DNA from: Porphyromonadaceae bacterium
GTDB lineage: Bacteria; Bacteroidota; Bacteroidia; Bacteroidales; UBA12481
Assembly: GCA_007280905.1 (NCBI GenBank)
Contig: QYQM01000099.1
Location: forward strand, 1-50,359
Length of the DNA stretch: 50,359 nucleotides
Direction of reading: 5' to 3'
Below, piece after piece: positions 1 to 50,359 of the stretch. A model generated the notes under the pieces. That model was not told where the DNA came from, ran no database searches, and saw nothing but the letters and a program-made list of their open reading frames with translations. A program made the position numbers and the translations under genes. How positions within the stretch are numbered: the first letter of the stretch is position 1; each line of letters begins with the position of its first letter.

Positions 1-286
1 ATAGGCTTCCAGATATTTCCTGAACGGAAAGCTTTTGGTAAGAAGTGGAGCCGTAATAATTTTTCCTGAAGCAATCATGTCAACAGCAGCTTCATAATCT
101 TCCTGCCGGTACATCATCGAACCAAAAACATTCAGCTCATGCTCACCCATGAAAAACATGGATATCGGATCCACAAATACCGATTTTCTTTATCCTCAAT
201 AAAACCTCATTGTCCTTCAATGGCCCGGGTTCCGGAATCTCGCGAAATTCAATCACCCCCGGCGATGTCATAACTGATTGTCTCAT
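1..286 (-). pseudogene. Core-deleted zinc-type alcohol dehydrogenase (MDR family), runs off the left edge
   Basis: Reading down from an ATG at 286, 47 codons give a typical medium-chain dehydrogenase N-terminus: MRQSVM start, IPEPGPL, then the zinc-ligand motif GICGSDIHVFHG, ending at a TGA at 145-143. In another frame, from about position 150 to the window edge, the same strand encodes a typical MDR C-terminus (ELNVFGSMMYR, EAAVDMIASGKI, LLTKSFPF). The whole catalytic and Rossmann core, roughly 250 residues in the usual ~345-residue family, is missing, and the two ends meet out of frame near 141-155. It lies downstream of the oxidoreductase gene and may have belonged to the same sugar or polyol operon. 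It cannot encode a working enzyme. A local assembly error is the alternative. Confidence 0.8.
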
Positions 287-298
287 AATATATTATCC

Positions 299-322
299 AG
301 AGACGCAATTATTCGTCTCTAC
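299..322. repeat. Dispersed palindrome, AGAGACG...CGTCTCT family
   Basis: Arms AGAGACG (299-305) and CGTCTCT (314-320) flank an AT-rich loop. The same palindrome family recurs at 39479-39529 and 43453-43480. The stop codon of the Gfo/Idh/MocA gene (TAG, read from 321-319) lies inside the right arm. The element sits in the 32-base gap before the dehydrogenase remnant. It could act as a bidirectional hairpin or mRNA 3' end stabiliser, but no T-run follows. Confidence 0.8.
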
Positions 323-1668
323 AAGGTCCATCCGCTACGGTACTCGCGTTTGATGAATCGGTTCGCGTCTTCATCATTGGTTACTTTCATGTTAACGCCA
401 TCCCAGAGGAGGTGTTTTCCGGGGACCCTTATTGCAAGGTTGCCCATGAGCACCATTTCGGTAAGAGGACCGGAATAATCAAAATTTGAGCAGGGGAGTT
501 CACCGCCTTTGCAGGCATTTACCCAGTTCATTTCATGGCTCGTTTCAATTCTTTTCAGAGTTACTGGCAAGTCTTTATATTCGAGAAAACGCTCTTCAGG
601 GAACATCTGAACATCACCGCCATAAGTGGAACAAACGATAAATCCTTTATCGCCGATGAACATGGATCCACCGTCGGCAGGGATTTTTGCGACATCCACC
701 TCTGCCGGCCAGGTTGGCATCAGACCGCCATCATACCAGGTCAGTTTAACCGGTGGCATATTCTCCCGGGCCGGAAACTGGTAGGTAATCATGGATGCAT
801 TTGGAAAAGTTTCCTGGTTATCACCCCGTTTCCACATTTCACGTACTTCATAGGAGTGAGATCCCTGTACCCAGATCGGATATTTAATCTTAAGCGCATG
901 GAACACCGGATCCAGCACATGACAGCCCATATCGCCAAGCGCACCGGCACCGAAATCGTACCAAGCCCTCCAATTGAACGGAAGATAGGCTGAATTGTAG
1001 GGTCTTTCCGGAGCTGGCCCCAGCCAAAGATTCCAGTCGAGAGTATCTGGAATGTCCATGGTCTCGGCCGGGCGGCCGATTCCCTGCGGCCATACCGGCC
1101 GGTTTGTCCAGCTATGAACTTCCCTGATTTCACCGATCGCACCTGCCCAGATCCATTCGGCCAATCGACGTGTTCCTTCGCCTGAGCGTCCCTGGTTTCC
1201 CATTTGACTGACTACTTTGTATTCCCTTACGGCTTCAGTCAGTTTTCGTGCTTCAAAAACAGAGTGAGTCAGCGGCTTCTGCACATATACATGTTTACCC
1301 AGTTTGATGGCAACCATGGCCGCCGGTGCATGCGAATGATCCGGGGTGGCCACGATAACGGCATCGATACCTTTTTCCTTTTCCAGCATAATCCGGTAAT
1401 CTTTATATTGGGGCGCATTCGGATATTTTTTAAAAGTCGCTGCTGCCCGGTTAAAGTCCACATCGCAGAGGGCTACAATATTCTGGGAATTAACATTATT
1501 GATGTTTCCGGCACCCATTCCGCCTGATCCTATAGCAGCGATATTCAGTTTATCACTCGGAGCAACATATCCCTTTCCGCCAAGCACATGGCGTGGGATT
1601 ACAATCAATCCGGCACCGGCAACTGCCGATCTGGAAAGAAATGAACGACGGTCAAATGTTTTTTTCAT
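319..1668 (-). CDS. Tat-exported Gfo/Idh/MocA family oxidoreductase
   Basis: This 449-residue protein is a predicted NAD(P)-dependent dehydrogenase of sugars or related polyols. The N-terminus carries a twin-arginine signal (DRRSFLSRSA, then a hydrophobic stretch), which implies export in folded form with its cofactor. The Rossmann motif follows (IAAIGSGGMG, residues ~43-52), then VQKPL near residue 130, which replaces the classical EKP motif as is common in the exported branch of the family. The C-terminal half matches the family's alpha/beta substrate domain, with GDMGCHVLDPVF. The ATG at 1668 is chosen because it starts the Tat signal. The stop codon falls inside a palindromic repeat. Substrate cannot be deduced; exported members are often tied to glycan breakdown. 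Confidence 0.9.
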   Translation of the reverse strand: MKKTFDRRSFLSRSAVAGAGLIVIPRHVLGGKGYVAPSDKLNIAAIGSGGMGAGNINNVNSQNIVALCDVDFNRAAATFKKYPNAPQYKDYRIMLEKEKGIDAVIVATPDHSHAPAAMVAIKLGKHVYVQKPLTHSVFEARKLTEAVREYKVVSQMGNQGRSGEGTRRLAEWIWAGAIGEIREVHSWTNRPVWPQGIGRPAETMDIPDTLDWNLWLGPAPERPYNSAYLPFNWRAWYDFGAGALGDMGCHVLDPVFHALKIKYPIWVQGSHSYEVREMWKRGDNQETFPNASMITYQFPARENMPPVKLTWYDGGLMPTWPAEVDVAKIPADGGSMFIGDKGFIVCSTYGGDVQMFPEERFLEYKDLPVTLKRIETSHEMNWVNACKGGELPCSNFDYSGPLTEMVLMGNLAIRVPGKHLLWDGVNMKVTNDEDANRFIKREYRSGWTL

Positions 1669-1732
1669 GGTCGAATTTTAGTTTACTATTGAGATGGGTA
1701 AATTTAATGATCTTTACACAAAACCATACAGT

Positions 1733-2938
1733 ATGCGGACATACATTCTTATTTTTATTTTATTGCTGATTCTTTTACCAAAAGGTAAAATCCTGGTTGC
1801 GCAGAATCCCGCTCTCACCACAGAATCAACTATCAGCCTGCTTACATGCGGCCCCGGACCGGAAGTTTACACCTTCTTCGGGCACAGCGCCCTGAGGGTA
1901 ACTGACCCGGTACTGAAGATCGACCGGGTTTATAACTATGGTACTTTCGACTTTAACGTTCCCGATTTTTATGCCCAGTTTCTCAATGGGAAGCTTTATT
2001 ATATGCTCTCAGTTGTAAGGTATCAGGGGTTCGTTCCGGATTATATAAACGAAAAACGATTCATAAAGGAACTCCCTTTGAATATCACGCTCGAGCAAAA
2101 GCGCGAATTATTTAATCTGCTGGAAATCAACTATCTACCAGAAAATCGCCATTATTGGTACGATTTCTTCACCGACAATTGTTCAACCCGGATCCGGGAT
2201 ATTGTTGTGAAGGCCACCGGCGGAAAATACCTCTGGCCTCCCGAGCCAGCCGAACACCTGACCTATCGCCAGTTAATAATCCCCTACATCAGCCTGAATA
2301 ACTGGGCCAAAACCGGTATCCTTCTGATGCTTGCAGCCGGTGCCGACCAGGAGTCTTCACAGGAAGGTTACATGTTTTTACCGGACCATATGCACCGGCT
2401 CTTTTCCCAGGCGAAGCAGGCTGATGGCACACCACTTGGAAAACCTGAAAAAATCCTGTTTATGCCGGATTATCCCAAACCTATCGGAACAGGACTCCTT
2501 CATCCGTATACAATTTTCAGCATCCTTCTTCTGATCTCCTGGTTAATGGTTTTCCTCAGGAAAATGCCGGTCCCGCTCATGAAATTCTTTTTTTTCCTGC
2601 TGTTTCTGATATCCGGAGCCATGGGTTTGTTGTTCAGCTACATGTGGTTCTTCTCAGCCCACCTGGTGTGCCATGCTAATCTCAACCTTGCCTGGGCATT
2701 TCCGCTGAACATTTTTCTTGCGGTTACGATCTGGTTCCCAAAGGCTGGAATGGTCAACAAACTATACAGCAAGGCCATGATCATGCTGATTCTCCTGTTC
2801 CTGGTGACATTCTCCTTCTGGAAACAGAAAATACCTTTTGAGGCCATACTATTCTGCCTTACTCTTCTTCCGGGTTTGTACCGGTTTTCGGGATTTGAAA
2901 TATTCAGAAAAACCAAATCCCAGGATCAGACTAATTAA
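1733..2938 (+). CDS. DUF4105 (Lnb N-terminal periplasmic domain) membrane protein
   Basis: The protein is about 401 residues if started at the ATG at 1733, which opens directly into the hydrophobic signal (MRTYILIFILLLILL). An ATG at 1694 would add 13 polar residues and is less likely. The first ~200 residues match DUF4105: LLTCGPGPEVYTFFGHSALRV, a conserved NYGTFDF, and later YDFFTDNCSTRIRDIV with the family's His, Asp and Cys positions. The C-terminal ~150 residues contain about five hydrophobic helices. The DUF4105 portion should lie in the periplasm, anchored by these helices. The family resembles NlpC/P60-like hydrolases, but no activity is established. Its 3' end overlaps the convergent next gene by 8 bases. 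Confidence 0.85.
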   Translation: MRTYILIFILLLILLPKGKILVAQNPALTTESTISLLTCGPGPEVYTFFGHSALRVTDPVLKIDRVYNYGTFDFNVPDFYAQFLNGKLYYMLSVVRYQGFVPDYINEKRFIKELPLNITLEQKRELFNLLEINYLPENRHYWYDFFTDNCSTRIRDIVVKATGGKYLWPPEPAEHLTYRQLIIPYISLNNWAKTGILLMLAAGADQESSQEGYMFLPDHMHRLFSQAKQADGTPLGKPEKILFMPDYPKPIGTGLLHPYTIFSILLLISWLMVFLRKMPVPLMKFFFFLLFLISGAMGLLFSYMWFFSAHLVCHANLNLAWAFPLNIFLAVTIWFPKAGMVNKLYSKAMIMLILLFLVTFSFWKQKIPFEAILFCLTLLPGLYRFSGFEIFRKTKSQDQTN

Positions 2939-3494
2939 TAACGGTTCCATATTCTACTTTTTGTTTGACGATCACTTCGCGGATTTCACCCAGTATATCT
3001 GCCACCTCTTCACCAATCAGATAAAGGGCTTCAGAATCTGATTTCTGTAGCATGATATCCTGGAAAGCCTTATTAAACAGAGATCTGAAATTCAGCCGGA
3101 TTTCTGTTGTTTTCCAGGCTATCCAGCCAGGCGCTTCAAAATTCCATGATCTGCCGGTATTGACCAGGGAAATCATCATGTCCCTGAAGGTTTCAACGGT
3201 AGCTTCGTTTCCTGGAACCCCTGAATCCTCAGGCTGAATCCCGATAATCAGCTCTTTCTGATTTTCGATCAGCATATTCAGATTCAATCCATTCACTTCG
3301 CCCAATGGTAATCTGATTCCGTAAAAACCAGGAGAAGATGGGTCGTTCTGAAACCGTTCAATCAGTTCATTCATCTTTTTCCGGGAGCAGGAATAACCCA
3401 GATACTCCCAGCCTGGCTCCAATCCTGATTCAATGGCAACTTTCGATAAGGCTTGCCAGAATCTCTTTTCAGCATTTGCGCGTTCTTTTTTCAT
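2931..3494 (-). CDS. Conserved hypothetical cytoplasmic protein
   Basis: I do not recognise this 187-residue protein. It has no signal peptide or membrane segment. It is mixed alpha/beta, with charged N-terminal helices (MKKERANAEKRFWQALSK), a Trp-rich middle (RSWNFEAPGWIAWKT) and a long acidic C-terminal helix ending in REVIVKQKVEYGTVIN. Start at the ATG at 3494. It converges on the DUF4105 gene with an 8-base overlap, so both probably rely on read-through-tolerant termination. Coding is supported by a long open frame with composition like its neighbours. Confidence 0.65.
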   Translation of the reverse strand: MKKERANAEKRFWQALSKVAIESGLEPGWEYLGYSCSRKKMNELIERFQNDPSSPGFYGIRLPLGEVNGLNLNMLIENQKELIIGIQPEDSGVPGNEATVETFRDMMISLVNTGRSWNFEAPGWIAWKTTEIRLNFRSLFNKAFQDIMLQKSDSEALYLIGEEVADILGEIREVIVKQKVEYGTVIN

Positions 3495-3598
3495 CTTTAT
3501 TCATATTTTATGATTCAAAAGAATAACCCGGGAACGTAACCTGTTTACGTTGTGGGTTTTTTTATATTTAGATGCAAGAAATATGTTAAATTGGAAAA

Positions 3599-3971
3599 AT
3601 GGCCCTGAATAAATATGCTGCAATACGCTATCGGATTATAGACGAGTGCATCCGGAGCCGTTCGAAACCTTATCCAACTAAGGAAGAATTAAGATCAGCC
3701 TGCGAAGAAGCACTTTATGGATCTGATCAGGCTTGATGAAGTCCAAACGCAATATATATTATCGAATCCGTTGCATCCATCACAGGAAATCACCGATTTT
3801 GAACCCGGTTCGTATCAGGTTAAACTATTCGTCATTCCCTCGGATGAGTTAAAAATGCAAATCCTCAGCTATGGCGCTAAAGTTGAAGTAGTTAAGCCGG
3901 ATTGGCTCAGGATTGAAATTATGACGGTCCTTGGAAAGGCACTTGAGGGATACCGGCGTAGCTTGGAGTAA
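3599..3971 (+). pseudogene. Core-deleted WYL-domain transcriptional regulator
   Basis: From the ATG at 3599, 45 codons encode the N-terminal winged-helix start typical of Bacteroidota WYL regulators (ALNKYAAIRYRIIDECI, then ELRSACEEALYG), ending at a TGA at 3734-3736. In a different frame, 3718-3971 encodes the WYL C-terminus (QYILSNPLHPSQEI, the SYGAKVEVVKPDWLR block and a terminal helix). About 200 central residues, including the WYL motif, are missing. The join lies in GATCTGATCAG (3721-3731), which reads sensibly in both frames (GSDQ and DLIR), as expected for a deletion between short direct repeats. The stop codon is inside a dispersed repeat. A short peptide could still be made from either part, but not the regulator. 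Confidence 0.8.
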
Positions 3972-4001
3972 CGTGACGAGGTCCCGGCCTGGGATGACAA
4001 G
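3963..4001 (+). repeat. Dispersed REP-like element, TTGGAGTA...GGATGACAAG
   Basis: This stretch matches 39537-39581 over both ends (TTGGAGTARCGT, GAGGTCCC, GGATGACAAG) with a variable GC-rich centre. Its first bases contain the last codons and stop (TAA, 3969-3971) of the WYL remnant. Related fragments occur near 43432 and 49108. It looks like a non-coding palindromic repeat. Confidence 0.7.
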
Positions 4002-4074
4002 TGCTCGAGCCGGCCTTTACGATGCTTGAATCTTCCACTTCAGAATTCAGAACTCTAAATTCGAATCTTTCATG

Positions 4075-4156
4075 TAACTCGCTTTTAAAGTTCACATTGT
4101 CAATGATTTACAAGTTATTCTATTTGGGGCCGTATGGCGACATACTGCGGGACTCT
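4075..4156 (-). repeat. 82-bp dispersed repeat, copy 1
   Basis: The reverse complement of this interval matches 48874-48955 almost end to end, and its first half matches 48654-48705. Shared blocks include GTCCCGCAGTATGT, AAATAGAATAACTTGTA, CATTGACAATGTGAACTTTAAAA and CGAGTTA. Copy 1 carries a small hairpin, GTATG-GCGA-CATAC. It lies 20 bases past the stop of the PKD lipoprotein gene, between two transcription units. Small indels between copies break every reading frame, so it is not coding. Confidence 0.85.
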
Positions 4157-4176
4157 AAATTCTTACTTCCTTCAGT

Positions 4177-6483
4177 TCATTGTATAACAACCAGCCTGGC
4201 TTTGGTATCGGTAAGTCCACCGCTATCCCTGACCTGTACTTTTACAATATAGGTACCTGGTTCACTGAATGTTCTTTTGATAACCTTCACAGTAGTGAAT
4301 TCGGTATCGTATTTATTGTCATTATCCCAATCCCAGCGAACCTCCAATTGATCCAGGCTGTCTTCTGCATCAACACAGATTGAAGCATCAAAGGTGATTT
4401 GGGTTTCAATGGTACCCGATTCAGGAGTGATGGTAAAATCAGCATCAGGCGGAGTATTCGGATTAGTAACCTTTACCTGTTGGGCAAAAGTTGCTCCATA
4501 ACCCTCGGTATCAATAACTTCCAAAACTACTGAATAGATTCCTGCAACGACGAAAGTATGCTGAATGGTTTTTAGCGTCCGAAAATCAGTATCAAAAATC
4601 CCATCATTTTCCCAATCCCACTTAACCTGAAGGCTTTCCAGAGGATCTTCCGGATCCGAACAACCCGATGCATCAAAGTTAAAAGAGGTTTCAGTAGTAC
4701 CGCTTTCCGGATAGACTGTAAAAGTGGCGGTTGGCTTGATATTGGCGGCAGCCACATTGATGATTCGCGTGGTTGAACCCAGGAGGCCCTGAGTATCCAA
4801 AACTTCTAGCTTAACAATATATTTGCCTGGTTCGGTATAAACAAAAAAAGCTGCTTTGATGGTGGACCAGGGTCGATCCCAGATACCGTCACCATCAAAA
4901 TCCCAATGGACTTTCAATTGTGTAATTCCATCTTCAGCATCATAGCAACCCGAAGCATCAAAAATAAAATAATCATTGATCCGGCCGGATTCGGGAGTAA
5001 CGGTAAAGAAAGCAATAGGAGCCGATGATGATAAATTAACCTCCACGGAAGAAACTTTACGAGAGGTCAGGCCTTCCGGGTCTTTAACCTCCAGAATCGA
5101 CTGATAAACGCCAGGCTGAAGAAACTTTTTAAATGCAATCTTCTCTGTACTAAACTCTGTATCGTAGTGGCTATCCCCGTCAAAATCCCATCTGACCATC
5201 AGTTCTGAAGCCGGGCTCTCAATATCCGATGACTTTGATGCATTAAATTCAAAGTTTGTATCAGTAAATCCAGCTGGCGGGTTGATTACAAAAGCAGCCT
5301 TCGGCGGCTGATTTTCCAGCACTCCGTTTTGCGATTCCGAATAGAGTACGGTTTCTGCAGTACTCAACTGAACCGGAACATAATCGCCAAAAACGGGTCC
5401 CGATCGCAACATCGTTCCCCTCGTACTAACTGTCTGTCTGGATTGCCAGTTGGGAATAGTGACATCAGAGTTGACCAAAGCGGAGAAACGGTTTGTGAGT
5501 GATAGTGAAGCCTCACCGCAAAAATAGGGAGTTATCACCTGACTGACGAAAACCTCTTCCAGGTATCCGGAAAATCTTGGTCCATTATAAAGCTGAATAT
5601 CGGCTGATTGAGCCTGATTCGTCTGTACAAACTTCCAGGTTTCCCAATAGTTGTAACTGATTGACAGGTTACCTTTAGACATTCCTGATAGCCTGATCGT
5701 TAAAACAGTGTCTCTTTCAGTAACTGCATGGAACCCTATCCAGGTATCGATTTGATAGGTAACAGGAAAGCCATTGATCATAAATGGACCGTAAACAGAT
5801 TTTTCCACCAGGAGGCTATCAGCAGCATCCATGGCACTTCCTGCTTTTATGACCAATTCCGCAGCAAGATCAAGCGAATAATTAAAGTCGAGCCGGCAAC
5901 GGTCAAACCAGGGATCAGATCCCTGACCCGACAAAATAAACTGACCAACCGAAGATTTTGAATAAAACTTGCCAGCGGTAAACTGCACCTGCAGGCTTTT
6001 CGACTGCCAAAAATCATCAAACAAAAACAATCCATCAAGTCCCAGCGTATCTGTATTCCAGGAGTGGGCATCGGTCCTGGTTCCGGATTTCAAAATTCCT
6101 TTGCTGATGGTATCCTGAATTGAAATGCTCCTGAATATCTGATCCAATCCGGATTTATCCAGCTGGAAAACCATTCTGGAGCCGGTTAATGTGGCTGAAA
6201 CAACTTTCCCGAAGACTCCATCACTTCCAGGATAATAGACAATATCGCCGGCTTTAATCTGGGGTGGTGTACCAATCAGGTCAAATCTCATCTGTCCGTT
6301 AATTCGAACAGGATTTATAAACACCAATGAATCAAGCTTAACAACATTGTTTTGATAGGAGGATACCTTAAGATCAGCATCTGCCGCATGATCCACAGCC
6401 GGCTCCCTTTCACAACCTGAAATCAGGAGAAGCAAAACCAGTAATCTGGTTAAAACACGAGTATATATAAGGATCCTTAGCAT
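4177..6483 (-). CDS. Surface or periplasmic lipoprotein with four C-terminal PKD domains
   Basis: The 768-residue protein starts with a lipoprotein signal, lipobox LISGC with Cys24. Residues ~40-370 form a beta-rich region I do not recognise. Four tandem PKD domains follow at about 394-482, 489-577, 584-672 and 678-768. Each begins with a P-x-A-x-F-T/V-x-P pattern, has an F(N/D)AS block, WDFDGD or WDWDND, and ends in V-x-V. These Ig-like modules typically bind glycans or proteins outside the cell. No type IX secretion C-terminal domain was seen. It is the last gene of a four-gene operon, 12 bases after the small lipoprotein gene. It may be the exposed element of the complex suggested by its partners. 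Confidence 0.85.
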   Translation of the reverse strand: MLRILIYTRVLTRLLVLLLLISGCEREPAVDHAADADLKVSSYQNNVVKLDSLVFINPVRINGQMRFDLIGTPPQIKAGDIVYYPGSDGVFGKVVSATLTGSRMVFQLDKSGLDQIFRSISIQDTISKGILKSGTRTDAHSWNTDTLGLDGLFLFDDFWQSKSLQVQFTAGKFYSKSSVGQFILSGQGSDPWFDRCRLDFNYSLDLAAELVIKAGSAMDAADSLLVEKSVYGPFMINGFPVTYQIDTWIGFHAVTERDTVLTIRLSGMSKGNLSISYNYWETWKFVQTNQAQSADIQLYNGPRFSGYLEEVFVSQVITPYFCGEASLSLTNRFSALVNSDVTIPNWQSRQTVSTRGTMLRSGPVFGDYVPVQLSTAETVLYSESQNGVLENQPPKAAFVINPPAGFTDTNFEFNASKSSDIESPASELMVRWDFDGDSHYDTEFSTEKIAFKKFLQPGVYQSILEVKDPEGLTSRKVSSVEVNLSSSAPIAFFTVTPESGRINDYFIFDASGCYDAEDGITQLKVHWDFDGDGIWDRPWSTIKAAFFVYTEPGKYIVKLEVLDTQGLLGSTTRIINVAAANIKPTATFTVYPESGTTETSFNFDASGCSDPEDPLESLQVKWDWENDGIFDTDFRTLKTIQHTFVVAGIYSVVLEVIDTEGYGATFAQQVKVTNPNTPPDADFTITPESGTIETQITFDASICVDAEDSLDQLEVRWDWDNDNKYDTEFTTVKVIKRTFSEPGTYIVKVQVRDSGGLTDTKARLVVIQ

Positions 6484-6495
6484 ATCTCCCCAAAA

Positions 6496-6864
6496 CTATC
6501 TTACGTGTACAACAATCTTGTTTCTTTGGTTCACCTGAAGTGGTTCCGATGTAGAGACCTCTCCCACACTATTGTCCTTCCCGTCAAATCTCACATAAAC
6601 ATAATAGGTAATTTCTTTCAGATCAACGAAAACCACCTTTCCATCTGAGTCTGTCCGGCGCCATACCTGTATCGGATTTATTCGGTTATTCCACTCATCG
6701 GCACTATCAAACAATGCAACATAAGCACCAGAAATGTTTGCACCATTTTCGTCAAGAACTTGTATCTCAAGCTGCGGTAACGTGTCGACCTTAGTACAAC
6801 TATAAAGCACAAATGCCATATATAATGCGATTGATCCTAATATGCGAAATCTTCTGCTGGTCAT
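6496..6864 (-). CDS. Small lipoprotein with carboxypeptidase-regulatory/CnaB-like fold
   Basis: This 122-residue protein has a lipoprotein-type N-terminus, with Cys24 in VLYSCTK. The mature part reads as a single beta-sandwich of the carboxypeptidase-regulatory-like/CnaB type: LEIQVLDENGANISGAYVALFDS, then TDSDGKVVFVDLKEITYYVYVRFDG. Its ATG follows the TAA of the barrel gene directly, which implies translational coupling. The PKD lipoprotein gene starts 12 bases downstream. Its role is unknown. The arrangement suggests an adaptor between the barrel and the large lipoprotein at the outer membrane. Confidence 0.8.
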   Translation of the reverse strand: MTSRRFRILGSIALYMAFVLYSCTKVDTLPQLEIQVLDENGANISGAYVALFDSADEWNNRINPIQVWRRTDSDGKVVFVDLKEITYYVYVRFDGKDNSVGEVSTSEPLQVNQRNKIVVHVR

Positions 6865-8112
6865 TTAGTTTTGCTCCTTATTTAACCGCATAGAAACACC
6901 CAGATTCACGGTGAAAGCCTGGTTAACTGTTTTCCCCGGGTCACCCCACAGTGGGTTATATTGGCCCAGGTATTTAGAGGTAACGAAATCCGTATGATTA
7001 TTGTTGTCCAAACCCGACAATCCTTGTCGCATGCTTCCGCCTATCAGGATACCCAGGCGATTATTAAACCTGTACTTAATTGCTATTGTTCCCTGTAGTC
7101 CAAAATTTAACCGGTTCATCAGACTTATCCAGTCGGCATCAGTGATAATGTTTACCATAGTCGCACCCGTATTGGTGTTCACTGCCGATGAAGTCATACT
7201 CTCAAAGACCCTGATTCCAAGGGCTAGTCCAAGATCCGCACTGAATTCCCATCGGTTTGACGATTTGGTCCGGCAAGATAAAAAGACAGGTACTTCAACA
7301 AACCACAGATCATTATCAATGCGAACATCCCTGAAGTTTGGGTCAAAGCCGCCAAATGCATCAAACTTATCAAGGCTGACGCTGCCGGAATATTGCGAAA
7401 ATTGGGCACCCGATCCGATTCCCCAATGATCAGCGAAGTAATAAGAATAGAAAATCCCTCCCGTATAGCCGGTTCCCTTTCTCAAACCCAATCGTTCATC
7501 AGAACCAAGGGCTGAATTAACAAATCCTGATAGTGCAGGAGAAACAGAGGCAGTTATAAAGTTCTGGCCTTTGGGCGGCAAGTCCATCCCATAAAAAGCA
7601 AAGCTGCCGGGACTATTGTTGTTATAAAAAAACGCGATCTGGAATATGATCCTCTGGTTGGATGAAAAAACTTTACCACCTGAAATGCCATTCAATGACC
7701 GGTTGATGCGTATTCTGATAATGTAGCGGTTATTACGGTCATACTTAGGCTGGCCAATCGTCAGCCTGGCCAAATCCAGATTAATGGTAAGCCCGTCGGG
7801 AAATAGATCACTTACCTTAATAATATACTCTTCAATGCTGATTTTAGTTGATTGCGATTGCCACTCCAGGTCGTTAACTACCTGTACTTTAGGATTTGCG
7901 AAGAGGTGTACGAATTCCCGCTCAACCAATGGATCGGTTTGATTATTCAACTTATTATGAAGGATTTGATATTTTGAAAGAATAGCAATAATCGAATCTC
8001 TCAATGCAGGTTTATCCCAAACCGGGCTTTCCTGAGCTGAAGCAATCTGCCCTGCCCATAAGAACAGAATCCAGACAATACTGCTGAATTTGAAATTGTT
8101 GATCAACCTCAT
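6865..8112 (-). CDS. Outer-membrane beta-barrel protein with N-terminal periplasmic domain
   Basis: Starting at the ATG at 8112 gives 415 residues with a clean signal peptide (MRLINNFKFSSIVWILFLWA, cleaved around ASAQ). Residues ~20-175 form a mixed domain with DLFPDGLTINLDLARLTIG and an NRYIIRIRINRSLNG strand. From ~190 the sequence alternates amphipathic strands (GGIFYSYYFADHWGIGSGAQF, LWFVEVPVFLSCR, FGLQGTIAIKYRF, AFTVNLGVSMRLN), typical of an 8-stranded PorT/OmpA-like barrel. It is the second gene of the envelope operon, 56 bases after the membrane-anchored MPN protein and abutting the small lipoprotein. It is probably the outer-membrane anchor of the system. Confidence 0.8.
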   Translation of the reverse strand: MRLINNFKFSSIVWILFLWAGQIASAQESPVWDKPALRDSIIAILSKYQILHNKLNNQTDPLVEREFVHLFANPKVQVVNDLEWQSQSTKISIEEYIIKVSDLFPDGLTINLDLARLTIGQPKYDRNNRYIIRIRINRSLNGISGGKVFSSNQRIIFQIAFFYNNNSPGSFAFYGMDLPPKGQNFITASVSPALSGFVNSALGSDERLGLRKGTGYTGGIFYSYYFADHWGIGSGAQFSQYSGSVSLDKFDAFGGFDPNFRDVRIDNDLWFVEVPVFLSCRTKSSNRWEFSADLGLALGIRVFESMTSSAVNTNTGATMVNIITDADWISLMNRLNFGLQGTIAIKYRFNNRLGILIGGSMRQGLSGLDNNNHTDFVTSKYLGQYNPLWGDPGKTVNQAFTVNLGVSMRLNKEQN

Positions 8113-8168
8113 GAAATAAAACCACATTGTTCGACACAGATAAAGGTATGGATCGCAAAAATAGGAAT

Positions 8169-10739
8169 TTAGCGGGAGAGAAGACTCTTTAGTGAATATT
8201 CTTCTGTTTCGATGGTGCTATTGTTCATTTCGAGCGAATGCTTCCGGGTGAAGATCCGTAATTCTCCCGTGGATGGATTCATCAGGCACGAAATCTGATA
8301 GGCTTCCCTGAATGATTGTTCATGATAGTCAACCGCATTTTGCAGGTAATTCATCACATCCACATTGGCCTGCCCCCACCATCCGATGAGTGAAAGTCCG
8401 GGTAAATCACGGGGAGTCAATTCATTGCTCAATTCGATAAAACGGTCTACGAAAACTTCGTATTCATTTGTCTTTCCCTCGGCAATTGGCTGAACTACTG
8501 CTGTACCGTAGAGATAACCAACCACCTGAAAAGTATCTTTTGGAATCGCCTGATGGGCTGCAGCAGCAGTTATTTCACCTGCTACGGAAAGATCAAAATT
8601 AACGGCTGTAACGACAGAATCTCCCCAGGTATTATTCAAGGCAATCCGGGAATAGTCTTTGTCCTTTTTATATATTCCTTCAGGATCATTTTTAATGGAA
8701 CTCGTCGGATTCAGTGCAAACCGGTAAAGTTCATCCCATTTTACAAAAGCAGCCGGATCGGGCATCGGATCAAGATAACCAGTCTTTCTACGCAGGAAAC
8801 CGGCTCCCTGAAGGAAATCGGAACCAGGATTAAGCAGGATACCGATCTGCCATTTTTCTTTAAAAAATGATCGGTGGATTTTCATTAATCCCTCCGGTAT
8901 TTCCATGCTACTGTCGGCACTCGAAGTAAACCAACCAATCAACCTGTATTTTTTATTCTCCCTGACCAATTCATCCAGTTCATCGATCAGGTCAGCTCTG
9001 GCACTGTTGTCATTGGTGATTGAAGATCTAAGGTAATGAGAATCGCATGCCTTTTCTATGAAAATTTCGCTCTTCACAGTTCCAGGCAGTTTATATTGAT
9101 TACCAAACAAATAACCGCCAAAATCTCCACCCTTTCTTTCCAGCAATGCACCATGTACCAAATGGTAAACGGATTTTATTGAGGAGGTGTGATAATGTAT
9201 TTTGCCAACAACAGACTCAGGTATGGTTACCTCATAATTAAAAGTGAAATACACGTTGGGAAGCTCGTCGGAAAAAATCCCGTTTACCGGGGATTTTCCT
9301 TGCGGGCTCCTGGAATTTCCGCGTTCCATAAAGGTTAATCGTTCCTTAAGGATTTGTTTATTGCGGGTTGCACTCCAAATTGCCGATGCAAAAACAAGTA
9401 TGAGAACAGCGAGCAAGCCGGTCCATAAAAATCGGTTTGACATATACCAGGGTGTTTCCAACTGATCAGTCACTATCGCGGCTACGTCATTGTCAACCTG
9501 ATCAATAGCGGATTGCAGGTCATTTTGACCTTTAAGAAATGTGGCATGTAGATTCACGATCTCACTCACTGGTTCTAATACATTAATATCAATGCGATAG
9601 TTGTTCCATATATTCTCATGGGCCAGACTGAGATTCAGAAAAACCTTTTTGATTAATCCGTGACTTAAGATTAGTGAATCCACCCTTGGGCCATCCAGGT
9701 GATGGTCTTTCGCATCGGCTATTAACGTACTAATTTCCAGCGCAATCGAATTCTGATCTTTGGTTATCAGGTTTAAGGAATCTACCTGATTCTGAACAAC
9801 AGGTTCAATGCGAATCCGAATAAGATTCCTTAAACTGTCATTTTTTCGCAGGCGGGTCAAAAAATCGGAACCGTCGGCCAGGTTCGACTGCGAAAGCTGT
9901 GACTTTAAATAAGCAGAACGCAAATCAAAAACAGCATCATTCAGGTGTTTATAAAGCTCCTGGTACAGCTGAAAAGTATCGGAAGGCAAACTATCCGGAT
10001 TGAGTAAGGCTCTTTCATTAATGATGTTTGCCGAAAGTGCTTCAAGATCCTGGAGGAAATTTGGCCGATTGAGTTCACCGATGGATTTACCCTCCTCGAA
10101 ACCTTTAACTTTTAGCTGTAACTTTTGGTAATTGTCCGCCACATTGCGCATTGCCGCTAAATTGTTGATGGCATCCTTTATCTTTCGTTTATTATCTGCT
10201 GCAATTTCTGTTTCGACAGATGGCTTGCGGTAGTTTACCTGGAAGTCCATCTTCAGGTCGTTAGTACCATTAAGATCAATCAATTCCGATCTTCCAGACT
10301 CATATAATTTCCGGGTCAGAGCATATTGAAACCGCGCAATAAGTTTAACTGCACCTTCGTAGGTATTCAATATCTGCAGATTAAGTTTCCCTGAGGATTG
10401 AAAGAAAAGGTTGAAGGGTTTTTTCTGATCAAATGAGGTGCACCTGAACTGTTGAGCAGGCAGCATGTCAAAATCATATTTTGAAAGACAAAGAAATGGC
10501 ATCTGGCTGTTTTCGATGATCGGTTTCCCATCCTGGTCATACCAGATTACAGTAAAATCAAGTTGGTAAAGCCCGTCTCCCGGTTGCTGCAGGAGGTTTA
10601 CGGTGATATTTCCCTCCATCTTTTTTTCAGACCGGTTAAGCCACGTAAAAGAAAATGTTTTCTCCTGAGCAACCACATTTGCTAACATGGAGACAATCAG
10701 GCATATGCTGACCAGATACTTCTTAGAAAAAAATTGCAT
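8169..10739 (-). CDS. Inner-membrane protein with large periplasmic region and two degenerate MPN/JAMM-like domains
   Basis: The ATG at 10739 gives 856 residues; a TTG at 10748 lies 9 bases upstream. A signal peptide covers 1-25. Residues 26-170 are a beta domain, and ~175-425 are mostly helical. One membrane helix is at ~437-456, so the rest should be cytoplasmic. Two repeats follow, at ~511-652 and ~708-833. They share GGYLFG / VGYLYG, then RLIGWF / SLIGWW, an HRSFF or HEQSF helix, and QIGILLNP / QISCLMNP ending in F-x-R-K. This order matches the MPN/JAMM fold, but the metal-binding H-x-H is replaced (TSS; GQA), so neither repeat should be an active isopeptidase. First gene of the envelope operon. 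MPN assignment rests on motif reading only. Confidence 0.65.
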   Translation of the reverse strand: MQFFSKKYLVSICLIVSMLANVVAQEKTFSFTWLNRSEKKMEGNITVNLLQQPGDGLYQLDFTVIWYDQDGKPIIENSQMPFLCLSKYDFDMLPAQQFRCTSFDQKKPFNLFFQSSGKLNLQILNTYEGAVKLIARFQYALTRKLYESGRSELIDLNGTNDLKMDFQVNYRKPSVETEIAADNKRKIKDAINNLAAMRNVADNYQKLQLKVKGFEEGKSIGELNRPNFLQDLEALSANIINERALLNPDSLPSDTFQLYQELYKHLNDAVFDLRSAYLKSQLSQSNLADGSDFLTRLRKNDSLRNLIRIRIEPVVQNQVDSLNLITKDQNSIALEISTLIADAKDHHLDGPRVDSLILSHGLIKKVFLNLSLAHENIWNNYRIDINVLEPVSEIVNLHATFLKGQNDLQSAIDQVDNDVAAIVTDQLETPWYMSNRFLWTGLLAVLILVFASAIWSATRNKQILKERLTFMERGNSRSPQGKSPVNGIFSDELPNVYFTFNYEVTIPESVVGKIHYHTSSIKSVYHLVHGALLERKGGDFGGYLFGNQYKLPGTVKSEIFIEKACDSHYLRSSITNDNSARADLIDELDELVRENKKYRLIGWFTSSADSSMEIPEGLMKIHRSFFKEKWQIGILLNPGSDFLQGAGFLRRKTGYLDPMPDPAAFVKWDELYRFALNPTSSIKNDPEGIYKKDKDYSRIALNNTWGDSVVTAVNFDLSVAGEITAAAAHQAIPKDTFQVVGYLYGTAVVQPIAEGKTNEYEVFVDRFIELSNELTPRDLPGLSLIGWWGQANVDVMNYLQNAVDYHEQSFREAYQISCLMNPSTGELRIFTRKHSLEMNNSTIETEEYSLKSLLSR

Positions 10740-10842
10740 ATAGCTCAATACATGTAAGTTACGAAAGGTTTCCGATGTTTCCTTTGCGTAACAAAAGTAT
10801 TAAAATTTACTGCGGATTCGTCAAAAATTTGGGCAATAGCAA

Positions 10843-11124
10843 TCAGCATCCAAGTTCGATCAACTTTTCATGAGCAGCGGTGATGTTCTTGACAAGGTCT
10901 CTTTTAATTCCCAGGAAATAGGGGCGTGATTTTCCGTGGTTTCCTAAATCGAAATGGTTGATGCGGTCTAACAAATCTCCTTTCACAATAATGATCTCAT
11001 TGATAATTTCCTCGTAAGCTGAGAAATCCTTTTCAGGATGTTCTTCCATACAAGCATAACAATCCAGGATAACATCAGTAATCAGGTAATCGATATCCTT
11101 TTTAAGGTTTTTCTTACTGGCCAT
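10843..11124 (-). CDS. Small conserved hypothetical helical protein
   Basis: This 93-residue protein is rich in charged helices (KKNLKKDIDYLITDVILDCYACMEEHPEKDF, INEIIIVKGDLLDRI, LVKNITAAHEKLIELGC). It has no signal or membrane segment. Start at the ATG at 11124, preceded by an AT-rich stretch. I recognise the general type, short Bacteroidota proteins of unknown role, but no function. It stands alone between the envelope operon and acylphosphatase, both on the same strand. Confidence 0.7.
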   Translation of the reverse strand: MASKKNLKKDIDYLITDVILDCYACMEEHPEKDFSAYEEIINEIIIVKGDLLDRINHFDLGNHGKSRPYFLGIKRDLVKNITAAHEKLIELGC

Positions 11125-11207
11125 ATTTAGTTTTCAAAAGTTTTCATATTTAAAAATAGGAATTTTTTGTTTAAAAACAATAGTTGAACAAAAAATCTCC
11201 CTACTTA

Positions 11208-11489
11208 TCAGCGTATTTGAAAATTTTTGAAATCCATGACCGGATGGAAGGAGTATTCAACCGATTCCACAATTGCTCTCGGGGGGCCTGTTTTACACCA
11301 TTCAACAAGATTCCCGACAGAATCCGGGCTACCCTGTGCCTCAATGTATACGGACTCATCAGGCAAGTTTTTTACGTAACCAGTCAGCTTGAGATTCTTA
11401 GCCATCAGAAGTGTCGAATAACGGTATCCTACACCCTGAACCCGGCCAATGACCTTAATTTTTGCCCTGCAATCAGACTCCATATCCAT
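11208..11489 (-). CDS. acyP: Acylphosphatase
   Basis: The 93-residue protein matches acylphosphatase over its full length; the enzyme hydrolyses carboxyl-phosphate bonds such as acetyl or carbamoyl phosphate. The catalytic Arg is in GRVQGVGYR (residues ~14-22) and the catalytic Asn in GYVKNLPDESVYIEAQG (~36-52). An ATG 6 bases inside (11483) is an alternative start. It lies 28 bases after the upstream secreted protein gene on the same strand and may be co-transcribed, although no functional link is evident. Confidence 0.92.
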   Translation of the reverse strand: MDMESDCRAKIKVIGRVQGVGYRYSTLLMAKNLKLTGYVKNLPDESVYIEAQGSPDSVGNLVEWCKTGPPRAIVESVEYSFHPVMDFKNFQIR

Positions 11490-11517
11490 CCATTAACACC
11501 GGACCAGGCCTCCGCGG

Positions 11518-12453
11518 CTAACGATCTGTTTTACTCCGGATTGAATCCTCCGGATTAGCTGGAGCGGCGACCATTTTTTCCGGATCACTTTTATCCTGAT
11601 CAGCCTCAATCAAAACGCGAACAAAATAGACTCCATCAAGTGATACCGTTATACGACACCAGAGAACGGCCTTGTTTTGCGGTAAGGTAAATAGCAATTC
11701 TTTCGGTCGGCTCTTGATAATTTTACCGCCTGCCTTAACACAGGCGCGGTAATAACTCTCAAGAACTTCAACAGATGATATCTGCTTATCGACCTGGTTC
11801 TTACTATTCATTACTTCAATTTTCAGATCCCAGAAGGGTCCCATAACCTTTTGCCGGAACAAGGTATCCTTAACATTCCAGCTAAACTCCTGGTGATCAT
11901 ATTTACTATGTTGAATCCGGGTAATCACCGATTGAGGCAGGTAGTTAATACGCGGCGGCAAGGCGACTGAGTCGACAAATTTTTCATAAACGGCAACCGG
12001 TTTGGTATCGAACTGAATTTTGTTTACAAAGGGAACTTCCCTGATCAGCCTCAACCGATATGCCTTATCGCTTGAAAGCACCAGTCGTCCCCATACGTTA
12101 CCGGCATCTGAAGGAATTACAAAATGGACCTGGAGCGTATCCTGATAAAACACACTACCCTTATTTTCAACAATCTGGTTCACAACAAATTCCTTAAATT
12201 TCCTTTTCTGCCGGAAGACAGAATCATAGGTGTAAGAAATCTCCCAATAATGGCCCATGGCCTGACGGTTGTTTTTTCCGGCTTCATCCCTGATATCCAG
12301 GTAATTGAAATTGTTATACTTCGACACTTTACCCGGTATTCCCTTGTAGGATTTAATATTGGGTGGTTCGGGAAAGGTCTCTGTCTGGGAAAAACCATTG
12401 ATTGCAGGTGTCAGAAAGAAGGAGAAGGCCAAAAAGAATATTTTATTTTTCAT
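11518..12453 (-). CDS. Secreted protein with two related domains, function unknown
   Basis: The ATG at 12453 opens into a signal peptide (MKNKIFFLAFSFFLTPAINGFSQ), so it is preferred over the ATG at 12504. The mature protein is about 290 residues. Two segments look related: one around YWEISYTYDSVFRQKRKFKEFVVNQ, leading to IPSDAGNVWGRLVLSSDKAYRLRLIRE; the other around FWDLKIEVMNSKNQVDKQISSVEVLES, leading to PQNKAVLWCRITVSLDGVYFVRVLIE. The pattern (aromatic strand, helix, then a W-G/C-x-hydrophobic strand and an RLI/RVLIE strand) resembles the small domain preceding OmpA modules in Bacteroidota. No OmpA module is present. Periplasmic or outer-membrane associated by inference. Confidence 0.65.
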   Translation of the reverse strand: MKNKIFFLAFSFFLTPAINGFSQTETFPEPPNIKSYKGIPGKVSKYNNFNYLDIRDEAGKNNRQAMGHYWEISYTYDSVFRQKRKFKEFVVNQIVENKGSVFYQDTLQVHFVIPSDAGNVWGRLVLSSDKAYRLRLIREVPFVNKIQFDTKPVAVYEKFVDSVALPPRINYLPQSVITRIQHSKYDHQEFSWNVKDTLFRQKVMGPFWDLKIEVMNSKNQVDKQISSVEVLESYYRACVKAGGKIIKSRPKELLFTLPQNKAVLWCRITVSLDGVYFVRVLIEADQDKSDPEKMVAAPANPEDSIRSKTDR

Positions 12454-12463
12454 GGTTGTTCTG

Positions 12464-12790
12464 TTAAACTTTTCGAAGAATTTTGGTCTGGATTTCACCT
12501 CCATTCAGGAGATATAACAGCGGAAGAGGGCGGTCAATGTTTTCCCGGAAAGATGGTTTGGCCTGCCATGGGGTAACCGAAAGAACGTTGGCGAGATCCA
12601 TCCAGAATTGCAGCCGGGCCGCCGGGAGATTCCAGGTCATGTGCAGATGGTTGGCAGGGGCATAGTGCTTATACTCAGCCATCGAGGCAAAGTCGGGCGT
12701 AATAAAGGTATGAGGCCAGGTGGTAAATACACCAATCATGGGTAACGCCTTGGTTGTTTCGCTATTAGATGAGATACATCGGGCTTCCAT
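12464..12790 (-). pseudogene. Probable 3' remnant of an L-fucose-isomerase-like gene
   Basis: From the ATG at 12790 the frame encodes 108 residues: MEARCISSNSETTKALPMIGVF, then TTWPHTFI, APANHLHMTWNLPAARLQFWMDLANVL and a short tail. The TWPH...NHLHM pattern recalls the C-terminal part of fucose/arabinose-isomerase-like proteins, which are normally about 450-500 residues. No catalytic N-terminal region is present. A TATATTTTT stretch lies about 30 bases upstream, as if promoter and start codon had been joined to the last hundred codons. It sits 10 bases before the secreted protein gene. Alternatives are a genuine small protein, or a longer start at 12847. Confidence 0.4.
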
Positions 12791-12854
12791 AAACTGATTC
12801 TCTTTTTTTAAATTTACCGCTAAAAATATACATTTTCGGCAATCCATTTATCAT

Positions 12855-13511
12855 ATGATCCGACAGGTCATCCTAACCGAAGATGGTTCACATACCATTT
12901 TTGTCCCGGAAATGGGCGAACACTATCATTCCATTCACGGTGCAATCCAGGAGAGCCGCCATATTTTTATAAAAAACGGCTATCATTTAATGCAGGCAGA
13001 TTCAATCTCAATCCTTGAAATCGGTTTCGGGACCGGTCTGAATGCCCTTCTTACTTTGTTGGAGTCAACCACTGATAACAAGACTATTAATTATGAAACC
13101 TGGGAAGCGTTTCCCCTGTCAGTAGAGGAATCCCGGCAGCTCAACTATCCGGAAATCCTGAAATCCGGGCAGGATATTTTCAATGAACTTCATAAGGCGG
13201 TATGGGGAATTGAGGTACCAATAACCTCCTTATTTGTACTGAAAAAAGTTTGGGATGATATTCGTAACTTTAATTCTGACCGGATATTCGATCTGGTCTA
13301 TTTCGATGCCTTCGGGCCTGATTATCAGTCGGAATTGTGGGATACCGCGGTTTTTAGAAAAATAGGTGCATGCATGAAAAATAATTCCAGACTGGTCACC
13401 TATTCTGCCAAAGGACAGGTGCGGCGAAATCTCAGGGAAGCCGGATTCATCGTTGAGAAAGCTCCGGGACCACCGGGTAAAAGGGAGATTACCGTTGCGA
13501 TTAAAATGTAA
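12855..13511 (+). CDS. mnmD: tRNA (5-methylaminomethyl-2-thiouridylate) methyltransferase, MnmD type
   Basis: The 218-residue protein corresponds to the methyltransferase half of MnmC, which makes the last methylation of mnm5s2U at tRNA wobble position 34 using SAM. The SAM-binding motif is [15 protein letters not shown] (residues ~55-69), and the family block [16 protein letters not shown] lies near 145-160. The FAD-dependent MnmC2 domain is absent, as usual for stand-alone MnmD in Bacteroidota. It starts at the ATG at 12855 and is divergent from the isomerase-like remnant. The next gene begins 3 bases after its stop, so the two are probably co-transcribed. Confidence 0.88.
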
Positions 13512-13514
13512 TTT

Positions 13515-14069
13515 ATGCTAACTAAAAATTCCACATCAGCATTTCTGGCCGGATTGGCAGTCATCATAGGGTTGGCATTTTTTCCGATGCCGGTTTCCGG
13601 TCAGATTGAGAATCACCTGATCCTTAAAAAACATGGCTATTTGAATAAGCTCCACTTCCTCACAGGTGATCCAATCACATTTATCCTGGAAGGCAATAAA
13701 TATCCGGAAGAATCTTATATACAAGGTATTGGCACCGATTTCATCCTAGTTTCCGGGCAGGAGATCCCGATTAATAAAATTACTTTCCTGATCCGGTATC
13801 GGACTGGTTTCAATTTCGTGGGTTCCGGAAAAGCCCTCATGATCGCTTCACCGGGTTACCTGGTCATTGGAGCGATCAATGCGCTTTTTCAAGGTGCAAG
13901 TCCCGTTCCGACAGTTTCAAATCTTATTGTAGCCGGTGTATTTTTAACCGCGGGTGCGATTATCCCGGGATTTCAGGTTCGGAAATATCCTATCGGAAAA
14001 AAGTTTACGCTGAAAATTGTGCAATCCGATCCGCCCAGTTTTCCACGAAAGGCACCAATTGATTATTGA
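13515..14069 (+). CDS. Exported or membrane hypothetical protein
   Basis: This 184-residue protein has a signal-like N-terminus ([22 protein letters not shown]). A small beta domain follows ([47 protein letters not shown]), of a kind common in Bacteroidota hypotheticals where a short strand pair precedes an EIPI/IxxI motif. Two hydrophobic stretches follow at about residues 108-126 and 137-152. It begins 3 bases after mnmD and its end overlaps the convergent permease gene by 7 bases. No function can be assigned. Confidence 0.6.
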
Positions 14070-15643
14070 TTCAATTTGCTGTGTTTTTTACCGTAAAAGA
14101 AATAGATGCAGAATCCGATAGCCATCCAGATGAAAAGCCTTAACCAGGTGTCAAGTGGAAGTGCAACCATCTGAAGGAAACAGATCGATGCACCTAAAAT
14201 TGGAACCAATGGTACCCAGGGTGTTTTAAAAGGTCTGTGAAGATCAGGTCTGGATTTTCTTAATATCAGCACACTTATACATACTATTATAAAAGCGAGC
14301 AACGTGCCTATGGAAACCAGTTCCCCAAGAATGCTTATCGGAAGAATACCAGCTATGACCATTGCTACCAATCCGGTAATAATCGTACTAATATATGGAG
14401 TCTTAAACCTTGGATGAACCTTCGAAAATACCGGGGGTAACAGACCATCCTTTGACATTGTGTAAAAGATCCTTGGCTGACCAAGAAGCATTACAAGGAT
14501 GACAGAGCTTAATCCGGCAATCGCTGCAATTTTTACTATTGGTCTCAGCCAGAACATCCCTTTGCCCATAGCATCAACACCCACGGCTACAGGATCTGCA
14601 ACATTTAGAGCGGTATAGCTGACAATACCTGTAAGTACAATAGCAACAAGGATATAGAGAATTGTTGAAATTCCAAGTGAAGCAAGGATCCCGATCGGCA
14701 TGTCCCTTTGAGGATTTTTGGCCTCCTGGGCTGCTGTTGATACAGCATCAAAACCAATATAGGCAAAGAAAATAACTCCTGCTCCGCGAAGGATCCCGCT
14801 GATTCCAAATTTTCCGAACTCTGCGCCATATGCCTTCAGCCATGCCCAGAGCGATCCGTACTCAGAGATCGGAGTAGTTTCAACTTTATTTGCAGGTATG
14901 AAGGGATGCCAGTTAATCGATTTGATAAACATGAAACCTATTGCAACAAAAAGAATGATGACCGATACTTTGGTGATTACCATGATATTATTGAAATTGG
15001 CCGATTCCCTGATACCTATTACCAGTAACGTTGACAGCAGGGCAACAATAAACATGGCAGGCAGGTTAAGCACGCAAGTAACATGAGCCAAAGAATCGAC
15101 ATTTATACCTGTAGCAGCAAGAGTCTGTGAAAATGAATCTGTAAGGGCTTTCCATCCCATTTCCGGTACATCTACCATTACGGTGCCGGTTGCTCCGGTA
15201 AACTGCGGGGGCAAATTGATATTAAGGTCTCTCAGAAAACTTACAACATAACCCGACCAACCAACCGAAACTGTCGAAGCCGCAAAGAGATATTCAAGAA
15301 TAAGGTCCCATCCAATTATCCAGGCCAGAAATTCCCCAAGTGTGGCATACGAATATGTATAGGCACTTCCTGCTATCGGGATCATCGAAGCAAATTCAGC
15401 ATAGCATAATCCGGCAAAACCACATGCCAGGCCAGAAATAATAAATGAAATAACGATTGCCGGACCGGCATACTGGGCAGCAGCCTGACCAGTTAAAACA
15501 AAAATTCCGGCACCAATAACAGCTCCGATCCCTAAAGTTGTAAGATTCATTGCTGATAAAGATCTTTTTAATCCATGGCTGTCACCTTTAGATTCCGCCA
15601 TGAGTTGGTTAAAAGGCTTTAGTCTGAAAAGCTTGTTCGTCAT
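14063..15643 (-). CDS. APC-family amino acid permease (cationic amino acid transporter-like)
   Basis: The 526-residue protein has about 12-14 hydrophobic helices. The first carries the APC signature GIGAVIGAGIFVLTGQAAA (residues ~37-55). Another conserved block, GVIFFAYIGFDAVSTAAQEAKNPQRDMPIGI, lies near 290-320, and a late segment YISTIITGLVAMVIAGILP is typical of the CAT/YfnA branch. It probably imports amino acids by proton symport or exchange across the inner membrane. The gene is monocistronic. An insert of ~60 residues between helices 3 and 5 (FTGATGTVMVDVPEMG and following) is longer than in minimal APC members. Substrate unknown. Confidence 0.9.
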   Translation of the reverse strand: MTNKLFRLKPFNQLMAESKGDSHGLKRSLSAMNLTTLGIGAVIGAGIFVLTGQAAAQYAGPAIVISFIISGLACGFAGLCYAEFASMIPIAGSAYTYSYATLGEFLAWIIGWDLILEYLFAASTVSVGWSGYVVSFLRDLNINLPPQFTGATGTVMVDVPEMGWKALTDSFSQTLAATGINVDSLAHVTCVLNLPAMFIVALLSTLLVIGIRESANFNNIMVITKVSVIILFVAIGFMFIKSINWHPFIPANKVETTPISEYGSLWAWLKAYGAEFGKFGISGILRGAGVIFFAYIGFDAVSTAAQEAKNPQRDMPIGILASLGISTILYILVAIVLTGIVSYTALNVADPVAVGVDAMGKGMFWLRPIVKIAAIAGLSSVILVMLLGQPRIFYTMSKDGLLPPVFSKVHPRFKTPYISTIITGLVAMVIAGILPISILGELVSIGTLLAFIIVCISVLILRKSRPDLHRPFKTPWVPLVPILGASICFLQMVALPLDTWLRLFIWMAIGFCIYFFYGKKHSKLNQ

Positions 15644-15720
15644 TTCAATTGATTTTAGAATTTCCTAAAAATAGTTTATTTAATATTCGACAGGTAATGA
15701 TCTTAATCAATATTATACTT

Positions 15721-15920
15721 CTATTTTAACCTAACCTGATTAAACAGGAAGGCATAAACCAGTGATATTTCGCGGTAGCGCCGTGAATCGTCATCTCCTT
15801 ATTGATCTTCTGCAGATGCGGTGGTTCAGGATAAGCTGATTGATGTTTGATGGTACTCCGGGAACATCCTGCTGGCAGAATTGCCATCAACAGCAGATCG
15901 TACAAACTATTCTTTCTCAT
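15721..15920 (-). pseudogene. Core-deleted S9 family (oligopeptidase B/prolyl oligopeptidase-like) peptidase
   Basis: The ATG at 15920 starts a lipoprotein signal (LLMAILPAGCS) followed by PEPPHLQKINKEMTIHG, the usual beginning of S9A peptidases just before their propeller. At 15780, in another frame, the strand reads RYREISLVYAFLF, then NQVRLK and a stop at 15721, matching the last helix of the same family. Nearly the whole enzyme, about 600 of 680-700 residues including the Ser-Asp-His triad, is gone. The joint GGCGCTACCG fits both ends: H-G-A-T in the N-terminal frame and R-Y-R in the C-terminal one. A deletion between short direct repeats explains it. Confidence 0.72.
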
Positions 15921-15997
15921 AGTATGTTTTCAAGATTCCCTAAAAGTGTAATTATTTATCCGGTTGAACAAATCCATCCGGATGTTGCTCAACAGAG

Positions 15998-18481
15998 CTA
16001 CCAGGATAATTTTACTACTGTTATACCGGTACCGCCGAATCGTATGTCTTCATCTTCATAGCGGCTCACCACATCGACACCGGAGAGGTAATCGCGGATG
16101 ATAACACGGAGGATTCCATCACCTTTGCCATGAAGTATCCTTAATTCTCCGGATCCCACCATAACCGCTTCATCAATGAATTCGGTGACCTTCCGCAGTG
16201 CCTCATCAGCGCGTAAACCGCGGATATCCAGGCTGGGAGAAAAAGATAGCCGGCGATTATCCATATCAACCCCGGTAAAACTTGTACCATAACTTTTCAT
16301 TCCGGTAGCCTTCCGGAATTCGTTCTCAGAGACCGGCTCGGCTTGATCGGCAGAAATTGTCGTTATCATCTGCCCCATGGCAACCAGCAGACTTTTTTCC
16401 CGGGTTTCCAGAATTTCAGCAAAGATCTCTTTGTCTTTTAACCGGATCTTACTGCCAATAGCCCATGGACTTACCGGATCCTGTACCTTCACCGGAACCG
16501 GAGTCTCTTCATGCAGGATCTTCTTTCTCACCTGCCGGTTTTCACGTTCTGCTTTCTCGAGGCGTTCGGCACCCAGGGCCAGTGTTTGATCCATATCCGC
16601 CTTAACCGAGTCACGTAAAGACTCAAGGCCTTCCCTGATATCTTTAACCCGCAGTTTTTCAGCCTGTGATTCACGAATTTCCCGGATCGACCGCTCGATT
16701 TTTTTATTGATCCCGGATAAGATCTCTTCAGATTTCTGCCGGGTTTCCTGAATAATCTTCTTCCGTTCTTTTTCTGTGGAGGCAAGAGTCTCAGAATACT
16801 TTGCCAGCAATTCATCGATCTCTTTGGAGTTTTGCCTGATTTTCTGACGTTTGTTTTCCCAGTAGCGCTTATCTCTGGATATTTCCCTGAGATGTTTGTC
16901 GAATTGAATATGATTGTCGCCCACCAGTTCGGAAGCTTTTTGAATCACGTGGTCAGGCAGGCCGATATTCCGGGCAATTTCAAATGCAAATGAGCTGCCG
17001 GGTTTACCGGTTTCCAGCTCAAACAGGGGTTGCATGCGTTGCACATCATATCTCATGGCCGCATTTATTACTCCATCAGCCGAGGCAGCGTAATGTTTCA
17101 GATTGGAATAATGGGTAGTCACCACCCCGTAAGCTTCCGAAGCAGCCAATTCGCTCAGAATGGATTCAGCAATAGCTCCGCCCAGCTGGGGTTCGGTGCC
17201 CGCTCCAAATTCATCAATCATAAACAATGTCCGGGCTCCAGCCTTCTTTAGAAAAAATTTCATATGATGCAGATGCGAACTGTAGCTGCTCAAATCGTTC
17301 TCAATCGATTGTTCATCACCGATATCCAGGAAGAACTGGTCGAAAATACCGGAACTTGAACCTTCCTTAACCGGAACCAGAAAGCCACATTGAATGAGAT
17401 ATTGAATCAAACCGGCAGCTTTCAGGCAGACCGATTTCCCTCCCGCATTCGGTCCGGATATCAGCATGATTCTCTGCTTGTTATCCAGATGGATATTTTG
17501 TGGGACCACCTTTTTCTGTTCCGACCTGAAAACCAGATCCAGTAAAGGATGCCGGGATTGTTCCCAATGAATGATTGGATCTTCGTGTAATAAAACCTGA
17601 CTGCCTTCCCACCTGATGGAAATTTTAGCTTTGGCCCGGGTAAGATCGAATCCTGCAATCACACTATTCCAATTTTCCATGTCAGGAAAATAAGGCCTGA
17701 GCTGATTAGTCAGTGCAACAAGAATCCGCGCGATTTCGCGCTGTTCGGCCATTTCCAGTTCACGCAGTTCATTGTTCATCTCTACCAGTTCGAGCGGCTC
17801 AACAAAGGCTGTGCGTCCTGTTGCAGATTCATCATGAATTAAGCCCTTGATGCGGCGCTTATGGGTAACCGGGATGGGTATAACCAGGCGGCCATCACGT
17901 ATGGAGGCCTGAACGTCCTTTTCAATCCAGCCTTCACCCCGGGCCTGCTGAAGAACGGCATCCATTCTTCTGCCTATACTCGCCTGTAAATGAACCATTT
18001 CATGACGGATACGCTTAAGATCCGGTGAAGCCTGGTCTCTCACCTGCCCTATCTTATTAAAAATCTGGTCGAGTTTTTCCTGAATGAATGGAAAAGCTTT
18101 CAGTTCTTTTGATTTTCCCTTGGTTACCGGCAAAATCCCGGGCGGTTGTTTTTCGAAAAAAACTTCAATTTGCCGCACCGATCCTAATACTCTGCGTACA
18201 TCGAGCCACTCAGGAACATCCAGGAAGGATCCTGGTATCCTGCCTTTCCTGATTGCATTCCGGATATCCACAGGGGCCAGTTCGGGAAAATCCGAATGGT
18301 GTAAAATGATTTCTGCAAATTCAACCACATCCTGCTGCATGGCCCTGACTTCCTGAAAATCAGACGAGGCATGCATGGATGAAGCCAATTCCTGGCCTAA
18401 AGGAGTTACACACAGGTCGACAACTTTCTGCCGGACCTGACTGAAACCGATTTTATCTTCAAATGTATCCGGATAAACCAA
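15998..18481 (-). CDS. mutS2: Endonuclease MutS2
   Basis: The 827-residue protein has the MutS2 layout: core/lever domains (N-terminal IGFSQVRQKVVDLC), Walker A GPNAGGKSV near residue 345, Walker B and signature LFMIDEFGAGTEPQLGGAIAESIL near 415-440, a long coiled coil (~505-640), and a C-terminal Smr domain (LDIRGLRADEAL, LHGKGDGILR, ~745-820). MutS2 proteins act in suppression of recombination and in ribosome-collision rescue in studied bacteria. No in-frame ATG precedes the conserved N-terminus; the start appears to be the TTG at 18481. A hairpin around CATCCGGATG (15963-15993) lies just past the stop. Confidence 0.93.
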   Translation of the reverse strand: MVYPDTFEDKIGFSQVRQKVVDLCVTPLGQELASSMHASSDFQEVRAMQQDVVEFAEIILHHSDFPELAPVDIRNAIRKGRIPGSFLDVPEWLDVRRVLGSVRQIEVFFEKQPPGILPVTKGKSKELKAFPFIQEKLDQIFNKIGQVRDQASPDLKRIRHEMVHLQASIGRRMDAVLQQARGEGWIEKDVQASIRDGRLVIPIPVTHKRRIKGLIHDESATGRTAFVEPLELVEMNNELRELEMAEQREIARILVALTNQLRPYFPDMENWNSVIAGFDLTRAKAKISIRWEGSQVLLHEDPIIHWEQSRHPLLDLVFRSEQKKVVPQNIHLDNKQRIMLISGPNAGGKSVCLKAAGLIQYLIQCGFLVPVKEGSSSGIFDQFFLDIGDEQSIENDLSSYSSHLHHMKFFLKKAGARTLFMIDEFGAGTEPQLGGAIAESILSELAASEAYGVVTTHYSNLKHYAASADGVINAAMRYDVQRMQPLFELETGKPGSSFAFEIARNIGLPDHVIQKASELVGDNHIQFDKHLREISRDKRYWENKRQKIRQNSKEIDELLAKYSETLASTEKERKKIIQETRQKSEEILSGINKKIERSIREIRESQAEKLRVKDIREGLESLRDSVKADMDQTLALGAERLEKAERENRQVRKKILHEETPVPVKVQDPVSPWAIGSKIRLKDKEIFAEILETREKSLLVAMGQMITTISADQAEPVSENEFRKATGMKSYGTSFTGVDMDNRRLSFSPSLDIRGLRADEALRKVTEFIDEAVMVGSGELRILHGKGDGILRVIIRDYLSGVDVVSRYEDEDIRFGGTGITVVKLSW

Positions 18482-18528
18482 TTTGCTATCTTTTAACTCG
18501 CCTGTAAAAATAGCAATTTGAAAGCGGT

Positions 18529-20274
18529 TTACGACATGTAAGGGTTGAGCACAGACAATAGGCTCGCCGGCTTGATGGGTTTAGGAATCGTAGTCAGGCA
18601 GCCAAGATCACGGCAGATTTTGTCCAGTGAGGACCCTTCAAAAGGAATAATGGCAATGATGGGAATCTGGGGAAGCCTTGAAGTGAGTAAATTAATGGAA
18701 TCTTCAACGGTTGAATCATCCAATTGGGCCGATGCAATAATAGAATCAACCGGGTTATTTCTATCCAGATAGTTTAACGCTTCTTTCATGGATTTTGCCC
18801 AAAACAGGTTAACCCTGGTCTGTCTTAATATCATTTCTATATTCAGATAACCCATCTCTTCTGGCTCTATCACAAGAATTACCTTGCTGTTCCAGTTATC
18901 CGGCGGTGGCAATTCTCCTGTTTCCGACAGTTCAGAAATCAGGCCGGGCTCTACTGGTATTTCCGGAGGAGGAATTGGTATAGCCGATGCTTGTCTTCCA
19001 TAAATATCAAGTAATGATTCTGATATCGGATGTTCTTCGAGTTGGCTCACGGGCAATGACACGAAGAAAGTTGAACCAACACCGAGGCTCGATTCCACCC
19101 TAACCTGGCCACCCATCAATTCGGTGAGGCCTTTGCATATAGCCAAACCCATTCCGGTTCCTCCGTATTCCTGTTGTGTACCTGTTATTACCCGACTGAA
19201 ACGTTCGAAAACCATGCCCTGTTTCTCATGTGCTATCCCAATTCCGCTGTCCTGGACATAGAACAATAAAACATCGGAACTTTCTTTTTTCACCCCAAAC
19301 TCAATAAAACCTGAAGTGGTAAATTTCACGGCGTTTGCCAGTAAAAGGCGCATGATCCGGTTGATCTTAACCCCATCGGCCATGACTGACCAATCTATAT
19401 TTTCCCTGATTCCAGTTACCAGAAGTTGAACATCTTTTTTGCCGGATTCCAGGAGATTTTCGTTAAAATAGGAGAAAAGCTCTGCAAGAAGTCGGGTAAT
19501 GGATATCCGGTGATTTTCCTGAACAACCTGACCGGCATTCAGTTTTGATATATCAATTATATCATCAATCAATTGCAGCAATGAATGTCCGCTGTTTTTG
19601 ATGTGTTCAATAAATTCGTTGCGCTCCTCATTACTCACCTCCTCGTCATTCAACAAATTTGAGAATCCGATAATGGCATTCATCGGTGTGCGGATCTCAT
19701 GTGACATGTTAGCCAGAAAGGCTGATTTAAGATCATCTGACTGTTCAGCACGGACTTTGGCTTCAATAAGCTTGATTTCAGTAAGTTTTAACGAAGTAAT
19801 ATCGTGAAATACCAGCATTTTACCCAGAACCCCACCCCGCTTGTCGAACAAAGGATTAATGTCGAGAAGGTAATAGAATACATCGCTGCCAACCTGGATT
19901 TGCAAATCCTGGTGCTTCCGCGAATAATATCTCAGGTTTTCCAGCACATCATGATAGGACTGGAAAACTGTCTCAGCAGGCTGCCCTGCGACCTTTGAGA
20001 TTGAAATCCGGAATATTTTCTGGGCCGAGGAATTAATATCCAGTATGTGATTCTTACTATCCAGAACGATCAATCCGTCAATCATTCTATCTACAACGGC
20101 TCTTCGAGCAATCATAACAATATTGCTGAACCTGTTATAATAGAATGGTCGGGCACCAGACTTTCTTTTCATCCATCCATAAATCATCAGAATAGAGAAC
20201 AATATTGCCAGCATCAACAGCGGCAAAACAATTTTCCAGGCTTGATATGTTGTAACTACTCCCACTTTTTCCAA
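18529..20274 (-). CDS. Hybrid sensor histidine kinase with degenerate receiver domain
   Basis: The 581-residue protein has one N-terminal membrane helix (~13-33) and a PAS-like domain (IDGLIVLDSKNHILDINSSAQKIF, ~60-175). HisKA has the phosphoacceptor His in FLANMSHEIRTPMN (~190-205). The ATPase domain has N-box LLLANAVKF, G1 DSGIGI and G2 GTGMGLAI. A receiver-like domain covers ~465-581. At the expected phospho-Asp site it reads SIIASAQLDD, so it probably cannot be phosphorylated, although the late KP pair is kept. The linker IARRAVVDRMIDGLIVLD resembles kinases that normally carry an N-terminal 7TM module; only one helix is present. The frame opens with TTG at 20274 directly after a stop codon, so the 5' end may be truncated. 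Confidence 0.82.
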   Translation of the reverse strand: MEKVGVVTTYQAWKIVLPLLMLAILFSILMIYGWMKRKSGARPFYYNRFSNIVMIARRAVVDRMIDGLIVLDSKNHILDINSSAQKIFRISISKVAGQPAETVFQSYHDVLENLRYYSRKHQDLQIQVGSDVFYYLLDINPLFDKRGGVLGKMLVFHDITSLKLTEIKLIEAKVRAEQSDDLKSAFLANMSHEIRTPMNAIIGFSNLLNDEEVSNEERNEFIEHIKNSGHSLLQLIDDIIDISKLNAGQVVQENHRISITRLLAELFSYFNENLLESGKKDVQLLVTGIRENIDWSVMADGVKINRIMRLLLANAVKFTTSGFIEFGVKKESSDVLLFYVQDSGIGIAHEKQGMVFERFSRVITGTQQEYGGTGMGLAICKGLTELMGGQVRVESSLGVGSTFFVSLPVSQLEEHPISESLLDIYGRQASAIPIPPPEIPVEPGLISELSETGELPPPDNWNSKVILVIEPEEMGYLNIEMILRQTRVNLFWAKSMKEALNYLDRNNPVDSIIASAQLDDSTVEDSINLLTSRLPQIPIIAIIPFEGSSLDKICRDLGCLTTIPKPIKPASLLSVLNPYMS

Positions 20275-20484
20275 TTAATTCCAATAACTTCCATATACTG
20301 GAAGATTAAGGGAATATTAAATTCATTTCTTAAGGTTCAAGACTATAAGCTCATATTAAATAACAGACTCATTACTTGCGATATAAACATTTTTAATATC
20401 TTATTTTCAGAGAGAATTAACCACATTTAATACTTTCTCGGAATAAACTGCCAATAATGATGCCATTTATTTTTCTTTGCATAT

Positions 20485-21144
20485 ATGGAAAAGCATCCTT
20501 TTTTTTACCGGCACATTATTTGGGATTGGAACGGCACCTTGTTGGATGACAAGTGGCTTTGCATTGAATCGATCAGTACGTTACTGTTGGCCAGAAATCT
20601 GCCGCCCATTGATGAAGAAATATATGCGAGGATCTTCCGGTTCCCGGTTAAAGAATACTACCAGGAAGCCGGTTTTGACTTTATCCATGAGCCATTTGAA
20701 GTTCCGGCCATGGAATTCATCCGGATTTATGACAGCCGGAAGAAGGAATGCCGGCTGCACAAGGGTGCAATCACTGCTCTGGAATTATTTGCGAATATGG
20801 GGTGCACACAATATTTATTATCAGCCAGTGAAACAGGAATGCTGGAGGAAATGACCCTCCATTTTGGAATAACCCACTATTTCGAGAAAATAAAAGGACT
20901 CGACAATCATTATGCACACGGTAAAGGGGATTTGGGACTGGAATTGCTGTCAACCCTAAATGCACCTGCGGATTCAATTGTTATGATTGGAGACACCTGC
21001 CACGACAAGGAAGTTGCTGATTTATTGGGTGTTGCCTCAATTTTATGCACCAATGGCCACTTCCCGGAAGAAAGGCTGATGAATTGCGGCGCCCGTCTGA
21101 TTGGGAATCTGGATGAACTGGCATCTATGATTTCAGGTATTTAA
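20485..21144 (+). CDS. HAD-superfamily hydrolase, phosphoglycolate phosphatase-like
   Basis: The 219-residue protein has HAD motif I as DWNGTLLDD (residues ~13-21), with the nucleophile Asp and a second Asp two positions on (D-x-N variant). Motif II Ser is in YLLSASE (~112-118), then a Lys in KGLDNHYAHGKGD, and motif IV in MIGDTCHDKEVAD (~165-177). The cap region is helical, type C1. It probably removes phosphate from a small metabolite such as 2-phosphoglycolate, but substrate is not readable. A 210-base AT-rich gap without genes precedes it. Its 3' end overlaps the convergent tex gene by 12 bases. Confidence 0.85.
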   Translation: MEKHPFFYRHIIWDWNGTLLDDKWLCIESISTLLLARNLPPIDEEIYARIFRFPVKEYYQEAGFDFIHEPFEVPAMEFIRIYDSRKKECRLHKGAITALELFANMGCTQYLLSASETGMLEEMTLHFGITHYFEKIKGLDNHYAHGKGDLGLELLSTLNAPADSIVMIGDTCHDKEVADLLGVASILCTNGHFPEERLMNCGARLIGNLDELASMISGI

Positions 21145-23268
21145 TCCCTTCATGGTCAGTTGAATTCTCTTTCTTGTTGGGTCTACTTCAAGAACCTTAA
21201 CCTTAACATGTTGATGAAGTTTAACCACCTCGGCAGGGTCAGTAATATATTTATCAGCCATTTGGGAAACATGCACCAGTCCGTCCTGTTTGACACCGAT
21301 ATCCACAAAGGCTCCAAAACGGGTGATATTGGTTACAATTCCGGGAAGCAGCATCCCCGGTTTTACATCTTCGATCTTCTGAACCTCCTGCGAAAACTCA
21401 AAAAGTTTGATTTTACCCCTCGGATCCCGGCCTGGCTTACTCAGTTCGTGGAGAATATCCATAAGCGTCGGCATTCCAATTTCAGGAGTTACATATTTTT
21501 CAGGCTTAATCATTGCCCTTTTAGCCGGATCATGAATGAGTTCGGCAACTGAACATCCGACATCAGCCGCCATCCTCTCGACCACCGGATAAGTTTCAGG
21601 GTGCACCGCACTGTCATCCAAAGGATTGACTGCACCACGAATTCTGAGAAACCCGGCAGCCTGTTCAAATGCCTTGGCTCCCAGCCGGGGAACTTTCTTC
21701 AGCGCCTCACGGCTTTTGAAAGGACCATTCTCTTTTATATAGGCAGCTACATTTTTTGCCAGGGCAGGACCCAGTCCTGAAACATAGGTAAGCAAATGGT
21801 AGCTTGATGTATTCACCTGAACTCCAACACGATTAACACAACTGATCACCACGTGATCCAGGCTTTCCTGCAGTTTTTTCTGATCCACATCATGCTGATA
21901 CTGTCCAACTCCGATAGATTTCGGATCGATTTTGACCAGCTCCGCGAGTGGATCCATCAGGCGCCGGCCAATAGAAACCGATCCCCTGACGGTGACATCG
22001 TACTCCGGGAATTCCTCACGTGCAACATCTGAAGCAGAATACACCGATGCGCCGTTTTCACTCACCACATATACCTCTATTTCGCGTTCGAAACGAATAT
22101 AATTTTTGATAAAATATTCCGTTTCCCGGCTTGCTGTCCCGTTACCGATAGCAATAGCATCCGTTTTATAGGCATCAACCAGTGATTTAATCTTTTTAGC
22201 AGCAATGGAAGTCTCACGTTGGGGAGGATGAGGGAAAATAGTCTCATTGTGTAAAAGGTTTCCCTGCCGGTCGAGGCAAACGACCTTGCATCCCGACCTG
22301 AATCCGGGATCGACAGCAAGGATGTTTTTTTCGCCCAGCGGTGGCATCAATAGCAGCTGCTGAAGATTATCCGCAAAAACCTTTATAGCCTCCTCATCGG
22401 CCTTGTCTTTGTATATATTCCTGTATTCCGTTTCTATGGAAGGTTCCAGCAAGCGGTTATAACTATCCTTAGCAGCCAGCCGAACCTGTTCGGCAGTAAG
22501 ATTCCGTCCCCTGACCACTGAACCGTTAATCCTTTCAATTGCTTGAAATTGATCGGGTTGTATACTCACGCGCAGAAATCCCTCCCTTTCACCCCTGAAA
22601 AGGGCCATGAGCCGATGTGATGGACATTTGCGAAGTGGTTCACAGAAATCAAAATAATCAGAAAACTTGACTCCCTCCTCCTCCTTTTTCTTGACGACGG
22701 TTGAAATAACATAAGCTTCCCGGTCAAAGAGATTTCTTAAAATATTACGTACGCGCTGGTCTTCATTGATCCATTCGGCAATAATATCCCTGGCGCCATC
22801 CAACGCTTCCTCTTCGGTTGCCACCTGATCGTTCAGAAAATTTCCTGCCATAAGAATCGGATCGCCATCGCGCTGAGCCATTATTATTTTGGCCAGTGGT
22901 TCCAGTCCTTTTTCCTTAGCCTTGGTTCCCCTGGTTTTCTTTTTCGGTTTATAGGGCAAATAAAGATCATCGAGCTCTGTCATCGTATTTGCCTGTCTGA
23001 TTTTTTCTTCCAGTTCGGGAGTCAGCAAACCCAGGCCGGTAATGGTTTCGATGATGGTATGCCGCCTGTCATCCATTTCAACCAGTTTTTCTGATTGCTT
23101 TTTTATATCCATCAGGGCAACCTCATCGAGGCTTCCGGTTTTCTCCTTACGATATCGGCTGATAAAAGGAATAGTAGCAGCTTCTTCCAATAAGTGAAGG
23201 GTATTCCGGACTTGCCATTGCTCAACATTCAGGTTGGAGGCGATGATCTTTACGTGGTTGTCGTTCAT
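21133..23268 (-). CDS. tex: Tex-family RNA-binding transcription accessory protein
   Basis: The 711-residue protein matches Tex over its full length: N-terminal helical region with TIPFISRYRKEKTGSLDE, a YqgF-like RNase H fold (LAVDPGFRSGCKVVCLD, ~315-331), helix-hairpin-helix motifs (VSGLGPALAKNVAAYI, ~505), and a C-terminal S1 RNA-binding domain (PGIVTNITRFGAFVDIGVKQDGLVHVSQMA, ~640-670). It acts in the cytoplasm on RNA and transcription complexes; its exact role varies among bacteria. Its ATG overlaps the relA stop by 4 bases, making it the last gene of the recQ operon. Confidence 0.94.
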   Translation of the reverse strand: MNDNHVKIIASNLNVEQWQVRNTLHLLEEAATIPFISRYRKEKTGSLDEVALMDIKKQSEKLVEMDDRRHTIIETITGLGLLTPELEEKIRQANTMTELDDLYLPYKPKKKTRGTKAKEKGLEPLAKIIMAQRDGDPILMAGNFLNDQVATEEEALDGARDIIAEWINEDQRVRNILRNLFDREAYVISTVVKKKEEEGVKFSDYFDFCEPLRKCPSHRLMALFRGEREGFLRVSIQPDQFQAIERINGSVVRGRNLTAEQVRLAAKDSYNRLLEPSIETEYRNIYKDKADEEAIKVFADNLQQLLLMPPLGEKNILAVDPGFRSGCKVVCLDRQGNLLHNETIFPHPPQRETSIAAKKIKSLVDAYKTDAIAIGNGTASRETEYFIKNYIRFEREIEVYVVSENGASVYSASDVAREEFPEYDVTVRGSVSIGRRLMDPLAELVKIDPKSIGVGQYQHDVDQKKLQESLDHVVISCVNRVGVQVNTSSYHLLTYVSGLGPALAKNVAAYIKENGPFKSREALKKVPRLGAKAFEQAAGFLRIRGAVNPLDDSAVHPETYPVVERMAADVGCSVAELIHDPAKRAMIKPEKYVTPEIGMPTLMDILHELSKPGRDPRGKIKLFEFSQEVQKIEDVKPGMLLPGIVTNITRFGAFVDIGVKQDGLVHVSQMADKYITDPAEVVKLHQHVKVKVLEVDPTRKRIQLTMKGLNT

Positions 23269-25394
23269 GGGATTAATTCGTCTGATCGTCTGACGGATAA
23301 AACACCTTTAGTTCGTTTGATACGGTTCATTATGGTTTCCAGATGCGGCCTATCCTGCACAATCAGAGTATACATACCTTCAAACTGGCCATCCTTTGAT
23401 ACAAGGTTCATGGATCGCATACTGACCTTCAGGTCAGATGAGATAAGGCGGCTGATTTCGTTGACTACCGATATGTTATCTTTTCCGGTAATCAGGACAT
23501 TTATCGTGAATCCTCCTCCTGCTCCATGGGAGTCGGTCCAGCGCACCTTCACGATCCGGTAAGGGTAGCGCTCGATCATCTGATGGGCATTGGGGCAATT
23601 CACCCTATGGATTTTAGTTCCCTCTTTGACAGTAACAAAGCCATAAACTTCATCACCAAATATCGGATTGCAGCATTTAGGCAGTTTGTAGTCCACATTA
23701 CCCAGAGTATCATCAATAACCAGGTAATCCTGTGTTTGAGAAGTGGTTTTCACAAAACTATCCACCGTTTTTATGGTCGACAGTTTCTCTTTGAGGAGCT
23801 CAGCAGGTGCTTTATCCTTGAGATATTCCCTTATCGATGCCAGATCGATTTTATTCTCTGAAAGTTGCTGGTAGAGTTCGAGTACATCCTTAAGATTCAG
23901 CCAATTAACAATCCGCTGAATCGTTGTCATATCATATTTAATTCTCCACTGGCTGAGCTTCCGCGTGAGCATTTCTTTGCCCAGATCGGCATCCTGATAA
24001 TCAGCCTGTTTCAGAAATCGTTTTATCCTGGCCTTTGCTTTTGAGGTGAAAACCCAGTTTAGCCAATCTGTTTTGGGCTTTTGCTGCTGGGAAATCGTCA
24101 CTTCCACCTGGTCTCCGTTGACCAGTTTATGGCGGATAGGCACCATCTGTCCATTCACCCGGGCGCCTGTGCAGTGGTAGCCCACATCGCTATGAACCGC
24201 GAAAGCAAAATCCAGTACGGTAGAACCGGCCGTTAGTTTCAGCAGATCGCCCTTGGGGGTGAAAATATAGATCTGGTCGGAATAGAGTTCAGTCTTATCC
24301 TTTGATTCTCCGGTATTGCCCGAATCCTCTGAAGTCTCCAGTGCATCGCGTATCTGGGAAAGCCATTCGACTCCTTCGGCATCGCCCTTGTTCTCCTTAT
24401 ATCGCCAGTGTGCGGCATGTCCCTTTTCAGCAATAGCATCCATCCGCTGCGTCCGGATCTGCACCTCCACCCAGCGTCCTTCCGGCCCGATAACGGTGGT
24501 ATGCAAGGATTCGTATCCATTCAGTTTGGGAGTAGAAATCCAATCCCTTAACCGATTGGGATTGGGCTGATAAAGATCGGTTACAATGGAATAAACCTGC
24601 CAGCAATCAGCTTTTTCATTTTCCGATGGATTCCTAAGGATAACCCGGATGGCAAACAGGTCATACACTTCATCAAATTCCACCGACTGTTGAACCATTT
24701 TTCTCCAGATGGACGGAATTGATTTTGTTCTGCCCTTGATATCACACTGATAGCCCTTTGCCTGCAGCTCGCGGGTTAACGGACTGATAAAACGGGCAAT
24801 ATATTCATCACGATTGGATCGGGTTTCAGCCAGGCGGCGCGAAACATCCCGATAAATATCGGGCAGGAGGTACTCCATGGAGGCCTGCTCAAATTCATGC
24901 TTGATCAGGTATAAACCCAACCGATGTGCGATCGGAGCAAATAAATCGCCGGCATCGTGTGAAAGTTTCAACCGGATCTTCTCAGGCAGACCCTCGATCG
25001 AGCGGATTTCCTGCAGGCGTTCGCCGGTTTTTATCAAAATCACCCTTACATCATTTGAAATACTGAGCAGGAGCTGTATGAATTTATCGGCATGGATTTT
25101 TGTCCGGCTGGTATTTAGTCTTTCGATTTTCTTCAATCCATCGAGAATATTTAGCAGGGGTATGCCGAAATTCTCCGCTACCTGTGTAGAATTCAACCAG
25201 CCATTATTATAGGGAATCGTAAGCAAACAGGCGGCATGAGAGGTATCGCCCAAACCCAGTTCGTTGATTATTATCGGGGTTAATTCCGATAGTTTAATCC
25301 GGATTTGATTGGTTTCCGGTTCAGGAATAGTAGCCAGAAAATTGTTCAGCCATTCCTGCGCCCGTTCTGGAAGATTAACTTCCTGGGTATTCAT
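23265..25394 (-). CDS. relA: RelA/SpoT homologue, (p)ppGpp synthetase with degenerate hydrolase domain
   Basis: The 709-residue protein keeps the long RSH order: HD-type region (~1-195), synthetase (~225-345), TGS (~385-450), helical, and C-terminal ACT (~630-709). Synthetase motifs are intact: YDLFAIRVIL, ISTPKLNGYESLHTTV, WVEVQIRT, EKGHAAHWRYK. In the hydrolase part the HDxxED stretch reads TIPYNNGW, and the later ADRLHNMR-like motif reads GERLQEIR. Hydrolysis of ppGpp is therefore not expected, and the protein should behave as a RelA-type synthetase. TGS and ACT would sense ribosome stalling. It overlaps both neighbours or nearly so, in an operon with recQ, the exonuclease and tex. Confidence 0.92.
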   Translation of the reverse strand: MNTQEVNLPERAQEWLNNFLATIPEPETNQIRIKLSELTPIIINELGLGDTSHAACLLTIPYNNGWLNSTQVAENFGIPLLNILDGLKKIERLNTSRTKIHADKFIQLLLSISNDVRVILIKTGERLQEIRSIEGLPEKIRLKLSHDAGDLFAPIAHRLGLYLIKHEFEQASMEYLLPDIYRDVSRRLAETRSNRDEYIARFISPLTRELQAKGYQCDIKGRTKSIPSIWRKMVQQSVEFDEVYDLFAIRVILRNPSENEKADCWQVYSIVTDLYQPNPNRLRDWISTPKLNGYESLHTTVIGPEGRWVEVQIRTQRMDAIAEKGHAAHWRYKENKGDAEGVEWLSQIRDALETSEDSGNTGESKDKTELYSDQIYIFTPKGDLLKLTAGSTVLDFAFAVHSDVGYHCTGARVNGQMVPIRHKLVNGDQVEVTISQQQKPKTDWLNWVFTSKAKARIKRFLKQADYQDADLGKEMLTRKLSQWRIKYDMTTIQRIVNWLNLKDVLELYQQLSENKIDLASIREYLKDKAPAELLKEKLSTIKTVDSFVKTTSQTQDYLVIDDTLGNVDYKLPKCCNPIFGDEVYGFVTVKEGTKIHRVNCPNAHQMIERYPYRIVKVRWTDSHGAGGGFTINVLITGKDNISVVNEISRLISSDLKVSMRSMNLVSKDGQFEGMYTLIVQDRPHLETIMNRIKRTKGVLSVRRSDELIP

Positions 25395-25975
25395 GGTGTA
25401 CCGTTTTTTATCAGCTTCAGATAAATTTCGAGAGAAACCCAGGCATCGGTTGCTGCATAAACCATTTGCGCCTCGGTGAGAGTATCAGCCTCCCAATTTG
25501 ACAATTGCTGTGACTTGGAAATCCGGAAGCCCAAAACGATCGCAGCCATTTTCTTGACCCCGATATTTTCGATTCCGTAATTCTTAACGATATCCTGAAG
25601 GTCGATAAATCCTTTTGTTTGATGCGGATAGACAGCCTTTAATGCCCTGATGTCCTCATGGATTGCAGCACCTATTTTCAATAGGCTGGCCTGCGTCAGC
25701 AATAGCTCTAGCCCTGGGGAATGGCCCAGTTTATTCATCCGGAATAAAAAAGCCTCTTTGCGTGTAGCAAGCTGCAGCAGTGAAACCGGATTCAGTTTCC
25801 CCTTTTTAAAAGTAGGCCTGGTTTCGGTATCGAAACCAACAATTTTAGAGAACGACAACCTGTGGATAGCTTCAGCAGCTTCCGTCGGGTTGGAAATAAC
25901 ATGAATAGTACCTTCAAAACTCTTCAGGGGTAATGAGTTCAATTCATCATGCTCGATATGACTGGCGAAATTCAT
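25391..25975 (-). CDS. 3'-5' exonuclease, RNase D-like DEDD family
   Basis: The ATG at 25975 gives 194 residues beginning MNFASHIEHDELNSLPLKSFEG, which matches the usual start in Bacteroidota homologues. A GTG at 26026 would add 17 residues and overlap recQ. Exo I is VGFDTETRP (D-x-E), Exo II lies around LLKIGAAIHEDIRALK (Asp), and Exo III is MVYAATDAWVSLEIY (Y-x3-D, DEDDy type). The HRDC domain of true RNase D is missing, as in the short single-domain branch. It overlaps relA by 4 bases. Position between recQ and relA suggests a role in DNA or RNA end processing, but the substrate is unproven. Confidence 0.88.
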   Translation of the reverse strand: MNFASHIEHDELNSLPLKSFEGTIHVISNPTEAAEAIHRLSFSKIVGFDTETRPTFKKGKLNPVSLLQLATRKEAFLFRMNKLGHSPGLELLLTQASLLKIGAAIHEDIRALKAVYPHQTKGFIDLQDIVKNYGIENIGVKKMAAIVLGFRISKSQQLSNWEADTLTEAQMVYAATDAWVSLEIYLKLIKNGTP

Positions 25976-26012
25976 AAAATGATCATGGTTAACCGGTCCA
26001 AATATATCCGTT

Positions 26013-29453
<3,441 letters not shown>

Positions 29454-29518
29454 TTCCTATACCAAACGAATATGTGAAACGTTCTATACAGGCATTTCTT
29501 ATAAACCAGTAAATAATT

Positions 29519-31504
29519 ATGAAGTACAGTTCTTGCTTACGTGCCGTATTTGCAGTTATGCTGCTTTTACCCGGTGTAACAGCTTTCAATCAGGAAACCG
29601 TTCTGATGACCATCGGTGATAAACCAGTCTATGACAGCGAGTTTACCCGAATACTGAATAAAAACAAGAATAATCTTTCCGGCCAGAAGCTTACTCTTCA
29701 GGAGTCTCTCGACATGTTTGTCAACTTTAAACTTAAAGTAAGGGAAGCTGAAGCTCAGGGGCTCGACACAACCGCTTCATTTAAAAAAGAACTGGCCAGC
29801 AACCGGGAGCAACTGGCCAAGCCATACCTGATGGATCAGGAAGTAACCGATGAACTCATAAAAGAGGCATACGAACGCGGCAAATGGGAAGTCCGCGCCA
29901 GTCATATCCTGATTGGTGTTAAACAAGACGCTCCTGCCGGGGATACCCTTCTGGCCTATCGCAAGGCCATGGCCATTCACGACAGGTTAATCAAAGGCGA
30001 AAAATTTGAAGATGTTGCCAAGGAAGTCAGTGATGATATCTCGGCTTCTACCAATGGTGGCGATATTGGATATATGCCTGTTCTTCAGGTTGTTTATCCG
30101 TTCGAAACCGCTATTTTCACGATGAAAATCGGTGAACTTTCCATGCCGGTCCGTACCCAGTTCGGATATCATATTATACGGGTCACTGATAAAAAGCCGG
30201 CCCGTGGAAAAATCCATATTGCAACCATCTGGAAGGCATTCAATTACACAACGACCGACGAAGAAAAGGCTCAGGCAAAAGAAGAAATCCAAAATATTTA
30301 CCTCCAGATCAAGTCGGGTGCTGATTTTAACGACCTCGCCCGGAAATACTCAGATGACCGTACCATGGCTATCCGCGGTGATGCCGGCTTCTGGATCGGA
30401 CCCAATCAGAAAGAACCTGCTTTTGACCAGGCAGCTTATGGATTAAAAAATCCCGGCGATATTACCGAACCGGTGGAAACGACTTTAGGATGGTTTATTA
30501 TACGGCTTCTTGAGAAAAAAGCCCCGGATACCTGGGAAGAGGCAAAGTCTGTTTTATCCAACCAGATCTCGAGAGATATACGTTCTCGAAAAAGTGAGCA
30601 GGTAGTAGTCGACAAGCTTAAGAAAGAGTATAATTATCAATTAAACACTCAAAATCTTGAAGAATTCTACCGTTTGGTTGATCCTTCAATTTTTGAGGGC
30701 AGATGGGACGCAAACCCGGCTTTGCAAAAGGTGGGAGTGCTTTTCACACTCGGCAATATCACCGTCCTTCAAAATGAATTCGCCAAATATCTGGCCCTTA
30801 ACATGAAGAAAGGTACTGTAAGGACTATTGCAGAATTTGTGGATGGAAAATTCAATGAATTCGCCAAAGCCAGGATACTGGAATTCGAAAAAACCCAGCT
30901 CGATCGTAAATATCCCGAATTCCGTGACCTGTACCATGAATTCCGCGATGGCAATCTGCTTTTCGAAATAATTGATAAAATGGTATGGTCGAAAGCATCA
31001 CGGGATACTATCGGCCTGGTTGCCTTCTTCAATGCAAATCAATCGAAATATATGTGGCCGCAAAGGCTTGATGCAGTTATTGTTTTTGCAAAAGGCGAAA
31101 ACAACCTCCAGAAAATGGTTGCGGAATATCGCTCAGCCTTACTGAAGAAATGTAAGGACGGCTGCGATGGGGTTACTGTTCAGAATACCCTTGCTGAAGT
31201 GACTGCACGATTCTCCGGCAATAGTTTTGAAGTGGAAGACAAATTATTCGCAAAAGGCGACAATTGGATGGTTGATCAGGTTAAATGGAAACCCGGTGCT
31301 TCCGATATCATCAATGAACAGGACGCAAAAGTATTTGTTTGGATCAATAAGCTGATTGATGCAAAACCGAAAAAACTGGATGATATTCGTGGTCAGGTTA
31401 CCGCTGATTACCAGGATAATCTCGAAAAAGAATGGATTAAAGTTTTGAGAGAGAAGTATCCCGTTAAAATCAATCAGGATGTGTTATCCAAGATTAAACT
31501 CTAA
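29519..31504 (+). CDS. Periplasmic peptidyl-prolyl isomerase with two parvulin domains (SurA/PpiD-like)
   Basis: The 661-residue protein has a signal peptide (LRAVFAVMLLLPGVTAF). A helical SurA-like N-terminal domain covers ~25-115. Two PpiC-type rotamase domains follow: ~120-225 (EVRASHILIGVK ... QFGYHIIRVTDKKP) and ~228-335 (GKIHIATIWKAF ... TLGWFIIRLLEKK). The remaining ~320 residues are unassigned, helix rich, with one Cys pair (CKDGC). It probably chaperones outer-membrane proteins through the periplasm. It heads a run of genes dedicated to outer-membrane biogenesis, and its 3' end overlaps the next gene by 26 bases. Confidence 0.88.
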   Translation: MKYSSCLRAVFAVMLLLPGVTAFNQETVLMTIGDKPVYDSEFTRILNKNKNNLSGQKLTLQESLDMFVNFKLKVREAEAQGLDTTASFKKELASNREQLAKPYLMDQEVTDELIKEAYERGKWEVRASHILIGVKQDAPAGDTLLAYRKAMAIHDRLIKGEKFEDVAKEVSDDISASTNGGDIGYMPVLQVVYPFETAIFTMKIGELSMPVRTQFGYHIIRVTDKKPARGKIHIATIWKAFNYTTTDEEKAQAKEEIQNIYLQIKSGADFNDLARKYSDDRTMAIRGDAGFWIGPNQKEPAFDQAAYGLKNPGDITEPVETTLGWFIIRLLEKKAPDTWEEAKSVLSNQISRDIRSRKSEQVVVDKLKKEYNYQLNTQNLEEFYRLVDPSIFEGRWDANPALQKVGVLFTLGNITVLQNEFAKYLALNMKKGTVRTIAEFVDGKFNEFAKARILEFEKTQLDRKYPEFRDLYHEFRDGNLLFEIIDKMVWSKASRDTIGLVAFFNANQSKYMWPQRLDAVIVFAKGENNLQKMVAEYRSALLKKCKDGCDGVTVQNTLAEVTARFSGNSFEVEDKLFAKGDNWMVDQVKWKPGASDIINEQDAKVFVWINKLIDAKPKKLDDIRGQVTADYQDNLEKEWIKVLREKYPVKINQDVLSKIKL

Positions 31505-32363
31505 TACCAGTCTGATCAACCTCATTATTCTGGTAATTCTTATACCGGTTTTTACCTCATGCAGTTCTCATCCTAAACGGAAAAATGAGAATCCGATTGC
31601 CCGTGCATACGGTAACTATCTGTATAAAAGTGATATTCAGGGATTGCTACCCACCGAAACTACTCCTGAAGATAGTTCCCGACTGGTAAAATCGTATATT
31701 GCATTGTGGATGAAGAAGAAAGCAGTGGTTAATAAGGCCGAATTCAACCTTACTGAGGCTCAAAAAAACATTGAAAATCTGCTGGATGAATATCGCACTT
31801 CACTTCTCACCTATGAATATGAGAAACAGATGGTTGAACAAAAGCTTGATACCGTTTTGAGCGATAGCGAAGTTCAAACCTATTACTACCAGTATAAGCA
31901 GAATTTTCTTTTGCAGGATCCCATTATAAAAGGCGTTTATTTCAGGATATTGAGAAGTTCAAGTCGTCTCCGGGAATTTCGCGACCTGGCTCATTCTTAC
32001 GGCGACTTGGCATATAAAAGATTGGTGGATTTGGGGGCTCAGGTTGCAGAATACACCGAATCCTTTGAAGAAAACTGGCTCTCCTTCCCGCTCCTGATGC
32101 AAAAAATGCCGGGCACCGTACAGGATCCAAAACTGTTTCTGCAGCGGTATAAATATCTTGAAGCTGAAGATGACCATTATTTTCATTTTGCAAGGATCAT
32201 TGATTATAAATTACCCGGCGAATCAGCTCCGCTCGATTTTGTAACACAGGAAATCCGGGATGTCTTGCTCAACAAACGCAAAATGGACTTTCTCAAACAA
32301 TTGGAAGAATCAATTTATAATGAAGCCGTTATACAAAACGATGTCGAAGTATATGAAAAATAG
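31479..32363 (+). CDS. Lipoprotein, divergent SurA-like/PPIase partner
   Basis: The 294-residue protein has a lipoprotein signal (LIILVILIPVFTSCSS). Its N-terminal half reads like the helical chaperone part of SurA relatives (ARAYGNYLYKSDIQGLLP ... DSSRLVKSYIALWMKKKAVVNKAEFNL). No convincing parvulin domain follows; the middle has TVLSDSEVQTYYYQYKQNFLLQDPIIKGVYFRIL. It overlaps the upstream PPIase gene by 26 bases and the downstream one by about 10, so the three are translated together. It is best described as a membrane-tethered chaperone subunit without isomerase function, by inference from context. Confidence 0.75.
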   Translation: MCYPRLNSNTSLINLIILVILIPVFTSCSSHPKRKNENPIARAYGNYLYKSDIQGLLPTETTPEDSSRLVKSYIALWMKKKAVVNKAEFNLTEAQKNIENLLDEYRTSLLTYEYEKQMVEQKLDTVLSDSEVQTYYYQYKQNFLLQDPIIKGVYFRILRSSSRLREFRDLAHSYGDLAYKRLVDLGAQVAEYTESFEENWLSFPLLMQKMPGTVQDPKLFLQRYKYLEAEDDHYFHFARIIDYKLPGESAPLDFVTQEIRDVLLNKRKMDFLKQLEESIYNEAVIQNDVEVYEK

Positions 32364-33774
32364 AATAACCTGCTCACTGTCTGTGTTAAAAGTCCTTGTT
32401 CTGCCGGTATTCCTTGTTGTGCTGGGCCTGCCGAAATCGCTCGAGGCTCAGGTAATCGGACAAAATGATACACTGGTTCTCGACAGAGTTGTTGCTGTTG
32501 TGGGAAAATACCCTATTCTGCAATCGGATATTGAGAATCAGTTAATAGAATTAAAACGCCAGGGAGTTGCCATTCCCGGCGATCCCAAATGCTATAGTCT
32601 TGATTCATTGCTGGTTAGTAAACTACTCATTATTCAGGCAGAGATTGATAGTGTGATGGTCACCGATGAGGATGTTCAAAGGACCGTGGATTTAAAAATG
32701 CAGCAATTTATCATGGAGGCAGGATCGCAGGAAAATCTGGAGAATTATTTCAAAAAACCGCTGCTGGAAATCAAGCAAGATCTCTTCAAGCCTCAGAAAG
32801 ACCAGATGATTGCTCAGAAAATGGATGGGGAGATCACCAATAAAGTGGCAGTAACCCCTTCGGAAGTTCAGAAGTACTTTAAGCAGATTCCGGCCGCACA
32901 AATTCCTTTACGGCCCGCAGCTATGGAGATCCGTGAAATTGTTCTCAAACCGGAAGTATCTGAACAGGAAATTACCAGGGTTCAGAACCGGTTAAAGGAA
33001 TTCAGGGATCGCATTCAAAAGGGTGAAAGTTTCACTACCCTGGCTGTACTCTATTCAGAGGACAAGGGTTCAGCTCCACGCGGCGGTGTATTGGGGATGA
33101 CCCCCCGAAGCCAGCTGGTACCTGAATTTGCAGCTGTTGCCTTTAATCTCAAAGGCAATGAATTATCCAGGGTGGTAAAAACAGAATATGGCTATCATAT
33201 TATGCAATTGATTGATCGCCGCGGTGATGTGATAAACGTGAAGCATATCCTTTTATCGCCAAAACCGACGATCGAAGAAAAAATGGCCATCCGCCAACGG
33301 CTGGATAGTATAGCCCAGTTTATCAGGGAAAATAAGATCAGCTTTGAAGATGCCGCTTTGAAATACAGTTCAGCAAAAGACACCCGTGCCAATGGTGGGC
33401 TGCTGGTTAACACAGGTAATCCTCAGGACCCGAACTCTCAGAACGTCAACACCACATGGTTCGAACCTCAGGAGCTGAGTCCCGAAGTATTTAATGCCGT
33501 TAAGAACCTGAAAGTCGGTGAAATATCAAAAATTATTGAAACACAGGACGATAGCAATTCGGTGGTTTATAAAATTCTCTCGGTAAAATCGAACAAACCT
33601 GCACACAAGGCAGATCTTAAGCAGGACTATCAATATTTGCAATCCCTGGCACTTAACAATAAGAAGCAGAAGGAACTGAACGATTGGGTAGAAAAAAAAC
33701 AACAGTCTATGTATATCCGGATTGACAGCGATTTCCAGGGATGCCAGTTTGAACATAAAGGATGGGTGAAGTAA
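32353..33774 (+). CDS. Periplasmic chaperone/peptidyl-prolyl isomerase SurA-like
   Basis: The ATG at 32353 leads into the signal peptide (LSVLKVLVLPVFLVVLGLP), giving 473 residues; an ATG at 32341 is also possible. The N-terminal SurA domain has LDRVVAVVGKYPILQSDIENQL (~40-61), the classic SurA opening. Two parvulin domains follow: MEIREIVLKPE to YGYHIMQLIDRRG, and INVKHILLSPKP to about VGEISKIIETQDD. SurA folds beta-barrel outer-membrane proteins. It is third in the PPIase / lipoprotein / SurA / MoxR / OstA operon and overlaps the preceding gene by 11 bases. Confidence 0.9.
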   Translation: MKNRITCSLSVLKVLVLPVFLVVLGLPKSLEAQVIGQNDTLVLDRVVAVVGKYPILQSDIENQLIELKRQGVAIPGDPKCYSLDSLLVSKLLIIQAEIDSVMVTDEDVQRTVDLKMQQFIMEAGSQENLENYFKKPLLEIKQDLFKPQKDQMIAQKMDGEITNKVAVTPSEVQKYFKQIPAAQIPLRPAAMEIREIVLKPEVSEQEITRVQNRLKEFRDRIQKGESFTTLAVLYSEDKGSAPRGGVLGMTPRSQLVPEFAAVAFNLKGNELSRVVKTEYGYHIMQLIDRRGDVINVKHILLSPKPTIEEKMAIRQRLDSIAQFIRENKISFEDAALKYSSAKDTRANGGLLVNTGNPQDPNSQNVNTTWFEPQELSPEVFNAVKNLKVGEISKIIETQDDSNSVVYKILSVKSNKPAHKADLKQDYQYLQSLALNNKKQKELNDWVEKKQQSMYIRIDSDFQGCQFEHKGWVK

Positions 33775-33775
33775 A

Positions 33776-34732
33776 ATGGGTGATAAAGAAGCAGTTGACA
33801 AGTTAAAGAGCTCATACGAGCAATTTTTTAATGAGATCCGCAAAATAATTATTGGCCAGGATCAGGTTGTTGAGGAGGTTTTAGTTAGTATTTTCAGCCG
33901 TGGTCACTGTTTGCTTGTTGGCGTTCCGGGACTGGCTAAAACTTTGCTGGTCACAACAATATCTAAAATTCTCGGGTTGGATTTCAAAAGAATTCAATTT
34001 ACCCCGGATCTGATGCCATCTGATATTATCGGAACAGAGATTCTCGATTCGAACCGGCAATTCAAGTTTGTTAAGGGGCCCTTGTTTGCCCATATGATCC
34101 TTGCCGACGAGATCAACCGGACACCACCCAAAACACAGTCTGCCCTATTGGAAGCCATGCAGGAGAAATCCGTCACGTCAGGAGGTATCCGTCATATTTT
34201 GCCGGAACCTTTCTTTGTGTTGGCTACTCAGAACCCGATTGAGCAGGAAGGTACCTATCCCCTGCCAGAAGCACAGCTCGACCGGTTCATGCTGAATATT
34301 CTGCTTGATTATCCGGCTTTTGAAGATGAAATCACGATTGTCAAGAGAACAACTTCCGATATTGAAGCTACACTTAATCAGGTTATTTCGAAGGAAGAAA
34401 TCTTGTTTTATCAGAATTTAATCCGCCGTGTGCCCGTGAATCACAGCGTTATTGAATGGGCCGTTAACCTCACTTCCAAAACCCGTCCGACCAGTCCTCT
34501 TGTACATCCGATGGCCAAGGAAAACCTGGTTTGGGGTGCAGGCCCGAGAGCATCCCAATTTCTGATTATCGGGGCAAAGACCCACGCGGTGTTAAAAGGA
34601 AAATATTCACCCGATATCGAGGATGTCAGGGCCATTGCTCCGGCAATCCTGCGCCACCGGATTATCAGAAACTACAAAGCAGAAGCCCGGGGAATTTCGG
34701 TCGAAGATATTATCAATGAGATGCTGGCATAA
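33776..34732 (+). CDS. MoxR-family AAA+ ATPase
   Basis: The 318-residue protein has Walker A GVPGLAKT (~46-53), Walker B ILADEINRTPPKTQSALLEAMQE (~110-132), sensor ATQNPIEQEGTYPLPEAQLDRF, and a C-terminal lid (HPMAKENLVWGAGPRASQ ... DVRAIAPAILRHRI). MoxR ATPases act as chaperones that insert metals or assemble complexes, usually with a DUF58/VWA partner. None is present here; the neighbours are SurA-like foldases and an OstA protein. It starts one base after the SurA stop and overlaps the next gene by 17 bases. Confidence 0.92.
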   Translation: MGDKEAVDKLKSSYEQFFNEIRKIIIGQDQVVEEVLVSIFSRGHCLLVGVPGLAKTLLVTTISKILGLDFKRIQFTPDLMPSDIIGTEILDSNRQFKFVKGPLFAHMILADEINRTPPKTQSALLEAMQEKSVTSGGIRHILPEPFFVLATQNPIEQEGTYPLPEAQLDRFMLNILLDYPAFEDEITIVKRTTSDIEATLNQVISKEEILFYQNLIRRVPVNHSVIEWAVNLTSKTRPTSPLVHPMAKENLVWGAGPRASQFLIIGAKTHAVLKGKYSPDIEDVRAIAPAILRHRIIRNYKAEARGISVEDIINEMLA

Positions 34733-36224
34733 ACTGAGCATCATGGCAGCATTTGCGCTGTCATCATCCCTGGCCGGCCTGTCCCAGGAAACCCGTATCG
34801 TTGATTTCGGCGCTGATGTGATCTCTGTTGATCCCTCCATCGGCAACGGGATCAAACGCCTTCTTGGAAATGTCAGGATGTCGCATAAAAATCTGACACT
34901 CACCTGTGACAGTGCCTATCTTGATGAAACAATCAATCAATTCAAGGGATTCAGCAGGGTTCATATTATTAAGGCAGATACGCTGCACGTTTATGCTCAG
35001 AAATTAGACTACAATGGTCAGACAGAACTTGCACGACTCGAAGGCAATGTATTAATGGACAATGGGAAAGAGACCCTTAAGGCTCCCAGGCTCGATTATA
35101 ACATGAAAGATGAGACGGCAGTGTATTACGGCGGTGGTCAGATCATCGACAGTTTGAATACCGTGGAGAGTTTCTGGGGATATTATTTTTTAAAGCTGAA
35201 TGAATTCGTTTTCAAAGAGAACGTTACGCTCACCAATCCCGATAATACGCTGTTTACTGACAGCCTCCGTTATAATTCTGAAAGTGAAACCATGTCGTTT
35301 GAAGGTCCGAGTGAGATTTTCAGCGATACCAATTATATTGCCTGCAACCGCGGTTATTATGATTCGAGAAACAGGACTTCATCTTTTTCGAAGAACGTGT
35401 TTATGCAGGCCAAACAGCAGCTGCTCCGCACTGACAGTCTGATTTACAATCAGGCAGACAGTACCACGGAAGCCTTCTGTAACATCGTTTTGAAAGATAC
35501 GGTAGAGAACATGATCATTCAGGGTGATCATCTTTTTTATGAGGAAACCAAAAACCGCTTTCAGGTTACAGAGGATGTTATGTATATCATGACCGGGGAA
35601 AAAGACAGCCTGTTTCTCCACTCGGATACACTGATATCATCACGGGAGGATGTGAGCAAATCCAGGCGCATTCAAGCCTTCCCGCATGTCCAGTTTTATC
35701 GGACAGATATCCAGGGACGGTGTGATTCATTGGATTACCTGGTTGTGGACAGCTTGATTCTATTATTCAAGGCGCCGGTTATCTGGCAGGATAACAATCA
35801 GTTAACTGCCGATACACTGGGAATTCGTTTGGGCAAAAAAGGAATTGACCGAATGGAAATGAGGAGTGGTGGGTTTATGAGCACCCGTGAAGACAGCACG
35901 ATGTATAATCAGATTAAGGGTAAGGAAATAACCGGATTTTTTCAGTCCGACCAGCTTCATCATGTTGAGGTAACGGGCAACGGGGAATCTCTGTTTTATC
36001 CGAAGGACGGGTTACAGATAATTGGGCAGAATAAAGCTTTAAGCAGCAATATCCGGATTTATTTCGCCGATGGAAAGATTGACCGGATAGCGTTTATTAC
36101 CGACCCGGATTCAAAGCTTACCCCGCTGAAAGACTTAGGAGTCAATGATTTGTATTTGGAAGGATTTAAGTGGTTAGATGAAAAGAGACCCAAGACCCGC
36201 GACGATATACGGGTGTGGAAATAA
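34716..36224 (+). CDS. OstA-like (LptA/LptD N-terminal) periplasmic protein
   Basis: The ATG at 34716, inside the end of the MoxR gene, gives 502 residues with a signal peptide (LSIMAAFALSSSLAGLSQ). The mature protein is a run of short beta repeats with D-S-L/DTL motifs (LTCDSAYLDE, LHVYAQKLDYNG, LFTDSLRYN, LLRTDSLIYN, LFYEETKN, LFLHSDTLIS, GRCDSLDYL), typical of the OstA/LptA jelly-roll that bridges lipopolysaccharide across the periplasm. No LptD barrel follows, so it is a long LptA-like bridge protein. It closes the operon; an intrinsic terminator starts 2 bases after the stop. Confidence 0.88.
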   Translation: MRCWHKLSIMAAFALSSSLAGLSQETRIVDFGADVISVDPSIGNGIKRLLGNVRMSHKNLTLTCDSAYLDETINQFKGFSRVHIIKADTLHVYAQKLDYNGQTELARLEGNVLMDNGKETLKAPRLDYNMKDETAVYYGGGQIIDSLNTVESFWGYYFLKLNEFVFKENVTLTNPDNTLFTDSLRYNSESETMSFEGPSEIFSDTNYIACNRGYYDSRNRTSSFSKNVFMQAKQQLLRTDSLIYNQADSTTEAFCNIVLKDTVENMIIQGDHLFYEETKNRFQVTEDVMYIMTGEKDSLFLHSDTLISSREDVSKSRRIQAFPHVQFYRTDIQGRCDSLDYLVVDSLILLFKAPVIWQDNNQLTADTLGIRLGKKGIDRMEMRSGGFMSTREDSTMYNQIKGKEITGFFQSDQLHHVEVTGNGESLFYPKDGLQIIGQNKALSSNIRIYFADGKIDRIAFITDPDSKLTPLKDLGVNDLYLEGFKWLDEKRPKTRDDIRVWK

Positions 36225-36226
36225 AA

Positions 36227-36256
36227 CAGGCACTTCTCGGTGCCTGCTCAATTTTT
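36227..36256. terminator. Intrinsic terminator, probably bidirectional
   Basis: A 7-bp stem CAGGCAC / GTGCCTG with loop TTCTCG (227-246) is followed on the plus strand by a T-run (252-256) and preceded by an A-rich stretch (AAATAAAA), which becomes a T-run on the minus strand. It therefore fits termination of the OstA operon and of the convergent DUF2795 gene. Confidence 0.85.
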
Positions 36257-36476
36257 AATATTCTTCCTCATTAAAGAAGAAATCGTCTTTGCTCGGATAA
36301 TCAGGCCAGATATCTTCTATGCTTTCATAGATTTCACCTTCGTCCTCAATTTCCTGCAAATTCTCGATCACTTCGAGGGGTGCTCCGGAGCGGATACCAA
36401 AATCGATGAGTTCATCTTTGGTCGCTGGCCAGGGAGCATCTTCCAGTTTGGAGGCTAATTCAAGTGTCCAATACAT
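36255..36476 (-). CDS. DUF2795-type small acidic protein
   Basis: This 73-residue protein starts MYWTLELASKLEDAPWPATKDELIDFGIRSG, the pattern of DUF2795: a short helical domain with a WPATKxELIDFAxRxGAP-like core. It continues into an acidic tail (LQEIEDEGEIYESIEDIWPDYP, then FFFNEEEY). It is cytoplasmic and well conserved in Bacteroidota, but has no established function. Start at the ATG at 36476. Monocistronic; it shares the terminator hairpin with the OstA operon. Confidence 0.85.
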   Translation of the reverse strand: MYWTLELASKLEDAPWPATKDELIDFGIRSGAPLEVIENLQEIEDEGEIYESIEDIWPDYPSKDDFFFNEEEY

Positions 36477-36559
36477 ATCTGTAGATTATTAGGGGCTAAT
36501 TTTCCGCAAATGTAAATTATTTCCCATAATATGCAATAGGTCAACAAAATTGTTGATAA

Positions 36560-37258
36560 CTAGCCAATAAGGTGACTATTTGGCTTATCGCTTTCGATAT
36601 GTCCATCGAGCAAGCGTATGATTCTTTGTGCCCGCTGTGCAATATCCTCTTCATGGGTTACCACGATAATAGTATTGCCCAGTTCATGGATATCACTGAT
36701 GAGCTTCATGATGTCGACTGAAGTTTTGGAATCCAGGTTACCGGTTGGTTCATCAGCCAGAATAATGGAAGGATTATTGACCAAAGCCCTTGCAACGGCA
36801 ACACGCTGACGCTGACCACCGGAAAGTTCATTTGGTTTATGGGTAACGCGGTCGGACAGACCAACCTTATCCAGTACTTCAAGCCCCCGTACACGACGTT
36901 CATGCTTGGGTACACCGCCATATATCAATGGAAGGATCACATTTTCAAGGGCATCATATCTCGGCAGGAGGTTGAAGGTCTGGAAAATAAAACCGATTTC
37001 CTTATTCCGGATCACAGCCAGTTCATCATCTACCATCTGACTGACATCGGTGCCATTCAGAAAATAATGGCCGCTGGTGGGCGTATCCAAAGCACCAAGA
37101 ATATTCATCAGGGTTGATTTCCCCGACCCCGAAGGCCCCATGACGGCAACATATTCACCCTTTTTTATCACCAGATCTATTCCGCGCAATGCTTCAACGA
37201 TCTGGGATCCGACCATGTAATTTTTTACCAATCCCTTAAGGGAAATCATTTGTTCCAT
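36560..37258 (-). CDS. ABC transporter ATP-binding protein, LolD/MacB type
   Basis: The 232-residue ATPase has Walker [10 protein letters not shown] (~43-51), Q-loop FQTFNLLPR (~94), signature [15 protein letters not shown] (~145-159), Walker [14 protein letters not shown] (~165-177) and the H-loop VVTHEEDIA. Residues after the Walker motifs resemble the MacB/LolD/FtsE branch, which powers lipoprotein release or mechanotransmission rather than import. No permease gene is adjacent, so it must pair with a permease encoded elsewhere, as often seen for MacB-type ATPases in Bacteroidota. Confidence 0.92.
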
Positions 37259-37370
37259 AATTAAAGCGGTTTGGGTACAAAAATATCTGGTAAATCAGGA
37301 TTCCAGACCACATTGCGGAATTATTAACAATATTTAACAAAGCCAACGATAACTGCTAAATTCGTCCGCC

Positions 37371-39482
37371 ATGGATACCTTACTACAAACAGATATCAAG
37401 TTTTTACCCGGAGTTGGGCCCCGGCGTGCTGAAATGCTATTTAACGAGCTCGGCGTGAGCACTTTCGAGGATTTGCTCAGGCATTATCCTTACAAATACA
37501 CTGATCGCACACGATTCTATACCATCAGCGAGATTAATTCAGATCAGGCTTTTATCCAGGTGCGCGGGAAGATCACCACCATGAACATGGTCGGGAAAAG
37601 GCCGAAGCAACGGTTAACTGCCCGTTTTGAAGACTCTACCGGATCCATTGAGATCATCTGGTTTCAGGGCATTAAATGGGTTCAGCAAACATTGAAATTC
37701 GGGGTTGAATATGTGATTTTTGGAAAACCGGCCTATTTTAACGGCAAATTTTCCATCATGCATCCGGAGATGGAGGAATCCGCTAAAACGGAGCAGGTTG
37801 CCTATCCTTACACCTACCAGGCAGCCTACCCCACTACCGAAAAAATGAAAAGCAATTTTCTGACTTCAAGGGTGATCCATAAATTACAATATCAGCTTTT
37901 ACAGAAAGTTTACGGAAAAATCCCGGAAACAATTCCTGCATCCCTGCTGAATTACCTGAAATTTCCGGGGATAAACGATACGATCCTGAATATCCATTTC
38001 CCAAAAGATCAGGAAACTTTAAAAAAGGCCCGTTACCGGTTAAAATTTGAAGAGTTTTTTCAGATCCAGCTCGGACTGCTCCGGCAGAAAAACTGGAAAA
38101 ACCGGAAGATTAAGGGGTTTGTATTCCCACGGATCGGCGATCTTTTCAATCTGTTTTATGCCGGGAATCTTCCATTTGAAATGACCGGAGCCCAGAAAAG
38201 GGTGATGAGGGAGATCCGCAAAGATCTTGGATCGGGTTTACAGATGAACCGGCTGCTTCAGGGGGATGTAGGCAGCGGAAAAACCTTGGTGGCCTTGCTG
38301 AGCATGCTGATAGCCCTGGATAACGGTTACCAGGTCTGTTTGATGGCACCCACAGAAATATTGGCCCAGCAGCACTACCAAACCTTTACCCGGATGCTGG
38401 ACAACCTGCCAATCCATGTGAGGCTGCTCACCGGTTCAACAAAAACCAGCCATCGCTCCTCCCTGCATGAGGAGTTGCGTGAAGGGGAACTGGATATTCT
38501 GATCGGTACACATGCATTGATAGAAGATACCGTTCAGTTTAAAAACCTCGGTCTGGTTGTGATCGACGAGCAGCACCGGTTTGGGGTGGCTCAGCGTGCC
38601 AGGCTGTGGGAAAAGGCCGATGGCATTTTGCCGCATATTCTGGTGATGACTGCCACACCGATTCCAAGAACCCTGGCCATGACACTTTACGGGGATCTGG
38701 ACATCTCCGTAATCGATGAATTACCGCCTGGCCGAAAACCGATTCAGACGGTTCACTATTTTGATTCCAAACGGCTGGTAGTGTTTGAATTTCTGAGAAA
38801 ACAGATAGCCCAGGGCCGCCAGGTATATATTGTGTACCCATTGATTCAGGAGTCGGAAAAACTGGATTTTAAGAACTTATACGATGGCTACGAGAGCATT
38901 ACGCGTGCCTTTCCGGCTCCGGAATATGCTGTATCCGTTCTGCATGGCCAGATGAAGCCCGAGGAAAAGGCTAAAGCGATGGACTATTTCGTGAAAGGGA
39001 TCACCAAAATTATGGTTTCTACCACGGTTATCGAAGTGGGGGTTGATGTGCCCAATGCTTCGGTAATGATGATTGAAAGCGCCGAGCGGTTCGGTCTGAG
39101 CCAGTTGCATCAGCTTCGGGGCCGGGTGGGCCGGGGAGCCGATCAGTCATTTTGCATCCTGATGAGCGGATTCAAATTATCAAAGGAGGCCAAAACCCGG
39201 ATTGATACGATGACCAGAACCAACGACGGCTTTGAGATCGCAGAGGTTGACATGAAACTGAGAGGACCGGGCGATCTCGAAGGCACGCAGCAGAGCGGCG
39301 TTCCCTTTAACCTTTCTATCGCCAATCTGATCACCGACACCAAAATTCTGGAACATGCACGGCGCGTAGCACAGGAAGTCCTGGAAAAAGATCCCCTGCT
39401 GGAATCTTCAGAAAATCAACTTCTTGTTGAGCAGTTAGCGAAGCAGAAGAGGGAGATTAAGGATTGGAGCCGAATATCGTAG
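37371..39482 (+). CDS. recG: ATP-dependent DNA helicase RecG
   Basis: The 703-residue protein has the RecG wedge domain (LLRHYPYKYTDRTRFYTISEI, OB fold ~60-155) and helicase motifs: Walker A LLQGDVGSGKT (~300-310), DEQH box VVIDEQHRFGVAQR (~395-408), motif III MTATPIPRTLAMT, motif VI QLRGRVGRGADQSFC and the TRG region. It remodels stalled forks and Holliday junctions. Full length and intact. Its TAG stop (39480-39482) lies inside the left arm of a dispersed palindrome. Confidence 0.95.
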   Translation: MDTLLQTDIKFLPGVGPRRAEMLFNELGVSTFEDLLRHYPYKYTDRTRFYTISEINSDQAFIQVRGKITTMNMVGKRPKQRLTARFEDSTGSIEIIWFQGIKWVQQTLKFGVEYVIFGKPAYFNGKFSIMHPEMEESAKTEQVAYPYTYQAAYPTTEKMKSNFLTSRVIHKLQYQLLQKVYGKIPETIPASLLNYLKFPGINDTILNIHFPKDQETLKKARYRLKFEEFFQIQLGLLRQKNWKNRKIKGFVFPRIGDLFNLFYAGNLPFEMTGAQKRVMREIRKDLGSGLQMNRLLQGDVGSGKTLVALLSMLIALDNGYQVCLMAPTEILAQQHYQTFTRMLDNLPIHVRLLTGSTKTSHRSSLHEELREGELDILIGTHALIEDTVQFKNLGLVVIDEQHRFGVAQRARLWEKADGILPHILVMTATPIPRTLAMTLYGDLDISVIDELPPGRKPIQTVHYFDSKRLVVFEFLRKQIAQGRQVYIVYPLIQESEKLDFKNLYDGYESITRAFPAPEYAVSVLHGQMKPEEKAKAMDYFVKGITKIMVSTTVIEVGVDVPNASVMMIESAERFGLSQLHQLRGRVGRGADQSFCILMSGFKLSKEAKTRIDTMTRTNDGFEIAEVDMKLRGPGDLEGTQQSGVPFNLSIANLITDTKILEHARRVAQEVLEKDPLLESSENQLLVEQLAKQKREIKDWSRIS

Positions 39483-39529
39483 AGACGCATAATTGCGTCT
39501 CTCTCTGTAGACGCATAATTGCGTCTACA
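39479..39529. repeat. Two adjacent palindromes of the GTAGAGACGC...GCGTCTCTAC family
   Basis: First unit: AGAGACGCA-TAAT-TGCGTCTCT (39481-39502, 9-bp stem). Second unit: TGTAGACGCA-TAAT-TGCGTCTACA (39506-39529, 10-bp stem). They belong to the same family as 299-322 and 43453-43480. The recG stop codon is part of the first unit. They may end recG transcripts, but no T-run follows. Confidence 0.88.
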
Positions 39530-39536
39530 GAATGCT

Positions 39537-39581
39537 TTGGAGTAGCGTTAAGAGGTCCCCGCTTTCCGGGGGGATGACAAG
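39537..39581 (+). repeat. REP-like element, TTGGAGTA...GGATGACAAG, copy 2
   Basis: Matches 3963-4001 at both ends. The centre is a hairpin of CCCCG and CGGGG type (TCCCCGCTTTCCGGGGGGA). It directly follows the double palindrome after recG, so two repeat families are stacked in this 158-base gap. Confidence 0.7.
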
Positions 39582-39613
39582 GTTAAAATTAATACAATTC
39601 AACCGTTTTGGTA

Positions 39614-39621
39614 TATTTTTG
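39614..39621 (+). promoter_or_regulatory. Candidate Bacteroidota -7 box for the M1 peptidase gene
   Basis: TATTTTTG fits the TAnnTTTG consensus of the main Bacteroidota sigma factor and lies 19 bases before the ATG at 39641. No clear TTG -33 box was found at the expected distance, so support is partial. Confidence 0.4.
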
Positions 39622-39640
39622 GGTGCCAAAAAATTGAGCT

Positions 39641-41299
39641 ATGATAAAAAAGATACTCCCATTTGCCTACATAATCCTCTGGTTTATAGTTCCTGGGATT
39701 TCTTTAGCAAAAGATGGTTATCACCGCAATCCGGATGTGGATATCATTCATTATTGCTTTCGTATCTACCTGAACGACAGTACTGACCGCATTGAAGGAT
39801 CGGCCGGAATCACTTTTAACCTGGCTAAAAAAACCAGGATTTTGGAGCTTGATCTGGTTGGGAAAAACAGCAAGGGCAGCGGAATGGTTATTGATCGGAT
39901 AGAATCTGGAACTCACCTGTTAACGTATCAGCATGAGAATAACCGGATTGAAATTGAAATTCCTGATACCCTGAAAACTCCGGGAACCTTTACTCTTTCA
40001 GTTAATTATTCAGGCATTCCGGCAGACGGCCTGATCATTTCGAAGAACAAATTCGGCGAGCGCACCTTCTTTGGTGATAACTGGCCTGACCGTGCCCGAA
40101 ACTGGCTGCCCTGTGTGGATCATCCTTCTGATAAAGCCACCGTAGAGTTTATCGTCTCAGCTCCGGAGAAGTACAAGGTGGTCAGTAACGGTTTGCTGAT
40201 TGCAGGATTTCCCGTTATACCTGCAAATAGTACGCGCAACTGGGTGACCCATTGGAAGGAAGACGTTCCGGTTCCAACCAAGGTGATGGTAATCGGTGCC
40301 GCTGATTTCGCGTGGGAAACAGTGGGCCTCTCGAAGGGTATCCCGATCCAGAGCTGGGTTTATGCACAGGATCGCGAGCCGGGTTTTATCGATTATAAAC
40401 CAGCTCTCGATATAGTAAACTATTACCAGGATCTGATCGGGCCATACTCCTATGAAAAGCTGGCAAATGTGCAATCCAGAACAATATTTGGAGGGATGGA
40501 AAATTCAGGATGTATCTTTTATTATGAAGGTTCCATTACCGGGAAAAACCAACTTCACAGTTTATTGGCTCACGAGATTGCTCATCAATGGTTTGGAGAT
40601 GCAGTAACTGAAAACGACTGGCACCATATCTGGATCAGTGAAGGGTTTGCCACGTACCTGGAAGCCTGCTATGCCGACTCACTGATTCCGGACCGTAAAT
40701 TGGATGCCAGTATGGCGGATATGCGGAAATCTGTCATCGAGTATTATGAAAAGACCCATAAGCCGGTGATTGATACCACCATCAGGAATTATATGGATCT
40801 GCTCAACACTAATTCCTATCAGAAAGGTGCCTGGGTTTTGCATATGCTGAGGCAGGAGCTCGGTGACAAAGTATTCTGGACCGGGATTCGCAATTTCTAT
40901 GCTGCCTATCGGGATAAAAATGCCATGACATCTGATTTACAATCGGTTATGGAAGAAGCATCCGGTCGGTCGCTCAGAGATTTCTTTTTTCAATGGCTTG
41001 ACATTCCGGGTCAGCCGGTCATCCAGTGGTCATGGACCTATAATAAAAAGAAAAGCCGGGTAGAAATCGATGTGGAGCAAACCCAGAGCCAACACAACTT
41101 TGTATTTAAACTTCCTTTAGAACTCTGCGGTGCGCCTTCCGTCGCCGATCCGGCAAAACCCGGTAAATCAGCTTACTATCAGGTTCCCATCACCGAAAAG
41201 AAGGTACACGTCACCTTACCGGTTTATTTTCCAATCAGGGAAATCCGTCTCGATCCAAAAATACAACTCCTTTTCCAGGGAAAAATGGTCACCAGATAG
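39641..41299 (+). CDS. M1 family metallo-aminopeptidase (exported)
   Basis: The 552-residue protein has a signal peptide (ILPFAYIILWFIVPGISLA). The M1 signatures are present: GGMENSG substrate-binding motif (~286-292) and zinc site HEIAHQWFGDAVTENDWHHIWISEGFATYLE (HExxH plus the downstream Glu, ~307-337). An N-terminal beta saddle domain and a C-terminal beta region (PVIQWSWTYN ...) frame the catalytic domain. The long helical domain IV of full-length M1 enzymes is missing, which is common for secreted Bacteroidota members. It probably trims peptides in the periplasm. Monocistronic. Confidence 0.92.
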   Translation: MIKKILPFAYIILWFIVPGISLAKDGYHRNPDVDIIHYCFRIYLNDSTDRIEGSAGITFNLAKKTRILELDLVGKNSKGSGMVIDRIESGTHLLTYQHENNRIEIEIPDTLKTPGTFTLSVNYSGIPADGLIISKNKFGERTFFGDNWPDRARNWLPCVDHPSDKATVEFIVSAPEKYKVVSNGLLIAGFPVIPANSTRNWVTHWKEDVPVPTKVMVIGAADFAWETVGLSKGIPIQSWVYAQDREPGFIDYKPALDIVNYYQDLIGPYSYEKLANVQSRTIFGGMENSGCIFYYEGSITGKNQLHSLLAHEIAHQWFGDAVTENDWHHIWISEGFATYLEACYADSLIPDRKLDASMADMRKSVIEYYEKTHKPVIDTTIRNYMDLLNTNSYQKGAWVLHMLRQELGDKVFWTGIRNFYAAYRDKNAMTSDLQSVMEEASGRSLRDFFFQWLDIPGQPVIQWSWTYNKKKSRVEIDVEQTQSQHNFVFKLPLELCGAPSVADPAKPGKSAYYQVPITEKKVHVTLPVYFPIREIRLDPKIQLLFQGKMVTR

Positions 41300-41397
41300 A
41301 AGAATTGGCATGATTTATGATGATATTTAAATATCTATATATATGACTTTTAATTATCTGAAAACACAAACAACTAGAATACAATAAATTAGATATA

Positions 41398-41865
41398 ATG
41401 AAAAAATCATTTTTGGCGATCCTGGTGTTCTTGTCAGCCGCTTTAGGTAGTGTTGCCGGAGTACCGGTTAATCAGCCGGCGGCGGTCAATTCGAAGCCTA
41501 TTTATCTGACCAAGAGCGAATTCATCAAGCGCGTGATGGATTATGAAAAGAATAAGACGGAGTGGGTTTACAAGGGAGACAAGCCGGCCATCATAGATTT
41601 TTATGCTGACTGGTGCGGACCGTGTAAAAAAGTTGCCCCGGTACTTGAAGAACTTGCAGGGACCTACGCAGGCAAAGTTTATATTTACAAGGTAAACATT
41701 GACAAAGAGCCTGAGCTTGCGGGTTTGTTCGGAGTGAGGAATATTCCTACCTTCCTGATTATCCCGATGAAAGGCAAACCTCAGATCTCTTCGGGTGCCA
41801 GTGCCAATTTCGACGAGAACAAAACCCGTTTCAAACAAATCATCGATGATGTTTTGTTGAAATAA
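41398..41865 (+). CDS. Exported thioredoxin-like protein
   Basis: The 155-residue protein has a signal peptide (FLAILVFLSAALGSVAG) and one thioredoxin fold with active site FYADWCGPCKKVAPVLEEL (~65-83) and cis-Pro loop RNIPTFLI. It is a periplasmic disulfide oxidoreductase; the CGPC motif favours a reductant role. There is a ~30-residue insert before the fold (KSEFIKRVMDYEKNKTEWVYKGDKPAIIDF). Monocistronic; its end faces the crp-like gene 11 bases away. Confidence 0.92.
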   Translation: MKKSFLAILVFLSAALGSVAGVPVNQPAAVNSKPIYLTKSEFIKRVMDYEKNKTEWVYKGDKPAIIDFYADWCGPCKKVAPVLEELAGTYAGKVYIYKVNIDKEPELAGLFGVRNIPTFLIIPMKGKPQISSGASANFDENKTRFKQIIDDVLLK

Positions 41866-41876
41866 GTCGAACAAAA

Positions 41877-42551
41877 CTATTCATTCAGATACTTCAGGAG
41901 CTCTGGTTCATTGAGGATCTTAACCAGCCTGTTATGAAAGGAAATCAGTCCCTCATCCTCAAGTTCTCCAAGAGCCCGGGCTACTGACGGCCGGGCAACC
42001 CCGAAAAGGTCAGCTAGTTCCTGCTGGCTTCCGGGAATTCTGATATTCCCGCCTGCATCCGGTTTCAGACCAATCAGATAATGAGCAATTTTCCCTTTTA
42101 TGGTTTTAAAGGATAAGAACTTAATCTTTTTTGAGAGGAACTGCGCCTTTGATCCGACCAGGTTCAGGTAATTCATCTGGATGGTCTCATTCATTCGCAG
42201 CAATTTGAGAAACTCCCCCCGATACATGACCAGCAATTTAACCGGTTCATTCGCCAAAACATCCACCGGAAACCGGTTTTCATCACCAAAGAGGAAAGCA
42301 CCGGCAAGAGGCTTTGGGGCCGCAACATCTTCAATCTTTATAATATGACCGGAAAAATCAGTCATCTCTCCCCTTGCCGATCCTTGCAGCAATATCATCA
42401 GGCGATTAACCTCATCTCCCTGAATGGCCAATACCTCATCCTTATCATAGGATTTTATCTGGAATTGCAGTTTCTCAAAAAGTTCTAACAAGACTTCTGG
42501 CGAAACTCCTTTTAAAATAGGACATTGGGAAGCATTCTCAATCCAATCCAT
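41877..42551 (-). CDS. Crp/Fnr-family transcriptional regulator
   Basis: The ATG at 42551 (MDWIENASQCPILKGVSPEVL) gives 224 residues; the longer frame upstream is antisense to the ferredoxin gene and not real. A cyclic-nucleotide-binding-like beta roll covers ~15-125 and a winged helix-turn-helix ~150-215 (SQQELADLFGVARPSVARALGELEDEG). The N-terminal four-Cys cluster of Fnr is absent; only one Cys occurs there. It is divergent from a ferredoxin-type gene over a 76-base region carrying a tandem nonamer, so it probably controls that gene and itself. Regulators in this setting often respond to nitrosative or redox stress, but that is inference. Confidence 0.9.
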   Translation of the reverse strand: MDWIENASQCPILKGVSPEVLLELFEKLQFQIKSYDKDEVLAIQGDEVNRLMILLQGSARGEMTDFSGHIIKIEDVAAPKPLAGAFLFGDENRFPVDVLANEPVKLLVMYRGEFLKLLRMNETIQMNYLNLVGSKAQFLSKKIKFLSFKTIKGKIAHYLIGLKPDAGGNIRIPGSQQELADLFGVARPSVARALGELEDEGLISFHNRLVKILNEPELLKYLNE

Positions 42552-42563
42552 ATCATGCTGGTC

Positions 42564-42581
42564 ATTGTAACAATTGTAACA
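42564..42581. promoter_or_regulatory. Candidate operator: tandem ATTGTAACA
   Basis: Two perfect direct copies of ATTGTAACA (42564-42572, 42573-42581) lie between the divergent regulator and ferredoxin genes, 13 bases from the regulator start and 46 from the ferredoxin start. The centre ACAATTGT is a palindrome, and TTGT/ACAA half-sites are typical for Crp/Fnr proteins. Confidence 0.5.
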
Positions 42582-42627
42582 ATTTCTAACCAGAAAGAGG
42601 ATAGATTTGCTGAAAAATAAGAGAAAA

Positions 42628-43440
42628 ATGAAAAGAGAGATTATAACCATCGACGAAGATTTATGCAACGGCTGCGGATTATGTGTTCCAAACTGCCACG
42701 AAGGCGCATTACAGATAATTGACGGCAAGGCACGTCTGGTAAGTGACCTCATGTGCGACGGGCTTGGAGCCTGCATCGGGCATTGTCCCGAAGGAGCCAT
42801 TACCATAGAAGAGCGCGAAGCTGAACCGTACGATGAGATCGAAGTGATGCAGCAGATGAACGGCAAAGGAACCCATGCAAAGGAGGAACAGCACAAGCAT
42901 AACAATCACAACAATCCTGAGCAGAATGGTCATCATGGCCACTCACACGCGGCCGAAGAAAGCGCCGGTGGCTGCGGATGCGCCGGATCCAAGACCCAAA
43001 CTTTCACACCAATTCCCGCATCAGAGCCTGTGTCAAACCGGCATCTTGCCTCTGCACTCACACACTGGCCAGTGCAGATGCATCTGATCAATCCCAGGGC
43101 CGGTCATTTCCAGGGATCGCATTTATTGCTGGCTGCTGATTGCACCGCTTTCAGTTTGGGCAGCTTTCACCCCAATTTCCTGCACGGCAAAGCTTTAGCC
43201 ATCGCTTGTCCGAAACTCGATTCCAACCGGGAAGTTTATATTGAAAAACTTAAGATATTAATTGATGAAAGTCAAATCGATATGCTCACCGTAATGATTA
43301 TGGAAGTTCCCTGCTGCTCAGGACTGCTGCAAATGGCTGAATTAGCTCTTTCGCAGTGCAGCCGGCAGATTCCTGTGAAACTGATAATCATTTCTGTAGA
43401 CGGGCAGATCAAGCAGGAGAAGTGGCATAAAGTAGCGTGA
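42628..43440 (+). CDS. Ferredoxin-domain iron-sulfur protein with His-rich linker
   Basis: The ATG at 42628 gives 270 residues. The N-terminal ferredoxin region has CNGCGLCVPNC (~13-23) and CDGLGACIGHCPEGAI (~43-58); the second cluster lacks one expected Cys (L at that position). Residues ~83-112 are a His/Asn-rich linker (HKHNNHNN, NGHHGHSHA), followed by GGCGCAG. A C-terminal domain of ~150 residues (LLLAADCTAFSLGSFHPNFL, ALAIACPKLDSN, MIMEVPCCSGL) contains several Cys that may bind another cluster. It is probably an electron carrier or sensor in anaerobic metabolism, co-regulated with the divergent Crp-like gene. The His-rich segment suggests metal binding. Its stop codon lies in a repeat. 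Confidence 0.82.
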   Translation: MKREIITIDEDLCNGCGLCVPNCHEGALQIIDGKARLVSDLMCDGLGACIGHCPEGAITIEEREAEPYDEIEVMQQMNGKGTHAKEEQHKHNNHNNPEQNGHHGHSHAAEESAGGCGCAGSKTQTFTPIPASEPVSNRHLASALTHWPVQMHLINPRAGHFQGSHLLLAADCTAFSLGSFHPNFLHGKALAIACPKLDSNREVYIEKLKILIDESQIDMLTVMIMEVPCCSGLLQMAELALSQCSRQIPVKLIIISVDGQIKQEKWHKVA

Positions 43441-43452
43441 GGACGTGAGGAC

Positions 43453-43480
43453 GTAGAGACGGATGATCATCCGTCTCTAC
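43453..43480. repeat. Perfect 28-bp palindrome, GTAGAGACG family
   Basis: GTAGAGACGGATGA is followed directly by its exact reverse complement. Same outer arms as 299-322 and 39479-39529, with a different centre (GGATGATCATCC). Just before it, at 43432-43452, lies AGTAGCGTGAGGACG, then a second GTGAGGACG, related to the start of the REP-like element at 39540. That stretch contains the ferredoxin stop codon. Confidence 0.9.
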
Positions 43481-43520
43481 AAAATTTAGCTAATTTCGTA
43501 GGATAATAAATCCTTTGGGT

Positions 43521-46400
43521 ATGAAGTCAGCTCGATCTGTTGCCAGGGTTAACTGCAAAATTCTGTTTTCTCTCATTATCGCTCATCTATCATTTATTCA
43601 GAGTTTTTCACAGGATTTTGGAGGATTTAGACCAGGAATTAACTGGCAGCAGATCAATACCCCCACAATTCGGGTGATCTTTCCGAAAGGACTGGAATCC
43701 CAGGCCAACAGGGTGGCCAATAACATCCTCTATTTAAGCAAGAATAACCGGACCAGTATCGGTCCGTTATCGAAAAAACTCGATCTGATCCTGAATAATC
43801 AGGGGATAATCTCGAATGGATATGTAACTCTGATGCCTTTCAAATCTGAGTTTTATACCACTCCTATGCAGGACGGCTTCGCCCTCGGAACCAGTCCCTG
43901 GCTCGATTTGCTCTCGGTTCATGAATACCGGCATGCATTGCAATATATCAATATGCGGCAGGGATTTACCAAAATACTCTGGTGGTTGACCGGAGAAGCA
44001 GGCTGGGCCACATTAATCAACCTCACTACCCCTGCCTGGTTTTTCGAAGGTGATGCCGTCGCCACCGAAACGGCCCTCACCAACCAGGGCCGCGGCCGCA
44101 TGCCATCTTTCCTTCAACAATATAAAAGTATCCTGCTGAATGACAGGAAATACAGTTACATGAAGGCCCGCAACGGTTCCTACAGGGATATTGTTCCAAA
44201 TGAATACGAGTTGGGTTATCTCCTCTGCAGTTATGGCAGGGAGAAGTACGGCAATGATCTATGGACCAAAGTTATCAGACAGACTGCAAGAATGAAGGGT
44301 ACCATTTATCCTTTTTCGGATGCCGTAATGGCCAATACCGGTATGAGTACCCGAAAGTTTTACAACAAGGCCTTTTGGGACTATAAAGAAACCTGGATTG
44401 AAGAAATCCGGCAAGCCGGCATAACCCCGGTTACCCCCATGTCTACCCCGTCGAAAACGGTCACAGATTATCGTTTTCCGGTTTATTTAACGGATGGAGA
44501 ACTCCTGGTTTACAAAGAAAGCTATAAAGAGATCGGCGCCATCTACCGGGTTACTCCGGACGGGAAAGAAGTTAGGCTTTGCACCACAGGAATCTCTTTG
44601 GATCCCTATTTTACTGCATCAGGAAACCAGATAACCTGGACCGAAGTCACCTGGGATGAACGATATTCATCACAAAATTATTCCGACGTAGTAATCTATC
44701 ATACAGATCTATGCAAGAAAATTTATCTGACACGGAACCAACGTTATTTCTCGCCTGCTCTTTCTCCCGATGGCACCCGGATTGTTGTGGTTCAGATCGA
44801 TTCTGTCAATAATTGCCGCCTGAAAATCCTTGACAGCCAGACCGGAGCCATAATTTCAACATTGCCAAATCAGCAGAACCTCTATTATACCTATCCAAAA
44901 TGGGATACCGATGGGAACAGCATCATCAGTTCAGCAAGAACTCCAGCGGGTAGCATGCTTATTATTAAGCAGTCGATGTCAACCGGGGCACTAACCAAAC
45001 TATCCGGCGAGTATAATCAGATTATTGGTGAGGTGCTGGTTACACCGGAATCCATTCTGTTTACCTCCGGTTTTAGCGGGATCAATAACATTTATTCTCT
45101 TTCGCGATCAGGTGGCATGATCAAGAAGTTAACCGGCTCCAAATTCGGCGCCTATTATCCGGCGATCAGTCCGGATAAGAAGAGGCTGGTTTATTCGGAT
45201 TTTGATATTAAGGGGTACGGATTGGTATCAGCATCAATGGACTCGTTATTGTGGAAACGGGTCACACCTGTTCCGCAGAACAAAATGAAAATGTTTGATT
45301 TCAGCTATTTTCAAGATGAGGGAGGCAACATACTCGATAAAATACCCGATCAGAAAATGGAAACCAGCCCTTACCGACAGTGGCCGCAATCATTCCGGAT
45401 TCACAGCTGGACCATTTCACCCGGTTTTTATTCATCCGGGATCAACCTGATTTCCGACAATATCCTGAATAGTCTCCATGTCGAAGGGGGATTCAACTAT
45501 TACTACAATGAGGCAGCACCGGGATTCGACGCCAAAGTTCAGTACGGAGGCCTGTATCCGGTTCTGTCAGCCGGTATCTCAAGATACTACCGCCATCAGG
45601 ATTTTCTCGATGTAATCCTGGGAATCGAGACGGTCCGGCCAATCTCTCTCGACAATCAGTTAGCACTGGAGGTACAGGTACCTCTGGACTTTACAAAAGG
45701 CGAAAACTATCGTCTGGCTGACATCCGCCTGGGATATAATTTCATATCCATCAAAGACCTGTCGGCAGGATACAATGCAACTCCGAATCTTTCCATGGTT
45801 AGCGCAATTGAAGGTAAAGCCAGGTTTACCAGTGTTAAGAAAAAGGCCTTGCAAAACATCGCAACGCCATTCGGAATGAGTTTGGAGTTGTCCGCAAATC
45901 AATCAGTCGGTTTTATCTATGCCGCGCAATATCAGGCCATCGGCGATTTTGCCATGCGGGGCTTTGCACCCAATCATAACCTGGTTTTTAGTGCCGGATG
46001 GAAATATGAACCGGACAAGCATCTCTACCATTTCATGGATCTTTTCCTGTATCCGAGAGGCTACAACATTCCGCGGTATGACTGGATGTTTACGTTCCAG
46101 AGCGCGTACCATTTACCGCTGTTATATCCTGATTTTGGGTTTTGGGGTATCTTTTACTGTTCACGGGTTCGTGCCGATATTTTTGCTGATTATGGATATG
46201 CTTCGATTCCAGCCAGTTTTAATAATAATTCAAATGGAATCTTTGCATCGATTGGTTCTGAACTAATTTTTGATACCCGTTGGTTTAATCTCGCGGATAT
46301 TCCATTGGGAATAAGGTTTTCTTTACTTTTAACACCTGATTTCGAAGAACCTTTAAGGAGGACGAGGTTTGAGTTTGTGGTGCCGATAATAAGACTATAA
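43521..46400 (+). CDS. Outer-membrane protein: gluzincin-like protease domain, TolB-type propeller and beta-barrel
   Basis: The ATG at 43521 gives about 959 residues; a TTG 6 bases upstream is not needed. After a signal peptide (ILFSLIIAHLSFIQSFS) comes a peptidase-MA-like domain with HEYRHALQY (HExxH, ~135-143) and downstream FFEGDAVATE (~175-184), the gluzincin pattern. Residues ~305-600 form WD40/TolB-like propeller blades (LSPDGTRIVVV, YPKWDTDGNSIIS, ISPDKKRLVYSDFD). From ~640 on, alternating strands up to a final aromatic-flanked strand (TRFEFVVPIIRL) suggest an outer-membrane barrel. It may be a surface or periplasmic protease tethered to its own barrel. The stop codon lies in a tandem octamer. 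Confidence 0.8.
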   Translation: MKSARSVARVNCKILFSLIIAHLSFIQSFSQDFGGFRPGINWQQINTPTIRVIFPKGLESQANRVANNILYLSKNNRTSIGPLSKKLDLILNNQGIISNGYVTLMPFKSEFYTTPMQDGFALGTSPWLDLLSVHEYRHALQYINMRQGFTKILWWLTGEAGWATLINLTTPAWFFEGDAVATETALTNQGRGRMPSFLQQYKSILLNDRKYSYMKARNGSYRDIVPNEYELGYLLCSYGREKYGNDLWTKVIRQTARMKGTIYPFSDAVMANTGMSTRKFYNKAFWDYKETWIEEIRQAGITPVTPMSTPSKTVTDYRFPVYLTDGELLVYKESYKEIGAIYRVTPDGKEVRLCTTGISLDPYFTASGNQITWTEVTWDERYSSQNYSDVVIYHTDLCKKIYLTRNQRYFSPALSPDGTRIVVVQIDSVNNCRLKILDSQTGAIISTLPNQQNLYYTYPKWDTDGNSIISSARTPAGSMLIIKQSMSTGALTKLSGEYNQIIGEVLVTPESILFTSGFSGINNIYSLSRSGGMIKKLTGSKFGAYYPAISPDKKRLVYSDFDIKGYGLVSASMDSLLWKRVTPVPQNKMKMFDFSYFQDEGGNILDKIPDQKMETSPYRQWPQSFRIHSWTISPGFYSSGINLISDNILNSLHVEGGFNYYYNEAAPGFDAKVQYGGLYPVLSAGISRYYRHQDFLDVILGIETVRPISLDNQLALEVQVPLDFTKGENYRLADIRLGYNFISIKDLSAGYNATPNLSMVSAIEGKARFTSVKKKALQNIATPFGMSLELSANQSVGFIYAAQYQAIGDFAMRGFAPNHNLVFSAGWKYEPDKHLYHFMDLFLYPRGYNIPRYDWMFTFQSAYHLPLLYPDFGFWGIFYCSRVRADIFADYGYASIPASFNNNSNGIFASIGSELIFDTRWFNLADIPLGIRFSLLLTPDFEEPLRRTRFEFVVPIIRL

Positions 46401-46419
46401 GACTATAAGACTATAAGAC
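46389..46419 (+). repeat. Tandem octamer TATAAGAC, about 4 copies
   Basis: ATAAGAC plus three TATAAGAC units in perfect tandem. The stop codon of the preceding gene (46398-46400) is the TAA of the first full unit, so its last residues (IIRL) are encoded by the repeat. Confidence 0.9.
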
Positions 46420-46490
46420 AGACGGCAAAATCGAAGCCTTGTCAAACCGGCGAAGGCCGGGGCTCCTTCACGCTTTATCGGGTTCCGCTA

Positions 46491-46596
46491 AACCGACAAC
46501 CGATAACTGATAACCCATAACCAACAAACCATCACAACAATCACAACCAACCTGCAACTGACAACTGACAACTGATAACTGACAACCGATAACATT
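46491..46596. repeat. Degenerate AC-rich repeat, CAACTGATAACTGA type
   Basis: About 100 bases built from variants of GACAACTGATAACTGA with almost no G+T variety on the plus strand. It runs right up to the phzF start codon. The minus strand gives the familiar artefactual VVSYQLSV-type open frame. A small hairpin, CCGG-CGAAGG-CCGG, lies upstream at 46447-46460. Confidence 0.85.
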
Positions 46597-47379
46597 ATGA
46601 AAATATTCCAGGTAGATGCATTCACCAACAGGTTGTTCAGCGGAAATCCCGCGGCGGTGGTGCCTTTGGATGAGTGGTTAGATGATGAAACCATGCAGCG
46701 GATTGCGATGGAGAACAATCTGGCCGAAACAGCCTTTTTTGTTCCGCAGGGAGAAGGATTTCATATCCGTTGGTTTACCCCGAAGGTTGAAGTGGACCTG
46801 TGCGGTCATGCCACATTGGCCACGGCACATGTGCTATATAACCACCTGGGGTTCAACGGATCCGAATTAAAGTTTTTATCGAGAAGCGGACCGTTGAGGG
46901 TATTTCGCGAAGGGAAACGGTATGTCCTTGATTTTCCTGCAGATGAGTATGACCCTGCAGAAATGCCTGAAGGCATGCTCGAAGCCATTGGCGGAAAAGA
47001 ACCGATGTTTTGCTACCTGGGTAAGACAGATTATTTGCTGATTTATGAAAAGCAGTCCGACATTGAGAACATGAAACCTGATTTCGTTCAACTCGGTAAA
47101 GTTAAAGCACGCGGAGTCATTGTATCTGCTCCCGGAGATTGGGTGGATATTGTATCCCGGTTTTTCGGCCCCCAGGTAGGCATCAACGAAGATCCGGTGA
47201 CCGGATCAGCTCATACCACGCTCATTCCATACTGGAGCAGGCAATTAGCAAAAGCCGAATTAACAGCGCGTCAATTATCGCAACGGGGCGGAGATATTTA
47301 CTGCCGCAACCGGGGAAACAGAGTTGAAATTGGCGGCGAAGCCATCACTTACCTTGAAGGTCAATTAATAATATGCTAA
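46597..47379 (+). CDS. PhzF-family isomerase/epimerase-like protein
   Basis: The 260-residue protein matches the PhzF fold: MKIFQVDAFTNRLFSGNPAAVVPL at the start, catalytic Glu in MENNLAETAFFV (~39-50), then IRWFTPKVEVDLCGHATLATAHVL (~58-81) and the late block GINEDPVTGSAHTTLIPYW (~201-219). Family members isomerise small metabolites; no phenazine genes are nearby, so the true substrate is unknown. The gene lies between two octamer-type repeats, and its last codons and TAA (47377-47379) are part of the downstream one. Confidence 0.93.
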   Translation: MKIFQVDAFTNRLFSGNPAAVVPLDEWLDDETMQRIAMENNLAETAFFVPQGEGFHIRWFTPKVEVDLCGHATLATAHVLYNHLGFNGSELKFLSRSGPLRVFREGKRYVLDFPADEYDPAEMPEGMLEAIGGKEPMFCYLGKTDYLLIYEKQSDIENMKPDFVQLGKVKARGVIVSAPGDWVDIVSRFFGPQVGINEDPVTGSAHTTLIPYWSRQLAKAELTARQLSQRGGDIYCRNRGNRVEIGGEAITYLEGQLIIC

Positions 47380-47441
47380 TGATCTAATATGCTAATATGC
47401 TAATGGACAGCACTTTTGCAAATTAGCATATTAGCATATTA
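47371..47441. repeat. Octamer repeat forming a 20-bp perfect hairpin
   Basis: Units of CTAATATG begin in the last codons of phzF. TAATATGCTAATATGCTAAT (47385-47404) is exactly complementary to 47422-47441, with a 17-base loop. The hairpin sits between phzF and the MFS gene and ends 16 bases before the latter's ATG. It could reduce read-through or cap the phzF mRNA. Confidence 0.9.
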
Positions 47442-47457
47442 ACAAATTAGCACATCA

Positions 47458-48615
47458 ATGAAAGCAAAGTTATTTAAGGGTCCTGAAAAGGAGTTTTTGC
47501 TGGGAATAAGTGTCACTCTGGCACTGTTGCAATTAGGATTATTGCTGGTTATGCCGTTTTTGGCGGTTTTTGGGGAAGGGCTGGACGGCAACACTCCCGG
47601 ACTGGTGGGATTTTCCATTGGGGTTTTTGGGCTCACGCAAGCATTCCTTCAGATCCCCTACGGCAACTGGAGTGATCGGTATGGTCGAAAAAAAATGATC
47701 ATTATCGGTCTATCGATCAACGCTTTTGGACTAATTATCGGTTTTCTTGCACAAAATATCTGGATGCTGATCATAGCGCGGGCCATTCAGGGAGCAGGGG
47801 CTATTGGTACGGTTCTGTTTGCCTGGATTGGCGACCGGATTGAACCGGAACGACGCAGCCGTGCAATGGCTTATCCGGGAATCTTTGTAGGAATAGCCAG
47901 TATCGTGTCGTTTATTGTAGGTCCTGTTTTACATCGGTTCATGACTGTCAACGCTGTTTTTCTTGCGATATTTATTCTGGTAATCGGCGTAATCATTTAT
48001 ATACAGATCACTTTACCGGCTCATATTCCAAAAAACCGTTCAGAGATTAAAAGGAAAGACATTCTTTTGGTATTCAAACAACGAAAAGTATGGGGATACC
48101 TGATGGCAGGTGTTATGATGAATTATGTACTCACTTCATTTTTCTTCCTGATCCCGGTTCACCTCGATCTCCTAGGTAAAACACACCTGAACTGGCTGAT
48201 TTTCGTTCCAACAACAATTACAGCACTTGCCTTTCTCCGAATGAGCAGTATCATGGCCGACCGGGGCAAACTAACTACCGTTTTGGTTTCCGGTTTTTCA
48301 CTGTTATTAGCCAGTATGGCCGTTCTGCTGGTATTTAACATAACTCTTATTAGCTTGATAATCAGTGCATTTTTCTTTATGGCAGGATTTATGTCCCTGA
48401 ATACTACCCTTCCCGCTGCCGTAACACTATTGACAGGCAGCGAGATACGAGGAACTGTAACCGGGGTATACAGCACCTTTCAGAATGTCGGATCATTTGT
48501 TGGAAGCACACTCACCGGAGTTCTTTTCGGTATCAGGCACAATATTCCCGTGCTGGTCGAAGGGGGTTTGCTTGTCCTGGTTATTACGGTGCTTGCGACG
48601 ACGAAGAGGAGATAA
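47458..48615 (+). CDS. Major facilitator superfamily transporter
   Basis: The 385-residue protein has about 12 membrane helices in two halves. The MFS loop motif between helices 2 and 3 is GNWSDRYGRKKMIIIGL (~64-80), and helix 4 has ARAIQGAGAIGTVLFAWIGD (~103-122), typical of drug/H+ antiporter-like efflux proteins. Length is short but complete. Likely exports a small compound; the substrate is unreadable. The ATG at 47458 follows an octamer repeat with no Shine-Dalgarno sequence, as usual in this genome. Confidence 0.92.
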   Translation: MKAKLFKGPEKEFLLGISVTLALLQLGLLLVMPFLAVFGEGLDGNTPGLVGFSIGVFGLTQAFLQIPYGNWSDRYGRKKMIIIGLSINAFGLIIGFLAQNIWMLIIARAIQGAGAIGTVLFAWIGDRIEPERRSRAMAYPGIFVGIASIVSFIVGPVLHRFMTVNAVFLAIFILVIGVIIYIQITLPAHIPKNRSEIKRKDILLVFKQRKVWGYLMAGVMMNYVLTSFFFLIPVHLDLLGKTHLNWLIFVPTTITALAFLRMSSIMADRGKLTTVLVSGFSLLLASMAVLLVFNITLISLIISAFFFMAGFMSLNTTLPAAVTLLTGSEIRGTVTGVYSTFQNVGSFVGSTLTGVLFGIRHNIPVLVEGGLLVLVITVLATTKRR

Positions 48616-48653
48616 AGGCTCGGGTTTAAATGAAGGAAGAAGTAGGAATTTAT

Positions 48654-48705
48654 AGTCCCGCAGTATGTAGCCATACGGCCCTAAATAGAATAACTTGTAT
48701 CATTG
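48654..48705 (+). repeat. 82-bp dispersed repeat, partial copy 2
   Basis: Matches the first ~52 bases of the copy at 48874 (GTCCCGCAGTATGTAGCC, AAATAGAATAACTTGTAT), with a 2-base deletion near its end, then diverges. It carries the hairpin GTATG-TAGC-CATAC. It begins 38 bases after the MFS stop. Confidence 0.85.
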
Positions 48706-48716
48706 CGCACACCCGC

Positions 48717-48829
48717 ACCCACACCCACTTCCCCTCTTCTTTTTTGAGCGGAAGCCTTGTCATCCCCGCGAAGGCGGGGATGACAATGTCGTGGGTGGAA
48801 AGAGAAAGGGAGTGTGAGTGGGTGTGGGT
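48717..48829. repeat. Nested palindrome around a CCCCGC-GAAG-GCGGGG core
   Basis: Outer arms ACCCACACCCACT (48717-48729) and AGTGGGTGTGGGT (48817-48829) are exact complements. Pyrimidine-rich and purine-rich stretches lie inside them. The core is a 13-bp stem TTGTCATCCCCGC / GCGGGGATGACAA with loop GAAG (48757-48786). The core belongs to the widespread GTCATCCCCGC-type repeats and shares GGATGAC with the REP-like elements above. Confidence 0.85.
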
Positions 48830-48873
48830 AACACCGTTCACCTGATCCCGCAGAATTTTGCCAGGGTTACATA

Positions 48874-48955
48874 AGAGTCCCGCAGTATGTAGCCAAACGG
48901 TCCTAAATAGAATAACTTGTATATCATTGACAATGTGAACTTTAAAAACGAGTTA
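48874..48955 (+). repeat. 82-bp dispersed repeat, copy 3
   Basis: Nearly full match to copy 1 at 4075-4156 in opposite orientation. Contains CATTGACAATG. Copies 2 and 3 flank the nested palindrome in direct orientation. Confidence 0.88.
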
Positions 48956-49162
48956 TATAAGAGACCAACCTCCCGAAAACGGGCAGCGGTTCTGTGTAAT
49001 CTGAATTATTCACGCTCAAATCTTCTTACCTGATGGGTTGCGCAATCCGCTCAGCCAAATTCTCAGCCAGTGACGGATCCGGTACAGGCTCAACAACTGA
49101 TGATAGGCGCGGCCTGGGAATGACATTCGCCTACCGGTCGGCCAACCTGTAGATACTTTTCG
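48956..49162. other. Intergenic stretch without a recognisable gene
   Basis: Together with the repeats before it, this completes the ~560-base gene-free zone after the MFS gene. I see a small CCCG-AAAA-CGGG hairpin (48972-48983) and a GGCCTGGGAATGACA fragment near 49113 related to the REP-like elements. On the minus strand a short open stretch (about VVEPVPDPSLAENLAERIAQPIR) could be the end of another lost gene, but I cannot assign it. Confidence 0.5.
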
Positions 49163-49170
49163 TATATTTG
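49163..49170 (+). promoter_or_regulatory. Candidate -7 box of the MNT/HEPN operon remnant
   Basis: TATATTTG is an exact TAnnTTTG match. It ends 3 bases before the MNT start codon, so transcription would give a leaderless or nearly leaderless message. No clear -33 box. Confidence 0.45.
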
Positions 49171-49173
49171 GGC

Positions 49174-49330
49174 ATGATTGGAAAACGAGAAATATTATCC
49201 AGAATTAAACAAATTGTCAATAGCACTGAGCCATTGGCAACGGTTATATTGTATGGGTCATTTGCTCGGGGTGACAATAAAAAATATTCAGATTTATAAG
49301 AATGTTAAGCGTGAAGGGGTTTTATTATAA
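49174..49330 (+). pseudogene. Core-deleted MNT-type nucleotidyltransferase (antitoxin of MNT/HEPN pair)
   Basis: From the ATG at 49174, 41 codons give the minimal nucleotidyltransferase start with LYGSFARGDNKKYSD (GSxARG...SD motif), ending at TAA 49297-49299. In another frame, 49295-49330 encodes YKNVKREGVLL and a stop, the usual MNT C-terminus. The second catalytic Asp and the centre, about 45-50 residues, are gone. The joint CAGATTTA fits both ends. The final stop overlaps the HEPN start position. Confidence 0.75.
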
Positions 49331-49670
49331 CTGGAAACATTGATGATTTGATCAATTATAGAATCAGTCGGGCCTTTGAGACTTTAAAAGAAGCAGAAAA
49401 GATGCTTGAAAATGAGTTCTGGAATGCCTCAATAGAATTTATTATGCTTGCTTTTATTCTGTTAGTGGCTTGTTGTTGAAGTAAGGGGTTGATACCTCAA
49501 CTCATAAGGGAGTGAGGCAATTGTTTGGATTGCACTTTGTTCAACCAGGACTTGTTTCACGCGAGTCCGGGAAATTTTTCTCAGATTTATATGACAGACG
49601 GTAAACTGGTGATTATGACGATTACGTATTGTATGATAAAGAGACAGCAAATAGTCTATTGTTGAACTAA
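49327..49670 (+). pseudogene. Decayed HEPN-domain toxin gene
   Basis: The sequence aligns with HEPN partners of MNT proteins: TGNIDDLINYRISRAFETLKEAEKMLENEFWNAS, then after a frameshift near 49436-49440 YYACFYSVSGLLLK, STHKGVRQLFGLHFVQPGLVSRESGKFFSDLYDRR, TGDYDDYVLYDKETANSLLLN. Lesions: the start is ATA where ATGA overlap with the MNT stop is expected, a likely 4-base loss causes the frameshift, and two in-frame stops stand where Tyr and Gln are expected. These look like ordinary mutational decay after the antitoxin was lost. Confidence 0.8.
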
Positions 49671-49686
49671 ACCGCCTCTCGGCGGT
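49671..49686. repeat. Perfect hairpin ACCGCC-TCTC-GGCGGT
   Basis: Six-base-pair GC stem with TCTC loop, directly after the HEPN stop and 50 bases before the recombinase start. No T-run follows, so it is not a standard terminator; it may be the end of a mobile element carrying the recombinase. Confidence 0.5.
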
Positions 49687-49736
49687 GATCTCGCAAAGTG
49701 CTACCTTTCACCCTCTTAACTTAACATTTTTGTATC

Positions 49737-50359
49737 ATGGAAAAAAAGCACATTACGAGAGCGTTTGTTCCGGGAGATGCAGATTCGCAATTACAGTACC
49801 CGGACCATTCACAATTACCTGTCATCCATTGCCAGGATTTCACTTCGCTACGGGATATCTCCTGCTAAGTTGTCTGTTGACCAGATTAAAACCTATTTAC
49901 AGGAAAAGATCGATGCCGGCAAGTTTTCTCCCTCGGCTGTAAACCAATTAATCAGTGCCCTGAAAATCCTTTTTGTGGATGTATTGGGGCGAAAATGGGA
50001 AGATTTCTGCATTAAGCAAGCTCGCAGGGAGAAACGACTTCCTGTAGTGTTTTCAAAGGAGGAGATTGAGCGGTTGCTTGATGTGACCAGCAATCTCAAA
50101 CACAAGGCCATCCTCTGCCTGACCTATAGTGCGGGGTTGAGAAAATCGGAAGTGCTCAACCTTCGCATCGGTGACATTGATTCGGACCGCATGCAGGTTC
50201 TGATACGTTCTGGAAAGGGCAAGAAAACCCGTTATTCCTTATTAGGCCAGCGGACACTGGATCTGCTTCGCGAGTACTATCGCAAATACCGGCCGCACGA
50301 ATTTCTTTTCCCCGGGCAAATACTCAGTAAGCCTCTCTCAGAAAGAACAGTGGAAGTGG
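49737..50359 (+). CDS. Tyrosine recombinase/integrase, 3' end beyond the window
   Basis: The ATG at 49737 starts MEKSTLRERLFREMQIRNYS; 207 residues lie in the window without a stop. The N-terminal SAM-like core-binding domain (TRTIHNYLSSIARISLRYG ... AVNQLISALKILFVDVL) covers ~20-95. The catalytic domain begins at ~105 (RLPVVFSKEEIERLL) with the first catalytic Arg in LTYSAGLRKSEVLNLRIGDID (~140) and the beta-hairpin Lys region RSGKGKKTRYS. The remaining catalytic residues are outside. It resembles integrases of mobile elements, including those that accompany IS91-like elements or integrons, rather than XerC/D. The decayed surroundings fit a mobile or former mobile region. Confidence 0.88.

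Follow-up and report, generated by a model that had tools for sequence, protein, structure and literature searches.

Four adjacent genes whose products are predicted to occupy every layer of a bacterial envelope, with a eukaryote-like fold at the cytoplasmic end, raise the question of what such a set might do and where it came from. The genes, here called A to D, lie on the minus strand of a 50,359-nucleotide stretch of DNA from a Porphyromonadaceae bacterium (QYQM01000099.1; henceforth the window), which represents one entire contig of a 4.39 Mb genome that is 99.3% complete. The original prediction, made from the letters and their translations, described an MPN-like membrane protein, an outer-membrane barrel and two lipoproteins, and tentatively suggested a signalling or tethering complex. 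MPN domains form pairs of one active and one dead member at the core of the COP9 signalosome and of the proteasome lid; non-catalytic members such as Rpn8, CSN6 and KIAA0157 act as scaffold partners. Here, we combine profile searches, structure modelling and gene neighborhood comparisons to trace the origin of the window's MPN protein and to weigh possible functions of the gene set.

A conserved four-gene operon

Recomputed open reading frames placed all four genes in the same direction between positions 10739 and 4177, with intergenic gaps of 56, 0 and 12 bases, as the original prediction had it (Table 1). Gene A is single-copy in the genome. A protein search with A across 60 related genomes, the window's own among them, returned matches in all 11 other family members searched, including Bacteroidetes bacterium GWF2_49_14, and one weak match in a genome of the same order. 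The full A-B-C-D order was present in nine of the twelve family genomes (the window and eight others), and in the remaining three (G006, G011, G009) a contig end truncates the set. Within the complete-order loci, a contig end cuts A in G001, G002, G003 and G005 and D in G005, and D is split into two reading frames in G001. Because many flanking genes are also common to these relatives, synteny alone is not enough to set A to D apart; the gaps, which range from -4 to 91 bases across relatives, tell more. The recurrence of gene order with near-zero gaps goes beyond a chance arrangement and confirms that A to D form one conserved operon.

Beyond the family the set dissolves. Among 295 genomes of the order, full-length A was found in family members only, and other elements turned up separately: pairs of B with the periplasmic beta-sandwich of A (AN), C-like genes and a single D-like gene. 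The expectation that the four genes travel together thus holds within the family wherever contigs show the locus and fails in part outside it. Upstream of A, the promoter-like site is the sole match within the window to a consensus that we take to be of Bacteroidota type, with 1.8 matches expected by chance, and the conserved 93-aa gene beyond it is probably a unit separate from A to D.

Table 1. Positions of the operon genes, their predicted domains and upstream elements in the window.
Feature	Position	Strand	Remarks
Conserved 93-aa gene	10843..11124	-	upstream of A in most relatives with a contig reaching there
Promoter-like site, Bacteroidota type	10792..10825	-	52 nt ahead of gene A start
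Gene A	8169..10739	-	856 aa; ATG start; TTG at 10748 as alternative start
AN, periplasmic beta-sandwich of A	10667-10230	-	full-length model, conservation
Helical bundle of A	10214-9435	-	
Transmembrane segment of A	about 9443-9342	-	hydropathy
MPN1 of A	9194-8745	-	MPN fold
MPN2 of A	8657-8265	-	MPN fold
Conserved C-terminal tail of A	8264-8172	-	LEMNNSTIETEE in the window
Gene B	6865..8112	-	415 aa; ATG start at 8112; alternative start at 8127
BN, periplasmic domain of B	8037-7579	-	recurs elsewhere in profile search
Outer-membrane beta-barrel of B	7578-6868	-	OMP_b-brl_2
Gene C	6496..6864	-	122 aa; small lipoprotein, carboxypeptidase-regulatory-like fold
Gene D	4177..6483	-	768 aa; lipoprotein
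DN, N-terminal domain of D	6411-5329	-	
PKD repeats of D, four	5328-4180	-	PKD_4, E 8.6e-30

Two further genes lie near the operon in the window. At 1694-2935 is a gene for an Lnb-like periplasmic and transmembrane protein (Lnb_N, 5TMH_Lnb), which relatives also carry close to their copy of the operon. A WYL-domain regulator at 3599-3971 is a remnant: its counterparts measure 328-350 aa in five of the six relatives in which they are seen whole, and what is left aligns with 45 residues at the N-terminus and 78 at the C-terminus of the L032 protein, the middle being gone. This reflects either a real deletion or an assembly fault.

Twin MPN domains without a zinc site

Hydropathy analysis of A gave a signal peptide and one transmembrane segment (hydropathy window at residues 433-451). 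A model of the full-length protein comprises a beta-sandwich at residues 25-170, long helices at residues 179-467 and two mixed domains thereafter. A Foldseek comparison of this model with the PDB returned nothing at E<=0.001; its MPN part was poorly modelled, which explains why the fold was missed, and the cytoplasmic part folded alone, with the window sequence and family rows as input, resolved it (mean pLDDT 76.5). This second model yielded 111 PDB matches at E<=1e-3, the best 50 of which were MPN-domain proteins or complexes containing them. At the top was the BRCC36-KIAA0157 complex (1.1e-7), followed by eIF3, Rpn11, Rpn8 and CSN6 among others. In structural comparisons MPN1 reached VIA Z scores of up to 13.5 (an EMC chain, then an Rpn11 homologue), and MPN2, taken from the full-length model, scored VIA Z 11.3 with an rmsd of 2.3 over 118 residues. 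MPN1 and MPN2 are homologues of one another (hhalign probability 97, E 9e-11). The MPN-like call on A was therefore borne out by structure, with two such domains in place of the one proposed. Other searches were less informative: an A1 profile run against PDB sequences gave weak matches confined to the helical part (best E 0.02), and AN resembled appendage-like beta-sandwiches at Z of about 7.5-8.5, an arrangement so common that we assigned it to no family.

Canonical JAMM/MPN+ deubiquitinases (JAB, Prok-JAB) coordinate zinc through a motif of E, HxH, S and D. A shares their fold, but the HxH and the Asp are absent from all 11 family sequences that cover the site, i.e., ten aligned rows and G005; G003 was left out of the count as its sequence does not cover it. 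In the ten aligned rows the HxH columns hold T, S, A, V or C and the Asp column L or F, and the E column shows D in seven, E in two and S in one. No HxH occurs in MPN2 of A either. The three outside rows in the same alignment (L033, L034, L070) keep E, H, H, S and D, and the motif is intact in all six outside relatives (these three and L080, L081, L082). The simplest reading of these sequences is that the zinc site was lost on the stem of the family. The MPN pair and the decay of its zinc site are well supported, and A is very probably an inner-membrane protein that carries two dead MPN domains in the cytoplasm. It shares the MPN fold in both domains with the eukaryotic pairs Rpn11/Rpn8, CSN5/CSN6 and BRCC36/KIAA0157, and with EMC subunits. 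Unlike the eukaryotic pairs, A is bacterial, lacks the zinc site in both domains, and joins them in one chain attached to a transmembrane segment and periplasmic domains.

Active membrane relatives in ubiquitin-like cassettes

Outside the family, the closest relatives of A's cytoplasmic part are active-type membrane proteins. Across the 295 genomes of the order, a profile of A matched four family genomes and, through its MPN part, G027 (E 3.3e-16) and G056 (4.5e-5). The other seven matching genomes comprised three matched in AN and four matched in the helical part (G287, G129, G271, G156); we took the latter four as chance. Searching 395 genomes of the phylum with a cytoplasmic profile brought in G366, G460 and G482. 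The 867-aa protein of G027 combines a signal peptide, a periplasmic part, helices, a transmembrane segment, an intact JAMM motif and a further C-terminal domain; it matches JAB in Pfam (1.7e-8) and RPN11 in the PDB (1.8e-5), and its MPN domain aligns with MPN1 of A at an hhalign probability of 97.7.

Four of these relatives sit in ubiquitin-like cassettes. Near the G027 gene we found ThiF (E1), an E2-like protein (UQ_con, 25.1 bits against a cut-off of 27), vWA and YukD-like proteins, SrfB and Virul_Fac, and two genes after it lies a gene for a protein with the periplasmic domain of B (BN; i-E 1.7e-6 with the B profile, 7.3e-6 with the BN profile). The G056 equivalent (L070 3-19001) belongs to a type VI cluster with TssC, TssD, VgrG-like and TssF proteins and a weak TssK-type match, in which weak YukD-like and weak E2-like proteins, ThiF, vWA, the membrane JAMM protein and a barrel protein are embedded. 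In G366 and G460, JAMM genes accompany ThiF, E2 (above the cut-off), YukD-like and vWA-FHA genes, and a PAAR_motif protein is encoded near the G460 gene (L080). The four E2-like proteins share an HPNI motif and a Cys. The ubiquitin-like assignments rest on YukD matches below the Pfam cut-off, and RING-like matches of the vWA proteins stayed under the cut-off in L033 and L070, while L080 and L081 gave none at E<=0.01.

Several loci showed further details. In L033 (1548-18543) and L034 (4939-5793), the ThiF, E2-like, JAMM and vWA genes adjoin SrfB/Virul_Fac, and a second JAMM protein has no evident transmembrane segment. L080 (4550-14173) and L081 (6934-14028) encode YukD/ubiquitin-like proteins of 92-94 aa next to a membrane JAMM protein with an intact HTHPGHG. 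The G482 protein (L082 8820-9767) has an intact HSHP, a hydrophobic stretch read by eye and a LysM-like C-terminal match and, judged by eye, represents another membrane-linked JAMM layout.

A signal peptide (read by eye in the cassette proteins), a periplasmic part, a transmembrane segment and a cytoplasmic MPN domain are common to A and the cassette proteins of G027, G056, G366 and G460. The shared layout is only partly shown, since AN has no convincing match in the N-termini of the active proteins (hhalign probability 13.7 for L070, 5.8 for L033 and 0.3 for L080). A second MPN domain is weak in the G027 protein (HMMER i-E 2.3e-4, hhalign probability 16) and was unsupported in the alignment comparison for L070. 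We consider it highly likely that A is related to these membrane JAMM proteases of Bacteroidota, and by its sequence it looks like such a relative minus the zinc site and the cassette. Operons of bacterial E1, E2 and JAB proteins have been described (PMC1779556), as have CBASS Cap2-Cap3 (PMC10097602) and BilABCD (as told in PMC11354881). A carries a homologous JAB/MPN domain, and its nearest outside relatives occur in E1/E2-type cassettes; it differs from the operons described there in lacking the JAMM residues and any E1, E2 or ubiquitin-like partner in its operon. Our literature search, which covered sources other than preprints, found only PMC1779556 to bear on such operons when type VI systems or Bacteroidetes were combined with ubiquitin-like or JAB proteins, and a type VI cluster with an embedded ubiquitin-like set, as in L070, was the subject of no paper listed; for MPN/JAMM proteins in a periplasmic context, none was relevant by title among the matches listed.

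The MPN pair could in principle still cleave a ubiquitin-like protein with unusual residues. Its fold is preserved, and most rows share H..FF..KWQ in a well-conserved stretch that follows the motif. Against such activity stand the missing HxH and Asp and the missing conjugation enzymes. PF00179 exceeded its cut-off in none of the twelve family genomes, a weak negative because the E2-like proteins of L033 and L070 also score below it (those of L080 and L081 above it). We therefore made a dedicated E2 profile, which found no family member across the twelve genomes (best E 0.195), while its positives were the same four genomes that had supplied its rows (E<=7.3e-102). Prok-JAB likewise exceeded its cut-off in none of the twelve, with one match below it elsewhere in G008, and nine proteins scanned from window positions 2934-14066, a subset of the reading frames there, gave no ThiF or ubiquitin-like Pfam match. 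Active deconjugation by A is thus highly improbable.

The type VI genes around some active cousins (TssC, TssD, VgrG-like and TssF by L070, PAAR_motif near L080) raise another alternative, in which A to D form the membrane complex of a T6SSiii or other contractile system located apart from its sheath genes. TssC is missing from the window's genome and was found in only two of the twelve family genomes (G005, G009), and the lack of this sheath gene already disfavors the assignment. In the passages of PMC10781749 on the T6SSiii membrane complex, TssN is given five transmembrane helices, TssQ, TssO and TssP are N-anchored, TssP has PKD-like domains, and the lipoprotein TssR contains a vWA-like domain. 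Both sets are multigene trans-envelope assemblies of Bacteroidota, and the PKD-like TssP recalls D. The topologies differ, however: A has one transmembrane segment besides its signal peptide, B, C and D have none internally by hydropathy, and the beta-barrel and MPN domains of A to D have no counterpart in those passages. We rate membership of a contractile system as very unlikely. Among other known systems, no TonB-dependent barrel or SusD domain was matched in A to D by Pfam, none of the four proteins matched a PADLOC anti-phage model at E<=0.01, and NCBIfam, queried with the Gld, Spr and Por families in mind, returned nothing at E<=1 when searched with A, B and C. GldL gave only a weak match (E 0.33), in the helical bundle of A. 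The earlier failure to place the set in a known system stands for type VI and Sus, whereas some tie to type IX may exist.

Outer-membrane partner, lipoproteins and a possible role

B matched OMP_b-brl_2 above the cut-off (E 7.5e-12) and has an N-terminal domain without a Pfam name. Its signal peptide, like the cleavage sites and lipoboxes throughout the operon, was read by eye. The putative lipobox Cys is invariant in C (Cys23, 10/10 rows) and in D (Cys24, 7/7 rows). Together with the signal peptide and transmembrane segment of A, these features agree with the predicted distribution of the four products over all envelope layers.

AN and BN recur as neighbors. A profile of AN found 17 places in 14 of the 295 genomes, four in the family and 13 outside it, and a B homologue lies beside or near AN at ten of these 13, a count that takes in G141 (weak BN) and G268 (barrel-only match at a contig edge). 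The misses are G264 twice, its contigs running out upstream, and G045, with no B in 14 kb. A profile of B alone matched 51 of the 295 genomes, many of the matches being barrel-only and generic. In a Pfam scan of 11 AN proteins (ten of the 13 outside places and L140, found through B), the partner domain was Peptidase_C14 in ten and OmpA in one. The same AN and BN domains thus occur in neighboring genes of other Bacteroidota, with a caspase-like or OmpA domain where A has its transmembrane segment and MPN pair. Among the papers listed by our search, none dealt with AN-caspase and BN-barrel pairs by title and abstract. The recurrence of AN and BN, a matter of linkage rather than contact, is our chief ground for holding it likely that A and B pair physically in the periplasm.

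C matched CarboxypepD_reg just below the cut-off (29.5 versus 32.3 bits; E 9e-7) and has weak relatives in 38 of the 295 genomes; with so many relatives elsewhere, its tie to A and B rests on synteny in one family. DN was found in five of the 295 genomes, the single outsider being a lone PKD and Fib_succ_major protein. In the window's family C and D look like a surface part that, judging by gene order, may have been joined to an A-B part.

Which end of the complex is under constraint bears on its role. Within A, mean pairwise identity is highest in the C-terminal tail (62%) and MPN1 (49%), followed by MPN2 (39%), the transmembrane segment (31%), AN (30%) and the helical bundle (21%), which argues for a conserved partner on the inside. 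The PKD part of D (58%) and C (53%) equal the MPN domains in conservation, however, so that constraint alone fails to single out the cytoplasmic end; DN reaches 27% and B 41 and 38%, each gene being represented by its own set of rows. In the mechanism that we find most attractive, though at slightly less than even chances, A to D form a trans-envelope sensor or scaffold in which a dead MPN relative of the cassette proteases is coupled through B to surface lipoproteins. B would anchor A to the outer membrane, where C and the PKD lipoprotein D, if exposed as assumed, would extend the complex or decorate it, probably on the cell surface. A binding event or strain felt by D or B could then pass through AN, the helical bundle and the transmembrane segment to the pseudo-MPN pair, which might be the scaffold on which a cytoplasmic partner docks, by way of the pair's conserved faces and the tail LEMNNSTIETEE. 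Surface sensing with cytoplasmic docking as the actual function is a more tentative proposal, with the odds somewhat against it.

The conservation of C and D leaves room for an export or assembly unit, in which A, B and C transport D to the surface, fold it or anchor it there, the MPN pair is a mere cytoplasmic anchor and no signal passes inward. Of the operon's surface-type proteins D is the largest, and in two of four outside loci examined (L160, L161) a C homologue lies directly upstream of a long lipoprotein-like gene, as judged by eye. The strongest constraint within A falls on MPN1 and the C-terminal tail instead of the periplasmic part, and AN-B pairs elsewhere have no D match in the loci examined, which makes an export role unlikely in our view. 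A general mechanical tether between inner and outer membrane, serving envelope integrity and having no dedicated ligand, would fit the long helical bundle, the barrel, the PKD repeats and the one relative with AN fused to OmpA; a plain tether needs no conserved twin MPN domains with a conserved tail in the cytoplasm, and we judge this reading improbable.

The sensor or scaffold reading can be extended to a broader and more speculative one, which we hold to be rather unlikely: AN and the BN-barrel protein might constitute a modular receptor platform with swappable outputs, i.e., a caspase-like protease, an OmpA domain or a membrane-linked MPN pair, the last acting here as a bacterial receptor of pseudo-deubiquitinase type that relays signals from the surface inward. 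If the proposed role of A is true, a bacterial membrane fusion of two dead MPN domains would show scaffold use of this fold outside eukaryotes and suggest that an old apparatus for protein tagging was put to new use as a scaffold across the envelope. With E1, E2-like and vWA proteins encoded next to its active cousins, it would also connect ubiquitin-like systems with the envelope of bacteria, and a physical AN-BN pairing would offer a receptor module to test for the caspase-like proteins of Bacteroidota. BN also occurs in another arrangement: L141 (180-9628), L142 (1442-11587) and L144 (6101-17999) encode proteins of ~640 aa with two BN copies, adjoining a giant protein (>2000 aa) and two small secreted-looking proteins.
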